Below, one piece after another: positions 1 through 64,000 of a stretch of 64,000 bases of DNA. The position numbers and the translations under genes were made by a program. Source of the DNA: Candidatus Methylopumilus universalis (lineage in GTDB: Bacteria; Pseudomonadota; Gammaproteobacteria; Burkholderiales; Methylophilaceae); contig NZ_CP040968.1 in NCBI RefSeq assembly GCF_006365315.1, positions 682,001 to 746,000 on the forward strand. Reading direction: 5' to 3'. A model generated the notes under the pieces. It worked only from the letters and a program-made list of their open reading frames with translations, was not told the origin of the DNA and ran no database searches. The stretch's first letter is position 1, and each line of letters opens with the position of its first letter.

Positions 1-336
1 TGATTTGAGTTAAAGTCGAAAAACGTTGGTTGGTAAGATTTTTGCCATATGAAGGCCATTGTTCGTCTGAGCCAAATTTAAATGACGGGAGCTTGGGTAG
101 GGAAATCTTATCCAAAGAAAGGGAGTCTAAGGAAATAGAATCCATAGATGCGCAGCTACTTATGATGATAAAAAGGAAGCTTAATGATGCCGCTCGGATA
201 AATTTCAAGTTAATACCTTTCAAAACGATAGTATGAAAATGCTAGATTAAGAAAGCATTTTATAGATAATGCCTAATACTGATATCTTATCTCAAGCAAT
301 CTTTTTTTAATACCAGATATAGACTGACAACTTTAT
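1..336. other. Leading non-coding stretch, no supported gene
   Basis: I see no supported gene here. A plus-strand frame is open from about 9 to 236, with a TTG as its only early start. Its roughly 70-residue product is lysine- and glutamate-rich, matches no family I recognise, and has no clear ribosome binding site. It could be a decayed gene end or non-coding DNA. The last 100 bases are very AT-rich and probably hold the promoter of the downstream FAD oxidoreductase gene, but no convincing -35/-10 pair can be fixed. Confidence 0.4.
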
Positions 337-1539
337 ATGCAAAAAAAAATATTAATCATTGGAGCAGGCATTGCCGGTTGTTCATTGGCTTATTTTTTAG
401 CTAACACTGGATGGGATGTGACATTGCTAGAGAGTCAAGAACACATAGCTCAGGGAGGATCAGGAAATCCAGCTGCAGCAATTTACCCTAAATTTACGCT
501 TAACGATAAAACATACAATGATTTCATGATGAAGAGTTTTATTTTTACAACAAAATGGATAAATCAATTAGGTCTTAATAAAGATGATTATAGTTTTAAT
601 GGTGCGATTGAAATTTTAGAGGACGCATATGCTCATAAATTAGAAATTAACTTATTAGGGAAAATGTCAGGAAAAGAAAAATTTTTAAGCTTAATAGATG
701 AGTCTATGCATAAAAAATATCTAATGAAGAAGGATTTGAGTGGTCTTTTCTTTCATCAAGGGGGTTGGGTAAATCCAATTGCTCTATGTAGCCATTTAAC
801 AAATCATTCGAATATTAAAGTAATCGCAAACCAGGAAATAGTATCAATTGAAAAATTAAATGATCAATGGACGCTTAAAACTAAACACCAAAAGAATTTC
901 AATGCTTATCATGTTGCTATCTGCAATGCAGAACATCTGCATCAATTCGATTTAACACAACATCTCCATACAGATGCATTCCGAGGACAGATCAATTGGG
1001 TAAATTCAACTTCATTCCAAATGCCGTCAGTCGTGATTTGTGATGAGGGATACTTATCTCCCCTCATTAGAGATAAGCATATTTTTGGTGCAACTTACGC
1101 CATGAATGACTTTAATAAAGACCTAAGAATAAGCGATACAAAAAAGAATATAGCGTCTATTAAAGAAATACATCAAGGGTTTCATAAACATTGTCTAGCG
1201 CAAAAAATAATAGCTGGTAGAGTGGCTTGGCGAGCATCTACAAAAGATAGAAAACCGTATGTAGGTCGTATATTTAATAATCAAATATTTGAAAAAATGC
1301 GCATAAGAGAGCTAGCCCAAGCAGATCGTCTTCCATGGTTAGAAAATTTATATATTGCAAGTGGATTTGGTTCTAGAGGGTTTACATTTGCTCCCTACTG
1401 CAGCTCTGTGCTCGCAAATTTAATTAATGATAATTTATCACTAGAAGATAAAAAAACATTAAATTATACAAATCCAGAAAGATATCGACTTAAAAAAATG
1501 AGTTTAAAAAAAGTGGCGAGCCAAATTTTTAGGGTATAA
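337..1539 (+). CDS. mnmC: FAD-dependent tRNA cmnm5s2U34 oxidoreductase, MnmC C-terminal domain type (stand-alone MnmC2)
   Basis: This 400-residue protein resembles the C-terminal half of MnmC, which oxidatively removes the carboxymethyl group from cmnm5(s2)U34 in the tRNA wobble position. An N-terminal Rossmann fold carries the dinucleotide motif GAGIAG (residues 9-14). It is followed by the SGNPAAAIYPK segment typical of MnmC2, a central 'GGWVNP' stretch, 'FRGQ', and 'GRVAWRASTKDRKPYVG' near residue 300. The C-terminal 'GFGSRG' motif belongs to the DAO-type FAD fold. The MnmC1 methyltransferase domain of the fused enterobacterial enzyme is absent, and no candidate for it lies upstream in the window. 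The next gene starts 9 bases downstream on the same strand. A glycine-oxidase-like role is possible, but the MnmC motifs argue against it. Confidence 0.82.
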   Translation: MQKKILIIGAGIAGCSLAYFLANTGWDVTLLESQEHIAQGGSGNPAAAIYPKFTLNDKTYNDFMMKSFIFTTKWINQLGLNKDDYSFNGAIEILEDAYAHKLEINLLGKMSGKEKFLSLIDESMHKKYLMKKDLSGLFFHQGGWVNPIALCSHLTNHSNIKVIANQEIVSIEKLNDQWTLKTKHQKNFNAYHVAICNAEHLHQFDLTQHLHTDAFRGQINWVNSTSFQMPSVVICDEGYLSPLIRDKHIFGATYAMNDFNKDLRISDTKKNIASIKEIHQGFHKHCLAQKIIAGRVAWRASTKDRKPYVGRIFNNQIFEKMRIRELAQADRLPWLENLYIASGFGSRGFTFAPYCSSVLANLINDNLSLEDKKTLNYTNPERYRLKKMSLKKVASQIFRV

Positions 1540-1548
1540 ATTTATATC

Positions 1549-3405
1549 ATGTCGAAAATATTGATTCAAGAAGCAAAAAAATACGAAAGCGAAGGAAATA
1601 TTTCTCAAGCTATTATTTCATTTAAGAAAGTCCTGCAATTAGAGCCTGAAAATTACATCATTCAATTGGAATTAGGAAATCTTTGTACTTCTAACAAACA
1701 ATTTGAAGAGGCTGCCGGCTATTTTAGAAGATGTCTGTATCAGTTCAAAGATAATATAGAAATTAAAAATGCACTTTGTTTTTCTCTTACTTCATTCGGT
1801 AACGAATATTATTTAGAATCAAATTTTCAATTATCAGAAGCTTGCTTTGAAGAAGTTTTAGAATACGAAAAAAATAATTGGGTTTACTACTACAATCTTG
1901 CAAATACACAAGATAAGCTTAATAAAATTTCTAAAGCTTATGAGAATTATCAAAAAGCTATCCAACTAAATCCGAATGATGCTGATCTTTGGAATAACAA
2001 TGGCAATTCAGAACGCAAACTGGGCTATTTGGATAAAGCATTAATATCCTACGAGAATGCCTTGAAGATCAGGCCTGCTCTTTTTCATGCACTAGCCCAC
2101 CTTACTCATCAAAAACAACATATGTGTAACTGGCATGATATTGACAAATATTTCCAAAAAATATGTTCTGTTGTAAACACAAATGCAGAAGCACTAATTT
2201 CACCTTTTGCTTTCGTTGCAAATCCCCTATCGTCTTCTCAAGATCAGCTAATATGTGCAAACCAATGGACACAAAATCATTTTAAAGACCGACCTTTTAA
2301 AAAAGAAAAATGGAAACAAAAAAATAAAGTACGTATCGGATATTTATCTTCAGACTTTAAACTTCACCCGCTATATTTTTTAATTCGCGATGTTATCAGA
2401 TATCACAATCGGGATATTTTTGATATTTATGCATATGATGCAAGCCCACATGAAAATACCAATGAGCGAAATACACTTATTAGCTTATTTGATTTTTATA
2501 GGGATATCTCAAGCCTCAATGATGAAAAGGCTATAAGCCTTATTAATAACGATGAAATTGATATTTTTATTGATTTAACAGGCTATACCAATAATAGTCG
2601 TGCATTTATTGCACCGCAACTTAAAAATACAACGACTATAAATTGGCTAGGCTATCCAGGCTCGATGGGATTAACCCAAGAAAAACCACTTTATGATTTT
2701 ATCCTGGCTGATGACTTCATTATTCCTGAAAATGATGAAAAATATTATGCAGAATCTATTTTAAGACTACCCTTTGCCTATCAGCCGAATATAGAAAATC
2801 GTTACCAATTGAATCATAAAAATCGCCAAGATTACGGCATACCCTCAGATGCATTCGTATATTGTGCATTTAATCAATCATTCAAAATTACTGAATTCAT
2901 ATTCAAAGCCTGGCTTACTCTTTTAGAAAAATATCCGAAAAGCATTCTTTGGCTGACAGAATCTAATAGCTGGGCAACAAATAATTTAAAAAACTACGCA
3001 GAGAGGCACGGGATTAACTCTGAGAGAATTATTTTTGCCAAACGGGTTCCCAATGAAGAGCATATTGCTCGTCACGCCTTGGCAGATATTTATTTAGATA
3101 CCTTACCTTATAACGCACATACCTCAGCAAGTGATGCATTAGCTATGAATATACCTATCGTCACACTTAAGGGCAAAACATTCCCTTCGAGAGTGGCGGG
3201 AAGTTTGCTTCATAGCTTAAATTTAGATGACCTTATTACGGAAGACATTGAAAGTTATATTAAATGCGCTTCTAAGCTGACTGAAGATTCAACATATAGA
3301 CAAGATATTACTCGCAGACTAACAGAGGCCAAATCAACTTCGCCGAACTTCAAGCCGCAGTTATTTGTAAAAACTTTGGAGAATATCTATCAAAAACTCA
3401 TTTAA
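1549..3405 (+). CDS. TPR protein with SPINDLY/OGT-type glycosyltransferase domain (GT41)
   Basis: This 618-residue cytosolic protein has two parts. Residues about 1-190 are tetratricopeptide repeats, for example 'YYNLANTQDKLNKISKAYENYQKAIQLNPND'-like units described here by position 110-140. Residues about 255-610 form a GT41 (O-GlcNAc transferase/SPINDLY) catalytic domain. Family hallmarks are visible: 'GYLSSDFKLHP' with the conserved HP pair, 'INWLGYPGSMG', 'FNQSFKI', and 'LPYNAHTSASDAL', which matches the nucleotide-sugar-binding loop of the family. Such proteins transfer a sugar to Ser/Thr of proteins, but the acceptor and donor in bacteria are mostly unknown and cannot be read here. The stop codon shares the bases TTAA with the convergent EamA gene. 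Confidence 0.85.
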   Translation: MSKILIQEAKKYESEGNISQAIISFKKVLQLEPENYIIQLELGNLCTSNKQFEEAAGYFRRCLYQFKDNIEIKNALCFSLTSFGNEYYLESNFQLSEACFEEVLEYEKNNWVYYYNLANTQDKLNKISKAYENYQKAIQLNPNDADLWNNNGNSERKLGYLDKALISYENALKIRPALFHALAHLTHQKQHMCNWHDIDKYFQKICSVVNTNAEALISPFAFVANPLSSSQDQLICANQWTQNHFKDRPFKKEKWKQKNKVRIGYLSSDFKLHPLYFLIRDVIRYHNRDIFDIYAYDASPHENTNERNTLISLFDFYRDISSLNDEKAISLINNDEIDIFIDLTGYTNNSRAFIAPQLKNTTTINWLGYPGSMGLTQEKPLYDFILADDFIIPENDEKYYAESILRLPFAYQPNIENRYQLNHKNRQDYGIPSDAFVYCAFNQSFKITEFIFKAWLTLLEKYPKSILWLTESNSWATNNLKNYAERHGINSERIIFAKRVPNEEHIARHALADIYLDTLPYNAHTSASDALAMNIPIVTLKGKTFPSRVAGSLLHSLNLDDLITEDIESYIKCASKLTEDSTYRQDITRRLTEAKSTSPNFKPQLFVKTLENIYQKLI

Positions 3406-4262
3406 TTTTTCGAAGCAAGAATAACACCAGCGATAATTAAAATTCCACCTAGCCACTCTTGAAGCGCAATAATTTCTCCTACAAGAAAATAAGATGAAAT
3501 TGCAGCGACCACAATTTCAAATAGAAAAAAACTAGAAGCCTCTACTGCTTTAATTTGTGTAACGCCAAATTGTACAAGTAATGTTGAAAAAAAAAGGCTT
3601 AATGCAATCACCATCATAATCATGGCATCCACCGGTGTAAAAAAATCCAATGTTGGCATAGTGTTTCTATCAAACATAATACATATAGTAGCTACTAAGA
3701 TTACACCAAGCCATATTGCGAGTGCTTTTTGGTCGATCGTCATATGTTCATGCTTCCGTGTCATAACATTTGTTATGGCAAAGCCTATACCTGAGCTAAG
3801 AGCTAACCAATCACTTTTTGAATCTAAATGAATCAGATAGCCAGGCTCCCAAAGCATAATGAAAGCACCAATAAGAGAGATAAAAATAGCAATGTAGTGC
3901 CGTTTTTGTGTATCTTCATTCAACATAAAATGCGCTAAAAAAATAGTCCAAACAGGAGATAGATAAAATAAAAGCATGACACGCACTACCTCTCCGTCAA
4001 TAACAGCAAGCACATAACTAATATTTGTATAACCTGCGACGAGAGAGAGAAGCCAAAAATCTCTTGACCATATAGGAATCTTTTTCTTAGCAATAAAAAA
4101 ATAAGGCAGCGCTATTGCAAGTGTCAAAGTAAAAACATAAAGACTGGAATAAATACCTGAAACCCCTACTTTTGCCATCAAGCGATAGGGATACCAAATA
4201 ATTCCCCAGACAAGAGCACCAAAAAGTAGGGCAAAAATTGGAGGGTAAAGTTTTGTGTTCAT
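3402..4262 (-). CDS. EamA/DMT-family transporter
   Basis: A 286-residue, strongly hydrophobic protein with about ten predicted transmembrane helices arranged as two EamA repeats of five, the architecture of the drug/metabolite transporter superfamily in the inner membrane. Helices include 'IFALLFGALVWGIIWYPY' at the N terminus and 'WLGGILIIAGVILASK' at the C terminus. The substrate cannot be deduced from sequence; relatives export amino acids, metabolites or drugs. It starts inside the miaA stop region (ATGA overlap), so it is probably the last gene of the tsaE-amiC-miaA transcription unit. Its 3' end overlaps the convergent glycosyltransferase gene by four bases. Confidence 0.8.
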   Translation of the reverse strand: MNTKLYPPIFALLFGALVWGIIWYPYRLMAKVGVSGIYSSLYVFTLTLAIALPYFFIAKKKIPIWSRDFWLLSLVAGYTNISYVLAVIDGEVVRVMLLFYLSPVWTIFLAHFMLNEDTQKRHYIAIFISLIGAFIMLWEPGYLIHLDSKSDWLALSSGIGFAITNVMTRKHEHMTIDQKALAIWLGVILVATICIMFDRNTMPTLDFFTPVDAMIMMVIALSLFFSTLLVQFGVTQIKAVEASSFFLFEIVVAAISSYFLVGEIIALQEWLGGILIIAGVILASKN

Positions 4263-5200
4263 GAGAGTCTTGCCCTAACGAAAGCTATCGCTTCATTACA
4301 TATGTTGTCATTGGAAGCATCAAATAAATTAAGATTTTCCATACTCCTCATCCAAGTCATTTGTCTTTTGGCTAGCTGGCGAGTTGCAAAGATAATCTTA
4401 TCGATACATTCTTTTTCCTCAATGCCCCCATTAAAGTACTCAAGAGTTTGACGATATCCCACTGATCTCATGGATGGCATATGACTCTGAAGTGTAGGAT
4501 ATTTTTGAAGTAAAGATCTCACCTCTTCAAATAAGCCGGCCTCTATCATTTCATGAACTCTAAACTCAATTCGCTGATGAAGAATTTTTCTATTGCTTGG
4601 CATGAGTCCTAATTTACAAACTGAAAACGGGAATACATCTTTATTTTTTGATTGATGATAAGAAGATAGAGGTTTTCCTGATGAGTAAAAAACTTCTAAA
4701 GCACGACTGATGCGCTGGGCATCATTAGGATTTAACTTTGCTGCCGTTTCTTTATCAACGGATTTAAGCTTTTCATAAAGCTTAGGCCAGCCGACTTGGC
4801 GCGCTTCTTCTTCTATAACTTTTCTAAACTGATCATCAGTCGCTGGCATTTGATTAATTCCTTTTTCAAGGGCATTAAAATACATCATAGTGCCTCCAAC
4901 AAGGAGCGGAATACGCTTTCGCAATAAAATTTCATCAATACGCTGTAGAGCATCTTGTGTAAATTGCGCTACGGAATACGATTCATTTGGCTTCATGATA
5001 TTAATAAGGTGATGAGGTGCCTTTTCTAGAATGTCTTGATTTGGTTTAGCTACACCAATATCCATGTCTTGATATATTTGGGCTGAATCAACGCTAATAA
5101 TTTCGAAAGGAAAGGTTTTAACAAGCTCAACAGCAAGACTTGTTTTGCCTGAAGCTGTAGGACCCATCAAAAAAAATATAGCTGGCTTGTCTATAGCCAT
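4259..5200 (-). CDS. miaA: tRNA dimethylallyltransferase
   Basis: MiaA transfers a dimethylallyl group to N6 of A37 in tRNAs that read codons starting with U. At 313 residues it has the usual length. The P-loop GPTASGKT sits at residues 13-20 and is followed by 'DSAQIYQDMDIGVAKP', the substrate-binding signature. 'VGGTMMYFNAL' and 'TRQLAKRQMTWMR' near the C terminus are also family hallmarks. The gene begins 3 bases after amiC ends and overlaps the EamA transporter start by 4 bases, so translation is probably coupled. In many proteobacteria mutL sits between the amidase gene and miaA; here there is no room for it. Confidence 0.96.
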   Translation of the reverse strand: MAIDKPAIFFLMGPTASGKTSLAVELVKTFPFEIISVDSAQIYQDMDIGVAKPNQDILEKAPHHLINIMKPNESYSVAQFTQDALQRIDEILLRKRIPLLVGGTMMYFNALEKGINQMPATDDQFRKVIEEEARQVGWPKLYEKLKSVDKETAAKLNPNDAQRISRALEVFYSSGKPLSSYHQSKNKDVFPFSVCKLGLMPSNRKILHQRIEFRVHEMIEAGLFEEVRSLLQKYPTLQSHMPSMRSVGYRQTLEYFNGGIEEKECIDKIIFATRQLAKRQMTWMRSMENLNLFDASNDNICNEAIAFVRARLS

Positions 5201-5203
5201 AGT

Positions 5204-6466
5204 TTAAAAATTCTTAGCGATATTAGGATTGGAAGCCAAATATTTTTTTATCCCAATTAAAATATTTTTAGCTAGAAGTTCTTGATGCTCTTCATTATTT
5301 AAAATCTGCTCTTCCTTTGGGTTGCTTATAAAAGCTGTTTCCACAAGGATAGATGGAATATCAGGCGATTTAAGAACTGCAAATCCGGCCTGTTCTACAT
5401 TTGACTTATGTAGATCATTAATGTCGCCCAATTGCTCCAGCACAAAATTTCCAAGTTTTACACTGTCGTTGATCGTTGCTGACTGAGATAAATCGAGCAA
5501 TGTCTTAGCAAGCATCGGATCTTTATCATCCAAACTTACGCCACCAATTAAATCAGACTCATTTTCTTTATTCGCTAAATATTTAGCGGAAGCTGATGTA
5601 GCTCCTCTTTCTGACAATGCAAATACAGAAGAACCTTTAGCCTCTGGATTTGTAAAAGCATCTGCATGAATAGAAACAAAGAGGTCTGCTTTTAATTTTC
5701 TTGCCTTAACAACACGTCCATGAAGAGGTACAAAATAATCATCATCCCTTGTAAGCACAGCTCTTAATTGCTCATCATCATCAATAATTTTTTTAAGTTT
5801 CCTTGCAATAGATAAGGTAATATTTTTTTCTAAGCTGCCGGCTGCCCCTCTAGCTCCAGAATCTTCACCACCATGTCCAGCATCCAAGGCAATCACGATT
5901 TTTTTGTTTAAATTTTTATTTACTTGAGGTGGTAACAGGGCCTCTTGAGATGTTTTTTCTTTTTTAATTTCTGGAGCTGTTAAAACAATCTCTTTTTTTG
6001 AAGGCGTGAGATCTTTTTTTTCTTTATCTTGAACGAACGCCATTAATTCATCAACTCTTGGATACACATCTATGACCAAACGATGTTTGTATCCACCTGC
6101 AGGCTTTAGAGAAAAAATATTAATTTTAGACTCTGTTCTTAATTCAATCACGACTCGAGATACCTGATTATTAAACTTCGCAACACGAATTTGTTTAATA
6201 TTAGGATCGCTTGATAATATTTTAGTGCTTAAATTTTTTAAATCGTCATTAAGGTCAATATCATGAAGATCAATGACCAGACGATCTGGATTTTTTAAGA
6301 TCATTTGATCATTGCTAATAGCTTTGATGGACTCAAGAGTTACACGGGTATACTCTCTTGCGGGCCATACACGTGCCGATTCAATCGAATTTTTTGCCCA
6401 AATGTAATTGGGAAGTATCCCCAACGTGAGTATAAAAATAATTTTTAGATAATAGTTTTTAAGCAT
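5204..6466 (-). CDS. amiC: N-acetylmuramoyl-L-alanine amidase, AmiC type with AMIN domain
   Basis: A periplasmic murein amidase that cleaves the MurNAc-L-Ala bond during daughter-cell separation. The 420-residue protein has an N-terminal signal peptide ending near 'NYIWAKN'. An AMIN domain at about residues 28-130 targets related enzymes to the septum, and is followed by a low-complexity linker rich in Lys and Glu. The Amidase_3 zinc-hydrolase domain spans about residues 190-410. Its zinc ligands and catalytic residues appear in 'DAGHGGEDSGARG', 'SLEKN', 'VSIHADAF' and 'ILVETAFISNP'. There is no C-terminal LysM domain. Its start lies 22 bases inside tsaE, and miaA follows after 3 bases. Confidence 0.93.
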   Translation of the reverse strand: MLKNYYLKIIFILTLGILPNYIWAKNSIESARVWPAREYTRVTLESIKAISNDQMILKNPDRLVIDLHDIDLNDDLKNLSTKILSSDPNIKQIRVAKFNNQVSRVVIELRTESKINIFSLKPAGGYKHRLVIDVYPRVDELMAFVQDKEKKDLTPSKKEIVLTAPEIKKEKTSQEALLPPQVNKNLNKKIVIALDAGHGGEDSGARGAAGSLEKNITLSIARKLKKIIDDDEQLRAVLTRDDDYFVPLHGRVVKARKLKADLFVSIHADAFTNPEAKGSSVFALSERGATSASAKYLANKENESDLIGGVSLDDKDPMLAKTLLDLSQSATINDSVKLGNFVLEQLGDINDLHKSNVEQAGFAVLKSPDIPSILVETAFISNPKEEQILNNEEHQELLAKNILIGIKKYLASNPNIAKNF

Positions 6467-6906
6467 TCACTTCCTATAGCGGTGCAGCCAATCAGATGAA
6501 GATGACGGCCAAATGATTCATGACTTAGCTCAATCGAAATATCAGGCTCCGGAAGAAAATGCCCCGCTTTTTCTGGCCACTCGATTAAACAAATAGACTT
6601 TTCATTAAAGTATTCTCTAAATCCAGAATCATCCCACTCATGCTCGCCTTTGAAGCGATAAAGATCAAAGTGATAAATCATAAATTTTTCAAAGTGATAA
6701 GGCTCGACTAATGTATAGGTTGGGCTTTTCACTTTATCCTGATAACCAAGCCCGCGAAGGAGACCTCTCACAAATGTCGTTTTTCCTACACCTAATTCGC
6801 CTTTTAAATATAAATTCATACCGGGATGTAAATGGTTCGCCATGCTTTCTGCGAAACGAAGTGTTTCACTTTCATCTTTTAAGTCATAATTAGAATCAAA
6901 CATCAT
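6445..6906 (-). CDS. tsaE: tRNA threonylcarbamoyladenosine biosynthesis ATPase TsaE
   Basis: TsaE is the ATPase partner of TsaB and TsaD in making t6A37 on ANN-decoding tRNAs. The protein shows the Walker A motif GELGVGKTT, then 'SPTYTLVEPY', 'HFDLYR' and 'LIEWPE', which together identify the family. The frame can open at a GTG at 6912, but two ATG codons follow at 6906 and 6903. I choose ATG 6906 (153 residues) because it is closer to the family's usual N terminus; no strong Shine-Dalgarno decides it. The gene is divergent from queG, only about 30 bases away, and its 3' end overlaps amiC by 22 bases. Confidence 0.93.
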   Translation of the reverse strand: MMFDSNYDLKDESETLRFAESMANHLHPGMNLYLKGELGVGKTTFVRGLLRGLGYQDKVKSPTYTLVEPYHFEKFMIYHFDLYRFKGEHEWDDSGFREYFNEKSICLIEWPEKAGHFLPEPDISIELSHESFGRHLHLIGCTAIGSECLKTII

Positions 6907-6937
6907 AGACACTACTTATATAAAAAATAATTAAAAC

Positions 6938-8011
6938 ATGGCAGACATTTGGGATCAATTAGCATTGCAAATTAAAGACTGGGGCCGAGAAATTGGTTTT
7001 AATCAAATTGGCATTGCTGATATAGACCTCAATCATACAAAAGATCATTATCTAGAATGGATTAAACAAGGGTTCCATGGTGAGATGCATTATATGGTAA
7101 AACATGGTTCTCGGCGATATCAGCCAGATGAGTTGGTGCCAAATACCATCCGAATTATTACGGCCAGACTCAATTATCTCCCCCACTCTCACAATTCAGA
7201 AGCTATTTTAGAGGATGGTCAAAAAGCTTTCATTTCTCGATATGCTTTAGGCCGTGATTACCATAAAGTGATGCGTACTAAATTAAAAAAACTTTCAGAA
7301 AAAATTCAAAAAGAAGCACATAAAACATTAGATCGATCATTTGAATTTAGATTGTTTACAGATAGCGCTCCTGTCATGGAGGTTGAGCTTGCTGAGAAAT
7401 CTGGACTTGGTTGGAGAGGAAAACATACCTTACTCATCAATAAAGAGCATGGCTCCTGGTTTTTCCTAGGTGAGATTTATATCAATTTACCCCTGCCCGT
7501 TGATAAAAAAGTAGAAAATCATTGTGGCACATGCACAAGTTGTATCGATGTATGTCCCACCAAAGCTATCGTAGGGCCCTATATGCTTGACGCAAGAAAG
7601 TGCATTTCATACCTCACTATTGAACATAAATCCTCTATACCTTTGGAATTTAGAAAACAAATTGGCAATCGTGTTTATGGTTGTGATGATTGCCAATTGT
7701 TTTGTCCTTGGAATAAATTTGGCCAAATAACTAAAGAGGAAGATTTTAAAGTAAGGCACGGTTTAGATGATATTGAGCTTGTGGAATGCTTCTTATGGAC
7801 TGAAGCAGAGTTCATCAAATACATGGAAGGTAGCGCAATCCTTCGTATTGGTTATGACCAGTGGTTAAGAAATATTGCGATAGGACTTGGCAACGCTAAA
7901 ACATCTGAAACTATCGTGAATGCTCTTAAAGGAAGGTTAAATGAAGCCTCTCCGCTTGTGAAAGAACATATATCCTGGGCACTTGCGCAACATAATTTTC
8001 ATATGAATTAA
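6938..8011 (+). CDS. queG: Epoxyqueuosine reductase
   Basis: QueG performs the last step of queuosine synthesis, reducing epoxyqueuosine to queuosine in tRNA (Asp, Asn, His, Tyr) using cobalamin and two [4Fe-4S] clusters. The 357-residue protein carries the two ferredoxin-like cysteine sets: 'CGTCTSCIDVCPTKAI' near residue 190 and 'GCDDCQLFCPWN' near residue 247. 'LFTDSAPVMEVELAEKSGLG' is the conserved region before the cluster domain. A HEAT-like C terminus follows. A second queuosine gene, queD, lies about 10 kb downstream. The gene is divergent from tsaE, with an AT-rich gap that must hold both promoters. Confidence 0.95.
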   Translation: MADIWDQLALQIKDWGREIGFNQIGIADIDLNHTKDHYLEWIKQGFHGEMHYMVKHGSRRYQPDELVPNTIRIITARLNYLPHSHNSEAILEDGQKAFISRYALGRDYHKVMRTKLKKLSEKIQKEAHKTLDRSFEFRLFTDSAPVMEVELAEKSGLGWRGKHTLLINKEHGSWFFLGEIYINLPLPVDKKVENHCGTCTSCIDVCPTKAIVGPYMLDARKCISYLTIEHKSSIPLEFRKQIGNRVYGCDDCQLFCPWNKFGQITKEEDFKVRHGLDDIELVECFLWTEAEFIKYMEGSAILRIGYDQWLRNIAIGLGNAKTSETIVNALKGRLNEASPLVKEHISWALAQHNFHMN

Positions 8012-8020
8012 GTATGTCTT

Positions 8021-8029
8021 TGCTATAAT
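8021..8029 (+). promoter_or_regulatory. Extended -10 promoter element upstream of pgi
   Basis: The sequence TGCTATAAT matches the extended -10 consensus (TGnTATAAT) exactly. It begins 9 bases after the queG stop codon and lies about 50 bases before the pgi start. No good -35 hexamer is found at 17 bases, as is common for extended -10 promoters. This suggests that pgi has its own transcription start about 45 bases upstream of its ATG. Confidence 0.55.
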
Positions 8030-8081
8030 GAGCGGCTATATTGAAATTTTCATCATTAAATCCTTGAGTTGAACGTTATAC

Positions 8082-9734
8082 ATGTCGCAAATTAATCAGT
8101 CGCCTATCTGGCAAGCGCTAAATCAACATAAAAAAGATATCGAACCCATTTCACTCCGCGAGATGTTCAAATCAGACGCTACTCGGTTTGATCAATTTCA
8201 TATTCAGTTTAATGATTTACTTCTAGATTATTCAAAACATCTGATTTCAAAAGAGACGATCAACCTCTTAGTTAAGCTTGCAAAAGAAGCTGATATAGAA
8301 GGTTGGCGAGATCGTATGTTTAAAGGCGAAAAAATAAACTCCACTGAACATCGTGCAGTGCTTCATACAGCACTTCGTAATCAAAATGAAACACCTATTA
8401 TGTCCGATGGCGAAGACGTCATGCCTAAAGTTAAAAATGTACTCAAAAAAATGAGACGTTTTAGCGAAGATGTAAGATCAGGTCAATGGAAAGGCTTCAC
8501 TGGTAAAGCAATTACGAGTGTTATTAATATCGGCATAGGCGGTTCTGATTTAGGTCCTGCTATGGTATGCCAAGCCTTGAAACCTTACGGCTCAAAAACT
8601 ATTACACCCTATTTCGTTTCTAACGTAGATGGTGCTGACCTTTCCCAGGCATTAGAAAAATGTGATCCAGAAACAACACTTTTTATTATTGCCTCTAAAA
8701 CATTTACAACGCAAGAAACAATGACCAATGCATATTCAGCAAGGGATTGGCTTCTCAAGGCTGCAAAAGATAACCAACATATTAAAAAGCACTTTGTTGC
8801 ATTATCTACAAATCAACATGTTGTATCGCAATTCGGTATCGACACAGAAAATATGTTTGAGTTTTGGGATTGGGTAGGCGGTCGTTACTCTCTTTGGTCT
8901 GCGATCGGGCTTTCTATCGCGCTATATATTGGTATGGATAGCTTTGAAGAGTTACTTAAGGGTGGATTTGAAATGGACGAGCATTTTAAAACAGCGCCCA
9001 TACAACAGAACATTCCAATGATGATGGGATTGCTAGGTATTTGGAATATTAATTTCTTCAACTTTTCAACCCATGCAATCTTAGCTTACGATCAAGGATT
9101 GTCAAAACTCGCACCTTATCTTCAACAAGCAGATATGGAAAGTAATGGTAAATTTATCAATCGCGATGGCGAGCACATCGACTTTCATACAGGCCCTGTG
9201 CTCTGGGGTGAGGTCGGCACCAATGGCCAGCATGCTTTCTATCAACTCCTGCATCAAGGTACTGAAATCGCTCCTGCTGATTTCATCATGCCTATAGAAT
9301 CCCATTATAAGATAGGTAAAGACGGTGATGAGCATCACAAAATCTTGCTTTCAAACTTTATTGCGCAAACACAATCCCTCATGCTAGGGAAAACATATGA
9401 TGAAGCGCGAACTGAGATTGAAAAACAAGGCTTCGAAGGGGAGGATATTGAAAGCTTTATCCCCCAAAAAACATTTGAAGGTAATCGGCCCACTTCATCC
9501 ATACTTTTTCAAAAACTAACCCCAAAGACTTTGGGTCAACTTATTGCGATGTATGAACACAAGATCTTCACCCAGGGCATCATATGGAATATCAATTCAT
9601 TTGATCAATGGGGTGTGGAATATGGCAAGCAAATTGCAAAACAAGTTTTACCTAAACTGTCTGAAAAAACACCTACACATGACTTTGACAGCTCTACAAA
9701 TGGATTAATTAATTACATTAAAAAATATCTATAA
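8082..9734 (+). CDS. pgi: Glucose-6-phosphate isomerase
   Basis: Pgi interconverts glucose 6-phosphate and fructose 6-phosphate in the cytosol. In a RuMP methylotroph it feeds fructose 6-phosphate from formaldehyde fixation into oxidative or Entner-Doudoroff routes. The 550-residue length is typical of proteobacterial Pgi. Signatures include 'IGIGGSDLGP' near residue 150, 'ASKTFTTQETMTNA' near 205, 'GGRYSLWSAIGL' near 267, and the active-site segment 'ESNGKFINRDG' near 350. It is a single-gene unit preceded by an extended -10 promoter. Its stop codon lies 10 bases from the convergent sppA stop. Confidence 0.97.
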   Translation: MSQINQSPIWQALNQHKKDIEPISLREMFKSDATRFDQFHIQFNDLLLDYSKHLISKETINLLVKLAKEADIEGWRDRMFKGEKINSTEHRAVLHTALRNQNETPIMSDGEDVMPKVKNVLKKMRRFSEDVRSGQWKGFTGKAITSVINIGIGGSDLGPAMVCQALKPYGSKTITPYFVSNVDGADLSQALEKCDPETTLFIIASKTFTTQETMTNAYSARDWLLKAAKDNQHIKKHFVALSTNQHVVSQFGIDTENMFEFWDWVGGRYSLWSAIGLSIALYIGMDSFEELLKGGFEMDEHFKTAPIQQNIPMMMGLLGIWNINFFNFSTHAILAYDQGLSKLAPYLQQADMESNGKFINRDGEHIDFHTGPVLWGEVGTNGQHAFYQLLHQGTEIAPADFIMPIESHYKIGKDGDEHHKILLSNFIAQTQSLMLGKTYDEARTEIEKQGFEGEDIESFIPQKTFEGNRPTSSILFQKLTPKTLGQLIAMYEHKIFTQGIIWNINSFDQWGVEYGKQIAKQVLPKLSEKTPTHDFDSSTNGLINYIKKYL

Positions 9735-9744
9735 CCTGTTGATA

Positions 9745-10719
9745 TTATTTAATAATTAATTTTTGATTTAATATAGCTGTTCGTAAAGATTCATTCATAG
9801 AAGAGCCTAAGCTTGCACCAAATTTACGTGCAAAACGATCAGCAAAACCTTCGTAAGTCGTGAAATCAACTACCTCTTCAACTTTAATAATTTCACGCGC
9901 AACATAATCGTAATTACCAAAACTATCAACTAACCCTAATTTAATTGCAGCCTCACCATTCCAAAAAAGACCACTAAATGTGTCTGGGGAGTCTTTGAGT
10001 CTATTACCACGGCCATCTTTTACCACTTGGATAAATTGTTGGTGAACCTGATTTAGCATTTCTTGAACAAAAGCTTGTTGCTTTGAATTAACTGGAGAGA
10101 AAGGGTCAAGCATGGCTTTGTTTGAGCCTGCTGTCATAAGTCGTCGTTCAACCCCTACTTTCTTCATGGTATCTGTAAAACCAAAGCCATCCATAAGGAC
10201 ACCAATAGAACCTACGATACTCGCTTTATCCACAAAAATTTCGTCGGCAGCCACAGCAATATAATAACCACCTGAAGCACAGATATCTTCTACTACAGCA
10301 TAAACAGGAATATGGGGATGTAATTTTTTTTGTCGTTTAATTTCATCATTAATCATTCCTGCTTGCACAGGACTTCCGCCTGGGCTATTAATTTTTAAAA
10401 TAATGCCTTTTGTGCCGCGACTGTCATAAGCCCTTTGTATGCTCTCGAAAAAGTCTTTTGCATTAACCTCATCCTTTTCACCTATCACGCCATTTATTTC
10501 AATCAATGCAGCGTGGTTGCTAGAGCCGCCTTTGGTATGCGTAGCGCCAAATGCAAAAAACAAAAGCACAAAAAGATATAAAAATGTAATGGATTTGAAA
10601 AAAATACCCCAGCGCCTTGCAATTTTTTGCTCACCTAAAGCTGAAAGCGCAATTTTTTCTAAAGCCTCTCTTTCCCAATGCGTATTTGTTTTGCTTGTCG
10701 TTTTTTTTCTCACTGCCAT
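9745..10719 (-). CDS. sppA: Signal peptide peptidase SppA, short S49 form
   Basis: A membrane-anchored serine protease that degrades cleaved signal peptides. The 324-residue protein is the short single-domain form. It has a cytoplasmic N terminus, one transmembrane helix at about residues 47-62, and a periplasmic S49 catalytic domain. The nucleophile serine lies in 'CASGGYY' near residue 150, and the general-base lysine lies in 'GSNKAMLDPF' near 200. 'INSPGGSPVQAG' forms the usual oxyanion/substrate loop. It is the last gene of the rluC-HAD-Rieske-sppA unit, 21 bases after the Rieske gene. Confidence 0.92.
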   Translation of the reverse strand: MAVRKKTTSKTNTHWEREALEKIALSALGEQKIARRWGIFFKSITFLYLFVLLFFAFGATHTKGGSSNHAALIEINGVIGEKDEVNAKDFFESIQRAYDSRGTKGIILKINSPGGSPVQAGMINDEIKRQKKLHPHIPVYAVVEDICASGGYYIAVAADEIFVDKASIVGSIGVLMDGFGFTDTMKKVGVERRLMTAGSNKAMLDPFSPVNSKQQAFVQEMLNQVHQQFIQVVKDGRGNRLKDSPDTFSGLFWNGEAAIKLGLVDSFGNYDYVAREIIKVEEVVDFTTYEGFADRFARKFGASLGSSMNESLRTAILNQKLIIK

Positions 10720-10740
10720 TTGCTATGCTCCATAAATGCT

Positions 10741-11088
10741 TTAAATAATTTCAACACATAATACATTGTTTGATTCTGTTACATTTAATTTTTGTAAAGC
10801 TTCACCGCGACAAGGACCTGAAATACATTCTCCAGAAGCAGGATGGTATATGGCGCCATGCGTAGAACATACAATCCATTCTTTTTGGTCATCCATAAAC
10901 TCATTGGGCTTGTAATCAAGCTCAATTGGCATATGCCGGCATTGATTAAGATAGGCATGGTACTTGCCTTCAAAAAGAACTACAAAACCTGATTGCGTTG
11001 CAGAGGCTATTTGATATTCAAATTTAACGGTTGAGCCTTCACCCTGAAAATCTTTTTTATCTATTTCAATTTTTACGTTTGCACTCAT
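10741..11088 (-). CDS. Rieske [2Fe-2S] domain protein
   Basis: A small soluble Rieske ferredoxin-like protein of 115 residues with no transmembrane segment. The cluster ligands are visible as CxH in 'CRHMP' and CxxH in 'CSTHGAIY', with 'SGECISGPCRGEAL' forming the usual proline loop. It probably transfers electrons, but its partner cannot be named from sequence; the family includes NirD-like and ring-hydroxylating-dioxygenase ferredoxins. Its start overlaps the stop of the HAD phosphatase gene (ATGA), so translation is coupled. It lies between that gene and sppA, an arrangement I believe recurs in betaproteobacteria. Confidence 0.85.
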   Translation of the reverse strand: MSANVKIEIDKKDFQGEGSTVKFEYQIASATQSGFVVLFEGKYHAYLNQCRHMPIELDYKPNEFMDDQKEWIVCSTHGAIYHPASGECISGPCRGEALQKLNVTESNNVLCVEII

Positions 11089-11738
11089 GACAACAAGAAA
11101 TCTACAACTTCATTAAAAGAGTCAAAACAAGCCAAAGGCTCATAACTCAACAACACGTCTTTAGGCTGAGCTCCGTAAGTCACTGCTATAGTTTGAATAT
11201 GTGCATTCTTTCCCATTTCAAGATCGTAGTGAGTATCACCTACAATCACTGCGCGGTTAGCTGGAATCTGAGTTTCTTCTAAAATAGCTTCTACCATATG
11301 AGGATGGGGTTTAGAAAAGCACTCATCGACAGTTTTAGTTGATAAAAAATATCTATTTAATTCAGTATCTTGCAACGCAAACTTCAACCCTTTTCTGCTT
11401 TTACCTGTAGCAACAGCGAGCTTACATTTATGCTGATAAAGTCGCTCAATACCTTCTTTTACCCCATCGAAAAGATATGAATTGCCTTCATTTGCATGAT
11501 AATGCGAGCGGTAACCTTCAGCCACTTTCTCTAATAATTCAGAGGATAAATGAGGAAACAATTTAAGTAATAATTGGTTTAAACCTAGACCCAAAGTTTT
11601 TAAAATTAAAGCTCTGGGGGGTGCTATAACGCCAGCGCCTTCGGCTGCTGAAATAACGGCATCCACAATGATGCCTGTCGAATCTGCTACTGTGCCATCC
11701 CAGTCTAGAATTACTAAATCAAAACGTGGTGATTTCAT
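11085..11738 (-). CDS. HAD-superfamily phosphatase, phosphoglycolate-phosphatase-like
   Basis: A 217-residue haloacid-dehalogenase-type hydrolase. Motif I 'DWDGTVADS' with the nucleophile Asp lies near residue 12. The motif II Thr is in 'AVATGKSRKG', the motif III Lys is in 'CFSKPHPHM', and motif IV is 'VIVGDTHYDLEMG'. A helical cap domain lies between motifs I and II. The substrate is a small phosphate ester that cannot be fixed here; a second, more Gph-like paralogue lies at 58162-58812. Both ends overlap neighbours by the ATGA arrangement (rluC upstream, Rieske downstream), which indicates one operon. Confidence 0.86.
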   Translation of the reverse strand: MKSPRFDLVILDWDGTVADSTGIIVDAVISAAEGAGVIAPPRALILKTLGLGLNQLLLKLFPHLSSELLEKVAEGYRSHYHANEGNSYLFDGVKEGIERLYQHKCKLAVATGKSRKGLKFALQDTELNRYFLSTKTVDECFSKPHPHMVEAILEETQIPANRAVIVGDTHYDLEMGKNAHIQTIAVTYGAQPKDVLLSYEPLACFDSFNEVVDFLLS

Positions 11739-12724
11739 ATAGCTTGTTGACTTAAAAATGCATCAAGTTCCCGTGGCAAAGGGGCTTTTAACTCCAAAGG
11801 CTCCTCAGTTAAGGGGTGTTTCATTTTCATAGAGAATGCATGAAGAAACATCCGTTTTAAGCCCTTTTTTTGGAGCACCTTGTTTAAGGAAAAATCTCCA
11901 TATTTATCATCTCCTAAAATAGGAAAGCCTAGATGCGCAAGTTGAACCCTTAGCTGATGGGTTCTGCCAGTGATAAGCTTAGCTTCAAGGAGGGTGTAAG
12001 GCCCTAAAGATTTTTTTAAATAGAAAATGGTTTTGCTCATTTGATTTTGGCTATCATCTTCATCCTCAGTCACATTGACACGCCTCTCGCCCCCTTGGGT
12101 GAATGTTTTTTTGAGCAGAAGTTCGACTGTTTTTTTGGGGTCAGTCCACTCTCCCTCAACCATCATGGTATATTTTTTTTCAATGCGATTATGTCGCATC
12201 ATGTCGTGCATATTCACGAGCGCCGACCGCTTTTTAGCAATCAATAAAATGCCGGAAGTTTCTCGATCAATACGATGAACGAGCTCTAAAAACTTAGCCT
12301 TAGGTCTTGCATGACGAATCAGTTCTATAACACCAAAGTTGAGGCCGCTGCCACCGTGGACAGCATAGCCACTTGGCTTATTAATTGCCAATAACGCGTC
12401 ATCTTCGAAAATAACATTTGTGTCTAACCAAGCCGTTTGTTGTTGTTTGGGCTCAATAACGTGTGGCGCTCTTTCTCCTTCAACAGCGATAGGAGGAATT
12501 CTTACTTCATCATCTATCTGAAGACGATAAGTGGTATCGACTCGCTTTTTATTCACTCTCACCTCGCCGCTTCTAAGGATTTTATAAATATGGCTTTTAG
12601 GCACATTTTTTAAAATTTTTAAGAGAAAGTTATCGATTTTTTGTGTTTCACTTGCTTCGTCCACAATAACAAATGTGGCTTTTTCATGAGAAAAAATATT
12701 TTTAGTGTTTGTGTTTTGCGTCAT
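11735..12724 (-). CDS. rluC: 23S rRNA pseudouridine synthase RluC
   Basis: RluC isomerises uridines 955, 2504 and 2580 (E. coli numbering) of 23S rRNA to pseudouridine. The 329-residue protein has an N-terminal S4 RNA-binding domain (about residues 25-85) and a RluA-family catalytic domain. The catalytic aspartate lies in 'HRIDRETSGILLIAKK' near residue 150, and 'ITGRTHQLRVQLAHLGFPILGDDKYG' carries motif III. It stands divergent from rne across a 392-base gap, the same pairing as in Escherichia coli, which supports RluC rather than RluD. It leads a four-gene unit ending with sppA. Confidence 0.92.
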   Translation of the reverse strand: MTQNTNTKNIFSHEKATFVIVDEASETQKIDNFLLKILKNVPKSHIYKILRSGEVRVNKKRVDTTYRLQIDDEVRIPPIAVEGERAPHVIEPKQQQTAWLDTNVIFEDDALLAINKPSGYAVHGGSGLNFGVIELIRHARPKAKFLELVHRIDRETSGILLIAKKRSALVNMHDMMRHNRIEKKYTMMVEGEWTDPKKTVELLLKKTFTQGGERRVNVTEDEDDSQNQMSKTIFYLKKSLGPYTLLEAKLITGRTHQLRVQLAHLGFPILGDDKYGDFSLNKVLQKKGLKRMFLHAFSMKMKHPLTEEPLELKAPLPRELDAFLSQQAI

Positions 12725-13116
12725 ATTTTGTTTAATTGGGTTTATACCCTATACTAGATGTGTTCAGTCTCTCTTAATCAATTGAATTGAAGAGATGATT
12801 TAAGCTGAATTATACCGTGACAACAAATTACTAAGGCTTTTTCCGCTCGCCTTATTTTAAGTAGCGGCCTTGAAACAAGGTTTAAAAATTTAAAGAATAT
12901 TTTAGTTTTATTGCACATGTACATAACAAAGATTCATAAATATTTTGCTCAACAATCTTACGAATAAGATCTGTGACTAAGTAAATAATTTAAAAAACTT
13001 TTTGAATAGAAAAAGTTTTAATTTAAGAAATACTAACCTTCCTTAAGGTTAGATGTGCACCTGAATAGCTGAAATACATTCTTTATCTTAAAACCTACTT
13101 GTAGGAGTTTTAGATA
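12725..13116 (+). promoter_or_regulatory. rne promoter and long structured 5' leader
   Basis: This 392-base gap separates divergent rluC and rne. A candidate plus-strand promoter has TTGTTT at 12728-12733 and TATACT at 12750-12755 with a 16-base spacer, giving an rne leader of about 355 nt. The leader contains several inverted repeats: CCGCT (12843-12847) with AGCGG (12863-12867), CCTTG (12868-12872) with CAAGG (12876-12880), and CTAACCTT (13033-13040) with AAGGTTAG (13045-13052). A weak stem, CCTA at 13094-13097 with TAGG at 13102-13105, covers part of the AGGAG ribosome site. In E. coli rne has a 361-nt leader through which RNase E controls its own mRNA; the same is inferred here. I see no small gene. 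Confidence 0.55.
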
Positions 13117-15450
13117 ATGAAACGTATGCTTTTTAATGCAACCCAATCAGAAGAATTGCGTGTTGCCATTGTAGATGGTCAAAAATTAATCGATCTTGAT
13201 ATTGAACGTGGAAGTCGCGCTTTAAAGAAAAGTAACATCTATAAAGGCATTGTGACTCGTGTAGAACCTTCACTTGAAGCTGCTTTTGTAAACTATGGTA
13301 CAGAGCGTCATGGCTTTCTTCCCTTCAAAGAAATTTCTCCGCAATATTTTAAAGATGCAACTCAAAATCGCCCTCGCATTCAAGACGTTATTGAAGAAGG
13401 TCAAGAAATTATCGTTCAGGTCACAAAAGAAGAACGAGGCAATAAAGGGGCTGCACTTTCAAGCTACCTTTCTCTTGCAGGACGATACATTGTATTAATG
13501 CCAAACAATCCTGATGGCGGAGGCGTTTCAAGACGTGTTGAAGGCGAAGAACGTAATGAATTCCGCGATCATATTTCAAACTTAGATATTCCAGAAGGCA
13601 TGAGTGTCATTGGTCGAACAGCAGGCGTAGGTTCGTCTCTTGAAGAACTGCAATGGGATTTAAATTATTTAAAGCAATTGTGGACAGCAATTGCTGAAGC
13701 ATCTCAAGGTCAATCAGGCGCATTCCTGATCTATCAAGAAGGCAATCTTGTGATTCGCGCCATCAGAGACTATTTCCATCCTGAGATAGGTGAAATTCTT
13801 ATCGATACGCAAGAGATCTATGATCAAGCCACACAATTTATGAATCATGTGATGCCAAATTATGTAGACCGCGTAAAACTCTACGAAGATGAGGTTTCTT
13901 TATTTTCCCGCTTCCAAATTGAACATCAAATTGAATCTGCTTTTTCAAGAGAAGTTAGATTACCTTCCGGTGGCGCTATTGTGATTGATCATACAGAGGC
14001 TCTTGTTTCTATTGATGTGAACTCATCAAGAGCTACTAAAGGAAGTGATATTGAACACACCGCATTTAATACCAATATTGAGGCTGCTGAAGAAGTGGCT
14101 AAACAATTAAGGCTTCGCGACTTGGGCGGTCTAGTTGTAATTGACTTTATTGATATGGAAAGCCAAAAAAATCAACGTGAAGTAGAAAATCGATTTAGAG
14201 ATGCGCTTCATCACGATCGCGCAAGAGTCCAAACAGGCAAAATTTCGCGTTTTGGATTGCTCGAACTTTCGCGTCAACGACTTCGTCCAAGTATTGGCGA
14301 GTCAAGTAATAGTATATGCACTAAATGTAATGGCACGGGCTCAATTAGAGATATTCAATCATCAGCATTACATATTCTTCGTATGATTCAAGAAGAAGCA
14401 ATGAAAGAACATAATGCAACTATCTCAGCTCAATTACCAATTGAAGTTGCTACATTCCTTTTAAATGAAAAACGTTCAGATATCTTTAGTCTTGAACAAC
14501 GCTTAAAAGTTGAAATTATATTAATCCCTAATAAACATCTTGAGTCTCCAAATTATTCCATCTCAAGCGCCAAGCAAGAGGATCTTGCAAATCAATCTAA
14601 GCCAAGCTATCAAATGATGGAGTCACTTAACGAGGGCAATCAAGTCTTAAATTATAAACAGGCATCTAATGAACCAAAACAAGAGCCTTTAGTAAAAGGT
14701 ATCATTCCTGACACCCCTGCTCCGTCAGGTTCAGGCAAGCCAAATAAAACATTATTTGGCTTCTTTAAAAATCTGATTGCTGGTGATGATGAAAGCACTG
14801 GAAATTCTAGTGAAGAAAAAACGGAAGTTTCTGAAGCAACAGAAAACAATCGTCCAAGACCGCAGCATAATAATCGAGGACGTAATAATCGTAATCAGAA
14901 ATTTAAACAGCACAATAAAAAGCAACCTCAAGGAGAGATTCAGCCTTCTGAAACGGATGTAAGTTCAGCTTCAGAAAAAGTAACTCCTCCAGTTTCAAGA
15001 CCGAATCAAGATAATAATAAACGAGGAAGAAACAATAATCGCGGACGATTTAATAAAGATCGTGGTGCGAGATCTAATCAGGGTCCAAATGATTTTGAGA
15101 AAAAAGCTTTAGCATCTCAAGAGGCACCCATTTTGAATAAATCTGCTGCTGAAGCAAGACCTAGTCAAGTAACAAAAACAGAGTCTAAGCCAATTGAAGC
15201 ATCGAAAAAACCTGCTCCTCCCAAGCCTAGAAAAAAAGTAGAAGAAAAGCCAGTTGACCTAAAGGCAATCGGTCTTGAGCTTGTAGAAACAAAAGCTAAA
15301 TCAAAACCTAAGGCTGCAAAAGAAGTAGAAGAAAAGCCGAAAAAAGTAGCGCCAAAGAAAACAGCTGCTTGGCAAAAGAAAGAAAAAGCTAAAGATGAGC
15401 CTATCGTAATGGTTGAAACAAAAGCTGCAAAGAAAAAATCTACTAAATAG
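13117..15450 (+). CDS. rne: Ribonuclease E
   Basis: The major endoribonuclease of mRNA decay and rRNA/tRNA processing. The 777-residue protein has an S1 RNA-binding domain (about 35-120), a 5' sensor region, and a DNase I-like catalytic core with the metal-binding aspartates in 'ALVSIDVNSSRAT' and 'LVVIDFIDM'. The zinc link 'CTKCNGTG' near residue 405 dimerises the enzyme. From about 480 on the protein is low-complexity, rich in Asn/Arg and then Lys/Pro/Glu, like the disordered degradosome scaffold of other RNase E proteins but with no motif I can assign to a partner. An AGGAG ribosome site lies 9 bases before ATG. The stop overlaps the convergent crcB gene by 8 bases. Confidence 0.96.
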   Translation: MKRMLFNATQSEELRVAIVDGQKLIDLDIERGSRALKKSNIYKGIVTRVEPSLEAAFVNYGTERHGFLPFKEISPQYFKDATQNRPRIQDVIEEGQEIIVQVTKEERGNKGAALSSYLSLAGRYIVLMPNNPDGGGVSRRVEGEERNEFRDHISNLDIPEGMSVIGRTAGVGSSLEELQWDLNYLKQLWTAIAEASQGQSGAFLIYQEGNLVIRAIRDYFHPEIGEILIDTQEIYDQATQFMNHVMPNYVDRVKLYEDEVSLFSRFQIEHQIESAFSREVRLPSGGAIVIDHTEALVSIDVNSSRATKGSDIEHTAFNTNIEAAEEVAKQLRLRDLGGLVVIDFIDMESQKNQREVENRFRDALHHDRARVQTGKISRFGLLELSRQRLRPSIGESSNSICTKCNGTGSIRDIQSSALHILRMIQEEAMKEHNATISAQLPIEVATFLLNEKRSDIFSLEQRLKVEIILIPNKHLESPNYSISSAKQEDLANQSKPSYQMMESLNEGNQVLNYKQASNEPKQEPLVKGIIPDTPAPSGSGKPNKTLFGFFKNLIAGDDESTGNSSEEKTEVSEATENNRPRPQHNNRGRNNRNQKFKQHNKKQPQGEIQPSETDVSSASEKVTPPVSRPNQDNNKRGRNNNRGRFNKDRGARSNQGPNDFEKKALASQEAPILNKSAAEARPSQVTKTESKPIEASKKPAPPKPRKKVEEKPVDLKAIGLELVETKAKSKPKAAKEVEEKPKKVAPKKTAAWQKKEKAKDEPIVMVETKAAKKKSTK

Positions 15451-15826
15451 ATTGTTTAATGAAGCTTACTGATAACCAACCAAGGTAAGCCATTAATACT
15501 GACCCAACGACATGAAGTGCAATAAGAGTGAGTGAGGCGACAAGCTCATTCTTTTGCAGTAACTGAAAAATCTCAGCAGTAAATGCAGAGAATGTAGTAA
15601 GTCCCCCTAAAAAACCTATATTAATAATAAGTTTCAAATCTGGACTTAAGTCACTAAATAGTTCAAAAGCCCCCATCGATATACCCATTAAGTATGCGCC
15701 TGCAAGATTAACTGTTAATGTGCCCATCGGATATATCGGATGAAGGGTATTTAATAAAATACCTATGCCCCAACGACTCCATGCGCCCATAGCTGCAGCA
15801 AAACCTATATATAAAAAATTTTTCAA
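15443..15826 (-). CDS. crcB: Fluoride ion channel CrcB/Fluc
   Basis: A 127-residue inner-membrane protein with four hydrophobic helices that forms dimeric fluoride channels, expelling fluoride from the cytoplasm. The family signature '[12 protein letters not shown]' near residue 75 carries the conserved phenylalanine and threonine residues. '[13 protein letters not shown]' near residue 40 carries the pore asparagine. The start overlaps the orn stop by ATGA, so it is the second gene of an orn-crcB unit. I looked for a fluoride riboswitch upstream, but the tight coupling to orn leaves no space for one. The 3' end overlaps rne by 8 bases tail to tail. Confidence 0.92.
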
Positions 15827-16371
15827 GATAATTTTAAGAAATGCTCTCGATAATATTTTAATTCGTCGATCGAATCATATATATCCGATAAGGCTTCATG
15901 TTTGCTTGTTTTTTTAAAGCCTTGATAGAGTGTGGGTCTCCATCGACGCGAAAGCTCTTTAAAAACACTGACGTCTAGATTTCTATAATGAAAATAACTT
16001 TCCAAATTGGGCATATGCTTTGCCATAAAACGTCGATCTTGACAGATTGAATTGCCGCACATCGGAGATTTATTGGGTGCAATATGTTTTTTTAAGAATT
16101 CAATGGTTGCTTCTGAAGCGTAATTTTCATCAAAAGACGACTTTTTAACTCTTTCAATCAACCCTGATTTTGAGTGGGTAGATTGATTCCATGTATCCAT
16201 ACCATTCAATATCTCATCTGTTTGATGAATAACAATGACTGGGCCTTCTGCAATAATATTTAAATGGGGATCAGTCACCACAGTTGCTATTTCAAGTACT
16301 TTGTCGGTCTCGGTATTAAGGCCGCTCATTTCCATATCAAGCCATATTAAATTATCGTCCGAAGAGCTCAT
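15823..16371 (-). CDS. orn: Oligoribonuclease
   Basis: Orn is the DEDDh-type 3'-5' exonuclease that degrades 2-5 nt RNAs and pGpG. The protein begins '[18 protein letters not shown]', where the first DxE metal-binding pair lies, and later shows '[19 protein letters not shown]' and '[19 protein letters not shown]', with the catalytic His and last Asp. The open frame reaches back to 16434, which would add 21 residues of hydrophobic extension unlike the family. I choose the second of two adjacent ATGs (16371), giving 182 residues, the usual length, with a GGAAATC ribosome site just upstream. It is divergent from the M48 protease gene and coupled to crcB. Confidence 0.94.
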
Positions 16372-16471
16372 CATGATTTCCATTAAAATAATACTAATTG
16401 AGTGAAACAATCTACAACGCAAGATTGTTTTCATACAGAATACTAGAATATTAACTTAATTCAGAGACATT

Positions 16472-17701
16472 ATGGACGAAATACTACGCAACACCTTTAT
16501 TGCTGTTCTTACTTTAAGCACAGGCATTCATCTATGGCTTGCGCGAAGACATATTAACTTTGTATCCAATCATAAAAATAAAGTCCCTGATGCGTTTAAA
16601 AAAAATATCACTCTTAAAGATCATCAAAAAGCTGCAAATTATGCAATCGCAAAAAGTGAATTAGGTTCAAAAGATACAATCATCCAAGCTTCATTGCTTC
16701 TACTTCTTACTCTAGGAGGATTGATTAGTGAGATCTCACATCTTTTTGATTCAATTTCATCGCCCCTCTTAAAAGATATTGCACTAATCTTGAGTGTCAT
16801 GCTTGTTACCAGTCTGATTGATCTACCTTTCAATTACTACAAAACATTTAAGATTGATGAAGCATTTGGTTTTAATCGCATGACAAAGAAACTATTTTTT
16901 TCAGATCTTTATAAGCAGATGATTTTAGGCTTATGTCTTGGTCTGCCTATTTTATTTGTTGCATTATGGATGCTGCAAAATGCTGGGGCCTATTGGTGGT
17001 TTTATCTATGGGCAGTTTGGAGTTTATTTAATCTTTTAATTCTTGCAATCTACCCTACTTGGATCGCTCCTTTTTTCAATAAGTTCTTACCTCTCAAAGA
17101 TAAGACCTTAAAAACTAAAATTATTGCGCTATTAAAAAAATGTGGTTTTAAGTCTCAAGGATTATTTGTCATGGATGGTTCTGCAAGAAGTAACCATGGG
17201 AATGCTTATTTCACAGGCTTTGGCAAAAATAAACGTATCGTATTTTTCGATACGCTTTTAGAACGTCTTAATCACAATGAAATTGAAGCTGTCCTGGCTC
17301 ATGAGCTTGGGCATTTTCATCACAATCATGTTAAAAAAAGAATTGTAATGATGTTCGTTGTAAGTTTTATTGGCCTTGCAATTTTGGGCTATCTAAAAGA
17401 TCAAACATGGTTTTATCATGCGCTGGGTATTAGCGAGCCAACAAATGGTAGCGCCTTACTTCTTTTTATGTTGGTTGGCCCCACTTTCATTTTTTTTATA
17501 AGGCCTATCATGGCATTCTATTCAAGGCAAAATGAATTTGAAGCTGATCGCTACGCTAAAACTCACTCGAGCGCAAAATATCTTAAAGAGTCATTAGTTA
17601 AACTTTACCGAGATAATGCATCAACTTTAACGCCTGATCCATTATATTCGGCATTTTATGACTCTCACCCCCCTGCATTACAGCGTATTGCAAGACTGTA
17701 A
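16472..17701 (+). CDS. M48-family membrane metalloprotease, Ste24 type
   Basis: A 409-residue multi-pass inner-membrane zinc protease of the Ste24/CAAX-prenyl-protease-1 family. About six hydrophobic helices surround the catalytic domain. The zinc motif HELGH lies in 'LAHELGHFHHNH' near residue 275, and the third ligand Glu lies in 'RQNEFEADRYA' near 355. 'SDLYKQMILG' and 'NAYFTGFGKNKRIVFFDTLLE' are also typical. Bacteria lack prenylated CAAX proteins, so the likely role is membrane protein quality control; the substrate is unknown. It is divergent from orn, a neighbour pairing I believe recurs in betaproteobacteria. Confidence 0.88.
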   Translation: MDEILRNTFIAVLTLSTGIHLWLARRHINFVSNHKNKVPDAFKKNITLKDHQKAANYAIAKSELGSKDTIIQASLLLLLTLGGLISEISHLFDSISSPLLKDIALILSVMLVTSLIDLPFNYYKTFKIDEAFGFNRMTKKLFFSDLYKQMILGLCLGLPILFVALWMLQNAGAYWWFYLWAVWSLFNLLILAIYPTWIAPFFNKFLPLKDKTLKTKIIALLKKCGFKSQGLFVMDGSARSNHGNAYFTGFGKNKRIVFFDTLLERLNHNEIEAVLAHELGHFHHNHVKKRIVMMFVVSFIGLAILGYLKDQTWFYHALGISEPTNGSALLLFMLVGPTFIFFIRPIMAFYSRQNEFEADRYAKTHSSAKYLKESLVKLYRDNASTLTPDPLYSAFYDSHPPALQRIARL

Positions 17702-17774
17702 CATTTCAAGGAAGCTTTTTTAACAGCACCAATGGTAAAATGTCGTATACCTTTATGGCACAGCGCTTATAAAA

Positions 17775-18212
17775 ATGGATATTACAACACGCCTAGAATT
17801 TGATGCGGGGCATCGCATACCCAATCACAAAAGTAACTGTAAAAATCTACATGGTCATCGTTACGCAATTGAGGTCACGGTTACGGGCCCTATTCATGAC
17901 GACAGAAAAAGTTCAGACTTTGGTATGGTGATTGATTTCTCTGATGTAAAGCAAATCATTAAGGATTTAGTAGTTGAGCCTTGGGATCATGCGTTCATTG
18001 TTTATCAAGACGATAAAGAGATTGTGAATTTTTTAAAAACACTACCAGATCATAAAACCGTTATATTTCCAGTTGTACCAACAGCAGAAAATATGGCATC
18101 AGAAGCTCACCGAATTTTAAATAGTGAATTTAATAAACGCTTTGATGGCCAACTTAAAATAAAACAAATTCGTATGTATGAAACGCCCAACAGCTGGGCT
18201 GATGCTATATAA
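17775..18212 (+). CDS. queD: 6-carboxy-5,6,7,8-tetrahydropterin synthase
   Basis: QueD converts dihydroneopterin triphosphate to 6-carboxytetrahydropterin, the second step of queuosine precursor synthesis. The 145-residue protein has the zinc histidines in 'FDAGHRIPNHKSNCKNLHGHRY', described by residues 8-29, with the catalytic Cys between them. A conserved 'DFSDVK' lies near residue 52 and the pterin-binding Glu lies in 'MYETPNSW' at the C terminus. A possible extended -10 (TGGTAAAAT) lies about 40 bases upstream. The stop codon is 6 bases from the convergent dnaQ stop. It could also serve general pterin chemistry, but queG in the same window supports queuosine. Confidence 0.9.
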   Translation: MDITTRLEFDAGHRIPNHKSNCKNLHGHRYAIEVTVTGPIHDDRKSSDFGMVIDFSDVKQIIKDLVVEPWDHAFIVYQDDKEIVNFLKTLPDHKTVIFPVVPTAENMASEAHRILNSEFNKRFDGQLKIKQIRMYETPNSWADAI

Positions 18213-18218
18213 CTCAGA

Positions 18219-18899
18219 TTACCAAATAAGCTTTTTTTCGCCTTTCATTTTATTCAAATAAGCTTCGTGACTTTTAAGCTCTTCGTCACTTGCTTTAAGA
18301 ACAAAAAGATTGGCGGGGCGATGAGTATTTTTTTCTCCTGCAATATCTGTTCCACTATATTGAAAATCAATCATTAGATCTTCTTGTCCGCGAGTCATAG
18401 CAAGGTAAACTTCAGCTAAAAGTTGTGCATCCAGTAAGGCACCGTGGAGACTTCTTTGCGAATTATCTATATTATAAAAACGGCATAAAGCATCTAAACT
18501 ATTTCGCTGGCCTGGCCTCATATCCTTTGCCATTTTTAACGTATCAATAATATTAGCGACCACGTTTTCAATAGGCTGTCTTTCTATTAGTCCAAGTTCC
18601 ATATTAATAAAACCCACATCAAATGGCGCATTATGAATAATGAGCGTTGTATCTTTTATGAATTCAATAAAATCAGAAGCTATTTCTGTAAATTTTGGTT
18701 TGTCTTGCAAGAAATCTAGAGTAATACCGTGAACCTCTTGAGCTGCAGGATCTATTTCCCTGTCTGGATTCAAATAAAAATGAAAAGAATTATTTGTGGG
18801 TCGGCGATTTACGATTTCAACCGCTGCGATCTCAATAATTCGATGGCCCTGATTTGCATATAAGCCAGTTGTTTCTGTATCTAAGAAAATATGTCTCAC
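18219..18899 (-). CDS. dnaQ: DNA polymerase III epsilon subunit (3'-5' proofreading exonuclease)
   Basis: DnaQ proofreads for the replicative polymerase core. The 226-residue protein shows all DEDDh motifs: Exo I 'LDTETTG' near residue 6, Exo II 'IHNAPFDVGF' near 97, and Exo III 'HGALLDAQLLAEVY' near 158. A C-terminal tail ending in 'GEKKLIW' would contact the alpha subunit. Its start shares one base with the rnhA stop (18899), so it is the last gene of the methyltransferase-rnhA-dnaQ unit. In E. coli dnaQ and rnhA are divergent; here they are in tandem. Confidence 0.95.
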   Translation of the reverse strand: MRHIFLDTETTGLYANQGHRIIEIAAVEIVNRRPTNNSFHFYLNPDREIDPAAQEVHGITLDFLQDKPKFTEIASDFIEFIKDTTLIIHNAPFDVGFINMELGLIERQPIENVVANIIDTLKMAKDMRPGQRNSLDALCRFYNIDNSQRSLHGALLDAQLLAEVYLAMTRGQEDLMIDFQYSGTDIAGEKNTHRPANLFVLKASDEELKSHEAYLNKMKGEKKLIW

Positions 18900-19348
18900 T
18901 ATAACCCTTTCAATAAGTTATCAACGCCCTGATTTGCTAGTTGATCAGCTTTCTCATTTCCATCATGACCTGCGTGCCCTTTAACCCAAAGCCACTCAAT
19001 AACGTGCCCGGAAGCCAATTCATCAAGTCTTTGCCATAAATCTATATTTTTGATAATTTTCTTACTGCTATTTTTCCAATGATTACGTTTCCATGTATGG
19101 ATCCACTCCGTAATTCCTTTTTGCACGTAAGTAGAATCCGTGTATATTTTAATCTCTGAAGTCTGCTTAATGATTTCAAGCGCTTTAATTACAGCTAATA
19201 GCTCCATACGATTATTTGTAGTATCTTTTTCACCGCCACATATAGATTTCTCATTAGCTCCAGAGATTAATAATGCACCCCATCCACCATCTCCAGGATT
19301 ACCTCTGCAAGCACCGTCTGTATATATGGTAATTGCAGGCTTCATCAT
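18899..19348 (-). CDS. rnhA: Ribonuclease HI
   Basis: RNase HI removes the RNA strand of RNA-DNA hybrids such as R-loops and primers. The 149-residue protein has the usual length and metal-binding residues: Asp in '[12 protein letters not shown]', Glu in 'NRMELLAVI', Asp in '[12 protein letters not shown]', and the C-terminal '[18 protein letters not shown]', with the flexible catalytic His and last Asp. It overlaps the upstream methyltransferase by ATGA and the downstream dnaQ by one base, which implies one transcript. Confidence 0.96.
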
Positions 19349-20058
19349 TTGACTTTGAAAGTTCTGGATTTTTGTGCTGAATACACCGGCGCTTTAATCA
19401 ATTTCTTTTTCCATGAAGGTTTAATAGTCGTCATACCATGCACTCTCTTTTGTATAACAAGAAAATAAAAACCTCCCAACATAGGCCACCATCGATCTCC
19501 TAGTTTCTCTATAGCATGTATTTTTTTTAACCATGATACTTGCTGAATAGGGGGAACATAACATCCCATTTTCCCTTCAGCCATTTCTAATCCCACAATA
19601 GGAAGCCATTCTTTAATCTTACTAAGTGATATAAATTTTGTATTCCAAGGGTAATCAATATCAAAACTTAAAAGTCTTTTTAAACCCCATAAGCTCGCTG
19701 GGTTAAATCCAGTAATGATGAGACGCCCTTCCGGCATAAGAACTCGATGGATCTCTTTAAGCAACTCATAAGGCTCGACCATTTGCTCAAGTATATGGGG
19801 TGCGATAAGTAAATCTACCGATGCTTCATCAAAAGGTAATGCATCGTTAGACGTCATTAAATCAGCGTGATTTGAGTTTAATGAAAACTTATTTTGAATG
19901 CGTGATTGATCTAGAAAGTCAATATCGAAATTACCCATTTGAATCGCATAAAATCCAAACGTATCCATGACCACAGGATTTATATAATCATATTCTAACG
20001 TAAGTAAATATTGGCCTAAGGGGCTTTTAAACCATTCTTGTGGTGAAATTTTAGGCAT
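19345..20058 (-). CDS. SAM-dependent methyltransferase, type 11
   Basis: A 237-residue class I methyltransferase. The central part is a methyltransferase type 11 fold with '[18 protein letters not shown]', '[30 protein letters not shown]' and a basic C-terminal tail. The glycine-rich SAM motif I is degenerate: the expected position reads '[12 protein letters not shown]'. The substrate cannot be inferred. A methyltransferase gene between gloB and rnhA is, to my knowledge, a recurrent betaproteobacterial arrangement. It is divergent from gloB by 43 bases and overlaps rnhA by 4 bases. Confidence 0.8.
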
Positions 20059-20101
20059 AAATGTATCTTATAATGATCGAAATACTTTACTATGAATACA
20101 A

Positions 20102-20827
20102 ATGACAGGCTACAAAGAAAATCAATTAATTCATATAGATCCCATTGAAGCCTTTCAAGATAATTATATTTGGTTAATTCATAACGATCAAAATAGTATT
20201 ATTGTTGACCCAGGTGATGCTAAGCCCGTCGTAAGTGCCTTGGAGAGAGAAAAACTAAATCTAGTCGCTATTTTAATCACCCATCATCATGCCGATCACA
20301 TTGGCGGTGTTATCGCACTTCAAGAGAAATATCCACATATAAAGATCTTTGCGCCACAAAAAGATAAATATGACTTTGTCAATATAAGCCTTAAAAATGG
20401 GGACGAAATTAATATTCCGGAGCTTCAAATAAACTATAAAATAATTGAAATTCCTGGGCATACCCAAGGTCATATCGCGTATTACGATATGAAAAACCTT
20501 TTCTGCGGCGATACACTTTTTGCCTGTGGTTGTGGAAGAATATTTGATGGAACCCATGAGCAAATGTATAACTCGTTAAAAAAAATTAGCGCACTACCCA
20601 AAAGCACAAAAATTTATTGTGCGCACGAATACACTAAAAAAAATATTGCATTTGCCTTGTCACTTAATCCAAATGATGTAAATCTCAAATCAAGAGAAAA
20701 ACTTCTATCTAATGTAAAAAATACCATTCCATCCTCTCTTGAGGAGGAGTTAAAAACAAACCCTTTTTTAAAATGCACTTCTTTTGAAGCATTTAAGAAG
20801 CTTAGAGATCTCAAAGATCAATATTAA
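20102..20827 (+). CDS. gloB: Hydroxyacylglutathione hydrolase (glyoxalase II)
   Basis: GloB hydrolyses S-lactoylglutathione to lactate and glutathione, the second step of methylglyoxal detoxification. The 241-residue metallo-beta-lactamase-fold protein has the metal motif 'THHHADHIGG' near residue 60, 'PGHTQGH' near 118, 'CGDTLFACGCGRIFDGT' near 138, and 'AHEYTKKN' near 177. It carries about eight more N-terminal residues than the common 'IHIDPIEAFQDNYIW' start, so an internal start is possible. mltD follows after a single base, matching the gloB-mltD neighbourhood of E. coli. Confidence 0.94.
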   Translation: MTGYKENQLIHIDPIEAFQDNYIWLIHNDQNSIIVDPGDAKPVVSALEREKLNLVAILITHHHADHIGGVIALQEKYPHIKIFAPQKDKYDFVNISLKNGDEINIPELQINYKIIEIPGHTQGHIAYYDMKNLFCGDTLFACGCGRIFDGTHEQMYNSLKKISALPKSTKIYCAHEYTKKNIAFALSLNPNDVNLKSREKLLSNVKNTIPSSLEEELKTNPFLKCTSFEAFKKLRDLKDQY

Positions 20828-20828
20828 T

Positions 20829-22235
20829 ATGTCATCGCCATTTAAATATGCCTTATTTTTTATTTGCATCTCAGTATCGATGGCACCCATTGCTTTTGCC
20901 GAAAAAAATACCCTAGGAGAAGAAATTAGTATTCTAGATAACGATGTACTTGATCAAGAAATCAATAAGCTAAATTCATTAAACCTAAACTCAGCAGCCT
21001 CCCCTAGTAAAACACAAAATTACCAAGCCAATAAAGCCGAAATAAATCTATGGCAACGTATTTATTCCAGATTTGAAATTAAGAATGACAATAATTCAAG
21101 ATCTAAGAAATATGAAGATTGGTATTCTGCGAGGCCTGAATATGTAGAAAGAATGATGGATCGCAGCCAAAAATATTTATTTTATGTTGTAGGTGAAGTT
21201 GAAAAAAGGGGTATGCCATCAGAAATAGCCCTTCTTCCAATGATAGAAAGCGCTTATAACCCTATTGCAAATTCAAGGAGCAAAGCTGTAGGAATATGGC
21301 AGTTTATTCCGTCTACAGGACGAGTCTATGGTTTAAAACAAGACTGGTGGCATGATAAAAGACGTAATGTTGTGGAAGCAACAAATGCTGCTCTTGATTA
21401 CCTTCAAAAGCTTCACGCATTGTTTGGCTCATGGGACCTTGCTTTGGCTGCTTACAATGCTGGCGAAGGTACAGTAGGTCGGGCCATAGCTAAAAATAAA
21501 GCGAAAGGGCTCCCAACTGACTATGCGTCTCTTAAACTTCCAGGCGAAACGAAAGATTACGTTCCGAAGCTGCAAGCTATTAAAAATATTGTTTCAAACC
21601 CAACACAATACGGACTTTATATAGACCCCATACCTAATAAACCTTACTTTACATCTGTGGAAGCACCTGCCGTTATTGATGCTGATCTTGCTGCAAATCT
21701 TGCTGAAATTTCTTATGATGAATTTTTACTTTTAAATGCTGAACATAGAAGACCACTTATTAGAACAAACGATAAATCACAACGACTTATTTTGCCTATC
21801 AATGCTGCAGATACGTTTGTAAAAAATCTTAGTCAAAATGAAAAACCTTTGGTGTCATGGAATATATACCAACCAAAACATAACGAGAAAATAAAAGCGA
21901 TAGCAAATAAATTTGATATGCAAGAAAGTGATCTCATCAAAGCAAATGATTTGAATCCGCAAAGAGTAATCAAGACCTCAACGATGATATTGGTATCTAA
22001 AAAAGAAGGTGTGGGATCTAATGCGAACCAAGAGATTGATGAGTTAAAAGTTCAAAGTTATAAAAAAACTGAAAGCTCAGTTAAGCCAAACAAGCATAAA
22101 GTAAAATCAGGAGATACACTTAATAAAATTGCTAAAAGATATGATATACATATTGATGAATTAAAAGATATCAATCAAATGACTTCCTCAGATATTCAAA
22201 TTGGGTCTATCCTTCAACTTCAAAGAAGCAATTAA
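20829..22235 (+). CDS. mltD: Membrane-bound lytic murein transglycosylase D with LysM repeats
   Basis: MltD cleaves the MurNAc-GlcNAc bond of peptidoglycan with anhydro product formation. I start it at ATG 20829, one base after gloB, because this gives a clean signal peptide ('FKYALFFICISVSMAPIAFAEKN'-like, residues 4-26, no lipobox cysteine). The frame upstream of this ATG lies inside gloB. The SLT domain has the catalytic Glu in 'PMIESAYNPIANS', then 'AVGIWQFIPSTGR' and 'ALAAYNAGEGTV'. Two LysM-like repeats lie at the C terminus, one degenerate (around 360-405) and one clear, 'HKVKSGDTLNKIAKRY'. No lipidation site is evident, unlike the E. coli lipoprotein, so the protein may be soluble in the periplasm. 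Confidence 0.92.
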   Translation: MSSPFKYALFFICISVSMAPIAFAEKNTLGEEISILDNDVLDQEINKLNSLNLNSAASPSKTQNYQANKAEINLWQRIYSRFEIKNDNNSRSKKYEDWYSARPEYVERMMDRSQKYLFYVVGEVEKRGMPSEIALLPMIESAYNPIANSRSKAVGIWQFIPSTGRVYGLKQDWWHDKRRNVVEATNAALDYLQKLHALFGSWDLALAAYNAGEGTVGRAIAKNKAKGLPTDYASLKLPGETKDYVPKLQAIKNIVSNPTQYGLYIDPIPNKPYFTSVEAPAVIDADLAANLAEISYDEFLLLNAEHRRPLIRTNDKSQRLILPINAADTFVKNLSQNEKPLVSWNIYQPKHNEKIKAIANKFDMQESDLIKANDLNPQRVIKTSTMILVSKKEGVGSNANQEIDELKVQSYKKTESSVKPNKHKVKSGDTLNKIAKRYDIHIDELKDINQMTSSDIQIGSILQLQRSN

Positions 22236-22247
22236 TTAACTACACAT

Positions 22248-23882
22248 ATGTATTTCAAATATATATTCCTCTTATTCGTTTTGGCAAATATAACATCGTG
22301 CAGCGATAAAAAAGAAATCGCTTACAACTATGAAGGTACATTCCAAAGTGAAAGAGGCGGAATGCTTATTGATGCCATGTCTGGTGAGCCAAGCAATCTC
22401 ATTTCCATGATTGCAGGTGACTCAGCATCATCAGCTATCTCAGGAAATATTTTTAATAAACTTATTAAATACGACAAAAATTTAGAGCTAGCTCCTGAAA
22501 TAGCAGAAAAATGGACGATTTCAAGCGACCAAAAAACAATTACCTTTTATTTAAAAAAGAATCTTAAGTGGTCTGATGGTCATGATTTAACCAGTGAAGA
22601 TGTTTTTTTTACATGGAAACTTGTTACCGATGACAAAACAAGAACTCCTTATGGCTCCGATTACAAGCTAGTGGATAAGGCAGAAGTTCCAGATCTTCAT
22701 ACGTTCAGAGTTGTATATAAAAAAGCTTATGCGCCTGCCTTAGATAGCTGGGCAACACTTCAAATTCTTCCGAAACATATTCTGAAGGATGAGGATATTA
22801 ATCGCACTTTTTTCTCAAGAAAACCTGTTGGCTCTAGTTACTATAAATTGGCAAATTGGGTAAATGGTGAGAAATTAACTTTAGAGGCTAGCTCCTCCTC
22901 TGTGATGGGTGAGCCCAATATAAGTAAACTCACTTCCCGCTTCATACCTGATACATCGTCTCAATTTTTAGAATTAATCGCTGATAATATCGACCTTATG
23001 AATATTAATCCTATTCAATTTGCTCGCGTTATTCCTTCTAGACCAGACCTGAAGAATAAATTAGCACTTTATAAAGAACTTGGAAATAGCTACACCTACC
23101 TTGGCTTTAATTCAAAACGTTCTCCATTTAATGATATTAGAGTCAGGCAAGCGATTAATTATGCGCTTGATAAACAGGAAGTTATAGATGGCGTTCTCTT
23201 AGGCCTGGGAGAGCCTGTCGCATCACCCTATAAACCTGGGACTCGATGGAGCGATCGAGCACTTCACCCCTACCCTTATGATAAAAATATGGCACTTAAG
23301 TTACTCCATGAAGCAGGCTTTAATGACACTAATCATGATGGTATTTTAGAGAAAGATGGCAAACCTTTCGCATTTGAAATTCTCACCAATCAAAATAAAC
23401 AAAGAGAGATGACTGCAGTTCTTATTCAAAGAAGACTTAAAGATGTCGGTATTGATGTGAAGATTCGTGTGATTGAATGGGCAAGTTTTGTAAACCAATT
23501 TATCAAAACAAGTGATTTTGATGCTGTTATTCTTGGCTGGAGCTTATCGCTCGATCCTGATCAATATAATATTTGGCATTCATCTCAACAAAAACCTGGC
23601 CAATTTAATTTTATTGGATACAGCAATAAAGAAGTTGATCAATTACTTGAAGAAGGTCGAACTGAATTAAATCCTGATAAACGAGAAAAAATTTATCATG
23701 CTTTTTCAAAAATATTACTCAGAGAAAGCCCTATAGTTTATCTGTACGCTGGATATGGCCTAACTGCTATGAGTAAACGTATCAAAGGTATTGAGTCACC
23801 TACCCCACCTGCCGGAATTGCGTATAATTCTTACGAATGGTTTATTCCTTCCACCCTTAGAAGAAATGAAATAACGCCATAA
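22248..23882 (+). CDS. ABC transporter substrate-binding lipoprotein, SBP_bac_5 (peptide/OppA type)
   Basis: A 544-residue periplasmic binding protein anchored by lipid: the signal peptide ends in 'LANITSC', with the lipobox cysteine at residue 18. Family 5 features follow: 'LAPEIAEKWTISSD', 'LKWSDGHDLTSEDVFFTWK', 'YLGFNSKRSPFNDIRVRQAINYALDK' and the C-terminal 'PIVYLYAGYGL'. Such proteins bind di- or oligopeptides, murein peptides, nickel or sugars; the ligand is not readable here. It precedes two permease genes with spacings of 12 bases (from mltD) and 1 base (to the first permease), so co-transcription is likely. No ATP-binding subunit is encoded nearby. Confidence 0.88.
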   Translation: MYFKYIFLLFVLANITSCSDKKEIAYNYEGTFQSERGGMLIDAMSGEPSNLISMIAGDSASSAISGNIFNKLIKYDKNLELAPEIAEKWTISSDQKTITFYLKKNLKWSDGHDLTSEDVFFTWKLVTDDKTRTPYGSDYKLVDKAEVPDLHTFRVVYKKAYAPALDSWATLQILPKHILKDEDINRTFFSRKPVGSSYYKLANWVNGEKLTLEASSSSVMGEPNISKLTSRFIPDTSSQFLELIADNIDLMNINPIQFARVIPSRPDLKNKLALYKELGNSYTYLGFNSKRSPFNDIRVRQAINYALDKQEVIDGVLLGLGEPVASPYKPGTRWSDRALHPYPYDKNMALKLLHEAGFNDTNHDGILEKDGKPFAFEILTNQNKQREMTAVLIQRRLKDVGIDVKIRVIEWASFVNQFIKTSDFDAVILGWSLSLDPDQYNIWHSSQQKPGQFNFIGYSNKEVDQLLEEGRTELNPDKREKIYHAFSKILLRESPIVYLYAGYGLTAMSKRIKGIESPTPPAGIAYNSYEWFIPSTLRRNEITP

Positions 23883-23883
23883 A

Positions 23884-24903
23884 ATGCTTAACTATCTAAT
23901 TAAACGTTTGTTATGGATGATTCCAATGTTAATTGGTATCAGTCTTATTTCTTTTTTTATTATGCATCTAGCTCCAGGGGACATCACCGCATCAGAATCA
24001 GCCTTTAATCCAAAAGCATCTGAAGAATCTCGTCAAAAACTAAGAGCACTTTACAATTTAGATAAGCCCTTGATGACGCAATACAGTTTATGGTTAAAAA
24101 GAATTGTGAAATTAGATTTTGGGAATTCTTTTACTTCGCATCAGCGTCCTGTTTTATGGGAAACGAAAGATGAAAAAGGCAATATCACCAAAGGCATGAT
24201 TCAAGATGCCTTACCCATAACGCTTATGATTAATCTGATAGGTCTACTTATTATTTTTGTGCTTTCGATATTTTTAGGTGTTGTTTCAGCAGTAAATCAA
24301 AATAAATGGCCGGACCGACTCATAACTATTATTGTATTCCTAGGCTTTGCTGTCCCTGGTTTTTGGTTAGCACTTTTACTGATGTATTGGACTGGGGTGA
24401 CACATTCTTGGCTTCCCATTTCAGGTCTCCATAGCGCAGGGTATGAAAATATGGATTTAATTTCACAATATCTAGATTTATTTAAACATCTGATACTACC
24501 AGTCTTTGTTTCAAGTTTAGGCGGCCTTGCAAGCATTTCTCTGTATGTGAGAAATGGAATGTTAGATGTGCTGCAACAAGAGTTCATAACGACTGCACGC
24601 GCTAAAGGACTCACGGAAAATAAAGTGATTTATGGTCATGCATTAAGAAATACATTATTACCGCTTATCACTATTGTAGGCCTATCAATTCCTGGCTTGA
24701 TTGGTGGCTCTGTAATTGGGGAATCTATTTTTGCAATTTCTGGTATGGGTAAATTATTTTTTGACGCTGTATTAATGAGAGACTTTCCTGTGGTCATGGG
24801 AATCCTTACAATTGGATCCGTCTTAACGCTATTTGGAAATCTAATCGCAGATATTGGTTATGCTTGGGCCGATCCGCGAATTAGACGAGGTATTTCAAAT
24901 TGA
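23884..24903 (+). CDS. ABC transporter permease, DppB/OppB type
   Basis: A 339-residue inner-membrane permease with about six helices. The N-terminal 'MIPMLIGISLISFFIMHLAPGD' is the usual DppB/OppB opening. The EAA loop that docks the ATPase reads 'TARAKGLTENKVIYGHALRN' near residue 240. A charged periplasmic insertion of about 40 residues between the first two helices ('SFTSHQRPVLWETKDEKGNITKG' region) resembles the YejB/OppB-like subgroup of longer permeases. It follows the binding protein by 1 base, and its stop overlaps the TTG start of the second permease. Confidence 0.9.
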   Translation: MLNYLIKRLLWMIPMLIGISLISFFIMHLAPGDITASESAFNPKASEESRQKLRALYNLDKPLMTQYSLWLKRIVKLDFGNSFTSHQRPVLWETKDEKGNITKGMIQDALPITLMINLIGLLIIFVLSIFLGVVSAVNQNKWPDRLITIIVFLGFAVPGFWLALLLMYWTGVTHSWLPISGLHSAGYENMDLISQYLDLFKHLILPVFVSSLGGLASISLYVRNGMLDVLQQEFITTARAKGLTENKVIYGHALRNTLLPLITIVGLSIPGLIGGSVIGESIFAISGMGKLFFDAVLMRDFPVVMGILTIGSVLTLFGNLIADIGYAWADPRIRRGISN

Positions 24904-25727
24904 AAATCCTCACGCAAAACCCATTAACTTTAAGTGGAATTATAATTATTTCCCTCGTTTTATTCATTGCGGTATTTGCTCCATGGCTATCGCCTTACGA
25001 TCCAAATTACATTGATATTCATTCAATACTTTTGCCACCTTCCGTCTCGCATTTTATGGGAACTGACGGACTAGGAAGAGATGTTTTTTCACGCATGCTT
25101 TATGGATCTAGAATTTCACTTTTAGTAGGCATTGTAGCTGTAGGTATTGCTACAGTAATTGGCACTTTTTTAGGTGCCATTGCTGGATTTTATCGTGGAT
25201 ATATCGATTCTATAATCATGCGCTTTGTAGATATTATGTTATCCATTCCTACTTTTTTTCTGATACTTGCGGTCATTGCTTTTTTAACACCGTCAATTTG
25301 GAACATTATGATTGTGATTGGACTGACTTCCTGGATGGGTGTTACTCGCCTTGTTCGGGCAGAGTTTTTAAGTCTCAGAAATCGAGAATATATACTAGCA
25401 GCTGAAGCTATGGGCGCTTCAGATTACAGGCTTATTTCAAAGCACCTACTCCCTAATAGCCTAACGCCCATCATCGTAACTTCTGTTTTAGGAATTGCAA
25501 GTGCAGTATTAACCGAATCTGGATTGAGTTTTCTTGGGCTTGGGGTTCAAGCGCCACAGTCCTCATGGGGTAATATTTTGACCGATGGCAAAGAGTACAT
25601 TCAATTTGCATGGTGGCTATCATTATTTCCAGGACTGGCCATTTTGATTACAGTCCTAGGTTATAATTTACTCGGTGAAGGGTTAAGAGATCTGCTTGAT
25701 CCGAAAAATAAGAATCAAAGAAAATAA
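24900..25727 (+). CDS. ABC transporter permease, DppC/OppC type
   Basis: A 275-residue inner-membrane permease that pairs with the DppB-type protein. Hallmarks are the N-terminal 'SPYDPNYID', the periplasmic '[27 protein letters not shown]', and the EAA loop '[20 protein letters not shown]' that docks the ATPase. The predicted start is TTG at 24900, overlapping the upstream stop TGA by two bases, which implies translational coupling. fabI follows after 8 bases. The ATPase that must power this importer is not in the window and may be encoded elsewhere or shared. Confidence 0.9.
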
Positions 25728-25735
25728 AGGAATAC

Positions 25736-26521
25736 ATGATGGGGTTTTTAACTGGTAAACGGGTTTTAATTCTCGGTCTTTTGAGTGATCGATCTATTGC
25801 TTATGGCATTGCTTCCGCAATGAAACGCGAAGGAGCTGAATTAGCCTTTACTTATCAAATGGAAAAACACGATGAACGAGTAAAAAAACTTGCTCAAGAT
25901 TTTAATTCAAATATCGTGCTACCTTGCGACGTTTCAAGTGACGAGCAAATCGACAATCTATTTCCTTTGTTAAAGAAACACTGGGATAAATTAGATGTTA
26001 TTGTTCATTCGCTAGCCTTTGTTACTAAGGAAGCTTTAAAGGGAGATTTCGTTGAGGCAACAACGCGTGAAAACTTCAGAGTAGCTCATGATATAAGCTC
26101 TTACAGTTTTACAGCATTAGCTAAAGCAGCACTGCCGATGCTGAGCGAGCATGCGAGTTTACTTACATTGAGTTATCTTGGCGCGGAAAGAACAATGCCA
26201 AACTATAATGTGATGGGACTTGCCAAAGCAAGTTTGGAGGCTAATGTAAGATACATGGCTCAAAGCTTGGGGCCAAAAGGTATTCGAGTTAATGCAGTAT
26301 CAGCAGGACCAATAAAAACCCTTGCTGCATCAGGAATTGCTGACTTTGATCGCATGATAGGCTTTAATGAGAAACATGCTGCATTAAGACGAAATGTTAC
26401 GATTGAAGAAGTTGGAAATGCTGCTGCATTTCTATGTAGCGATCTTGCATCAGGTATTACAGGCGAAATTACTTATGTAGATGGCGGCATGAATATTACT
26501 GCCGCAGGTTCAATCGATTAA
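25736..26521 (+). CDS. fabI: Enoyl-[acyl-carrier-protein] reductase (NADH), FabI
   Basis: FabI catalyses the final reduction of each fatty acid elongation cycle. The 261-residue short-chain dehydrogenase has the FabI-type N terminus '[20 protein letters not shown]' with the NAD-binding glycines. The catalytic Tyr-x6-Lys unit lies in '[14 protein letters not shown]', and '[11 protein letters not shown]' carries the upstream Tyr typical of FabI. '[13 protein letters not shown]' is the substrate loop that contacts triclosan in homologues. There are two possible ATGs (25736 and 25739); AAGGAA lies upstream at a suitable distance. The stop codon shares TTAA with the convergent ppiD gene. Confidence 0.96.
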
Positions 26522-28413
26522 TTCTTTTGTGTTGCTTCAAAGAATTTTTGATTAACTGATACACTCGACTTCGCTTTTAATCCTTTCAGATAAGCACTCA
26601 GGTATTCACTTGATAATGCCTCTGTATAACTAGACGCAAATTCTTTTTTATTCTCTTCGTTGTCATCGTTCGGAAATGCTACTTTACTTACTTTAACAAT
26701 CACATAACCGTTATTACCATCTACAAAACCACTATAGCTCGGAAGCTTGTCTGTAGGCATCTTATAAGCGTGATTAGTGACAGCCTGACTCAAGCCTTTT
26801 GTGTTTTTGCGGTCGACTAAAACTGTAGCCTGCCAATCAATTTTACGAGAAGCATCAGCAACAGACTTTAATGCTGCCTCACCTTCAGTAGCTACTAATT
26901 TTTTTGCAGCTTCAAATTTTAAATAATCTTCAATACTCTTTTTAACCTCAGCAAATGGTTTTGTTGATTGCGCTTTGTAATCAACTACACGGGCGGAAAT
27001 TAAGTTATTAGGAGTGACTTCAATCGCTTCAGTATTTCTTCGATCCTTAATTGATTCTTTTGAATATAAAGCATTCATCAGCGCTTCATTTTTAAAAAAT
27101 TTATCTGATTCGTTACGGCTAATCCAATCAGTTTTTTGAATGGGCAGATTAAATTTCTTCGAAACCACATCAAGACTTGAAGACTGCTCGTAAACTTTAT
27201 TACTAAAATCTTCCGCAAGGGCTGCATATTTGTCTTGAGCTTTTTGGTAGATTAATTCGGCTTTAATTTGTGGCTTTATGGCATCGAAACCACCGCCCTC
27301 ACCTATGACTTTTGTTAGCTTAATAATGTGGTAACCAAAGTCAGACTCAACAATACCGCTAATCTCGTTAACTTTCATTGAGAAAACAGCATCATCAAAA
27401 GGCTTAACCATCATGCCACGGCCAAACGCACCCAAGTCACCACCTTTTTTAGCGGATTCAGGATCTTGTGAGTATTTTGTTGCTAGCTCCTCAAATTGCT
27501 TAGGATTCTTTTTAATCTGACCTAAGACATCTTCAGCTTTTGCCTTAGCCTTAGCTTTTTCTGCAGGTGCGGCATTCTTAGATGCAGCTATTAAAATATG
27601 ACTTGCTTCTCTTTGCTGCTGATTTTGATATTTATCTGCATTTGTTTTATAAAAAGCCTTCACTTCATCTTCAGATACAGTAATGCTTGGAAGAATGCTT
27701 GTTAATGAAAATACAACAAATTCGGCTTTCACCTGTTCAGGTGCTAAGAACTTAGATTTATTTTGATCATAGAAAGCCTGCATGTCTTTTTCGGAAATAT
27801 TTGCCTTAGCCATATATTCTTTTGTTTTGAATTCAGCAACAGTCACTTCCCTTTGTTGAGATGTTGCTTTTAATGTTTCTGTTAAATTATTTGGTGGAAT
27901 AAATGTAAGTTTTTGAAGCCCATCTCGCACTTGCTGAATGAGTAAATCGTTTCTGATACTTTCTTCAAATTTCTTAGGGTTAAGCTGATTATTTTGTAGA
28001 ACTTTATCGTAAAGTTCCTGTGAAAACTTTCCATCTTTTTGAAAATCAGGCATACCAATAATATATTGGCTTAGTTGTTGATCTGTGATTTTAAATTGAG
28101 ATTTTTTAATATCATTATTGATTAATTGTTTTGTGATAAGCCCATCAACCACTGACTCTTTGAATTCAAATGAATCAAACATTGCTGGGTCTACTTTCTT
28201 GCCTTCACTCATCATGCGATTACGGACATTTTCAATGGCACGGTTATATTCTGGTAGTGCAATTTTATAACCATCAACTTTAGCAATGCTTAAATTATTG
28301 CCAGCTTGGTTGAGATATGAATCAATGCCAAATAATGCGAAAGGAATAAGAACGAGCGCTAAAATAACTTGGGCAGCCTTAGTTTGAGCGTAACTTCTAA
28401 ATTTGTCTAACAT
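26518..28413 (-). CDS. ppiD: Periplasmic peptidyl-prolyl isomerase PpiD/SurA-like chaperone
   Basis: A 631-residue inner-membrane-anchored periplasmic chaperone. A single helix (about residues 15-30, '[19 protein letters not shown]') anchors the protein. A SurA_N-type chaperone domain spans about 35-230, then a parvulin domain at about 265-370 includes '[10 protein letters not shown]', '[29 protein letters not shown]' and 'FGYHIIKL'. The C-terminal half is helical and rich in Lys, as in PpiD. It receives outer-membrane proteins leaving the Sec translocon in homologues. It lies downstream of the lon-tRNA cluster, in the position where E. coli has ppiD, but is separated from it by a strong terminator. 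Confidence 0.92.
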
Positions 28414-28483
28414 TGGATTTATCCTATTATCTTTATAAGCTTTATGATAAAAAAAGTTACCAAAAAGTTCTCACTGAATGAAC

Positions 28484-28510
28484 AAAAAGGCGAATCTTAA
28501 GATTCGCCTT
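28484..28510 (-). terminator. Rho-independent terminator of the tRNA-Val/tRNA-Asp unit
   Basis: A perfect 24-base palindrome (28487-28510, arms AAGGCGAATCTT and its complement) is followed on the minus strand by a run of five Ts. It begins 8 bases after the 3' end of tRNA-Asp, so it ends the tRNA transcript and insulates ppiD. The symmetrical arms fold through a minimal loop, so the effective stem is about ten pairs. Confidence 0.82.
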
Positions 28511-28517
28511 AATGATT

Positions 28518-28594
28518 TGGCGGAGTGGACGGGACTCGAACCCGCGACCCCCGGCGTGACAGGCCGGTATTCTAACCAACTGAACTACCACTCC
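28518..28594 (-). tRNA. tRNA-Asp (anticodon GTC)
   Basis: A 77-nt cloverleaf beginning GGAGTGG and ending in an encoded CCA. The anticodon stem CCGGC...GCCGG encloses the loop CTGTCAC, so the anticodon is GTC. The T-arm carries GGTTCGAGTCC. The D-arm reads AGTTCAGTTGGTTAGAAT. The U in the acceptor-proximal region and G34 make it a target for queuosine, in line with queG and queD in this window. It lies 18 bases from tRNA-Val on the same transcript. Confidence 0.97.
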
Positions 28595-28612
28595 AAAACT
28601 TGTTACTAAAAT

Positions 28613-28688
28613 TGGTGGGTGCTGACGGGGTCGAACCGCCGACATTCGCCTTGTAAGGGCGACGCTCTACCAACTGAGCTAAGCACCC
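28613..28688 (-). tRNA. tRNA-Val (anticodon TAC)
   Basis: A 76-nt cloverleaf beginning GGGTGCT, with acceptor complement AGCACCC, discriminator A and encoded CCA. The anticodon loop CTTACAA gives TAC. The D-loop has AGCTCAGTTGGTAGAGC and the T-arm has GGTTCGACCC. It is the first of two tRNA genes downstream of lon, ahead of tRNA-Asp, and both share the terminator at 28484-28510. Confidence 0.97.
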
Positions 28689-28697
28689 ATGCACACT

Positions 28698-28739
28698 CGT
28701 TAGTAAGGCGGCTATTTTACAACATAGTCCTTACCAACG
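28698..28739 (-). repeat. Inverted repeat between lon and tRNA-Val
   Basis: Arms of 11 bases, CGTTAGTAAGG at 28698-28708 and CCTTACCAACG at 28729-28739, flank a 20-base AT-rich loop. In minus-strand RNA the one non-complementary position becomes a G-U pair, so the stem forms fully on the lon transcript. There is no T-run after it. It could stabilise or end the lon mRNA, or mark the tRNA promoter (TAAAAT occurs within the loop on the minus strand). In many proteobacteria hupB sits at this place. Confidence 0.45.
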
Positions 28740-28750
28740 CTAGGTTTACG

Positions 28751-31168
28751 CTAATGTGTAATGGATTTTGTGATAGTGCTGGCGTTTTTATGGGGCACAG
28801 GAACGGCTTTTTGGTCCTTTGTGGCAATATTTTTTGGCATTTTAGTCAAAGCAAGCTCTAAAACTTCGTCTATCCAGCGCACAGGATGAATTTCTAAGGC
28901 ATTTTTAACTTCATCAGAAATTTCAGTTAAATCTTTGACATTTTGCTCTGGAATAAGCACGGTTTTGATGCCGCCTCTATGCGCTGCAAGCAGCTTCTCT
29001 TTTAGGCCGCCAATTGGTAAAACTTCACCTCTTAATGTTATTTCCCCTGTCATAGCGACATCAGCTCGGACTGAAATATTAGTTAAGGCCGATACAATCG
29101 CTAAAGTAATGCCAATACCGGCACTTGGGCCATCCTTAGGTGTTGCTCCTTCGGGTAAATGAATATGAATATCATTTTTTTCGTAAAAATTTTCGGCTAT
29201 TCCTAGTTTGTTGGCGCGACTTCTCACAACGCTCATCGCAGCATGAATAGACTCTTGCATGACTTCGCCTAACTTACCTGTAATGATTGTTTTTCCTTTG
29301 CCTTGTAAAACGACAGCCTCAATCGTCAATAATTCTCCTCCGACCTGAGTCCAAGCGAGCCCCGTAACCTGGCCTATTTGATTTTTCTTTGAAGCAAGTC
29401 CAATGTCGTAGACTTTAACGCCTAAATAAGCCTCTAAATTCTTACTATTCACAATGACTTTTTTGAGCGATTTTTTGCTCAATAACTCCTTAACTGCCTT
29501 TCGACATATTTTAGAGATTTCTTGTTCTAATTTTCTAACGCCCGCTTCTCTCGAATAATACTGAATAATTTCTCTTACAACTTTAGAGGTAATGCTAATT
29601 TCAGATTTTTTTAAACCATGCATTTTAAGTTGCTTGGGTAATAAGTATTGCATTGCAATGTTAAGCTTTTCTGCCTCTGTATAACCCGATAGACGAATAA
29701 TCTCCATTCGATCCAAAAGTGGTTCAGGAATATTCATTGAGTTAGCTGTTGCGACAAACATCACATCAGATAAATCATATTCGACTTCTACATAATGATC
29801 TGTAAAAGTATGATTTTGTTCTGGGTCTAAAACCTCTAAGAGCGCTGAGGCTGGATCTCCCCGATAATCTTGACCCATTTTGTCCACTTCATCTAGTAAG
29901 AATAATGGGTTAGTGACTCCAGCTTTAGTCATGCTTTGTAAAACTTTACCGGGCATAGAGCCAATATAAGTTCTTCTATGACCGCGAATCTCTGATTCGT
30001 CTCGCACCCCGCCTAAAGCCATACGAATAAACTTACGATTTACTGCTTTGGCAATACTTTGTCCTAAGGATGTTTTCCCGACACCCGGAGGGCCTACTAA
30101 ACATAAAATAGGCGCTTTCAGTTTATCAACTCGTTGTTGAACTGCAAGATACTCAATAATACGTTCTTTGACTTTCTCGAGACCGTAGTGATCTTCATCC
30201 AAGATCTTTTCTGCAAGTGCTAACTCACGACTAATTTTAGTTTTTTTCTGCCAAGGCAATCCTATTAATGTATCAATATAATTTCTTACTACTGATGCTT
30301 CAGCCGACATTGGCGACATCATTTTTAATTTTTTGAATTCAGACGTAGCTTTATCGAGAGCCTCTTTTGACATGCCAGATTCTTGAATGCGTTTTTCAAG
30401 CTCATCTAAATCCGCGCCTTCATCTTGCTCACCCAATTCCTTTTGAATGGCTTTGACTTGTTCATTAAGATAGTATTCCCTTTGACTTTTTTCCATTTGA
30501 CGCTTAACACGACCACGAATTCTTTTTTCGACTTGAAGAATATCAATTTCAGATTCCATGATCTTCAGAAGATGATCCAAACGATTTTTAATTTTTAATG
30601 TTTCTAAAATCGTTTGCTTCTCTTCTAACTTTAACGTGAGATGCGCTGCGATCATATCTGCCAGCCTGCCAGGATCTGTAATAGCAGCAAGAGATGTTAA
30701 GATTTCAGGAGGAATTTTTTTATTTAATTTAACGTATTGATCAAACTGTGAGAATACTGTCCTCATTAATGCTAATGATTCTTTATCTTTAGGTTCAGGG
30801 ATATTGATTTCATCGAATCGAGCGACGAAACAAGCCTCTTGGTCAAGTACTTCTTTAATTTTTACACGGCTTAAACCTTCAACCAGAACCTTGACTGTGC
30901 CATCAGGTAATTTAAGCATCTGAAGAATAGATGCAACAGTGCCGTATTCGTAAAGATCTTTGGCATCAGGCTCATCTTTGCTTGCAGATTTTTGAGCTAC
31001 TAAAATTATTTTTTTATCTTTATCAGATGCAATTTCTAAAGCTTTTACAGATTTTGTTCGTCCAACAAAAAGTGGAATCACAAGATGCGGATAAACAACT
31101 ACATCCCTTAAAGGTAAGAGGGGCATGAAATCTTGCTGGGGATCTTTAATTTTAATTTCTTGAGCCAT
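28751..31168 (-). CDS. lon: ATP-dependent protease Lon
   Basis: A cytosolic AAA+ serine protease that degrades misfolded and regulatory proteins. The 805-residue protein has an N-terminal LON substrate domain (about 15-210) and a coiled-coil region near 240-290. The AAA+ module has Walker A '[12 protein letters not shown]' near residue 365 and Walker B '[12 protein letters not shown]' near 428. The C-terminal S16 protease domain has the nucleophile Ser in '[12 protein letters not shown]' and the Lys in '[14 protein letters not shown]'. It is third in the clpP-clpX-lon series but has an 83-base upstream gap holding a sigma-32-like promoter, so it can be induced alone by heat. Confidence 0.97.
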
Positions 31169-31200
31169 TAGGAGCTTTCATAAGCGTTAATTAATCTTAA

Positions 31201-31228
31201 ACATTGGGTCAGTTTATAATATTTCAAG
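31201..31228 (-). promoter_or_regulatory. Sigma-32 (heat-shock) type promoter for lon
   Basis: On the minus strand the sequence reads CTTGAAA (31228-31222), then 13 bases, then CCCAATGT (31208-31201). This closely matches the heat-shock consensus CTTGAA / CCCCATnT. It lies about 30-60 bases upstream of the lon start, in the only sizeable gap of the clpX-lon region. Lon is a classic RpoH regulon member in E. coli, which supports the reading. Confidence 0.65.
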
Positions 31229-31251
31229 GCCTTACTGACCAACTGCGAAGC

Positions 31252-32532
31252 TTATTTTTTTCCTGAAACTTGTTTCTTTTCTGAGAATAAAAGTATAGGT
31301 TTGCTTGATTGTTCGATCACACCATCATCAATGACAACCTTTTCAAGATTCTTAATTGAGGGTAATTCATACATCGTATCTAATAAAACATGCTCCATAA
31401 TTGAGCGAAGACCGCGCGCTCCTGTTTTTCTTTCTAGCGCTTTTTTTGCAATTAGCCTGAGTGCTGAAGTTCTAAATTCTAGCGATACATGTTCCATCGC
31501 GAAAAGTTTAATATATTGTTTGGTTAACGCATTTTTAGGCTCGGTAAGAATCTGAACTAGAGCATCTTCACTTAAGGACTCAAGAGTTGCAACAACCGGA
31601 AGTCTTCCTATAAATTCAGGAATTAAACCAAATTTAATTAGATCTTCCGGCTCAACATCTTTAATGACATCACCGATTACTTTAGCATCTGCCTTACTAT
31701 TTACTTGAGCTCCAAAACCAATGCCACCTTTTTCTGATCTTTGTTTAATAATTTTTTCTAGCCCATCAAAAGCACCACCGCAAATAAACAATATATTTGT
31801 AGTGTCGAGCTGAACAAATTCTTGATTTGGATGTTTGCGACCACCCTGAGGCGGAACTGAAGCGACAGTGCCCTCGATAAGTTTTAAAAGAGCTTGCTGA
31901 ACACCCTCTCCTGATACATCTCTTGTAATTGAAGGATTTTCAGATTTTCTTGAAATTTTATCGACTTCATCGATATAAACAATCCCTCTTTGGGCCTTTT
32001 CAATATCGTAATCACATTTTTGTAATAATTTTTGCATGATATTTTCAACATCTTCACCAACATAACCAGCTTCAGTAAGTGTTGTTGCATCTGCCATTAC
32101 AAAAGGAACATCAAGTAATTTTGCTAGCGTTTGTGCTAAAAGTGTTTTTCCGGAACCTGTGGGACCAATAAGAAGAATATTACTTTTTGAAATTTCAACA
32201 TCTTTGTGTTCAATATCTACCTCATAATTACTATCTCTAAGTCTTTTGTAATGGTTGTAAACAGCCACAGCTAAAGTTTTTTTAGCGCTTGTTTGTCCAA
32301 TGACATGCTCATCAAGTTGATCACAAATTTCTTTTGGTGTGGGAAGCTGATCGTGGTCTTTAGCTTCTTTTGAAGGGCTTTTAACTTCTTCTTTAATAAT
32401 GTCATTACATAAATCAACGCACTCATCACAGATGAAGACAGAAGGACCTGCAATTAGTTTTTTTACCTCATGCTGACTTTTGCCACAGAATGAGCAATAG
32501 AGTAATTTTTCGTTATCGCTTTTAGTAGCCAT
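31252..32532 (-). CDS. clpX: ATP-dependent Clp protease ATP-binding subunit ClpX
   Basis: ClpX unfolds tagged substrates, including ssrA-tagged proteins, and feeds them to ClpP. The 426-residue protein has an N-terminal zinc-binding domain with four cysteines in 'CSFCGKSQ' and 'CDECVDLC' (residues 13-42). Walker A is '[16 protein letters not shown]' near 120, the pore loop is 'GYVGEDVE' near 152, Walker B is '[10 protein letters not shown]' near 184, and sensor/arginine-finger segments include 'GRLPVVATL' and 'TGARGLRSI'. The IGF-type ClpP-docking loop reads '[11 protein letters not shown]' near 267. The gene follows clpP by 12 bases. Confidence 0.97.
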
Positions 32533-32544
32533 AAATAGATAACA

Positions 32545-33162
32545 TCAAATGACTTGGGATCTCTTTGAAATAACTTGGTCTACCATACCATAATCTACAG
32601 ATTGCTCAGCACTTAAGAAGTTATCTCTATCTGTATCAGCAGCAATTTTTTTAAGTGTTTGCCCAGTATGGGTTGCTAGGATTTGATTTAACTTTTCTTT
32701 TAAAAATAAAATTTCTTTTGCGTGTATTTCTATGTCTGATGCTTGCCCTTGGAATCCACCTAAAGGCTGATGAATCATTACGCGAGAATTAGGTAAACAG
32801 AACCGTTTTCCTTTTTGCCCTGCAGCAAGTAATAAAGCACCCATGCTGGCCGCTTGCCCGATACATAAAGTACTTACATCAGGTTTAATAAATTGCATTG
32901 TGTCGTAAATAGCCATTCCTGCCGTGACAGAACCGCCTGGGGAATTGATATACAAAGAGATGTCTTTATCGGGATTGTCTGCTTCTAGAAAAAGTAACTG
33001 GGCAACAATAACATTCGCTGTCATGTCATCTACGGGACCTACTAAAAAAATGACACGCTCTCTTAAGAGTCGCGAATATATATCGTAAGCTCTCTCACCT
33101 CGACCGCTTTGCTCAATCACCATAGGCACATAGCCTAAATTATTTGGGGTTGTATAAGCCAT
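32545..33162 (-). CDS. clpP: ATP-dependent Clp protease proteolytic subunit ClpP
   Basis: ClpP forms the tetradecameric serine protease barrel partnered by ClpX. The 205-residue protein has the catalytic Ser in '[14 protein letters not shown]', His in 'VMIHQPLGG' and Asp in '[12 protein letters not shown]'. '[19 protein letters not shown]' is the oxyanion-hole region. A short N-terminal propeptide precedes '[19 protein letters not shown]'. It begins 2 bases after tig ends and is followed by clpX, so tig-clpP-clpX form one unit. Confidence 0.97.
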
Positions 33163-33164
33163 AA

Positions 33165-34478
33165 TTATGCTTTAGCTGGTCCAGACATAAGCTCATCAAA
33201 TGTTGTTTTTTTGTTTTGCACTTTACACTGCGTCATAAACCACTCAACTACATTTACTTCAGTTGCAAGAGCTGTTGGCTCTTCAAGTCTTGAAGGTTCG
33301 GCATAAAACCATTGAACGGCTTCTTCTGTGTCATCAAAATTAAGTGCAAACTCATTCACCATCGCTTTAATTTGATCTGCAGTAGCGCGCAAATTATTTT
33401 TTTCTACAATTTCAGCGAGAATAAGTCTGAGCTTGCATGTTTTCTTCGCTTGATCTTCAAACATTGAGGGTTCTAATTTGAATTGTTTTAAATCAGCTCC
33501 ACGCTGTTTTAAATTAGCGTAGGTCGATTGAGCCATGCGGTTGATTTCAACATTAATTAATGTTTTAGGTAAATCTGCCTTACAAATATCTAATAACTGA
33601 GTAAATACCTGCTCTTTTAATTTAATTTTTACTCTTTTGTCTAATTCTTGCTCCAGACTTTGTTTAATTTCTTCACGCATTTGATCAACATTACCATCAA
33701 CAACGCCTAGCGATTGCGCAAACTGCGCATTAACTTCTGGAAGCTTAGGTTTTGCAATTAAAATAAAATTCACATTATATTGAACTGTTTTTCCTGCTAA
33801 TTCTTTGGGGTTATGTGTTTCTGGATAATTCACTTCAAATGTTTTGGACTCACCTGCTTTTCCACCTACAAGATGATCATCAAAAATTGCAAAACGAGAA
33901 TCGTCACCAAGGATAATCTGAATAGGTTTATCGCCTGTCGTTTCGACTTGTTTGTCATTAATAAAGGAAGTTAAAGTTAAAGTAAGTCGATCGCCTTTAG
34001 CGGAAGCTTCTTTAGACTCAATAAATTGGGCTCTTTGTTTAAGAAGGACATCGATGGTTTTATTCACATCTTTATCGGTAATTTGAGCGTCAGGCTTATC
34101 AATTGAAGCAGCTTTAAAGTCGCCTAAAGTGACTTCAGGGAATACTTCGAATGTCGCTGTATATTCAAAATCTTCATTTACTTGATTAAGGGGCTTATGC
34201 TGAATATTAGGCATGCCAACAACACGCAGTTTATTTTCTTGAATAGCTTGGCCAAATGAAGTCTCAATAGCTTCAGAGAAAACTTCTTCTTTTACTTGAG
34301 GACCATATTGTTGCTCAATCATTTTTAGAGGCGCTTTACCGGGTCTAAAACCAGGAACTTTTGCTGTTCGAGTTAGACGTTGAAAACGACTCGACATCTC
34401 TTTTTGAAGAGGTTCGACAGGCACTTTAACGGTTATGCGTCTTTCTAAATTACTTAATGTTTCAACTGCTGTAGCCAT
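33165..34478 (-). CDS. tig: Trigger factor
   Basis: The ribosome-bound chaperone and prolyl isomerase that first meets nascent chains. The 437-residue protein has an N-terminal ribosome-binding domain with the signature '[17 protein letters not shown]' near residues 44-60. An FKBP-like PPIase domain is at about 155-245 and a helical C-terminal chaperone domain covers the rest. It follows tRNA-Leu by 28 bases with no terminator between them, so tRNA-Leu is probably processed from the same transcript. clpP follows after 2 bases. Confidence 0.95.
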
Positions 34479-34506
34479 ACTTAAAATTCCCTAAAATTCA
34501 TATCTG

Positions 34507-34591
34507 TGGTGCGAAAGGAGAGACTCGAACTCTCACGCCTTGCGGCGCTGGAACCTAAATCCAGTGCGTCTACCAATTCCGCCACTCTCGC
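34507..34591 (-). tRNA. tRNA-Leu (anticodon TAG)
   Basis: An 85-nt class II tRNA beginning GCGAGAG, with an encoded CCA at its 3' end. The anticodon stem CTGGA...TCCAG encloses loop TTTAGGT, so the anticodon is TAG. A long variable arm (CGCCGCAAGGCG) and the T-arm GAGTTCGAGTCTC fit tRNA-Leu. It lies directly upstream of tig on the same strand. An AT-rich palindrome, GTTATATATAAC at 34605-34616, sits just before its 5' end and may be part of its promoter. Confidence 0.96.
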
Positions 34592-34757
34592 GATGATTAA
34601 AAAAGTTATATATAACAAAAATTTAGCTCTATTTTATAACAAGTTAGTCTTTATCTAAAAGGAATAATTCAATGAATCAATGAAATACGTAGATATTTTG
34701 ATTTAAGATGTCATAAATTATTAGAAACTATAAAGTCACAAACCCAAAAGATTCAAA

Positions 34758-36185
34758 TTGAAAACACGAGCCCTTAAATTGCAATTTCTCCCGTCCCTAT
34801 TTTTCGTATGTCTTATGGCGTTCTATCTATCGGGCTGCAATTTTATCAGTTATGAGACCAAACCTATTGCGAATCAACAGGTTATTGAAAAAATCACCGC
34901 CAAAGATCCAGAAGATCCGAGATTTAAAGAATTTTTAAAAATTCAGGGATTTAAGGAGGATAGCCTTCCAATTAAAGAATGGGGGCTTAATGAGCTTATG
35001 CTTTGCGCACTTTTTTTCAACCCAAGAATTGAAATTGCAAAAAAAGAATGGGATGTTGCAAAAATTCAAGAAATGATCGCTCCAATTAAAGCGCCCTCCT
35101 CTGTTGGTTTTGAAAGCGGCAGACAAACTACAGGCGTCAAAGAAAACTCAAGAGATGCTTTTGGATTAAGTTTAACAACGTTATTTGAAACAGCTGATAA
35201 AGCTAAAATTAGAGAGGAAAGAGCAAGAAATCAGTCTTTGATCAAACGCTTAGAGCTAAGAAAGCTCGCATGGGATATTAAAACAGATCTCACTTTAAAT
35301 TATCATCGCTATCATCAACTGCTTCTAAATCTTCAAATAATAAGAAGCGAAATTAAACTGCAAAATGAAATCTTAAATATGTTGAAAAAAAGAAAGTCAC
35401 TTGGGCTAAGTTCATCAATAGATAGCAATTTCAATCAAATTGAACTGAATAAAAACATACAAAAATTAAATGAGGAGCAATACCAACTTAATGAAACGAA
35501 ATCAAAATTAGCCTCGATTTTAGGTATATCAGCAGAAAAACTTAATACAATGAGAATTGCAAATATAAATATGGATCAAAGCATTGAGATCTTTAGCAAA
35601 ACGCTTGATGATGAAACAAAACAACGAGATGTTATCAATCTTGGGCTTTTTAATCGTATTGATTTAAGAATAGCTTTAGCAAAATATGCAGTTTCAGAAT
35701 CGCAACTAAAATTAAATGTAGCAAATCAATATCCAGATATTAGATTTTCACCTGCTTATATTTTTGATTACGGATCCAGCAAATGGCTTCTTGGTGTAAC
35801 TTCACTGATTCCAACAGTGGAAAAAAATAAAAATCTAGTTGAAGAAGCAAAAAAACTAAGGGACATTGAAAGCTTACAAGTTGAAAAAATCCAAACGTCT
35901 ATCATTAATGAACTTGCAAAACTAAGAGATAATTATATAAATGCTAAAGATATGGTGCGAAAAGATACTGAAGATCTATCAGCTGCAAATGAGTTAGAAA
36001 ATTCAATTGAAAGTAAATTTAACCAGGGTGAAATTGACCGAATTGAATTAACTCAACAAAAATTAATTACTATGCAATATAAGCGAAGATTTTATACCAA
36101 CAAAATTACACTAATGAAAATAGGATTTGATTTTGAAGCGCTTTTACAAGAACCTCTAAACACTAATAAAAATAATGAAAAATAA
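34758..36185 (+). CDS. TolC-family outer-membrane efflux lipoprotein
   Basis: A 475-residue outer-membrane factor for the RND pump encoded just downstream. The signal peptide carries a lipobox 'LSGC' with the cysteine near residue 27, so the protein is lipid-anchored. The rest is rich in long amphipathic helices typical of the TolC tunnel, with two OEP repeats (about 75-255 and 290-465) such as 'LTLNYHRYHQLLLNLQIIRSE' near residue 185. The predicted start is TTG, with no ATG at a better place before the signal peptide. The next gene overlaps its 3' end by 11 bases. The 166 bases upstream separate it from tRNA-Leu and must hold the operon promoter. Confidence 0.84.
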   Translation: MKTRALKLQFLPSLFFVCLMAFYLSGCNFISYETKPIANQQVIEKITAKDPEDPRFKEFLKIQGFKEDSLPIKEWGLNELMLCALFFNPRIEIAKKEWDVAKIQEMIAPIKAPSSVGFESGRQTTGVKENSRDAFGLSLTTLFETADKAKIREERARNQSLIKRLELRKLAWDIKTDLTLNYHRYHQLLLNLQIIRSEIKLQNEILNMLKKRKSLGLSSSIDSNFNQIELNKNIQKLNEEQYQLNETKSKLASILGISAEKLNTMRIANINMDQSIEIFSKTLDDETKQRDVINLGLFNRIDLRIALAKYAVSESQLKLNVANQYPDIRFSPAYIFDYGSSKWLLGVTSLIPTVEKNKNLVEEAKKLRDIESLQVEKIQTSIINELAKLRDNYINAKDMVRKDTEDLSAANELENSIESKFNQGEIDRIELTQQKLITMQYKRRFYTNKITLMKIGFDFEALLQEPLNTNKNNEK

Positions 36186-37248
36186 ACTGAATGCCTTTCT
36201 TGTAATCCAAGCGATACTAATCCTGATTCTGGTTTGGTTATTAACTTATTTCGGCCGAGATGAATTTAACAACATAAAACCTAATTCAGATATTTCAAAA
36301 AACACTCAAAGTTTAATAAAGTCAGCCAATGGGGTTAACTATATAACTCTTAGCCCAGAAATACAGTCAAATAGTGGAATAAAGACCCAACCAGTTCAAA
36401 CTTCAGATTACATAAAGAATCTTACAAATTATGCAACAGTCCTTAGCATTGACTTATTGATTGAACAAAAAAATAGATTTAATGAAATTAAAAATCAAAT
36501 AAGCCTCTTATCCAATGAGTTAGAAAGGGATAAAAAAAATTACGAAAGATTCAAAGCTCTTAATGATGACAATAAAAACGTATCAGACAAAGCTTTACAA
36601 GAAATGAAAGTCAATTTTGAAAATACAAAAATAAAACTTCAGACCACCCAAGAACTTATAACTGGGATTAAGCAAAATATTAGAGCTCAATGGGGAGAAA
36701 TAATACTATCGATGATTGATGCTGGGGCACGAAAAGAATTATTTGAATTTCTTGTTCAAGGAAAAGCAAGGATTATAAAAGTAACATTACCTGAACATGC
36801 TGATAATCAACCTCCGAAAAATATTAGTTTAGCTTTAATCGACAATCTAAATGAAAAATTTTTAGCAAGTTATCTCGCAGAATCGCCTACATTAGATAAG
36901 TCGATAAAAGGAAAAACTTATTTTTATATTGTTTACAGCAATCAATTAAGAATTGATTCAAAAGTAATTGCCAATCAAGTTCAAGATAAACTATCTTCTG
37001 AATCCGGCAAGTACTTAGCAATTCCAAAAGAAGCAGTAATATGGAACTCAGGGCAAGCATGGGTTTACGTTCAATCAAGTGAAAATAAATTTTTCCGTAA
37101 ATCTATTGAAACAAGTACTGAGAGCTCAGATGGTTGGATTGTCAAAGAGAATCAAATTAAAGAAAATGACCTTATTGTAATTAATGGCGCTCAACTTTTA
37201 CTCTCGGAAGAATTTAAATATCAAATAAAAAATGAAAACGATGATTAA
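36175..37248 (+). CDS. Probable periplasmic adaptor (membrane fusion) protein of an RND efflux pump, atypical
   Basis: A 357-residue protein between the TolC-like and RND genes, so by position the membrane-fusion adaptor. An N-terminal helix (residues 6-25) anchors it in the inner membrane. Residues about 95-175 are strongly helical and charged, a short coiled-coil hairpin. The C-terminal third ('LAIPKEAVIWNSGQAWVYVQSSENKFFRKSIETS', near 290-320) matches the adaptor beta-barrel/membrane-proximal region. I cannot see the clear paired lipoyl half-motifs of classical HlyD/CusB proteins, and there are no metal-binding Met or His clusters. It starts 11 bases inside the upstream gene and ends 6 bases before the pump gene. 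Confidence 0.68.
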   Translation: MKNKLNAFLVIQAILILILVWLLTYFGRDEFNNIKPNSDISKNTQSLIKSANGVNYITLSPEIQSNSGIKTQPVQTSDYIKNLTNYATVLSIDLLIEQKNRFNEIKNQISLLSNELERDKKNYERFKALNDDNKNVSDKALQEMKVNFENTKIKLQTTQELITGIKQNIRAQWGEIILSMIDAGARKELFEFLVQGKARIIKVTLPEHADNQPPKNISLALIDNLNEKFLASYLAESPTLDKSIKGKTYFYIVYSNQLRIDSKVIANQVQDKLSSESGKYLAIPKEAVIWNSGQAWVYVQSSENKFFRKSIETSTESSDGWIVKENQIKENDLIVINGAQLLLSEEFKYQIKNENDD

Positions 37249-37254
37249 ATCAAA

Positions 37255-40200
37255 ATGATGTCTTCTATCGTAAAGTTTTCAATAAGATATACAGGGGTCA
37301 TCATCGGCCTTGCAGTTATTGCAATAATATTTGGGTTATACCAAATTACCAGAAGTCCCTTGAATGTTTTTCCTGAGTTCGCTCCTAACCAAGTTATTAT
37401 TCAAACAGAATCTCCAGGACTTTCATCTGATTTAGTAGAGTCGCTCGTTACCCTTCCTATTGAGAAAAATTTAGGTGGAACTATCGGCATTGAAACAATA
37501 AGATCCCAATCCATTCCTGGACTATCGGTTATCACAATCATTTTTAATGAGCAGACAGATATCTATAGAAATAGGCAGGTAATTTCTGAAAGACTTGCTT
37601 CGATTTCAAGCAGTATGCCTCCAGGTATTATCCCTAAAATAACGCCACTAACATCGGCAGCGTCATCAGTTTTGGGTATTGGAATTACATCAAAAACAAA
37701 ATCTTTAACTGAAATTAGGACAGTGACTGATCGAGTAATTATTCCTCATCTCTTGTCAATCCCAGGGGTTGCAGATGTAAATATATTTGGTGGCAAAGTT
37801 AAGCAATATCAAATTGAAATCCAGCCAGAAAAATTGATTCAATCAAATATTTCGATTGAACAAATAATTAATGCGGCTAGCAAGTCTTCTGGGGTAAGAG
37901 GGGCTGGTTTCATTGAAAATAGCAATCAAAGAATTATTGTTAATACAGAAGGCCAATCTAAATCTTTAGAAGATATTGGTAAAACACCTGTAATTAGTAA
38001 TAAAAATCAGATCATTTATCTTAAAGATCTAGCTGTGATCAAAGAAGGGTCGGTCCCCACGATCAGCGCAGCATCAATCAATGGTGAGGAAGGAATTTAT
38101 TTATCTGTCCAAGGCCAGTTAGGTTCTGACACTTATAAACTCACCCAGCTAATTGAGGCAGCAGTTTTAGATATAAAACCATCACTTCTTGATCAAGACA
38201 TTCAAATCAACCCCGAATTATTTAGGCCTGCAAATTTTATTGATGCTTCGATAAAGGGCGTTCGCCTTGACATATTAATTGGCTCAATGCTTGTTATTAT
38301 AATTTTATTTTTATTTTTATTTAACCTAAGAACGGCTTTTATATCAGCAACAGCAATACCACTTTCACTTCTAAGTGCAATTATTGTTTTAAGCTATTTT
38401 AATCTTGGTTTAAATATTATGGTTTTAAGTGGTCTCGCTATTGCTTTAGGCGAGGTTGTTGATGACGCTATAATTGATTCTGAAAATATTTTTAGGCGAT
38501 TAAAAGAAAATATAAAATTAAAGAATCCACTACCAATTAGCAAGGTTGTTTACGACGCATCAATGGAAGTGAGAAGTTCGGTAGTATATGCCACGATAAT
38601 TGTTGTAACTGTTTTTCTTCCCCTTCTTTCGTTAAATGGCGTTGCTGGAAAACTTTTTGGCCCGTTGGGTATTGCATACATCCTATCAATATTAGCTTCT
38701 TTAGTTGTCGCGCTCACAGTCACCCCTGCTCTATCTTACCTCCTACTTGGTAAATCAAACTTCAAGTCATCTGAGTCACCATTAATGTCTTACATAAAGA
38801 ATAAGTACATTGATGTACTTCATTTCATAGAAAAGAAATCAACTGCAATCATTTTGCTAACGTTCACATTTATCTTAATAGGATTTTCGTTAGTCCCATT
38901 ATTTAAAACACAATTCATTCCTCCACTTCACGAGGGTCACTTCATTATGCATATGACTACACTTCCGGGGACCTCAGAAAAAGAATCCTTGCGCATAGGA
39001 AACGAAATAAGTAAAAAAATTCGTGATATAACCGGGGTGAAATCTGTTGCACAGTGGGTAGGTAGATCACCAATGGGCGCTGATACGTTTGGAACGCATT
39101 ATAGTGAATTTGAAATTGAACTTAAAAATTCAGACGGGCCAACACAAGATAAAATCTTAGAGCAAATTGAAGACTTAACACATAATAATAATTATGTAGG
39201 ACTAAATTTTGCTATTAATACATTCTTAACAGAACGTATCGAAGAGACAATTTCTGGTTACTACTCTTCAGTAGTAATCAATATTTTTGGCACAAATCTT
39301 GACACTATTGACCAAGATACTCAAAAAATATCTTCTACTCTGGCTTCTATTAAGGGTGCAAAAAATATCAATATAGTATCCCCTGCTGGTACACCTCAAA
39401 TTACGATACATTTTTTATCTGAAAAATTAAGCCAATGGGGTATTCAAAAAACCGATCTTCTGAATGCTATTCGTGCAGCGTTTGAAGGTCTTCCAGTAGC
39501 GCAAGTGTACGAAGGAAATGCAAAGGTAAATATTTCTATTATTTTAAACAAAAACTTTCGAGATGATATTACAGATATTCAAAAATTACCTATCATGGCA
39601 GCTGATGGCAAAATTGTTGAGCTAGGTCAAGTTGCCTATATTGCTCAAGAAAACGGAAGATCTAAAATTCTTCATCAAGGAGGAAAGCGCATTCAAACTA
39701 TAACAGCTGATATTGATGAAAGAGATATTAATGATTTTAATAATGATCTAAAGAGTGAGCTAAATAAACTTAAGTTAAATCAAGGTAACTACTTTGAAAT
39801 TACTGGGGCAGCTCAGGCGAATGCAAAATCACAAGAGGAGCTTATAGTCCACTCTATTATTGCAGGTGCAGGCATACTACTAATGCTATATATAGCTTTT
39901 GGAAATCTGCGCAATTTATTACTTACATTATTTAATCTACCTTTTGCATTAATTGGGGGTGTATTTGCTGTTAGTTTTAATGCAGGTTGGATATCTATTG
40001 GCTCACTTGTTGGGTTTGTAACGCTTTTTGGAATTACCTTGCGAAATTCAATAATGCTGATATCTCATTACCAACATTTAATTAATGTTGAGAATCACAC
40101 TTGGAATTTGGAAACATGTATTAAAGGGGCTTCTGAAAGACTTCCTTCTATTTTAATGACTGCTATTGTCACTGCATTAGGTTTGCTTCCATTGGCTCTG

Positions 40201-40341
40201 GGAAGCGGTCAGCCAGGTAAGGAGATTGAAGGTCCTATGGCTAGTATTATTGTAGGCGGCCTTGTCACATCTACTATATTGAATCTTCTAATACTTCCAA
40301 GCATTATGTTACATTTTGGAAAATTCGAAAAAGAAGAATAA
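37255..40341 (+). CDS. HME-type RND efflux transporter (CzcA/CusA family)
   Basis: A 1028-residue inner-membrane proton antiporter with twelve expected helices and two large periplasmic loops. The heavy-metal-efflux subfamily is shown by 'SPLNVFPEFAPNQVIIQTESPGLSSD'-like sequence (residues 30-55), 'LVTLPIEKNLGG', 'IRSQSIPGLSVITIIF', and the helix-4 segment 'GEVVDDAIIDSENIFRRL' near residue 400, with its acidic proton-relay residues. Helix 'GNLRNLLLTLFNLPFALIGGV' lies in the second half. The substrate is not readable: no Met triad is evident. It completes a three-gene pump operon, and its stop is 1 base from the convergent pabB stop. Confidence 0.9.
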   Translation: MMSSIVKFSIRYTGVIIGLAVIAIIFGLYQITRSPLNVFPEFAPNQVIIQTESPGLSSDLVESLVTLPIEKNLGGTIGIETIRSQSIPGLSVITIIFNEQTDIYRNRQVISERLASISSSMPPGIIPKITPLTSAASSVLGIGITSKTKSLTEIRTVTDRVIIPHLLSIPGVADVNIFGGKVKQYQIEIQPEKLIQSNISIEQIINAASKSSGVRGAGFIENSNQRIIVNTEGQSKSLEDIGKTPVISNKNQIIYLKDLAVIKEGSVPTISAASINGEEGIYLSVQGQLGSDTYKLTQLIEAAVLDIKPSLLDQDIQINPELFRPANFIDASIKGVRLDILIGSMLVIIILFLFLFNLRTAFISATAIPLSLLSAIIVLSYFNLGLNIMVLSGLAIALGEVVDDAIIDSENIFRRLKENIKLKNPLPISKVVYDASMEVRSSVVYATIIVVTVFLPLLSLNGVAGKLFGPLGIAYILSILASLVVALTVTPALSYLLLGKSNFKSSESPLMSYIKNKYIDVLHFIEKKSTAIILLTFTFILIGFSLVPLFKTQFIPPLHEGHFIMHMTTLPGTSEKESLRIGNEISKKIRDITGVKSVAQWVGRSPMGADTFGTHYSEFEIELKNSDGPTQDKILEQIEDLTHNNNYVGLNFAINTFLTERIEETISGYYSSVVINIFGTNLDTIDQDTQKISSTLASIKGAKNINIVSPAGTPQITIHFLSEKLSQWGIQKTDLLNAIRAAFEGLPVAQVYEGNAKVNISIILNKNFRDDITDIQKLPIMAADGKIVELGQVAYIAQENGRSKILHQGGKRIQTITADIDERDINDFNNDLKSELNKLKLNQGNYFEITGAAQANAKSQEELIVHSIIAGAGILLMLYIAFGNLRNLLLTLFNLPFALIGGVFAVSFNAGWISIGSLVGFVTLFGITLRNSIMLISHYQHLINVENHTWNLETCIKGASERLPSILMTAIVTALGLLPLALGSGQPGKEIEGPMASIIVGGLVTSTILNLLILPSIMLHFGKFEKEE

Positions 40342-40342
40342 A

Positions 40343-41725
40343 TTAATTTTCTTTAAAGAAATCAATCCATTTTTTAATATTAGAAGCCTTGTAAGCAATT
40401 TCATCAAATTCGCTTTTTGGATTCGATTGAGCAACAATCCCTCCTCCCGAATAGAAATGAAGCGTGTTATCTTTTTTGATCAATGTACGAATTGCAATAT
40501 TAGTATCCATTTGGCGATTAAACCCGATATAGCCAATCGAGCCACAATAAATGTCACGTCTATGGGGTTCTAACTGATCAATAATTTCCATTGATCTAAT
40601 TTTTGGAGTCCCTGTAATGGAGCCTCCAGGAAAAGAATCTTTAAGTAACTTAGGCAGAGATGAGTGAGGCTTTAAAATACCTTCTACTATACTTTCAAGA
40701 TGATGCACATTGCTATATGACTTGAGTTCACAAAGCGCTTTAACATTTACACTTCCAGGAATACAATTTTTACCCAGATCATTGCGTAATAAATCAACAA
40801 TCATTAAATTTTCCGCGCGATCTTTTTCGCTCTTAAGTAAGCGCTCTGCATTCTCTTTATCTATTGAAGGATTTGGATCTCTCGGCTCAGTGCCCTTAAT
40901 AGGCCTCGTTTCAACATGCTCATCCGTTGATTTAATAAACCTCTCAGGAGATCCACATAAAACATCAAAATCTTCATGATGTAAATAGGCCATAAAAGGT
41001 GAGCGATTAATTGTTCTTAATTTTTTATATCCTGTCCAGCCACTACCTTCACACTGAGCTTGATATTTATTGGAAATATTTATTTGGTAACAGTCGCCTG
41101 CTTTAATAAAAGCTAAAATTTTATTTACAATCAACTCGTAGGCATTGAAATCTAAAAGTGGTTTAGTTGATGAGCGAGTCTTAAATGAGTGATGACTAGC
41201 TTTTGCATTCTTAAATTTTTCGGCAAGATCGTTTAGATAATTATTTGTATCTTTATTTAATAAATGAGATGCAATACATGCTTTTTTTTCTTGATGATCT
41301 ACAATCAGAGCCCAGTCATAGATACCAACCATCATAAGGGGAATGCCAACATGATCTTTATCGTTCTGAACGTATGTTTGGCCTAATTCGTAAGAAAAGT
41401 ATCCTAAAGCTCCTCCAGTAAAGGGTAGCGAGGAATTTTGAACTTCAAATCGCGCAAGAACTTTATCTAAAACATCAAAAGCATTTTCCTTAACAATTTT
41501 TTTTTGATTGTCTTCTTCAATGCTGACAGTATTTTCATCTGCGATTATTTTGATAAATGGACGGCTGACTATAATGTCGAATCTAGATTTATCTGAAATA
41601 TTTTTATCTAAATCATCATGAATACCGCTATCTAAATAGCAAGACCATGAATCATCAGCAATAGCTTCAAAATAAACGGAGCTATCCGAAAAGTAAGGTA
41701 ATGAAATGAGGTGTGTATTATTCAA
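40343..41725 (-). CDS. pabB: Aminodeoxychorismate synthase component I
   Basis: PabB converts chorismate and ammonia to 4-amino-4-deoxychorismate for folate synthesis. The 460-residue protein has an N-terminal TrpE/PabB domain and a C-terminal chorismate-binding domain (about 200-455). The active-site text 'RPIKGTEPRD' carries the Lys of PIKGT, which distinguishes PabB from anthranilate synthase (PIAGT). 'FPGGSITGTPKIRSMEIIDQLEP' and 'YCGSIGYIGFNRQMDTNIAIRT' are further hallmarks. No PabC lyase domain is fused at the C terminus. The glutamine amidotransferase partner PabA is not in the window. A strong hairpin separates it from hpi upstream. Confidence 0.92.
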   Translation of the reverse strand: MNNTHLISLPYFSDSSVYFEAIADDSWSCYLDSGIHDDLDKNISDKSRFDIIVSRPFIKIIADENTVSIEEDNQKKIVKENAFDVLDKVLARFEVQNSSLPFTGGALGYFSYELGQTYVQNDKDHVGIPLMMVGIYDWALIVDHQEKKACIASHLLNKDTNNYLNDLAEKFKNAKASHHSFKTRSSTKPLLDFNAYELIVNKILAFIKAGDCYQINISNKYQAQCEGSGWTGYKKLRTINRSPFMAYLHHEDFDVLCGSPERFIKSTDEHVETRPIKGTEPRDPNPSIDKENAERLLKSEKDRAENLMIVDLLRNDLGKNCIPGSVNVKALCELKSYSNVHHLESIVEGILKPHSSLPKLLKDSFPGGSITGTPKIRSMEIIDQLEPHRRDIYCGSIGYIGFNRQMDTNIAIRTLIKKDNTLHFYSGGGIVAQSNPKSEFDEIAYKASNIKKWIDFFKEN

Positions 41726-41769
41726 CGGCTGTTGAGATTTAAACTTAATGATCTGAAATTATATGCTGA

Positions 41770-41810
41770 TTAAATAATTAAGGGCGCATAAAGCGCCCTT
41801 AATTATTTAA
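41770..41810 (-). terminator. Strong hairpin terminator after hpi
   Basis: Two perfectly complementary 18-base arms (41770-41787 and 41793-41810), with a GGGCGC/GCGCCC core and AT-rich flanks, enclose a 5-base loop. The stem's own AT arms supply the U-rich 3' side, and the structure works on both strands. It lies between the hpi stop and the pabB start, so it should end the hps-hpi transcript. It may also limit antisense transcription entering hpi. Confidence 0.78.
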
Positions 41811-41824
41811 TGCCTTATAGAAAT

Positions 41825-42358
41825 TTACTCTAGGTTTGCGTGAATTGCGCGCATACCTTCTTCAGTCAATCCTTTAGCATGAATTAATTCTGAAATAACT
41901 GCTTCAAGGTAGATCAATGTAGATAATTCAAATGAAGTGCCCATAGGCATTCCTTGGGTAAGACCAAAAGAATCATCATTACCAATTTGTACAGTTAAAT
42001 CAGCCATATCCGACATAGGTGATTTATTTTTCATTGAAACAACAACAATCTTAGCGCCTTTTGATTTAGCAGTTTCAAGAAGCGGCAAAAGTGTTTTTGT
42101 GCCCCCAGAACCTGAAATCACTAGAAATAGATCGCCTGATTTAATTGCTGGCGTCACAATTTCGCCCACCATATTAACCTGATAGCCACTATGCACGAGA
42201 CGCATTGCAAAAAAGCGTGAAACAAGTCCTGATCGTCCAGCGCCACCTACAAAAATACGACCTGCTTCATCTATAAGCTTAAGAAGCTTAGCCGCATTAC
42301 TTTGCTCAGTCACTGCTAAAACGCTTGAAATTTTATCTAATAGTAATTTTTGATGCAT
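41825..42358 (-). CDS. hxlB: 6-phospho-3-hexuloisomerase
   Basis: Hpi isomerises D-arabino-3-hexulose 6-phosphate to fructose 6-phosphate, the second RuMP-cycle reaction. The 177-residue SIS-domain protein shows 'IFVGGAGRSGLVSRFFAMRLVHSGY' near residues 34-58, 'LFLVISGSGGTKTLLPLLETAK' near 80-100, and the C-terminal 'TSFELSTLIYLEAVISELI'. The length is typical of stand-alone hexuloisomerases. It lies 102 bases downstream of hps with an intrinsic terminator in the gap, so its expression depends on read-through or on a weak promoter. A ribosome site AAGGG lies 9 bases upstream of ATG. Confidence 0.95.
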   Translation of the reverse strand: MHQKLLLDKISSVLAVTEQSNAAKLLKLIDEAGRIFVGGAGRSGLVSRFFAMRLVHSGYQVNMVGEIVTPAIKSGDLFLVISGSGGTKTLLPLLETAKSKGAKIVVVSMKNKSPMSDMADLTVQIGNDDSFGLTQGMPMGTSFELSTLIYLEAVISELIHAKGLTEEGMRAIHANLE

Positions 42359-42393
42359 GTTGAACCCTTTTTATTTAAAAATAAACAGCCTAT

Positions 42394-42425
42394 AAAAAAA
42401 ATCCCGACTCATTGCTAAGTCGGGA
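42394..42425 (-). terminator. Intrinsic terminator between hps and hpi
   Basis: On the minus strand an 8-base stem, TCCCGACT with AGTCGGGA and an 8-base loop, is followed by eight Ts (42401-42394). This is a canonical Rho-independent terminator. It lies 36 bases after the hps stop and 36 bases before the hpi start, inside what is otherwise an obvious operon, and so should lower hpi mRNA relative to hps. Confidence 0.85.
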
Positions 42426-42460
42426 CTTGATTTAGTTCATCAATAATTGTTTCTTAACAA

Positions 42461-43093
42461 TTATCCATGAGCAATTTTTGTGATTTCTGCAGCAGCAGCA
42501 GCTGGATCAGCAGCGCCGTAAATTGCAGCACCAGCAACGATAATAGATGCACCAGCATCTTTAACTTGCTGAGTCGTAGCAGCTTTAACACCACCAGCAA
42601 CTGAGATTTTAACGCCAGTTTTTAAACCAGCAATCATAGCTAAGTCAGCAAAAGGAGTGTGACCAGCAGCTTGTGCATCAAGACCAGTGTGAACACCGAT
42701 AATTTGAACGCCTGCAGCAACACATTCTTTTGTTAAAGCTTCTTTGTTTGCAACGTTGATCATGTCAACTTGAACTTCTTTACCATATTTCTTAGCAGCA
42801 GCAACTACGCCTTTGATTGTAGCAATGCCTGAAGCGCCAAGAACTGTACAGATGTCTGCGCCAGCTTTGTAGAATGGCTCAGACTCATATTCACCTGCAT
42901 CCATTGTTTTTAAGTCAACAAGGATTTGGTTCTTTGGGAATTTTGCTTTTAATGTTTCAAGAAGCTTGATACCGTTATGCTTAATGCATGGTGTACCAAT
43001 TTCAAGGATGTCTACGTGTGGAGCAACTTTAGCTGCTAATGCAACTGTTGCGTCAAAATCTAATGAATCTAATGCCATTTGTGTTAAAGCCAT
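42461..43093 (-). CDS. hxlA: 3-hexulose-6-phosphate synthase
   Basis: Hps condenses formaldehyde with ribulose 5-phosphate to give hexulose 6-phosphate, the carbon-fixing step of the RuMP cycle. The 210-residue protein is an orotidine-monophosphate-decarboxylase-fold enzyme. Its metal and substrate residues lie in 'DILEIGTPCIKHNG' (residues 29-42) and 'ILVDLKTMDAGEYE' (57-70), and phosphate binding lies in 'ISVAGGVKAAT' near 165. GGAG lies 9 bases before ATG. A near-consensus promoter lies about 80 bases upstream. The coding sequence is rich in Ala and GC-ending codons compared with neighbours, as expected for a very highly expressed gene. Confidence 0.97.
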   Translation of the reverse strand: MALTQMALDSLDFDATVALAAKVAPHVDILEIGTPCIKHNGIKLLETLKAKFPKNQILVDLKTMDAGEYESEPFYKAGADICTVLGASGIATIKGVVAAAKKYGKEVQVDMINVANKEALTKECVAAGVQIIGVHTGLDAQAAGHTPFADLAMIAGLKTGVKISVAGGVKAATTQQVKDAGASIIVAGAAIYGAADPAAAAAEITKIAHG

Positions 43094-43175
43094 GGTTTTT
43101 CTCCGTATTTATTACAAGTTTTCTAAAATAGTTCGTTGCTAAAAGGAAGTTTGAACTTCATGAAGCAGGAAACCG

Positions 43176-43204
43176 ATCATATAGGGCTAATCATTTTGTG
43201 TCAA
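43176..43204 (-). promoter_or_regulatory. Near-consensus sigma-70 promoter of hps
   Basis: On the minus strand TTGACA (43204-43199) and TATGAT (43181-43176) are separated by exactly 17 bases. The -35 is a perfect match and the -10 has five of six. Transcription would begin near 43169, giving a leader of about 75 nt. It is the best-matching housekeeping promoter I found in the window and fits the very high expression expected of hexulose phosphate synthase. Confidence 0.8.
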
Positions 43205-43227
43205 TAATCAACCCTACTCACTCTATA

Positions 43228-43251
43228 GTCATTTAAGGTCATTTTTATGAC
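43228..43251. promoter_or_regulatory. GTCAT direct/inverted repeats upstream of the hps promoter
   Basis: GTCAT occurs at 43228-43232 and again at 43238-43242, one helical turn apart, and its complement ATGAC occurs at 43247-43251. The last two form an inverted repeat with a 4-base spacer. The block ends about 24 bases upstream of the hps -35, where an activator would sit, and begins just after the tal stop codon. A binding protein is inferred only. Confidence 0.35.
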
Positions 43252-43261
43252 AATAAATGGT

Positions 43262-44212
43262 TTATAGCTTTTCGTTTAAAGCTGTTTCGAGTTTGTTTTG
43301 GTCCACTACGAAACCACGAATACCTTCTGAAAGTTTTTCAGTTGCCATCGCATCTTCATTCAATGCAAAGCGGAATTCATCCTCAGTCATTTTAGCTGGG
43401 GCTGATTTTGTAGCGCCGCCGTCTTTGAGAAGTCTTGGTAAATCTCCCTGGGTTGCTTCAAGCTCCTGAAGTAAATTTGGTGCAATTGTTAAACGATCAC
43501 AACCAGCTAGTGCTGTAATTTCACCGATATTTCTAAAGGAAGCGCCCATCACAACTGTTTTATATCCATGCTCTTTATAGTAAGCATAAATTTTACGAAC
43601 TGATATAACGCCTGGATCTTCTTCAGATGTATATGTATTTCCAGTTTTAGCTTTATACCAATCAAGGATACGACCCACGAATGGAGAAATAAGGAATACG
43701 CCAGCTTCAGCGCACGCACGCGCTTGGCCAAAACCAAATAGAAGCGTTAAGTTACAGTTGATACCTTCTTTTTCTAAGATTTCACCTGCTTTAATGCCTT
43801 CCCATGTAGATGCCAATTTAATAAGCACGCGATCTTTTTTAACGCCAGCTTCATCATAAAGGCCTATTAATTTTCTACCTTTTTTAACCATTGCATCAAT
43901 ATTAAATGATAAACGTGCATCTACTTCGGTAGAAATGCGGCCAGGAATATGTTTTAGGATCTCAAGTCCTACAAGAACAGCCAGCTTATCAGCGGCATCT
44001 TCAACTTGCTGAGCTTTATTGCTACTTTTTGATTTTGCATAAGCAATAGCTTCTTTAATCATTGGCTCGCATTGAGGAAGCGTACTTGCCTTTAAAAGTA
44101 AAGATGGGTTAGTCGTAGCATCGTAAGGTTTTACTGTTTTAATTGCTTCCACGTCACCAGTATCTGCAACGATCGTTGTCATGCCTTTTAATTGTTCTAA
44201 TAATGTTGCCAT
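43262..44212 (-). CDS. tal: Transaldolase
   Basis: Transaldolase exchanges dihydroxyacetone units between sugar phosphates, regenerating ribulose 5-phosphate in the RuMP cycle. The 316-residue TalB-type protein has the Schiff-base Lys in '[23 protein letters not shown]', described at residues 129-150. '[12 protein letters not shown]' lies near 29-40, and '[32 protein letters not shown]' follows the active site. On the minus strand a TATAAT -10 (44263-44258) lies about 45 bases upstream of ATG, with no good -35. It precedes hps with a 168-base gap, so the two are co-oriented but can be transcribed separately. Confidence 0.97.
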
Positions 44213-44683
44213 TGCTTTAAATCTCCAAAAAATGATGTCTTTGAAATCGGATCGTAAATTATATATGAATTGACTTGCAATCTCGTGATTTCAAAACTTG
44301 TTTTACACATTAGACAGCTCATTTAAGGACGAATCAACGCATCCAAATGAAATATCTTATAAAATAATCACTTTAATGAAAGTTAACGTATTTTGTTTGC
44401 TTTTAATCTAATTTAAACGGTATTTAGGCACATTTAACGTAATATATGCTCTATTTTGGGCCACATACTGCTCGTCCATTCTTACTACCCCAAGAAATGA
44501 AAGGGTTAGGATGAGTATTCAGATGACAATAAGGTGTTAATTTGGCAAAATGACGTCTTTTTATGACACCTACCATTAAAGATTTTGAAGTTAAGATCTT
44601 TGTCGTAAAAACCAATTAAACTTAAAACATCATTATAAAAAGTTCAATGTTAAGTTCTTCTCGTTATTAACCTAAGGGCCCTT
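44213..44683. promoter_or_regulatory. Long divergent regulatory region between tal and ppsA
   Basis: This 471-base gap between divergent tal and ppsA contains no gene I can support. It is AT-rich. ATGAC occurs at 44523-44527, 44550-44554 and 44563-44567. The stretch around 44554-44568, GTC then TTTTT then ATGACA, resembles the GTCATTTTTATGACA block upstream of hps. AAAGAT at 44578-44583 faces ATCTTT at 44597-44602. The ppsA ATG is preceded by the palindrome AAGGGCCCTT, which contains the likely ribosome site. No clear ppsA -35/-10 pair stands out. The length suggests regulated transcription or a long leader. Confidence 0.45.
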
Positions 44684-47047
44684 ATGTCAGCACATGTCAT
44701 TCCATTAGAAAATCTTCGAAATACAGACGTCGGTTCTGTTGGAGGGAAGAATGCATCTCTAGGTGAAATGATTTCTCAGCTTCATGCTAAAGGTGTTCGA
44801 GTGCCTACCGGATTTGCAACAACAGCGCATGCATTTAGAGAATTCTTAGCGCATAACAAACTTGATGAAAAGATTGCTAATGAACTGAAAACATTAAATA
44901 CAGACGATACGACTGCATTAGCAATTAGCGGTAAAAAAATTAGGCAATGGATTGTTGATACGCCCTTCCCTTCTGGCCTAGAAAAGTCTATTGAAGAAAA
45001 TTACACACGACTGATTAAAAATTCTGCAGACGGTACAACATTTGCAGTTAGATCTTCTGCTACAGCAGAGGACTTGCCTGATGCTTCCTTCGCTGGCCAG
45101 CAAGAAAGTTTCTTGAATATTCATGGTGTAGAACATATTAAGCACGCCATTAAAGAAGTGTTTGCATCACTTTATAACGATCGCGCTATTTCATACCGCG
45201 TGCACAAAGGTTTTGTGCATGCTGATGTTGCAATTTCAGCAGGTGTGCAACAGATGGTAAGAAGTGATATTGGCTGCTCAGGTGTGATGTTTACGATTGA
45301 CACCGAATCTGGATTTAAAGATGTTGTATTTATAACAGCCTCTTACGGGTTAGGTGAAACAGTTGTTCAAGGCGCTGTTAATCCAGATGAGTTTTACGTT
45401 TTCAAACCTCTTCTAAAGGAAGGTAAACCAGCAATCGTAAGACGCTCTATTGGATCTAAAAAAATTAAAATGGTTTTTAGTGATGCTACGCAAGCTGGAA
45501 AAAGTACACATACAATTGACGTAGATCCTAAAGAAAGTGATTCGTTTAGCTTAAACGATCAAGATATTCTAGAACTTGCTCAATACGCCGTCACTATTGA
45601 ATCTCATTATGGATGTCCTATGGATATTGAATGGGGCAGAAATGGTTTAGATGGAAAAATTTATATCCTCCAGGCAAGACCGGAAACCGTAAAGTCTCAA
45701 TCAAAAAATGCGGTTGAAGTTTTTAAATTAAAAGGAACTGGTAAAGCGATTGTCGCTGGACGTGCGGTCACGCAAAAAATTGGTGTCGGTCCTGTTCGTA
45801 TTGTGAAAGACCCATCTGAAATGCATTCAGTGCAACCTGGTGATGTTCTCGTCGCAGATATGACTGATCCTAATTGGGAGCCTGTGATGAAAAGAGCTTC
45901 AGCACTTGTTACTAATCGAGGTGGACGCACATGTCATGCTGCGATCATTGCGCGTGAACTAGGCATCCCTGCTATTGTAGGTAGTGTTAATGCAACCGAA
46001 CTTCTTCAAGAAGGTGACATTGTCACCGTATGTTGCTCAGAAGGTGAAACTGGCTTTGTTTTTCAAGGTGCGCTTGAATATGAAGTTAATACAGAAAAAG
46101 AAACTGTCCTTTCTACCCCACCAGTGAAAATTATGATGAATGTGGGCAATCCCGATATGGCATTTACGTTTGCTCAAACACCAAATGATGGTGTGGGTTT
46201 AGCGCGCCTAGAATTTGTGATTAATAATATGATTGGCATCCACCCTAAAGCCATTTTAAATTATTCAGCTATGCCACAAGATATTCAAAAACAAATCGCG
46301 CACCGTGCACGCGGCTACGCTAATCCTAAACAATTTTATATAGATAAAGTGGCTGAAGGTGTTGCAACGATTGCTGCGGCATTTTACCCAAAACCTGTGA
46401 TTGTAAGAACATCTGATTTCAAATCAAATGAATATAAAAAATTAGTGGGGGGAGATATTTACGAGCCGGATGAAGAAAATCCAATGATTGGATTTAGAGG
46501 TGCAGCACGTTACATGTCAGAAGATTTTAAAGAGTGCTTCGTCATGGAATGCCAAGCTATGAAAAAAGTACGTGAAACATTAGGCTTAACAAACGTAGAA
46601 ATTATGATTCCTTTTGTGAGAACCCTAGAGGAAGCAAAAGAAGTTACATCAATTATGGCAGCTAACGGTCTTAAGCGAGGCGAACATGGTCTTCGTTTAA
46701 TTATGATGTGTGAAGTGCCTTCAAATGCTATCTTAGCTGAAGCATTTCTTGAATACTTCGATGGATTCTCGATTGGGTCAAATGATTTAACTCAACTTAC
46801 ATTGGGCACTGATCGTGACTCAGGAATTTTAGCGGATGGTTTTGATGAAAGAAATGATGCAGTGAAAGCACTAATTCAAATGGCGATTATAGCTGCTAAA
46901 AAAACAAAGAAATATATTGGGATTTGTGGCCAAGGTCCATCAGATCATCCTGACTTTGCTGAGTGGCTTGTTAAAGAAGGTATCTCATCGATGTCACTAA
47001 ATCCTGATACTGTGATCAGCACATGGAAACGTATTAGCCAAAAATAA
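44684..47047 (+). CDS. ppsA: Phosphoenolpyruvate synthase
   Basis: PpsA converts pyruvate and ATP to PEP, AMP and phosphate. In a RuMP methylotroph it returns pyruvate to gluconeogenesis and anaplerosis. The 787-residue protein has an ATP-grasp domain at the N terminus ('[15 protein letters not shown]', '[26 protein letters not shown]'). The swivelling phosphohistidine domain carries the catalytic His and its regulatory Thr in '[21 protein letters not shown]' near residue 420. The C-terminal PEP/pyruvate barrel has '[17 protein letters not shown]'-type sequence near 700 and the catalytic Cys in '[11 protein letters not shown]'. Its stop shares one base with the ppsR start, so the enzyme and its regulator are coupled. 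Confidence 0.97.
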
Positions 47048-47862
47048 TGGCACAACAAAAAAGAACAGCGTTCTTTATCTCAGATGGAACAGGCATTACC
47101 GCTGGTGCATTAGGTCAACTTTTAGCGCACTTTCCAGAAACACAATTTACGCAAATTAGAATTCCATTTACTGATTCGGACGCTAAAGTGGATGATGCGC
47201 AAAAGCGTATCGTCAATGCAAGAATGGAAAATGGCGAAAGGCCGATCGTCATCATGTCAATTGGCAATCAAAAACTTCGTGCGGAACTTAAAGAAGTTGA
47301 TGCTTATTACATCGATCTTTTTGATGCATTTATAGATCCTTTGGGTGTTGAGTTAAAAGAAGAGCCTCTGACTCGCCCAGGCGTGGCACATAGTATTTCA
47401 GGCGCTAATTATTCAGACAGAATGGAAGCGATTAATTTCGCGTTAGGTCATGATGACGGGATGACACATAATGGTTTAAATCAAGCCAATGTCATTTTAG
47501 TGGGCGTATCAAGATCAGGCAAAACACCAACCAGCATTTATCTCGCGATGCAATTTGGTATTAAAGCTGCGAACTACCCTCTCACACCTGAAGATTTTGA
47601 AAGAAAATCGCTACCACCTATTTTAGAAGGTTATATTGATAAAATTTTTGGATTAACGATACAAGCAGATCGTTTGAGCAGTCTTCGAAGTGAAAGGCGT
47701 CCAAATAGTACATATGCTTCGCTTGATAACTGCAGAAAAGAAATTACTGATTGCGAAAATCTTATGAAGCGAGCAGGCATTCCTTGGGCAGACTCTACTA
47801 CGCGCTCAGTCGAAGAGTTATCAGCTATCATCCTACAAAAAATTCGCCAACCTAATACTTAA
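47047..47862 (+). CDS. ppsR: PEP synthase regulatory protein (bifunctional kinase/pyrophosphorylase)
   Basis: PpsR (DUF299 family) inactivates PEP synthase by ADP-dependent phosphorylation of the Thr next to the catalytic His, and reactivates it by phosphate-dependent dephosphorylation. The 271-residue protein opens with 'FFISDGTGITAGALGQLLAHFP', and has the P-loop-like 'VILVGVSRSGKTPTSIYLAMQFG' near residues 150-172. The C-terminal 'YASLDNCRKEI' and 'TTRSVEELSAIIL' are family hallmarks. It begins at the last base of ppsA and ends 6 bases from the convergent peroxidase stop. Confidence 0.95.
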   Translation: MAQQKRTAFFISDGTGITAGALGQLLAHFPETQFTQIRIPFTDSDAKVDDAQKRIVNARMENGERPIVIMSIGNQKLRAELKEVDAYYIDLFDAFIDPLGVELKEEPLTRPGVAHSISGANYSDRMEAINFALGHDDGMTHNGLNQANVILVGVSRSGKTPTSIYLAMQFGIKAANYPLTPEDFERKSLPPILEGYIDKIFGLTIQADRLSSLRSERRPNSTYASLDNCRKEITDCENLMKRAGIPWADSTTRSVEELSAIILQKIRQPNT

Positions 47863-47868
47863 AGCGTA

Positions 47869-48402
47869 TTACTTTAATTCTGCTTTAATTTTGTCCAGTA
47901 TCTCGGATGAGTCAGGCGCTACATCACTCGTAAATGCATATACCTTTTTACCTTGAGGCAATATTAAGTATTTGTGAAAATTCCATTGAGGCATTGAGCC
48001 TGAAGCCTTAATGAGCTCTTGATAAAATGGATTTGCATTCTTGCCAGTGACGTTTGATTTTGTGGTCATAGGAAATTCAACTGCATAAGTGAGCTTACAG
48101 AATTCCCTAACTTCTTTGTCAGTACTTAATTCTTGATTAAAGTCATTAGATGGAAAACCTATAACCAATAAACCTTTGCCATGATATTTCTTATAGAGCG
48201 CTTCTAAAGAATTAAATTGTGGCGTAAACCCGCACTTACTTGCAGTATTCACAACCAGTATCGGTTTTGACTGATAATCACACAAGTTAATTTTCTCACC
48301 TTGAAGTGTATTAAATTGATGGTCATATAGAGGCAGGCAGGCGGCATAGGACATAACAGGAATCATCCAAAAAAGTAATAAAGATTTTAAAAGGCTTTTC
48401 AT
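47869..48402 (-). CDS. Glutathione peroxidase family protein, periplasmic
   Basis: A 177-residue thioredoxin-fold peroxidase. The peroxidatic Cys lies in 'NTASKCGFTPQF' near residue 57, the Gln/Asn residues in 'GFPSNDFNQE', and the catalytic Trp in 'PQWNFHKYLI' near 138. It is the cysteine, not selenocysteine, form, with a further Cys in 'EFCKLT', typical of thioredoxin-dependent members. An N-terminal hydrophobic segment ending 'MSYAAC' looks like a signal peptide, so the enzyme is probably periplasmic, unlike cytosolic BtuE. It is divergent from a gene for a small secreted protein across 60 bases that contain an inverted repeat. Confidence 0.88.
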   Translation of the reverse strand: MKSLLKSLLLFWMIPVMSYAACLPLYDHQFNTLQGEKINLCDYQSKPILVVNTASKCGFTPQFNSLEALYKKYHGKGLLVIGFPSNDFNQELSTDKEVREFCKLTYAVEFPMTTKSNVTGKNANPFYQELIKASGSMPQWNFHKYLILPQGKKVYAFTSDVAPDSSEILDKIKAELK

Positions 48403-48423
48403 GAACTAATTATCCTGAATTAA

Positions 48424-48436
48424 TGTCATTATGACA
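48424..48436. promoter_or_regulatory. Inverted repeat between the peroxidase gene and a divergent gene
   Basis: TGTCAT and ATGACA, separated by one T, form a perfect 13-base inverted repeat in the 60-base gap between the divergent peroxidase gene and the gene at 48463. It could be an operator for either gene. It uses the same GTCAT half-site as the block upstream of hps. Confidence 0.38.
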
Positions 48437-48462
48437 ATTGGCATTTTAAATAATTCAACCAT

Positions 48463-48987
48463 ATGAAAAAAATTAAATTTTATATCTTTCTCATTTTCGC
48501 TTTTAATATCATTTGTGCGCATGCAAATTCTGGAAATGATTATCTTATATATGTAAGTAGCAGTTTTGATAAGCATCCTACTTATCTCAAATCGTACTCT
48601 ATAGGCTATTGGATTCCTCAGGCATCTATCCTTAAAAATTCAAGTAAGTCAGTTTTCACTTCAAGCGCTTCTTGCGAAAAAGATCATTATGGAAGGCTGA
48701 TTCTATCTCTAGAGCCACATCTTTTTTATAACCCACTGATGAAAATACTCTACGGAGGCATTTCAACAAAAGTGTATGGATATAACGGAAAAATAATTAC
48801 AACGATAAAGTCTGAAGATGAGGTGCCAGGATATCTCACCATATTGCACGAAAAATTAATTGATCAGCTTTATAAAAAAATCTTAACAAAACTTCAAAAT
48901 CAAATTAGTTCTAATGAAGCAGTTAATTTATATTTAAAGCAAAAAAATGGGCCTATTGAGGGGACTTTTTGTTTAATGCTTAACTAA
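48463..48987 (+). CDS. Hypothetical secreted protein
   Basis: I do not recognise this 174-residue protein. It has a clear signal peptide, 'KIKFYIFLIFAFNIICAHA' (residues 3-21), so it is probably periplasmic. The mature part, about 150 residues, is mixed alpha/beta with two cysteines (in 'SSASCEKDH' and 'GTFCLMLN') that could form a disulphide. The central 'GRLILSLEPHLFYNPLMKILYGGISTKVYGYNGKIITTIKS', described at residues 85-125, looks like beta strands, followed by an amphipathic helix around 130-150. No enzyme motif is seen. Divergence from the peroxidase gene might link the two, but this is weak. Its stop is 4 bases from the convergent fumarase stop. Confidence 0.75.
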   Translation: MKKIKFYIFLIFAFNIICAHANSGNDYLIYVSSSFDKHPTYLKSYSIGYWIPQASILKNSSKSVFTSSASCEKDHYGRLILSLEPHLFYNPLMKILYGGISTKVYGYNGKIITTIKSEDEVPGYLTILHEKLIDQLYKKILTKLQNQISSNEAVNLYLKQKNGPIEGTFCLMLN

Positions 48988-48991
48988 GTTT

Positions 48992-50515
48992 TTATGAGGA
49001 AGCCTTGAGAGGAATCGATTTATTTTTCCATCGAGATGGCGCCTCTGAATAAGTAGACTTGCCATGAGTGTCGATAGATACCATTACTGGCATATCTTTC
49101 ACTTCAAATTCATATATAGCTTCCATACCTAATTCAGGAAATGCAACTACCTTAGATGAAGTAATGGCTTTTGAAACCAAATAAGCCGCACCCCCTACTG
49201 CGCTTAAGTAAACGGATTGATATTTTTTGATTGTCTGCACCGCACTTTCACCGCGTTCTGCTTTTCCAATCGTGCCCATAATACCTAATTCGGCTAACAT
49301 CATTTCCATAAATTGATCCATACGTGACGCAGTTGTAGGACCTGCTGGACCTATTACCTCATTACGGACAGCATCAACAGGCCCTACATAATAAATAAAT
49401 TTATTTTTTAAGTTTACCCCATCAGGTAAAGCTTCTCCCTTCTTAAAGAGATCAGCAATTTTTTTATGTGCACCATCTCTTGCAGTGAGTAATTTTCCAG
49501 ATAATAAAAGTAAGTCGCCTTCTTTCCACTCTTCAATTGATTTTTTATCGATTGAGTCAAGATTAATTCTTTTAGCTTCTTTTTGAGCGGCCCATGTATC
49601 TTTAGGCCATAAACCTAAATCAGGTATTTTAAAATGTGCTGGGCCTGAGCCATCCAAGGTGAAGTGCGTATGTCTTGTTGCTGCACAATTGGGTATTAAT
49701 GCAACAGGCAAGGAGGAAGCGTGGCATGGGTAATCGATGATTTTAACGTCAAGCACAGTGGTTAAACCACCAAACCCTTGTGCGCCTATACCTAGCTGAT
49801 TTATTTTATTATAAAGTTCTATACGCAACTCCTCCGTCTTATTCTTTGCGCCGCGCTTAACGAGCGAGTGAATATCGATCGGCAACATCAATGACTCTTT
49901 TGCCATTAACATTGCTTTTTCAGAAGACCCGCCAATACCAATACCAATCACGCCAGGTGGACACCAGCCCGCTCCCATCTCAGGAATGACTTTTAATACC
50001 CAATCTACAATACTATCCGATGGGTTAAGTGTTATGAATTGAGCTTTATTTTCTGAGCCTCCACCTTTTGCACTGATAGAAATACTTACTTTGTTACCTT
50101 TGATTAACTTCACGTGCGTGATTGCGGGTGTATTGTCTTTTGTGTTCTGTCTCTTGCCAGCTGGATCTGACACCATAGATGGGCGAAGCGGATTGTCTTG
50201 ATTTGAATAAGCGCGTTTAACACCTTCATTCACCATATCTTCGATTGAAAGATCTGATTCCCACTCCACATTCATTCCAACTTCAACAAAGGCAATCACA
50301 ATGCCCGTGTCTTGACATATAGGTCTATGACCTAAGGCGCTCATTTTTGAGCTCGTAAGAATCTGAAGCATGGCATCTTTAGCAGGAATAGATGTTTCTT
50401 TTTCATATGCTTCACGCATAGACAGAATAAAATCTTCTGAATGATAGTAAGAAATAAATTGCAAAGCATCACTGATGCTTTCGATAAAATCTTCTTTTTT
50501 TATAGATGTCTTCAT
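48992..50515 (-). CDS. fumA: Fumarate hydratase, class I ([4Fe-4S])
   Basis: Class I fumarase interconverts fumarate and malate using an oxygen-sensitive [4Fe-4S] cluster. The 507-residue protein has an N-terminal alpha domain with the cluster cysteines in 'HRPICQDTGI', 'GWCPPGVIGIGIGG' and 'PNCAATRHTHF', and a C-terminal beta domain with 'TTASRMDQFMEMMLAELGIMGTIGKAERG'-type sequence near residue 395. It is a single fused chain like FumA/FumB, not separate subunits. It starts 3 bases after acnB ends, so the two Fe-S TCA-cycle enzymes are co-transcribed. Confidence 0.94.
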   Translation of the reverse strand: MKTSIKKEDFIESISDALQFISYYHSEDFILSMREAYEKETSIPAKDAMLQILTSSKMSALGHRPICQDTGIVIAFVEVGMNVEWESDLSIEDMVNEGVKRAYSNQDNPLRPSMVSDPAGKRQNTKDNTPAITHVKLIKGNKVSISISAKGGGSENKAQFITLNPSDSIVDWVLKVIPEMGAGWCPPGVIGIGIGGSSEKAMLMAKESLMLPIDIHSLVKRGAKNKTEELRIELYNKINQLGIGAQGFGGLTTVLDVKIIDYPCHASSLPVALIPNCAATRHTHFTLDGSGPAHFKIPDLGLWPKDTWAAQKEAKRINLDSIDKKSIEEWKEGDLLLLSGKLLTARDGAHKKIADLFKKGEALPDGVNLKNKFIYYVGPVDAVRNEVIGPAGPTTASRMDQFMEMMLAELGIMGTIGKAERGESAVQTIKKYQSVYLSAVGGAAYLVSKAITSSKVVAFPELGMEAIYEFEVKDMPVMVSIDTHGKSTYSEAPSRWKNKSIPLKASS

Positions 50516-50518
50516 GTA

Positions 50519-53083
50519 TTAAATTTCAGTAATCTCGATCACTTTTTTTGGTTTGTATTCTGGCATCTGATCAAAATTTAAATATCGATAAATTGAATCT
50601 AAGTCTTTCGAAAGTTTTTGATTGTTAATTGCAAGATATTCATCAAGCGTTGGAATTTTACCTAAAGCTGCGCAAACTGCTGAGAGTTCTGCAGATCCTA
50701 AATATACTTGTGCATCTTTTCCCATGCGATTATCAAAATTTCGTGTGCTTGTTGAAAAAACATGTGCTCCATCATCAACTCTCGCCTGATTTCCCATGCA
50801 TAGAGAACATCCAGGCACCTCTGTTCTAGCGCCTACTTTATTGAAGACTTCATATACACCCTCTTTCTTAAGCTCTGTTTCATCCATTCGAGTAGGAGGT
50901 ACGATCCATAATCGTGTTGGAATTTTATCTGTATCTTCAAGGACTCTAGCTGCTGCTCGATAATGTCCAATATTAGTCATACAACTTCCAATGAACACCT
51001 CATCAATTTTATTACCTGCAATTTCAGACAAGGGCTTAATATTATCTGGATCATTTGGACATGCAATTAAAGGCTCTTTAATTTCATCAAGATTAATTTC
51101 AATAATACTTGCGTACTCTGCATCATGATCAGCTTCTAATAATGCTGGATTTTTTAACCAATCCTCCATCGCTTTCATGCGACGCAATAATGTTCTTTTA
51201 TCTTCATAATTGTTATCAACTAAATTTTTAATAAGCGCAATATTAGATTTGATATATTCAATGATCGGTTCTTTATTAAGTTTTACCGTACATCCATTTG
51301 CAGATCTTTCAGCCGATGCATCAGCAAATTCAAATGCTTGTTCAATTTTTAGATCAGGCAACCCTTCAATTTCTAAAATACGCCCATTAAACACATTTTT
51401 TTTATTTTGTTTTGCTACCGTGAGATCACCATTTTTAATAGCAGCATAAGGTATTGCATTTACGAGGTCTCTTAATGTAATACCTGGTTGCATCTTTCCC
51501 TTGAATCTCACCAGGACGGATTCAGGCATATCAATTGGCATGGCTCCCATGGCTGCTGCAAAAGCTACAAGGCCTGAGCCTCCTGGGAATGAAATACCTA
51601 TAGGAAAGCGAGTGTGCGAATCACCTCCTGTGCCTACAGTATCTGGAAGTAAAAGGCGATTAAGCCAAGAGTGAATAATTCCATCGCCAGGTCTTAAAGT
51701 AACCCCTCCTCTACTCGACATAAACTCAGGAAGCTCGTGTTGTAATTTAAGATCTACAGGCTTCGGATAGGCTGCTGTGTGGCAAAAACTTTGCATAACT
51801 AAGTCAGCATTAAATCCGAGACAGGCTAACTCTTTTAATTCGTCTCTTGTCATTGCACCCGTTGTATCTTGCGAACCAACAGAAGTGACTTTCGGCTCAC
51901 AATATGTGCCAGGCCTAACACCGATACCTACCGGCAAGCCGCAAGCTCGACCTACCATTTTTTGTGCAAGCGTAAATCCTTTTTTAGAAGAGACTAATGG
52001 TGCTGGAGTTAAGAATAAAGTACTTGGAGATAATTTTAAAAACTCTCTTGCTTTAGATGTTAATCCTCGACCAATAATAAGAGGTATTCTGCCACCTGCG
52101 CGATATTCGTCTGCAAGCGTAAATGGTATTAAATTAAATGTAGCGATGGATTCATTTTTACTATTTAGAATTTTTCCTTCAAATGGTTGAATAGTAATTT
52201 CATCTCCTGTTTTCATCTGACTAACGTCACACCCAATAGGAAGCGCGCCTGAATCTTCTGCTGTATTAAAAAATATAGGCGCAATCTTATTACCTAAGAC
52301 AATGCCACCCGTTCTTTTGTTTGGAATAAAAGGAATATCACTTCCCATGTGCCATTGAAGAGAATTAATTGCTGATTTCCTGGATGAACCTGTTCCTACA
52401 ACATCACCCACATAAGCTATAGGTAATTGTCTTGTTTTTAAGTCCTGAATTGTTTTAATGCCGTTTGGCAATTTATTCACTAACATCGCTTTTGCATGTA
52501 ATGGGATGTCTGGTCTCGACCAAGCTTCTTGCGCTGGGGAAAGGTCATCGGTATTTGTTTCGCCATCTACTTTAAAAACAATTGCTTTTATTTCTTTGGG
52601 TAATGCGGATTTTTTTAAAAACCAATCGCCATTCGCCCATGACTCCATTAGTTTCATTGCAGCTTTATTACCTGACTTTACTTTTTCGCTTACATCATGA
52701 AATGCATCAAAAATTAAAATGATATGAGATAAAACTTTAACGGCATCATCAGCAAGATCTGAGTCTAGAAGAGAAATAAGTGATTGAACGTTATAACCAC
52801 CAACCATGGTTCCTAATAATTCAATAGCATACTTAGGTGAAATGATTTTTGATTGTTCTATACCCTTCGCAATATCTGTAAGGTAAGCAGCCTTAATATA
52901 AGCAGCTTGATCAACGCCTGATGGAACGCGATGACAAAATAATTCCATCAACGTCTGAGTATCTTTTGTATCGGGTGACTTTAATAAGGTGACGAGTTCT
53001 GCGGTTTGCTTTGCTGTCAGAGGAAGTGGCGGCAGGCCCTCATTTAAACGATTAGCGGCTTCTTTTCTGTAATCATCGATCAT
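50519..53083 (-). CDS. acnB: Aconitate hydratase B
   Basis: AcnB isomerises citrate to isocitrate with a [4Fe-4S] cluster. The 854-residue protein matches the AcnB layout: an N-terminal HEAT-like domain (1-160), then the swivel domain (about 165-370, '[20 protein letters not shown]'), then the three-cluster core. Cluster ligands lie in 'QSFCHTAAY', '[13 protein letters not shown]' and '[10 protein letters not shown]'. AcnB of E. coli also binds mRNA when it loses its cluster; that may apply here. It leads an acnB-fumA unit and lies 88 bases from tRNA-Ser. Confidence 0.97.
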
Positions 53084-53171
53084 TGGATTTTGATGGGCTT
53101 TAAAAAGGTAATTGAATATCGATTAGTATAAAGCCAATGCATTCGTCTTTAAAAGATAAATCACTAGAATA

Positions 53172-53262
53172 TGGCGGAAGGGGCGGGATTCGAACCCGCG
53201 TTAGGTTATTCACCTAAACACGCTTTCCAGGCGTGCGACTTAAACCGCTCATCCACCCTTCC
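53172..53262 (-). tRNA. tRNA-Ser (anticodon GGA)
   Basis: A 91-nt class II tRNA beginning GGAAGGGTGG and ending in an encoded CCA. The anticodon stem CACGC...GCGTG encloses loop CTGGAAA, so the anticodon is GGA. The long variable arm TTTAGGTGAATAACCTAA and the T-arm CGGGTTCGAATCCCG fit tRNA-Ser. It lies upstream of acnB on the same strand, and no terminator is visible between them. Confidence 0.96.
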
Positions 53263-53369
53263 GAAAAGAGTCGGCATTATAACTTATGCCTCACTTCGCT
53301 TTAAGAATGATCTTTTCTCTCTTGATTAAAGTTCGCAGTCGTATTAAGGTTGACCTATTGAATTTATTT

Positions 53370-53390
53370 ACCGTACGTCTACCGCAGTAC
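53370..53390. promoter_or_regulatory. Repeated ACCG..GTAC motif upstream of aldehyde dehydrogenase
   Basis: ACCGTAC (53370-53376) and ACCGCAGTAC (53381-53390) lie 11 bases apart in an otherwise AT-rich gap, about 80-100 bases before the aldehyde dehydrogenase start. The relatively GC-rich repeated core resembles a protein-binding site. No sigma-54 or strong sigma-70 promoter could be fixed in the 205-base gap between tRNA-Ser and the gene. Confidence 0.3.
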
Positions 53391-53467
53391 ATCCGTTTTA
53401 ATAATTTCATAACTTATTGATTTATTTAGCATTTATTATTAATTAACTATTAACTTAGGGGCGATTT

Positions 53468-54988
53468 ATGGGCTTAGAAACATTAAATAATCTTGGAGTA
53501 AAACATCCATTTAAGGCCAAATATGACAATTATATTGGCGGTAAATTTGTACCTCCAGTAGACGGCAAATACTTTGAAAATATTTCACCAGTCACCGGCA
53601 AAGTTTTTTGTGAGGTTGCACGTTCAAACGAAAAAGATATTAATTTGGCGCTAGATGCAGCGCATGCAGCCAAAGATGGCTGGGCTAAGAAGAGCCCTAC
53701 TGAACGCGCAAATATCTTGATGCAAGTAGCAGACATCATGGAAAAAAATCTTTCAACGATTGCGATTGCTGAAACAATCGACAATGGCAAGCCTCTCCGT
53801 GAAACTACTTATGCTGATATTCCATTAGCGATCGATCACTTCAGATACTTTGCAAGCTGTGTAAGAGCACAAGAAGGCAGTATCGGTGAAATTGATCACG
53901 AGACAATGGCTTATCATTTTCATGAGCCTTTAGGTGTTGTCGGACAAATTATTCCATGGAACTTCCCTATTCTTATGGCAGCCTGGAAATTAGCGCCTGC
54001 GATTGCTGCAGGTAATTGTGTAGTCATTAAACCAGCAGAACAAACACCTGTATCACTTCTAGTTGTGCTTGAGTTAGTAGGTCATCTCATCCCCCCTGGC
54101 GTATTAAATATTGTGAATGGTTTCGGTTTAGAAGCTGGTAAACCACTTGCAAGCTCGCCACGTATTGCAAAAATTGCATTCACAGGCGAAACATCAACAG
54201 GTCGATTGATTATGCAATATGCATCACAAAATCTTATTCCAGTAACTTTAGAGCTTGGTGGTAAATCACCTAATATCTTCTTTGAAGATGTGATGGATAA
54301 AGATGACAACTTCTTTGATAAAGCGCTAGAAGGCTTTACATTGTTTGCACTCAATCAAGGTGAAGTATGTACATGCCCTTCACGTGCCTTAATCCAAGAA
54401 TCTATTTACGATAAATTTATGGAGCGTGCACTTAAACGTGTTGCGGCAATCAAACAAGACAATCCCCTTGATATGACAACAATGATCGGCGCTCAAGCAT
54501 CAAGTGAGCAAGTTGAAAAAATTATGTCTTATATGAAGATTGGTCAAGAAGAAGGCGCTCAAATCCTCATCGGTGGTAATCGAAAAAAATTAAGTGGTGA
54601 ACTCGCAGAAGGATATTACATTGAACCTACTGTATTCAAAGGTCATAACAAAATGCGTATTTTCCAAGAGGAAATTTTTGGACCTGTCGTTTCAGTTACA
54701 ACATTTAAAGATGAAGATGAAGCGCTTGAAATTGCAAACGATACGCTCTATGGCTTAGGCTCAGGCGTATGGTCACGTAACGGCAATCGCGCATTTAGAA
54801 TGGGCAAAGGCATTCAAGCAGGTCGTGTATGGACTAATTGCTACCATGCTTATCCTGCACATGCAGCATTTGGTGGCTATAAACAATCAGGTATCGGTCG
54901 CGAAACACACAAGATGATGCTTGATCACTACCAACAAACAAAGAATCTTCTAGTGAGCTACAGTGAAAATAAACTTGGTTTCTTTTAA
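53468..54988 (+). CDS. NAD-dependent aldehyde dehydrogenase, ExaC/AldB type
   Basis: A 506-residue cytosolic aldehyde dehydrogenase resembling the acetaldehyde dehydrogenases ExaC/AldB. NAD-binding '[34 protein letters not shown]' lies near residues 160-190. The general-base Glu is in '[11 protein letters not shown]' near 262, and the catalytic Cys is in '[11 protein letters not shown]' near 300. The neighbouring DUF779 gene is the usual companion of this enzyme class. A methylotroph may use it for acetaldehyde or other short aldehydes made by PQQ-dependent alcohol dehydrogenases; the true substrate is unknown. Frequent, uniform codons and a long upstream gap suggest high or regulated expression. 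An intrinsic terminator follows the gene. Confidence 0.93.
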
Positions 54989-55008
54989 GATTCAATTTAA
55001 CTAAAATC

Positions 55009-55043
55009 AAAGGCAGGACTTATACGTCTTGCCTTTCTTTTTT
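55009..55043 (+). terminator. Intrinsic terminator after aldehyde dehydrogenase, touching the DUF779 start
   Basis: The stem AAAGGCA (55009-55015) pairs with TGCCTTT (55030-55036), extended by GAC/GTC inside, with a short loop. It is followed by C and six Ts (55038-55043). The T-run ends directly at the ATG of the DUF779 gene. It ends the aldehyde dehydrogenase transcript and at the same time occupies the place where the ribosome site of the next gene should be. Confidence 0.8.
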
Positions 55044-55430
55044 ATGGAAAAAACTTTTACACGCATAGATACAACAGAAACTGCAAACACACTGATTGAT
55101 TCTTTAAAGGAAAAATATGGTGAAATTATATTTCATCAATCAGGTGGCTGTTGCGATGGAAGCGCACCTATGTGTTATCCCAAGAGTGAATTTTATTTAG
55201 GCGGCTCAGACGTTGAGGTTGGCATTACGCATGGCGTTCATTTTTATATGGGCGCTAGTCAATTCTCCTACTGGGAACACACACATCTAACGCTCGATGC
55301 CATACCAGGCAATGGTGGCCAGTTTTCACTAGAAAACGGAACAGGCATGCGCTTTATTATTCGGTCGCGTTTATATAGCGATGAAGAATGGGCGTATTTA
55401 AGCCAACATCCTGTTAAACATTGCGGGTAA
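55044..55430 (+). CDS. DUF779 protein (acetaldehyde dehydrogenase-associated)
   Basis: A 128-residue protein of the DUF779 family, which typically accompanies ExaC/AldB-type aldehyde dehydrogenases. It shows the family's Cys-rich motif 'QSGGCCDGSAPMCY' near residue 30, 'GITHGVHFYMGASQFSYWEHTHLTLDAIPG' in the middle, and 'GTGMRFIIRSRLYS' near the C terminus. The cysteines and histidines could bind a metal, but no function is established to my knowledge. I choose ATG 55044 over a TTG five codons earlier. No Shine-Dalgarno is present; the bases before ATG are the terminator T-run, so translation may be inefficient or rely on special initiation. Confidence 0.85.
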   Translation: MEKTFTRIDTTETANTLIDSLKEKYGEIIFHQSGGCCDGSAPMCYPKSEFYLGGSDVEVGITHGVHFYMGASQFSYWEHTHLTLDAIPGNGGQFSLENGTGMRFIIRSRLYSDEEWAYLSQHPVKHCG

Positions 55431-55458
55431 AAGGCGTTCCCTTAGGTTAAAATAATCA

Positions 55459-55557
55459 CTGGCGGGCCTCCCCGCATTGTAATTTAGCCAACCTGGTCAG
55501 ATGCGGAAGCAAGCAGCCACAACTAAAGAAACAAGTGCCGGGGGTCTGGCTCGCCTC
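55459..55557 (+). ncRNA. ffs: 4.5S RNA of the signal recognition particle
   Basis: A long hairpin of about 97 nt. The 5' arm GGCGGGCC pairs with the 3' arm GGCTCGCC at the ends, and the stem continues with CTCCCC/GGGGTC. The apical part contains the conserved SRP domain IV elements GGTCAG, GGAAGCAAGCAGCC and ACAA. This RNA pairs with Ffh to target membrane proteins. A TAAAAT -10-like element lies just upstream (55448-55453). Its place immediately before dnaX is conserved in many proteobacteria. The ends are approximate to a few bases. Confidence 0.92.
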
Positions 55558-55587
55558 TTATTAAATTGGATTGGTTAAAAATTATTC

Positions 55588-57240
<1,653 letters not shown>

Positions 57241-57251
57241 GGAGTCATCAT

Positions 57252-57560
57252 ATGATGAAAGGCGGCATGGGCAATTTAATGAAACAAGCGCAAATGATGC
57301 AAGCTAATATGCAAAAAGCGCAAGATGAACTTGGGTTAATAGACGTTGAAGGTTTAGCAAGTAATGGGCTTGTTAAAATCGCTATTTCTTGCAAGCACCA
57401 GATTAAAAAAATATCGATCGATCCTTCTGTCATGAATGATCACGAAATGTTAGAAGATCTTCTCATTGTGGCTTTTAAAGATGCATTACAAAAAATTGAA
57501 CAAACTACCAATGCTAAGATGGGCAATATGTTGCCTCCTGGCATGAAATTACCTTTCTAA
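57252..57560 (+). CDS. ebfC: Nucleoid-associated protein, YbaB/EbfC family
   Basis: A 102-residue dimeric DNA-binding protein with the family opening 'MGNLMKQAQMMQANMQKAQDELG' at residues 6-28 and the C-terminal 'MLPPGMKLPF', both strongly conserved. It coats DNA without strong specificity. Two adjacent ATGs are possible; AGGAG lies 7 bases before the first (57252), which I take. It sits between dnaX and recR, as in most bacteria, and supports their work at replication and repair sites only by association. Confidence 0.94.
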   Translation: MMKGGMGNLMKQAQMMQANMQKAQDELGLIDVEGLASNGLVKIAISCKHQIKKISIDPSVMNDHEMLEDLLIVAFKDALQKIEQTTNAKMGNMLPPGMKLPF

Positions 57561-57569
57561 ATTCACTGC

Positions 57570-58172
57570 ATGAAAAATACTGAAGCACTGGAACAGCTCG
57601 TTGATGCCTTAAGGTGCTTACCAGGTATTGGCCCTAAATCAGCTTTACGTATGGCTTATCATCTTCTGCAGCACAATAGAAAAGGTGCCTCGCAACTCTC
57701 AAGCGCTATTGCTAACGCAATCGAATTAGTTGGTCACTGCTCACATTGTAATAACTTTTCTGAAGAAGTGATTTGTTCACTTTGCTCATCGAAAGATCGT
57801 GATCCATCCATACTCTGCGTGATCGAAATGCCAAGTGATCTCATGATGTTGGAACAAACGCATTCCTATAACGGCATGTATTTTATTTTAATGGGCAAGC
57901 TCTCACCTTTAGATGGTATTGGCCCTAAAGACATTCATCTAGACAGGCTTTTAAAACGTCTTGATGCTGGAATTGTTAAAGAAGTAATCTTAGCGAATAA
58001 TTTTACGGTCAGTGGAGATGCGACAGCCCACTATGTCACCGAGCTCCTAAAAGCACGTGGTATTCGGTTAAGTCGAATAGCAAGAGGTTTGCCCATGGGT
58101 GGTGAAATTGAATACGTGGATAGTGGGACTCTTGCCCAAGCTATGATTGAACGTAAAATAATTAAGGACTGA
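57570..58172 (+). CDS. recR: Recombination mediator protein RecR
   Basis: RecR acts with RecF and RecO to load RecA on gapped DNA. The 200-residue protein has an N-terminal helix-hairpin-helix ('[20 protein letters not shown]'), a zinc finger with four cysteines in '[18 protein letters not shown]' (residues 54-71), and a TOPRIM domain including '[15 protein letters not shown]' and '[21 protein letters not shown]'. The C-terminal Walker-B-like '[23 protein letters not shown]' is typical. Its 3' end overlaps the convergent gph gene by 11 bases. Confidence 0.96.
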
Positions 58173-58812
58173 GATAGCTTAAGAGATCAGACGGCTTATC
58201 AATAATGTGCTGAGCGTTCCAAGTGTTTGCATCATCCCCTGCTTCTAAATAACCGTATCGTGCCACTATACTTACCATACCTGCATCATTTGCTGCCATG
58301 ACATCGCGCCTATCATCGCCTAAATAAATAATGTCAGATGGCTTTATTGAGAGGAGTTGTGATGCTTTAAGAAGTCCTTCGGGTGAGGGTTTGGGGACGC
58401 TCACCTCATCACCTGCAATCAGACATTCTGTAGTTGATAAAAGTGGATGAGAAGCCACCAGAGGCTGTGCAAATTTCTTTGCTTTATTCGTGACAATACC
58501 CCAGGATATTTCTCTAAAATTTAAAGTATTAATCAATTCTTCAATACCTTCCATACATTGCACATTTTGATTAAAAACTTCTTTATAAATATCTAAAAAT
58601 TCTTGCACACGAGAATCATAAGCAGGATCATTTTTATCCATATCAAAACCAGCTTTAAGTAAACCTGCCGCACCATGGGAAGCAAAAGGACGGCCTGCCA
58701 AAAAAGGAATGGGGGGTAAATTATACTGTTGTCTTAATTGATTAAGTGCTCCTACAAGTTGTGGTGCGCTATCAATCAAAGTACCATCTAAGTCAAATAG
58801 AACAGCTTTCAT
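58162..58812 (-). CDS. gph: Phosphoglycolate phosphatase (HAD family)
   Basis: A 216-residue HAD phosphatase that hydrolyses 2-phosphoglycolate or similar small phosphates. Motif I '[14 protein letters not shown]' lies at residues 5-18, motif II is '[11 protein letters not shown]', motif III Lys is in '[11 protein letters not shown]', and motif IV is '[18 protein letters not shown]'. The gene follows ubiG with an ATGA overlap; the mtaD-ubiG-gph order is, to my knowledge, common in betaproteobacteria, and the phosphatase may be MupP-like in muropeptide recycling instead. The tail overlaps recR by 11 bases. Confidence 0.88.
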
Positions 58813-59534
58813 GATGAATTTTTTGCAACTTCAATTAGATAATTCACCGAAACATCATCGCCTAACTTATACACATCTGTGATGGGGTTATAAGTCATAC
58901 CTTTTAAAGTCACAATCGTTAAATCTTGCTGCCGACACCAAGAAATGAGTTCAGAAGGTTTAATAAATTTTTCATAATCGTGCGTGCCACGTGGTAATAA
59001 TTTAAGAATATATTCAGCACCAATGACTGCAAACAAATAAGCTTTTATATTGCGATTAATAGTTGACATAAAAAGCGTGCCACCTGGCTTTAAAAGTTTT
59101 GCGCATAAAGATACAACAGCCGAGGGCTCTGGGACATGCTCTAACATTTCCATACATGTAATCACATCAAAAATAGGCTTATGTTTTGACGTAAACGTCT
59201 CTAGGGAAGTGCATTGATAATCGATATCTAATTTTGTCTGAAGCGCGTGAAGTTTTGCAATATTGATCACTTTCTCACCCATATCAATCCCTGTGACATC
59301 CGCACCTAGATTTGCCATGGATTCAGAAAGAATACCTCCGCCGCAACCGACATCGAGCACTTTTTTATTCTTTAAGTTTATTTTTTCATGAATAAAATTA
59401 AGACGAAGAGGATTGATGTCGTGAAGTGGTTTAAATTCACTCGTCTTATCCCACCATTTGTGAGCAAGCTCATTAAATTTAGCGACTTCTTCTTCTGAAA
59501 CGTTTATACGTTTTGTTTTAGCTTGAGTTGCCAT
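58809..59534 (-). CDS. ubiG: Ubiquinone biosynthesis O-methyltransferase
   Basis: UbiG carries out both O-methylations of ubiquinone synthesis. The 241-residue protein begins with the family segment 'EEEVAKFNELAHKWWDKTSEFKPLHDINPLRLNFI' (about 14-48). SAM motif I 'VLDVGCGGGILSESMA' is near 59-74, 'CMEMLEHVPEP' near 128, and 'LKPGGTLFMSTINRN' near 150. It starts 31 bases inside mtaD, an unusually long overlap, and is followed by gph with 4 shared bases. Ubiquinone indicates aerobic respiration. Confidence 0.95.
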   Translation of the reverse strand: MATQAKTKRINVSEEEVAKFNELAHKWWDKTSEFKPLHDINPLRLNFIHEKINLKNKKVLDVGCGGGILSESMANLGADVTGIDMGEKVINIAKLHALQTKLDIDYQCTSLETFTSKHKPIFDVITCMEMLEHVPEPSAVVSLCAKLLKPGGTLFMSTINRNIKAYLFAVIGAEYILKLLPRGTHDYEKFIKPSELISWCRQQDLTIVTLKGMTYNPITDVYKLGDDVSVNYLIEVAKNSS

Positions 59535-60838
59535 CTTAGCGCTATATCCTTACATGTTTGAACATCAATAGATGTGAGATGTCCTTCTTCGTATTGCAAT
59601 AAACCATTGACCCATACATGACTAACTTCTTCTCGGGTGGCTGCATAAACTAAGTGGCTCATAGGGTCATACATCGGCAATGTAGATATGTGATCCATAT
59701 TAAATACTGTCAAGTCTGCGAACTTTCCTTTTTCAATCGAACCAATACAGTCTTCAAGTCCAAGTGCTTTTGCACCATTAATAGTGACCATTTCTAAAGA
59801 TGTTTTAGCATCAAGTATCGCAGGGTTTTTTGTCATGCCTTTAGCAAGCAAAGATGCTAATTGCATATCGTGCAATACGTCTTGCTTATTATTGCTGGCA
59901 CTTCCGTCTGTACCAATACATACATTAATATGGTTTTTTTGTAACGCTTCAATATGAGCGATACCACTCCCTAATTTTAAATTGGATGTCGGACAATGAA
60001 TGACAGATGCAGACTCTTTTGATAGCGTGTTTAAATCTTCATCGTTCAGATAAACAGCATGCACAGCCATAAATTGTGGGCTCAGAATCCCAAGACGATT
60101 CAGTCTCTCAATGGGTCTTAGTTGATATTCCTTTAGACTACTATTGATCTCATGTTCCGTTTCATGCACATGCATATGAATCGTAAGATTGAGTTGATTC
60201 GCATAGGTTACGACTTGATTTAATGTTTTATCTGAGACTGAATAGGGAGCGTGAGGAGCTAGGCTTGATGTGATAAGATTTTCATCACGCCAGCCATCTC
60301 TAGCTTCAAGCCCTTTCATTAAATAATCCTCTCCGTCATTCGCGTAATTAGAGGGGTAATCCATTACAAAAAGACCGATGTTAGCTCTCATACCAGTTTG
60401 CTTAATCGCGCGAGAGGCTGCCTCGGGATAAAAATACATTTCATTAAATGTAGTGATCCCACTCTTTAACATTTCAGCGCATGCAATCAATGTCCCGTCA
60501 TGGACAAAATCAGGTGTGACCCATTTTTTTTCAAGCGGCCAAATAGAGTCATTAAGCCATGTATCAAGGGGTTGATCGTCGGCAAACCCTCTAAATAAAT
60601 TCATCGCAGCATGTGTATGCGCATTTATAAGACCAGGCGTAACGATATGATGATGAAGCTGAAAGTGTTGATTGGTTTGATAAAGGGATGTGACTTTTTT
60701 TGTTTCTATTACATCAATGATTCGATTCTCATCAATAATAATCGAATGATCTTCGAGTGCTTTATTCTGGGGTCTCACGGGACAAATCCATTTGGCAGAA
60801 ATAATCGTGCTGACAAGCTGGATACGAGTATCTGTCAT
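59504..60838 (-). CDS. mtaD: 5-methylthioadenosine/S-adenosylhomocysteine deaminase (amidohydrolase)
   Basis: A 444-residue zinc amidohydrolase of the TrzA/MtaD group. The metal site is visible as 'NAHTHAAMNLFRG' near residue 70, His in 'HMHVHETEHE' near 215, 'AVHAVYL' near 252, and Asp in 'CIGTDGSASNN' near 305. These enzymes deaminate S-adenosylhomocysteine and methylthioadenosine to inosine derivatives; other purines or triazines are possible substrates. It follows purA by 6 bases and precedes ubiG, whose methyltransferase reaction produces S-adenosylhomocysteine, so joint regulation makes sense. Confidence 0.87.
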   Translation of the reverse strand: MTDTRIQLVSTIISAKWICPVRPQNKALEDHSIIIDENRIIDVIETKKVTSLYQTNQHFQLHHHIVTPGLINAHTHAAMNLFRGFADDQPLDTWLNDSIWPLEKKWVTPDFVHDGTLIACAEMLKSGITTFNEMYFYPEAASRAIKQTGMRANIGLFVMDYPSNYANDGEDYLMKGLEARDGWRDENLITSSLAPHAPYSVSDKTLNQVVTYANQLNLTIHMHVHETEHEINSSLKEYQLRPIERLNRLGILSPQFMAVHAVYLNDEDLNTLSKESASVIHCPTSNLKLGSGIAHIEALQKNHINVCIGTDGSASNNKQDVLHDMQLASLLAKGMTKNPAILDAKTSLEMVTINGAKALGLEDCIGSIEKGKFADLTVFNMDHISTLPMYDPMSHLVYAATREEVSHVWVNGLLQYEEGHLTSIDVQTCKDIALRWQLKLKQNV

Positions 60839-60844
60839 GAGCTA

Positions 60845-62164
<1,320 letters not shown>

Positions 62165-63316
62165 TTAAACCGTTTTAACTTTCCACGCTTTATTCGCGTC
62201 TTGCATTAATATGCGATCACAATTATTTTGTTTAGCGTTCATATCACCAAATAAATCAATGGCGACTATTTCGCCTTGTTGGCGAAGTGATTCAATAGCA
62301 TTTTGTAATTCACGCTCGCTCCCTTGGGGCGCTAGAATTGCTTTCGCTTTTTTCCCATTAGGGAATAAAGTGACAATATTTTTTAAATCCATCGTAAAAC
62401 CTGTGGCTGGTCGGTTACGACCAAATGATGCGCCAATATTGTCATAGCGACCACCTAATGCAATGGGTGAATAACACTGATCTGCATATACTGAAAACAC
62501 TAAACCATTGTGATACTGGTAGCCACGAATATCACTCAAGTCATATGACACTTTAATCTGATTGTTTTTTAAAGCCTGATCAAGTTGGTTTAAAAATTGC
62601 AGCGCACTTTTAATAGCCTGATCTTGTGGCAATAATTTCTCAGCTTCTTTTAGCACATTGACATCACCATAAAGACTCACTAATTCAATGAGTGCATCTC
62701 GATTTTTTTTATCTAATGATTTAGTTAAACCAATCACTTCTGATTTATCTTTTTTCTGCATCGCTTGATACAAAAGATCAAGTTGATCACGTTCCATATT
62801 GGACGATGCGATTAAGGACGTAAAAATATCAAGGTGATTAAAATCAATTACTGGATTTTGAATACCGATGGTACTCAGTGTTTTAATTAAAAGCGTTTGT
62901 ATTTCAAGATCAGCTTCGATACCTTTAAACCCATAGAGCTCAGCTCCAATTTGGAATGGCTCTCTTGACTGAAGAAAGCTGGCTGGCTTTGTTCTTAACA
63001 CCGAGCCTGCGTAAGACAATCTTGTGACTTCATCATTTTGAATAAGGTGTGCATCAATACGTGCGACCTGAGGTGTGATATCAGCGCGAACACCCATAAG
63101 TCTTCCTGTCAACTGATCAACAACTTTAAATGTATCTAGATCCATATCCTGGCCATTGCCATTTAAGGATTCAATGTATTCCAACATAGGAGGAATAACA
63201 TATAAATATCCGTGCGTTTGATAGAGATCAAGAATAGAGCGTCTTAATGACTCGAGATAGACTGCTTCATCGGGAAGCATGTCTTCAACATAATCTGGGA
63301 GTGTCCATTGATTCAT
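62165..63316 (-). CDS. hisZ: ATP phosphoribosyltransferase regulatory subunit
   Basis: HisZ is a catalytically inactive class II tRNA-synthetase-like protein that forms a hetero-octamer with short HisG at the first step of histidine synthesis. The 383-residue protein contains a HisRS-like fold: 'YLYVIPPMLEYIESL' near residue 36, 'VRADITPQVARIDAHL' near 75, and 'YQYHNGLVFSVYA' with 'ALGGRYDNIGASFGRNRPATGFTMDL' near 265-305. It lacks the anticodon-binding domain of true HisS. Its presence implies a short-form HisG elsewhere. It sits between DUF2065 and purA with gaps of 3 and 6 bases. Confidence 0.95.
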   Translation of the reverse strand: MNQWTLPDYVEDMLPDEAVYLESLRRSILDLYQTHGYLYVIPPMLEYIESLNGNGQDMDLDTFKVVDQLTGRLMGVRADITPQVARIDAHLIQNDEVTRLSYAGSVLRTKPASFLQSREPFQIGAELYGFKGIEADLEIQTLLIKTLSTIGIQNPVIDFNHLDIFTSLIASSNMERDQLDLLYQAMQKKDKSEVIGLTKSLDKKNRDALIELVSLYGDVNVLKEAEKLLPQDQAIKSALQFLNQLDQALKNNQIKVSYDLSDIRGYQYHNGLVFSVYADQCYSPIALGGRYDNIGASFGRNRPATGFTMDLKNIVTLFPNGKKAKAILAPQGSERELQNAIESLRQQGEIVAIDLFGDMNAKQNNCDRILMQDANKAWKVKTV

Positions 63317-63319
63317 CAG

Positions 63320-63505
63320 CTAGCGGCCTAAAAATAAAAAAATTAATCCTAGTGAAAAAGATATCAAACCCATAAAACGAATCTGACCACCTTTCATGGT
63401 AATCATTTTTCTGAAAGTATTACGCCAACCCTCTGGAAAAAATAAGGGCATGAGACCTTCTAAAATCAACATAAGACCAAAAGATGAAAAAAGCCAACTT
63501 TTCAT
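63320..63505 (-). CDS. DUF2065 (YjeT-like) small membrane protein
   Basis: A 61-residue protein with two hydrophobic helices (about residues 3-22 and 42-60) joined by a basic loop 'PEGWRNTFRKMITMKGGQIRFMG'. It matches the YjeT/DUF2065 family, whose gene follows hflC in E. coli as well. The function is unknown; the conserved position next to HflKC suggests a role with that membrane complex. It begins 2 bases after hflC ends. Confidence 0.9.
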   Translation of the reverse strand: MKSWLFSSFGLMLILEGLMPLFFPEGWRNTFRKMITMKGGQIRFMGLISFSLGLIFLFLGR

Positions 63506-63507
63506 GA

Positions 63508-64000
63508 CTAATCTTTTTTCTTCTTAGAACTACGCATGTACTTTAAAAAATCTGAGGTTGGATCTAAGACCAACACGTCAGCTTTATCCTTAAAGCTTTT
63601 TTTGTAAGCTTCAATGCTTCGATAAAAGGCATAAAATTCGGGATTCTTAGCATAAGCATTGGCATAGATTTCTGAGGCCTTTGCATCGCCATCACCCTTT
63701 ACTTTCTGTGCTTCTTTATAGGCTTCCGCAATAATGACATCACGCTGCTTTTCAGCATCAGCACGAATTTTTTCTGAAGCTGCAAAACCTTGTGAGCGCA
63801 ACTCATTGGCCACTGATTTACGCTCAGCTTCCATACGCTGATAAACAGACTCGCTCACCTCTTTAGGAAGATCAACGCGTCTTAAGCGCACATCTAAAAT
63901 TTGAATACCCATCGAACGTAAATCTCGGTCCGCACGATCTGTCAGAATTTGCATAATTTCACCACGTTCGCCTGATACGACATCATGAATGGTCCTTTTA
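63508..64000 (-). CDS. hflC: Protease modulator HflC, C-terminal part (cut by the window end)
   Basis: The frame stays open to the window edge, so the N terminus with the membrane anchor lies outside; about 163 residues are visible. They show the SPFH/band-7 C-terminal half: 'GIQILDVRLRRVDLPKEVSESVYQRMEAERKSVANELRSQG' (63910-63790 region), a long charged coiled coil 'AEAYKEAQKVKGDGDAKASEIYANAY', and 'FYAFYRSIEAYKKSF'. HflC with HflK encloses the FtsH protease in the inner membrane. hflK presumably lies upstream beyond the window. Confidence 0.93.
   Translation of the reverse strand, partial: KRTIHDVVSGERGEIMQILTDRADRDLRSMGIQILDVRLRRVDLPKEVSESVYQRMEAERKSVANELRSQGFAASEKIRADAEKQRDVIIAEAYKEAQKVKGDGDAKASEIYANAYAKNPEFYAFYRSIEAYKKSFKDKADVLVLDPTSDFLKYMRSSKKKKD

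Follow-up and report, generated by a model that had tools for sequence, protein, structure and literature searches.

A strong, conserved intrinsic terminator predicted between hps and hpi in the Methylophilaceae

HPS fixes formaldehyde and HPI removes the product of HPS, and synthetic methylotrophs usually express the two genes together. What would a transcription terminator do between hps and hpi, and how would hpi be transcribed behind it? This question is raised by a locus of Candidatus Methylopumilus universalis, studied here in a window, i.e. the whole stretch of DNA analysed, of 64 kb (positions 682001-746000 of a single-contig genome of 1.275 Mb). In this genome hps is present in one copy. 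Both genes lie on the minus strand as co-directional adjacent cistrons separated by a gap of 102 nt, and presumably form a single transcription unit. The preliminary description of this DNA had named the two genes and a strong promoter upstream of hps; the gene identities are confirmed by scores above the curated NCBIfam cut-offs, and the promoter is close to consensus. The features, in the direction of transcription, are:

43176-43204, minus strand: hps promoter, TTGACA-17-TATGAT, near-consensus (11/12 matches)
42461-43093, minus strand: hps, 3-hexulose-6-phosphate synthase, 210 aa (TIGR03128, 239.8 bits against a cut-off of 200)
42437-42470, minus strand: AU-rich stem across the hps stop codon (inner stem 42442-42465), from folding, mean z -4.4 in its own genus
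42399-42428, minus strand: terminator hairpin including its A/G-U extensions
42402-42425, minus strand: core of this hairpin, 8-bp perfect stem, GNRA loop
42394-42401, minus strand: U8 tract of the hps terminator
42359-42393, minus strand: spacer and hpi leader, 35 nt, without recognisable promoter
about 42365-42370, minus strand: AAAGGG, likely ribosome-binding site of hpi
41825-42358, minus strand: hpi, 6-phospho-3-hexuloisomerase, 177 aa (TIGR03127, 188 bits against a cut-off of 160)
41777-41803, minus strand: terminator 3' of hpi, end of the hps-hpi unit, with a U-tract weaker than that of the hps terminator

A perfect 8-bp stem followed by eight Ts had been described on the coding strand between the two genes, and this is what the minus strand contains from 42425 to 42394 (TCCCGACT-TAGCAATG-AGTCGGGA-TTTTTTTT), with five G-C pairs among the eight of the core. 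The flanks, given earlier as 36 bases on each side, are 35 nt long (42426-42460 and 42359-42393). The stem continues inward through a U-G and an A-U pair to a GCAA tetraloop and outward through A/G-U pairs, reaching 13 pairs in total. Folding of the hps-hpi gap yields -26 kcal/mol (z = -4.1), a value matched by 0/200 shuffles. The terminator score d is 43 for the hps terminator, against 3.6 for the one that follows hpi in this genome. Strong terminators are found in 3/11 co-directional gaps of at least 20 nt in the window, and the one between hps and hpi has the top score. A chance hairpin is ruled out by the z-score, by this top rank in the window and by the 122/123 relatives in which a hairpin and T-run are also present. 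By every sequence test, on hairpin, U-tract and signs of selection, the element is an intrinsic terminator.

The gene hpi was located in 170/187 Methylophilaceae genomes, and hps and hpi are adjacent in 124/124 genomes where both could be located. The gene that follows hpi varies among relatives (it is pabB-like here, which is common to genera g1 and g2 only). The conserved adjacency of the pair while the next gene changes fits a retained transcriptional coupling. Upstream of hps, tal (43262-44212 in the window) is found in 113/117 genomes with enough flanking sequence.

We gathered the hps-hpi gaps of the 124 genomes, which belong to 22 genera, and left out one that is interrupted by a run of N (L004). 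A hairpin plus T-rich tract is present in 122 of the 123 intact gaps and in 21/22 genera, and the T-run accompanies the hairpin in all 122 hairpin-bearing gaps. Comparison of the same gap in relatives had been suggested earlier as a check, and its outcome strongly favours a selected terminator. The sole genus without hairpin and T-run is g8, represented by a gap of 157 nt (L124, G046). Other apparent exceptions were discarded, being the Ns of L004 and, in g4, g13 and g21, another kind of hairpin, which a simple scan overlooks on account of its interior loops. At least four hairpin versions unrelated in sequence occupy this position:

version A: CCCGAC-GNRA-GTCGGG, in most genera
version B: TCCACCA..TGGTGGA, with interior loops, in g4, g5, g13, g14 and g21
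version C: CGAGCCCTC, in g24
version D: CCGACCC, in g12 and g17

The occurrence of unrelated versions at one place indicates that the function was kept while the sequence was replaced. Within version A we found compensatory changes, the outer pair being U-A, A-U, C-G or G-C and the pair of the third C being C-G, U-G or U-A, while a mismatch is tolerated at one inner pair; with few exceptions among the genomes, the loop is a GNRA tetraloop (GCAA, GTAA, GAAA, GCGA). The sequence of the core is also more constant between genera than that of the hpi terminator in the same genomes (identity 0.84 versus 0.56 without g2 and g23, 0.79 versus 0.55 with them), as it is within genera (0.81 versus 0.68). 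This constancy across genera was unexpected. Seven paralogous hps genes located elsewhere in the relatives also have strong terminators at their ends, but the sequences of these are unrelated. A dispersed repeat or mobile terminator is ruled out, since the CCCGAC..GTCGGG hairpin occurs once in the 1.275-Mb genome and 59 genomes each have a single copy of the exact version-A core, always beside hpi. Judged from its conservation and predicted strength, the hps-hpi terminator is strong and selectively maintained. In one g18 genome (L045), a palindromic insert of about 160 bp, with arms of approximately CTCTATTTATTC and GAATAAATAGAG, lies between the T-run and hpi.

Outside the family, where the pairs that we compared come mostly from Methylococcales, 76 adjacent hps-hpi pairs have 1-19 nt between the genes and six further pairs are fused. 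No terminator between hps and hpi was found in these 76 pairs and six fusions, which leave too little room for one. Methylococcales thus carry the same enzymes in the same order, but with the genes packed or fused and without the terminator. From this spacing, the terminator between hps and hpi is specific to Methylophilaceae among the taxa tested.

The preliminary description did not mention a second structure, which spans the hps stop codon and is conserved, with covariation between coding and UTR bases in relatives. In its own genus it is one long stem, the counterpart of a three-way junction that the last part of hps forms with the first part of the UTR in the related genera g7, g9, g15, g18 and g19. 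In helix P1, GCTCA from the last hps codons pairs with TGAGC in the UTR, P2 includes the hps stop codon, and P3 is TCAATAA-loop-TTATTGA. In an alignment of 26 sequences (A1), 91.5% of cells pair versus at most 47% in slid controls, a count that is conservative for five g15 sequences, which pair P1 in another register; the covariation score is 0.129 versus at most 0.070 in the controls. In five sequences GTTCA/TGAAC replaces GCTCA/TGAGC, so that a codon change from Ala to Val is matched in the UTR. In P2, GGTT/AACC alternates with GCTT/AAGC, this being the least certain helix, with 75% of cells paired. A covariance model built without the own genus (R1) matches the window at 42396-42475 (E 4e-7). 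A second, weaker match of R1 in the same genome (G000:C1:424531-424607, plus strand, 35 bits, E 3e-4) is perhaps another terminator of similar shape. No family of Rfam 15 reaches its gathering score in the hps-hpi gap, where the matches are below threshold and at chance level; STnc240 and NsiR1 were rejected as known families for this region, as their matches are far under the gathering scores. A structure over the stop codon, adjoining the terminator, was not expected.

Around an element with this observed anatomy, conservation, uniqueness, covariation and family specificity, we would draw a two-gene unit consisting of promoter, hps, terminator, hpi and terminator. Most polymerases starting at the hps promoter would stop at the first terminator and leave an abundant monocistronic hps mRNA, its 3' end capped by the stable GNRA hairpin and the upstream structure over the stop codon. 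In the own genus, the minority of polymerases reading through would transcribe hpi, and this minority would keep the ratio of hps to hpi high. In g2, where an extended -10 promoter adjoins this terminator, transcription of hpi would start anew from that promoter. Thus, a strong and maintained terminator behind hps, with read-through supplying hpi in the own genus and re-initiation in g2, is the explanation that we favour and regard as reasonably probable. With the terminator in place, hps message is probably made in large excess over hpi message; we infer that it acts in the cell, that its efficiency is incomplete and that the mRNA ratio of hps to hpi follows. For the own genus, read-through, which the preliminary description had proposed, is the best, if unproven, reading.

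The evidence on promoters bears directly on this point. In the own genome, no sigma-70-like site with at least 9/12 matches lies between the hps promoter and hpi, and downstream of the T-run no -10 does better than shuffles (p = 0.77). The same holds for the own genus as a whole and for most other genera. The picture is different in g2, where an extended -10 (TGGTATGAT, TGATATGAT, TGNTATNAT; e.g. L014, L018, L054) touches the T-run in 22/23 genomes and beats shuffles with a mean p of 0.07, and a weaker form appears in 6/7 genomes of g16. We take g1 to be Methylopumilus-like and g2 to be OM43-like, a presumably marine sister genus. With an extended -10 joined to the T-run, hpi in g2 is probably transcribed from its own promoter, and the read-through reading would not be general to the family. 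Consequently, the earlier statement that hpi lacks a good promoter stands for the own genus, as far as its sequence can tell, and fails for the family as a whole. A terminator variant joined to a promoter was unexpected, and the contrast between g1 and g2, with read-through in one and a promoter attached to the terminator in the other, offers a way to test the question.

It could also be that hps and hpi are two independent units, with a nearly complete stop after hps and a promoter of hpi that overlaps the T-run or lies just after it. Besides the arrangement in g2 and g16, the high predicted strength of the terminator speaks for this, and the d value of 43, which suggests very efficient termination and so little remaining read-through, counts against our own reading. 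But two units would call for a -10 that does not rise above shuffles in the own genus and most other genera, many of which leave just 28-45 nt between the start of the T-run and the ATG, and the adjacency of the two genes is kept in all genomes tested. We give this explanation a minor, though still appreciable, chance. A promoter of hpi may also be unlike sigma-70, overlap the hairpin or lie inside hps.

The constancy of the hairpin sequence, above that of other terminators of the same genomes, together with the unrelated terminators of the paralogous hps genes and the covariation of coding with UTR bases, would also suit a 3' UTR of hps that serves as a regulatory RNA, either in place or after its release, or a terminator that is itself regulated. 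This is improbable, since nothing in Rfam matches at gathering level, no alternative antiterminator pairing could be established, and the hairpin is replaced in the genera with versions B, C and D. As a speculation of low probability, the hps 3' UTR might be an undescribed structured RNA, composed of the stop-codon junction or stem and the GNRA terminator, with regulation acting on its efficiency or on a fragment that it releases; if true, the formaldehyde-fixing flux would be adjusted where the hps mRNA ends and not at the hps promoter. Least probable to us is a post-transcriptional origin of the difference, in which read-through is substantial and the structures protect the hps 3' end after processing or trimming so that hps outlives hpi, for which selective RNA processing and stabilisation have precedents (PMC4423207, PMC10667835) and to which the second conserved structure and a GNRA loop and stem conserved beyond the need of termination would lend themselves, but which leaves the U-tract, needless for stabilisation, retained in every hairpin-bearing gap.

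Returning to partial termination as the favoured explanation, internal terminators that set the ratio of cistrons are already known, and hps-hpi would be a further case. In Ralstonia eutropha, transcription of the cbb operon partly stops behind the carbon-fixing genes, so that the later cistrons are expressed less; the enzyme concerned is also one of carbon entry, as is HPS, and no sequence homology is claimed. In E. coli, internal partial terminators stand behind the highly expressed first cistron in rpsU-dnaG and rplL-rpoB. In ABC-importer operons of cellulolytic clostridia, internal intrinsic terminators establish high upstream and low downstream transcripts according to their termination efficiency (PMC9045158). 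There, as in hps-hpi, the stem-loop is directly 3' of the first, abundant cistron, but it has fewer Us and a longer GC stem than canonical terminators, while the U8 of hps-hpi is canonical and the genes are two consecutive metabolic enzymes. In Methanococcus maripaludis, termination between cistrons (ioTTS) lowers the downstream product and its removal affects fitness (PMC10450193). The likeness lies in termination between cistrons of one operon; the archaeal sites are not a bacterial stem with U-tract and were demonstrated by Term-seq and mutation, whereas the hps-hpi terminator is predicted from sequence. In the open literature that we searched, no terminator between hps and hpi and no hps:hpi mRNA ratio was found described for Methylophilaceae. 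A terminator kept family-wide, where other groups pack or fuse the genes, suggests that an unequal hps:hpi ratio is a selected state in Methylophilaceae. In this sense, it would be a compact natural part for setting an unequal ratio of two enzymes.

High expression of hps has been published for two organisms, Methylotenera mobilis, where the gene is among the most expressed (PMC3728764), and an OM43 isolate, whose cells contain 8-12 HPS transcripts each (PMC5120137); the text of these two papers gives no figure for the hpi transcript. Codon bias is stronger in hps than in hpi in 111/114 genomes (effective codons 32.2 versus 42.2), in line with more expression of hps than of hpi. Methylococcales, without the terminator, have the same bias (40.1 versus 51.1), so codon bias was rejected as proof of the mechanism. 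An excess of HPS seems to be general among the methylotroph groups compared, and Methylophilaceae may achieve it in another way. In Bacillus methanolicus, which shares both enzymes and their gene order, hps and phi are co-transcribed, with 12,308 (hps) and 8,086 (phi) in the abundance table (PMC4342826). Additionally, one outgroup genome (G435) appears to carry three identical tandem hps-hpi copies about 5.2 kb apart (L131, L137, L139) and a fourth, fused copy elsewhere (L141/L150), and its hpi is identical to that of Methylotuvimicrobium buryatense 5G.
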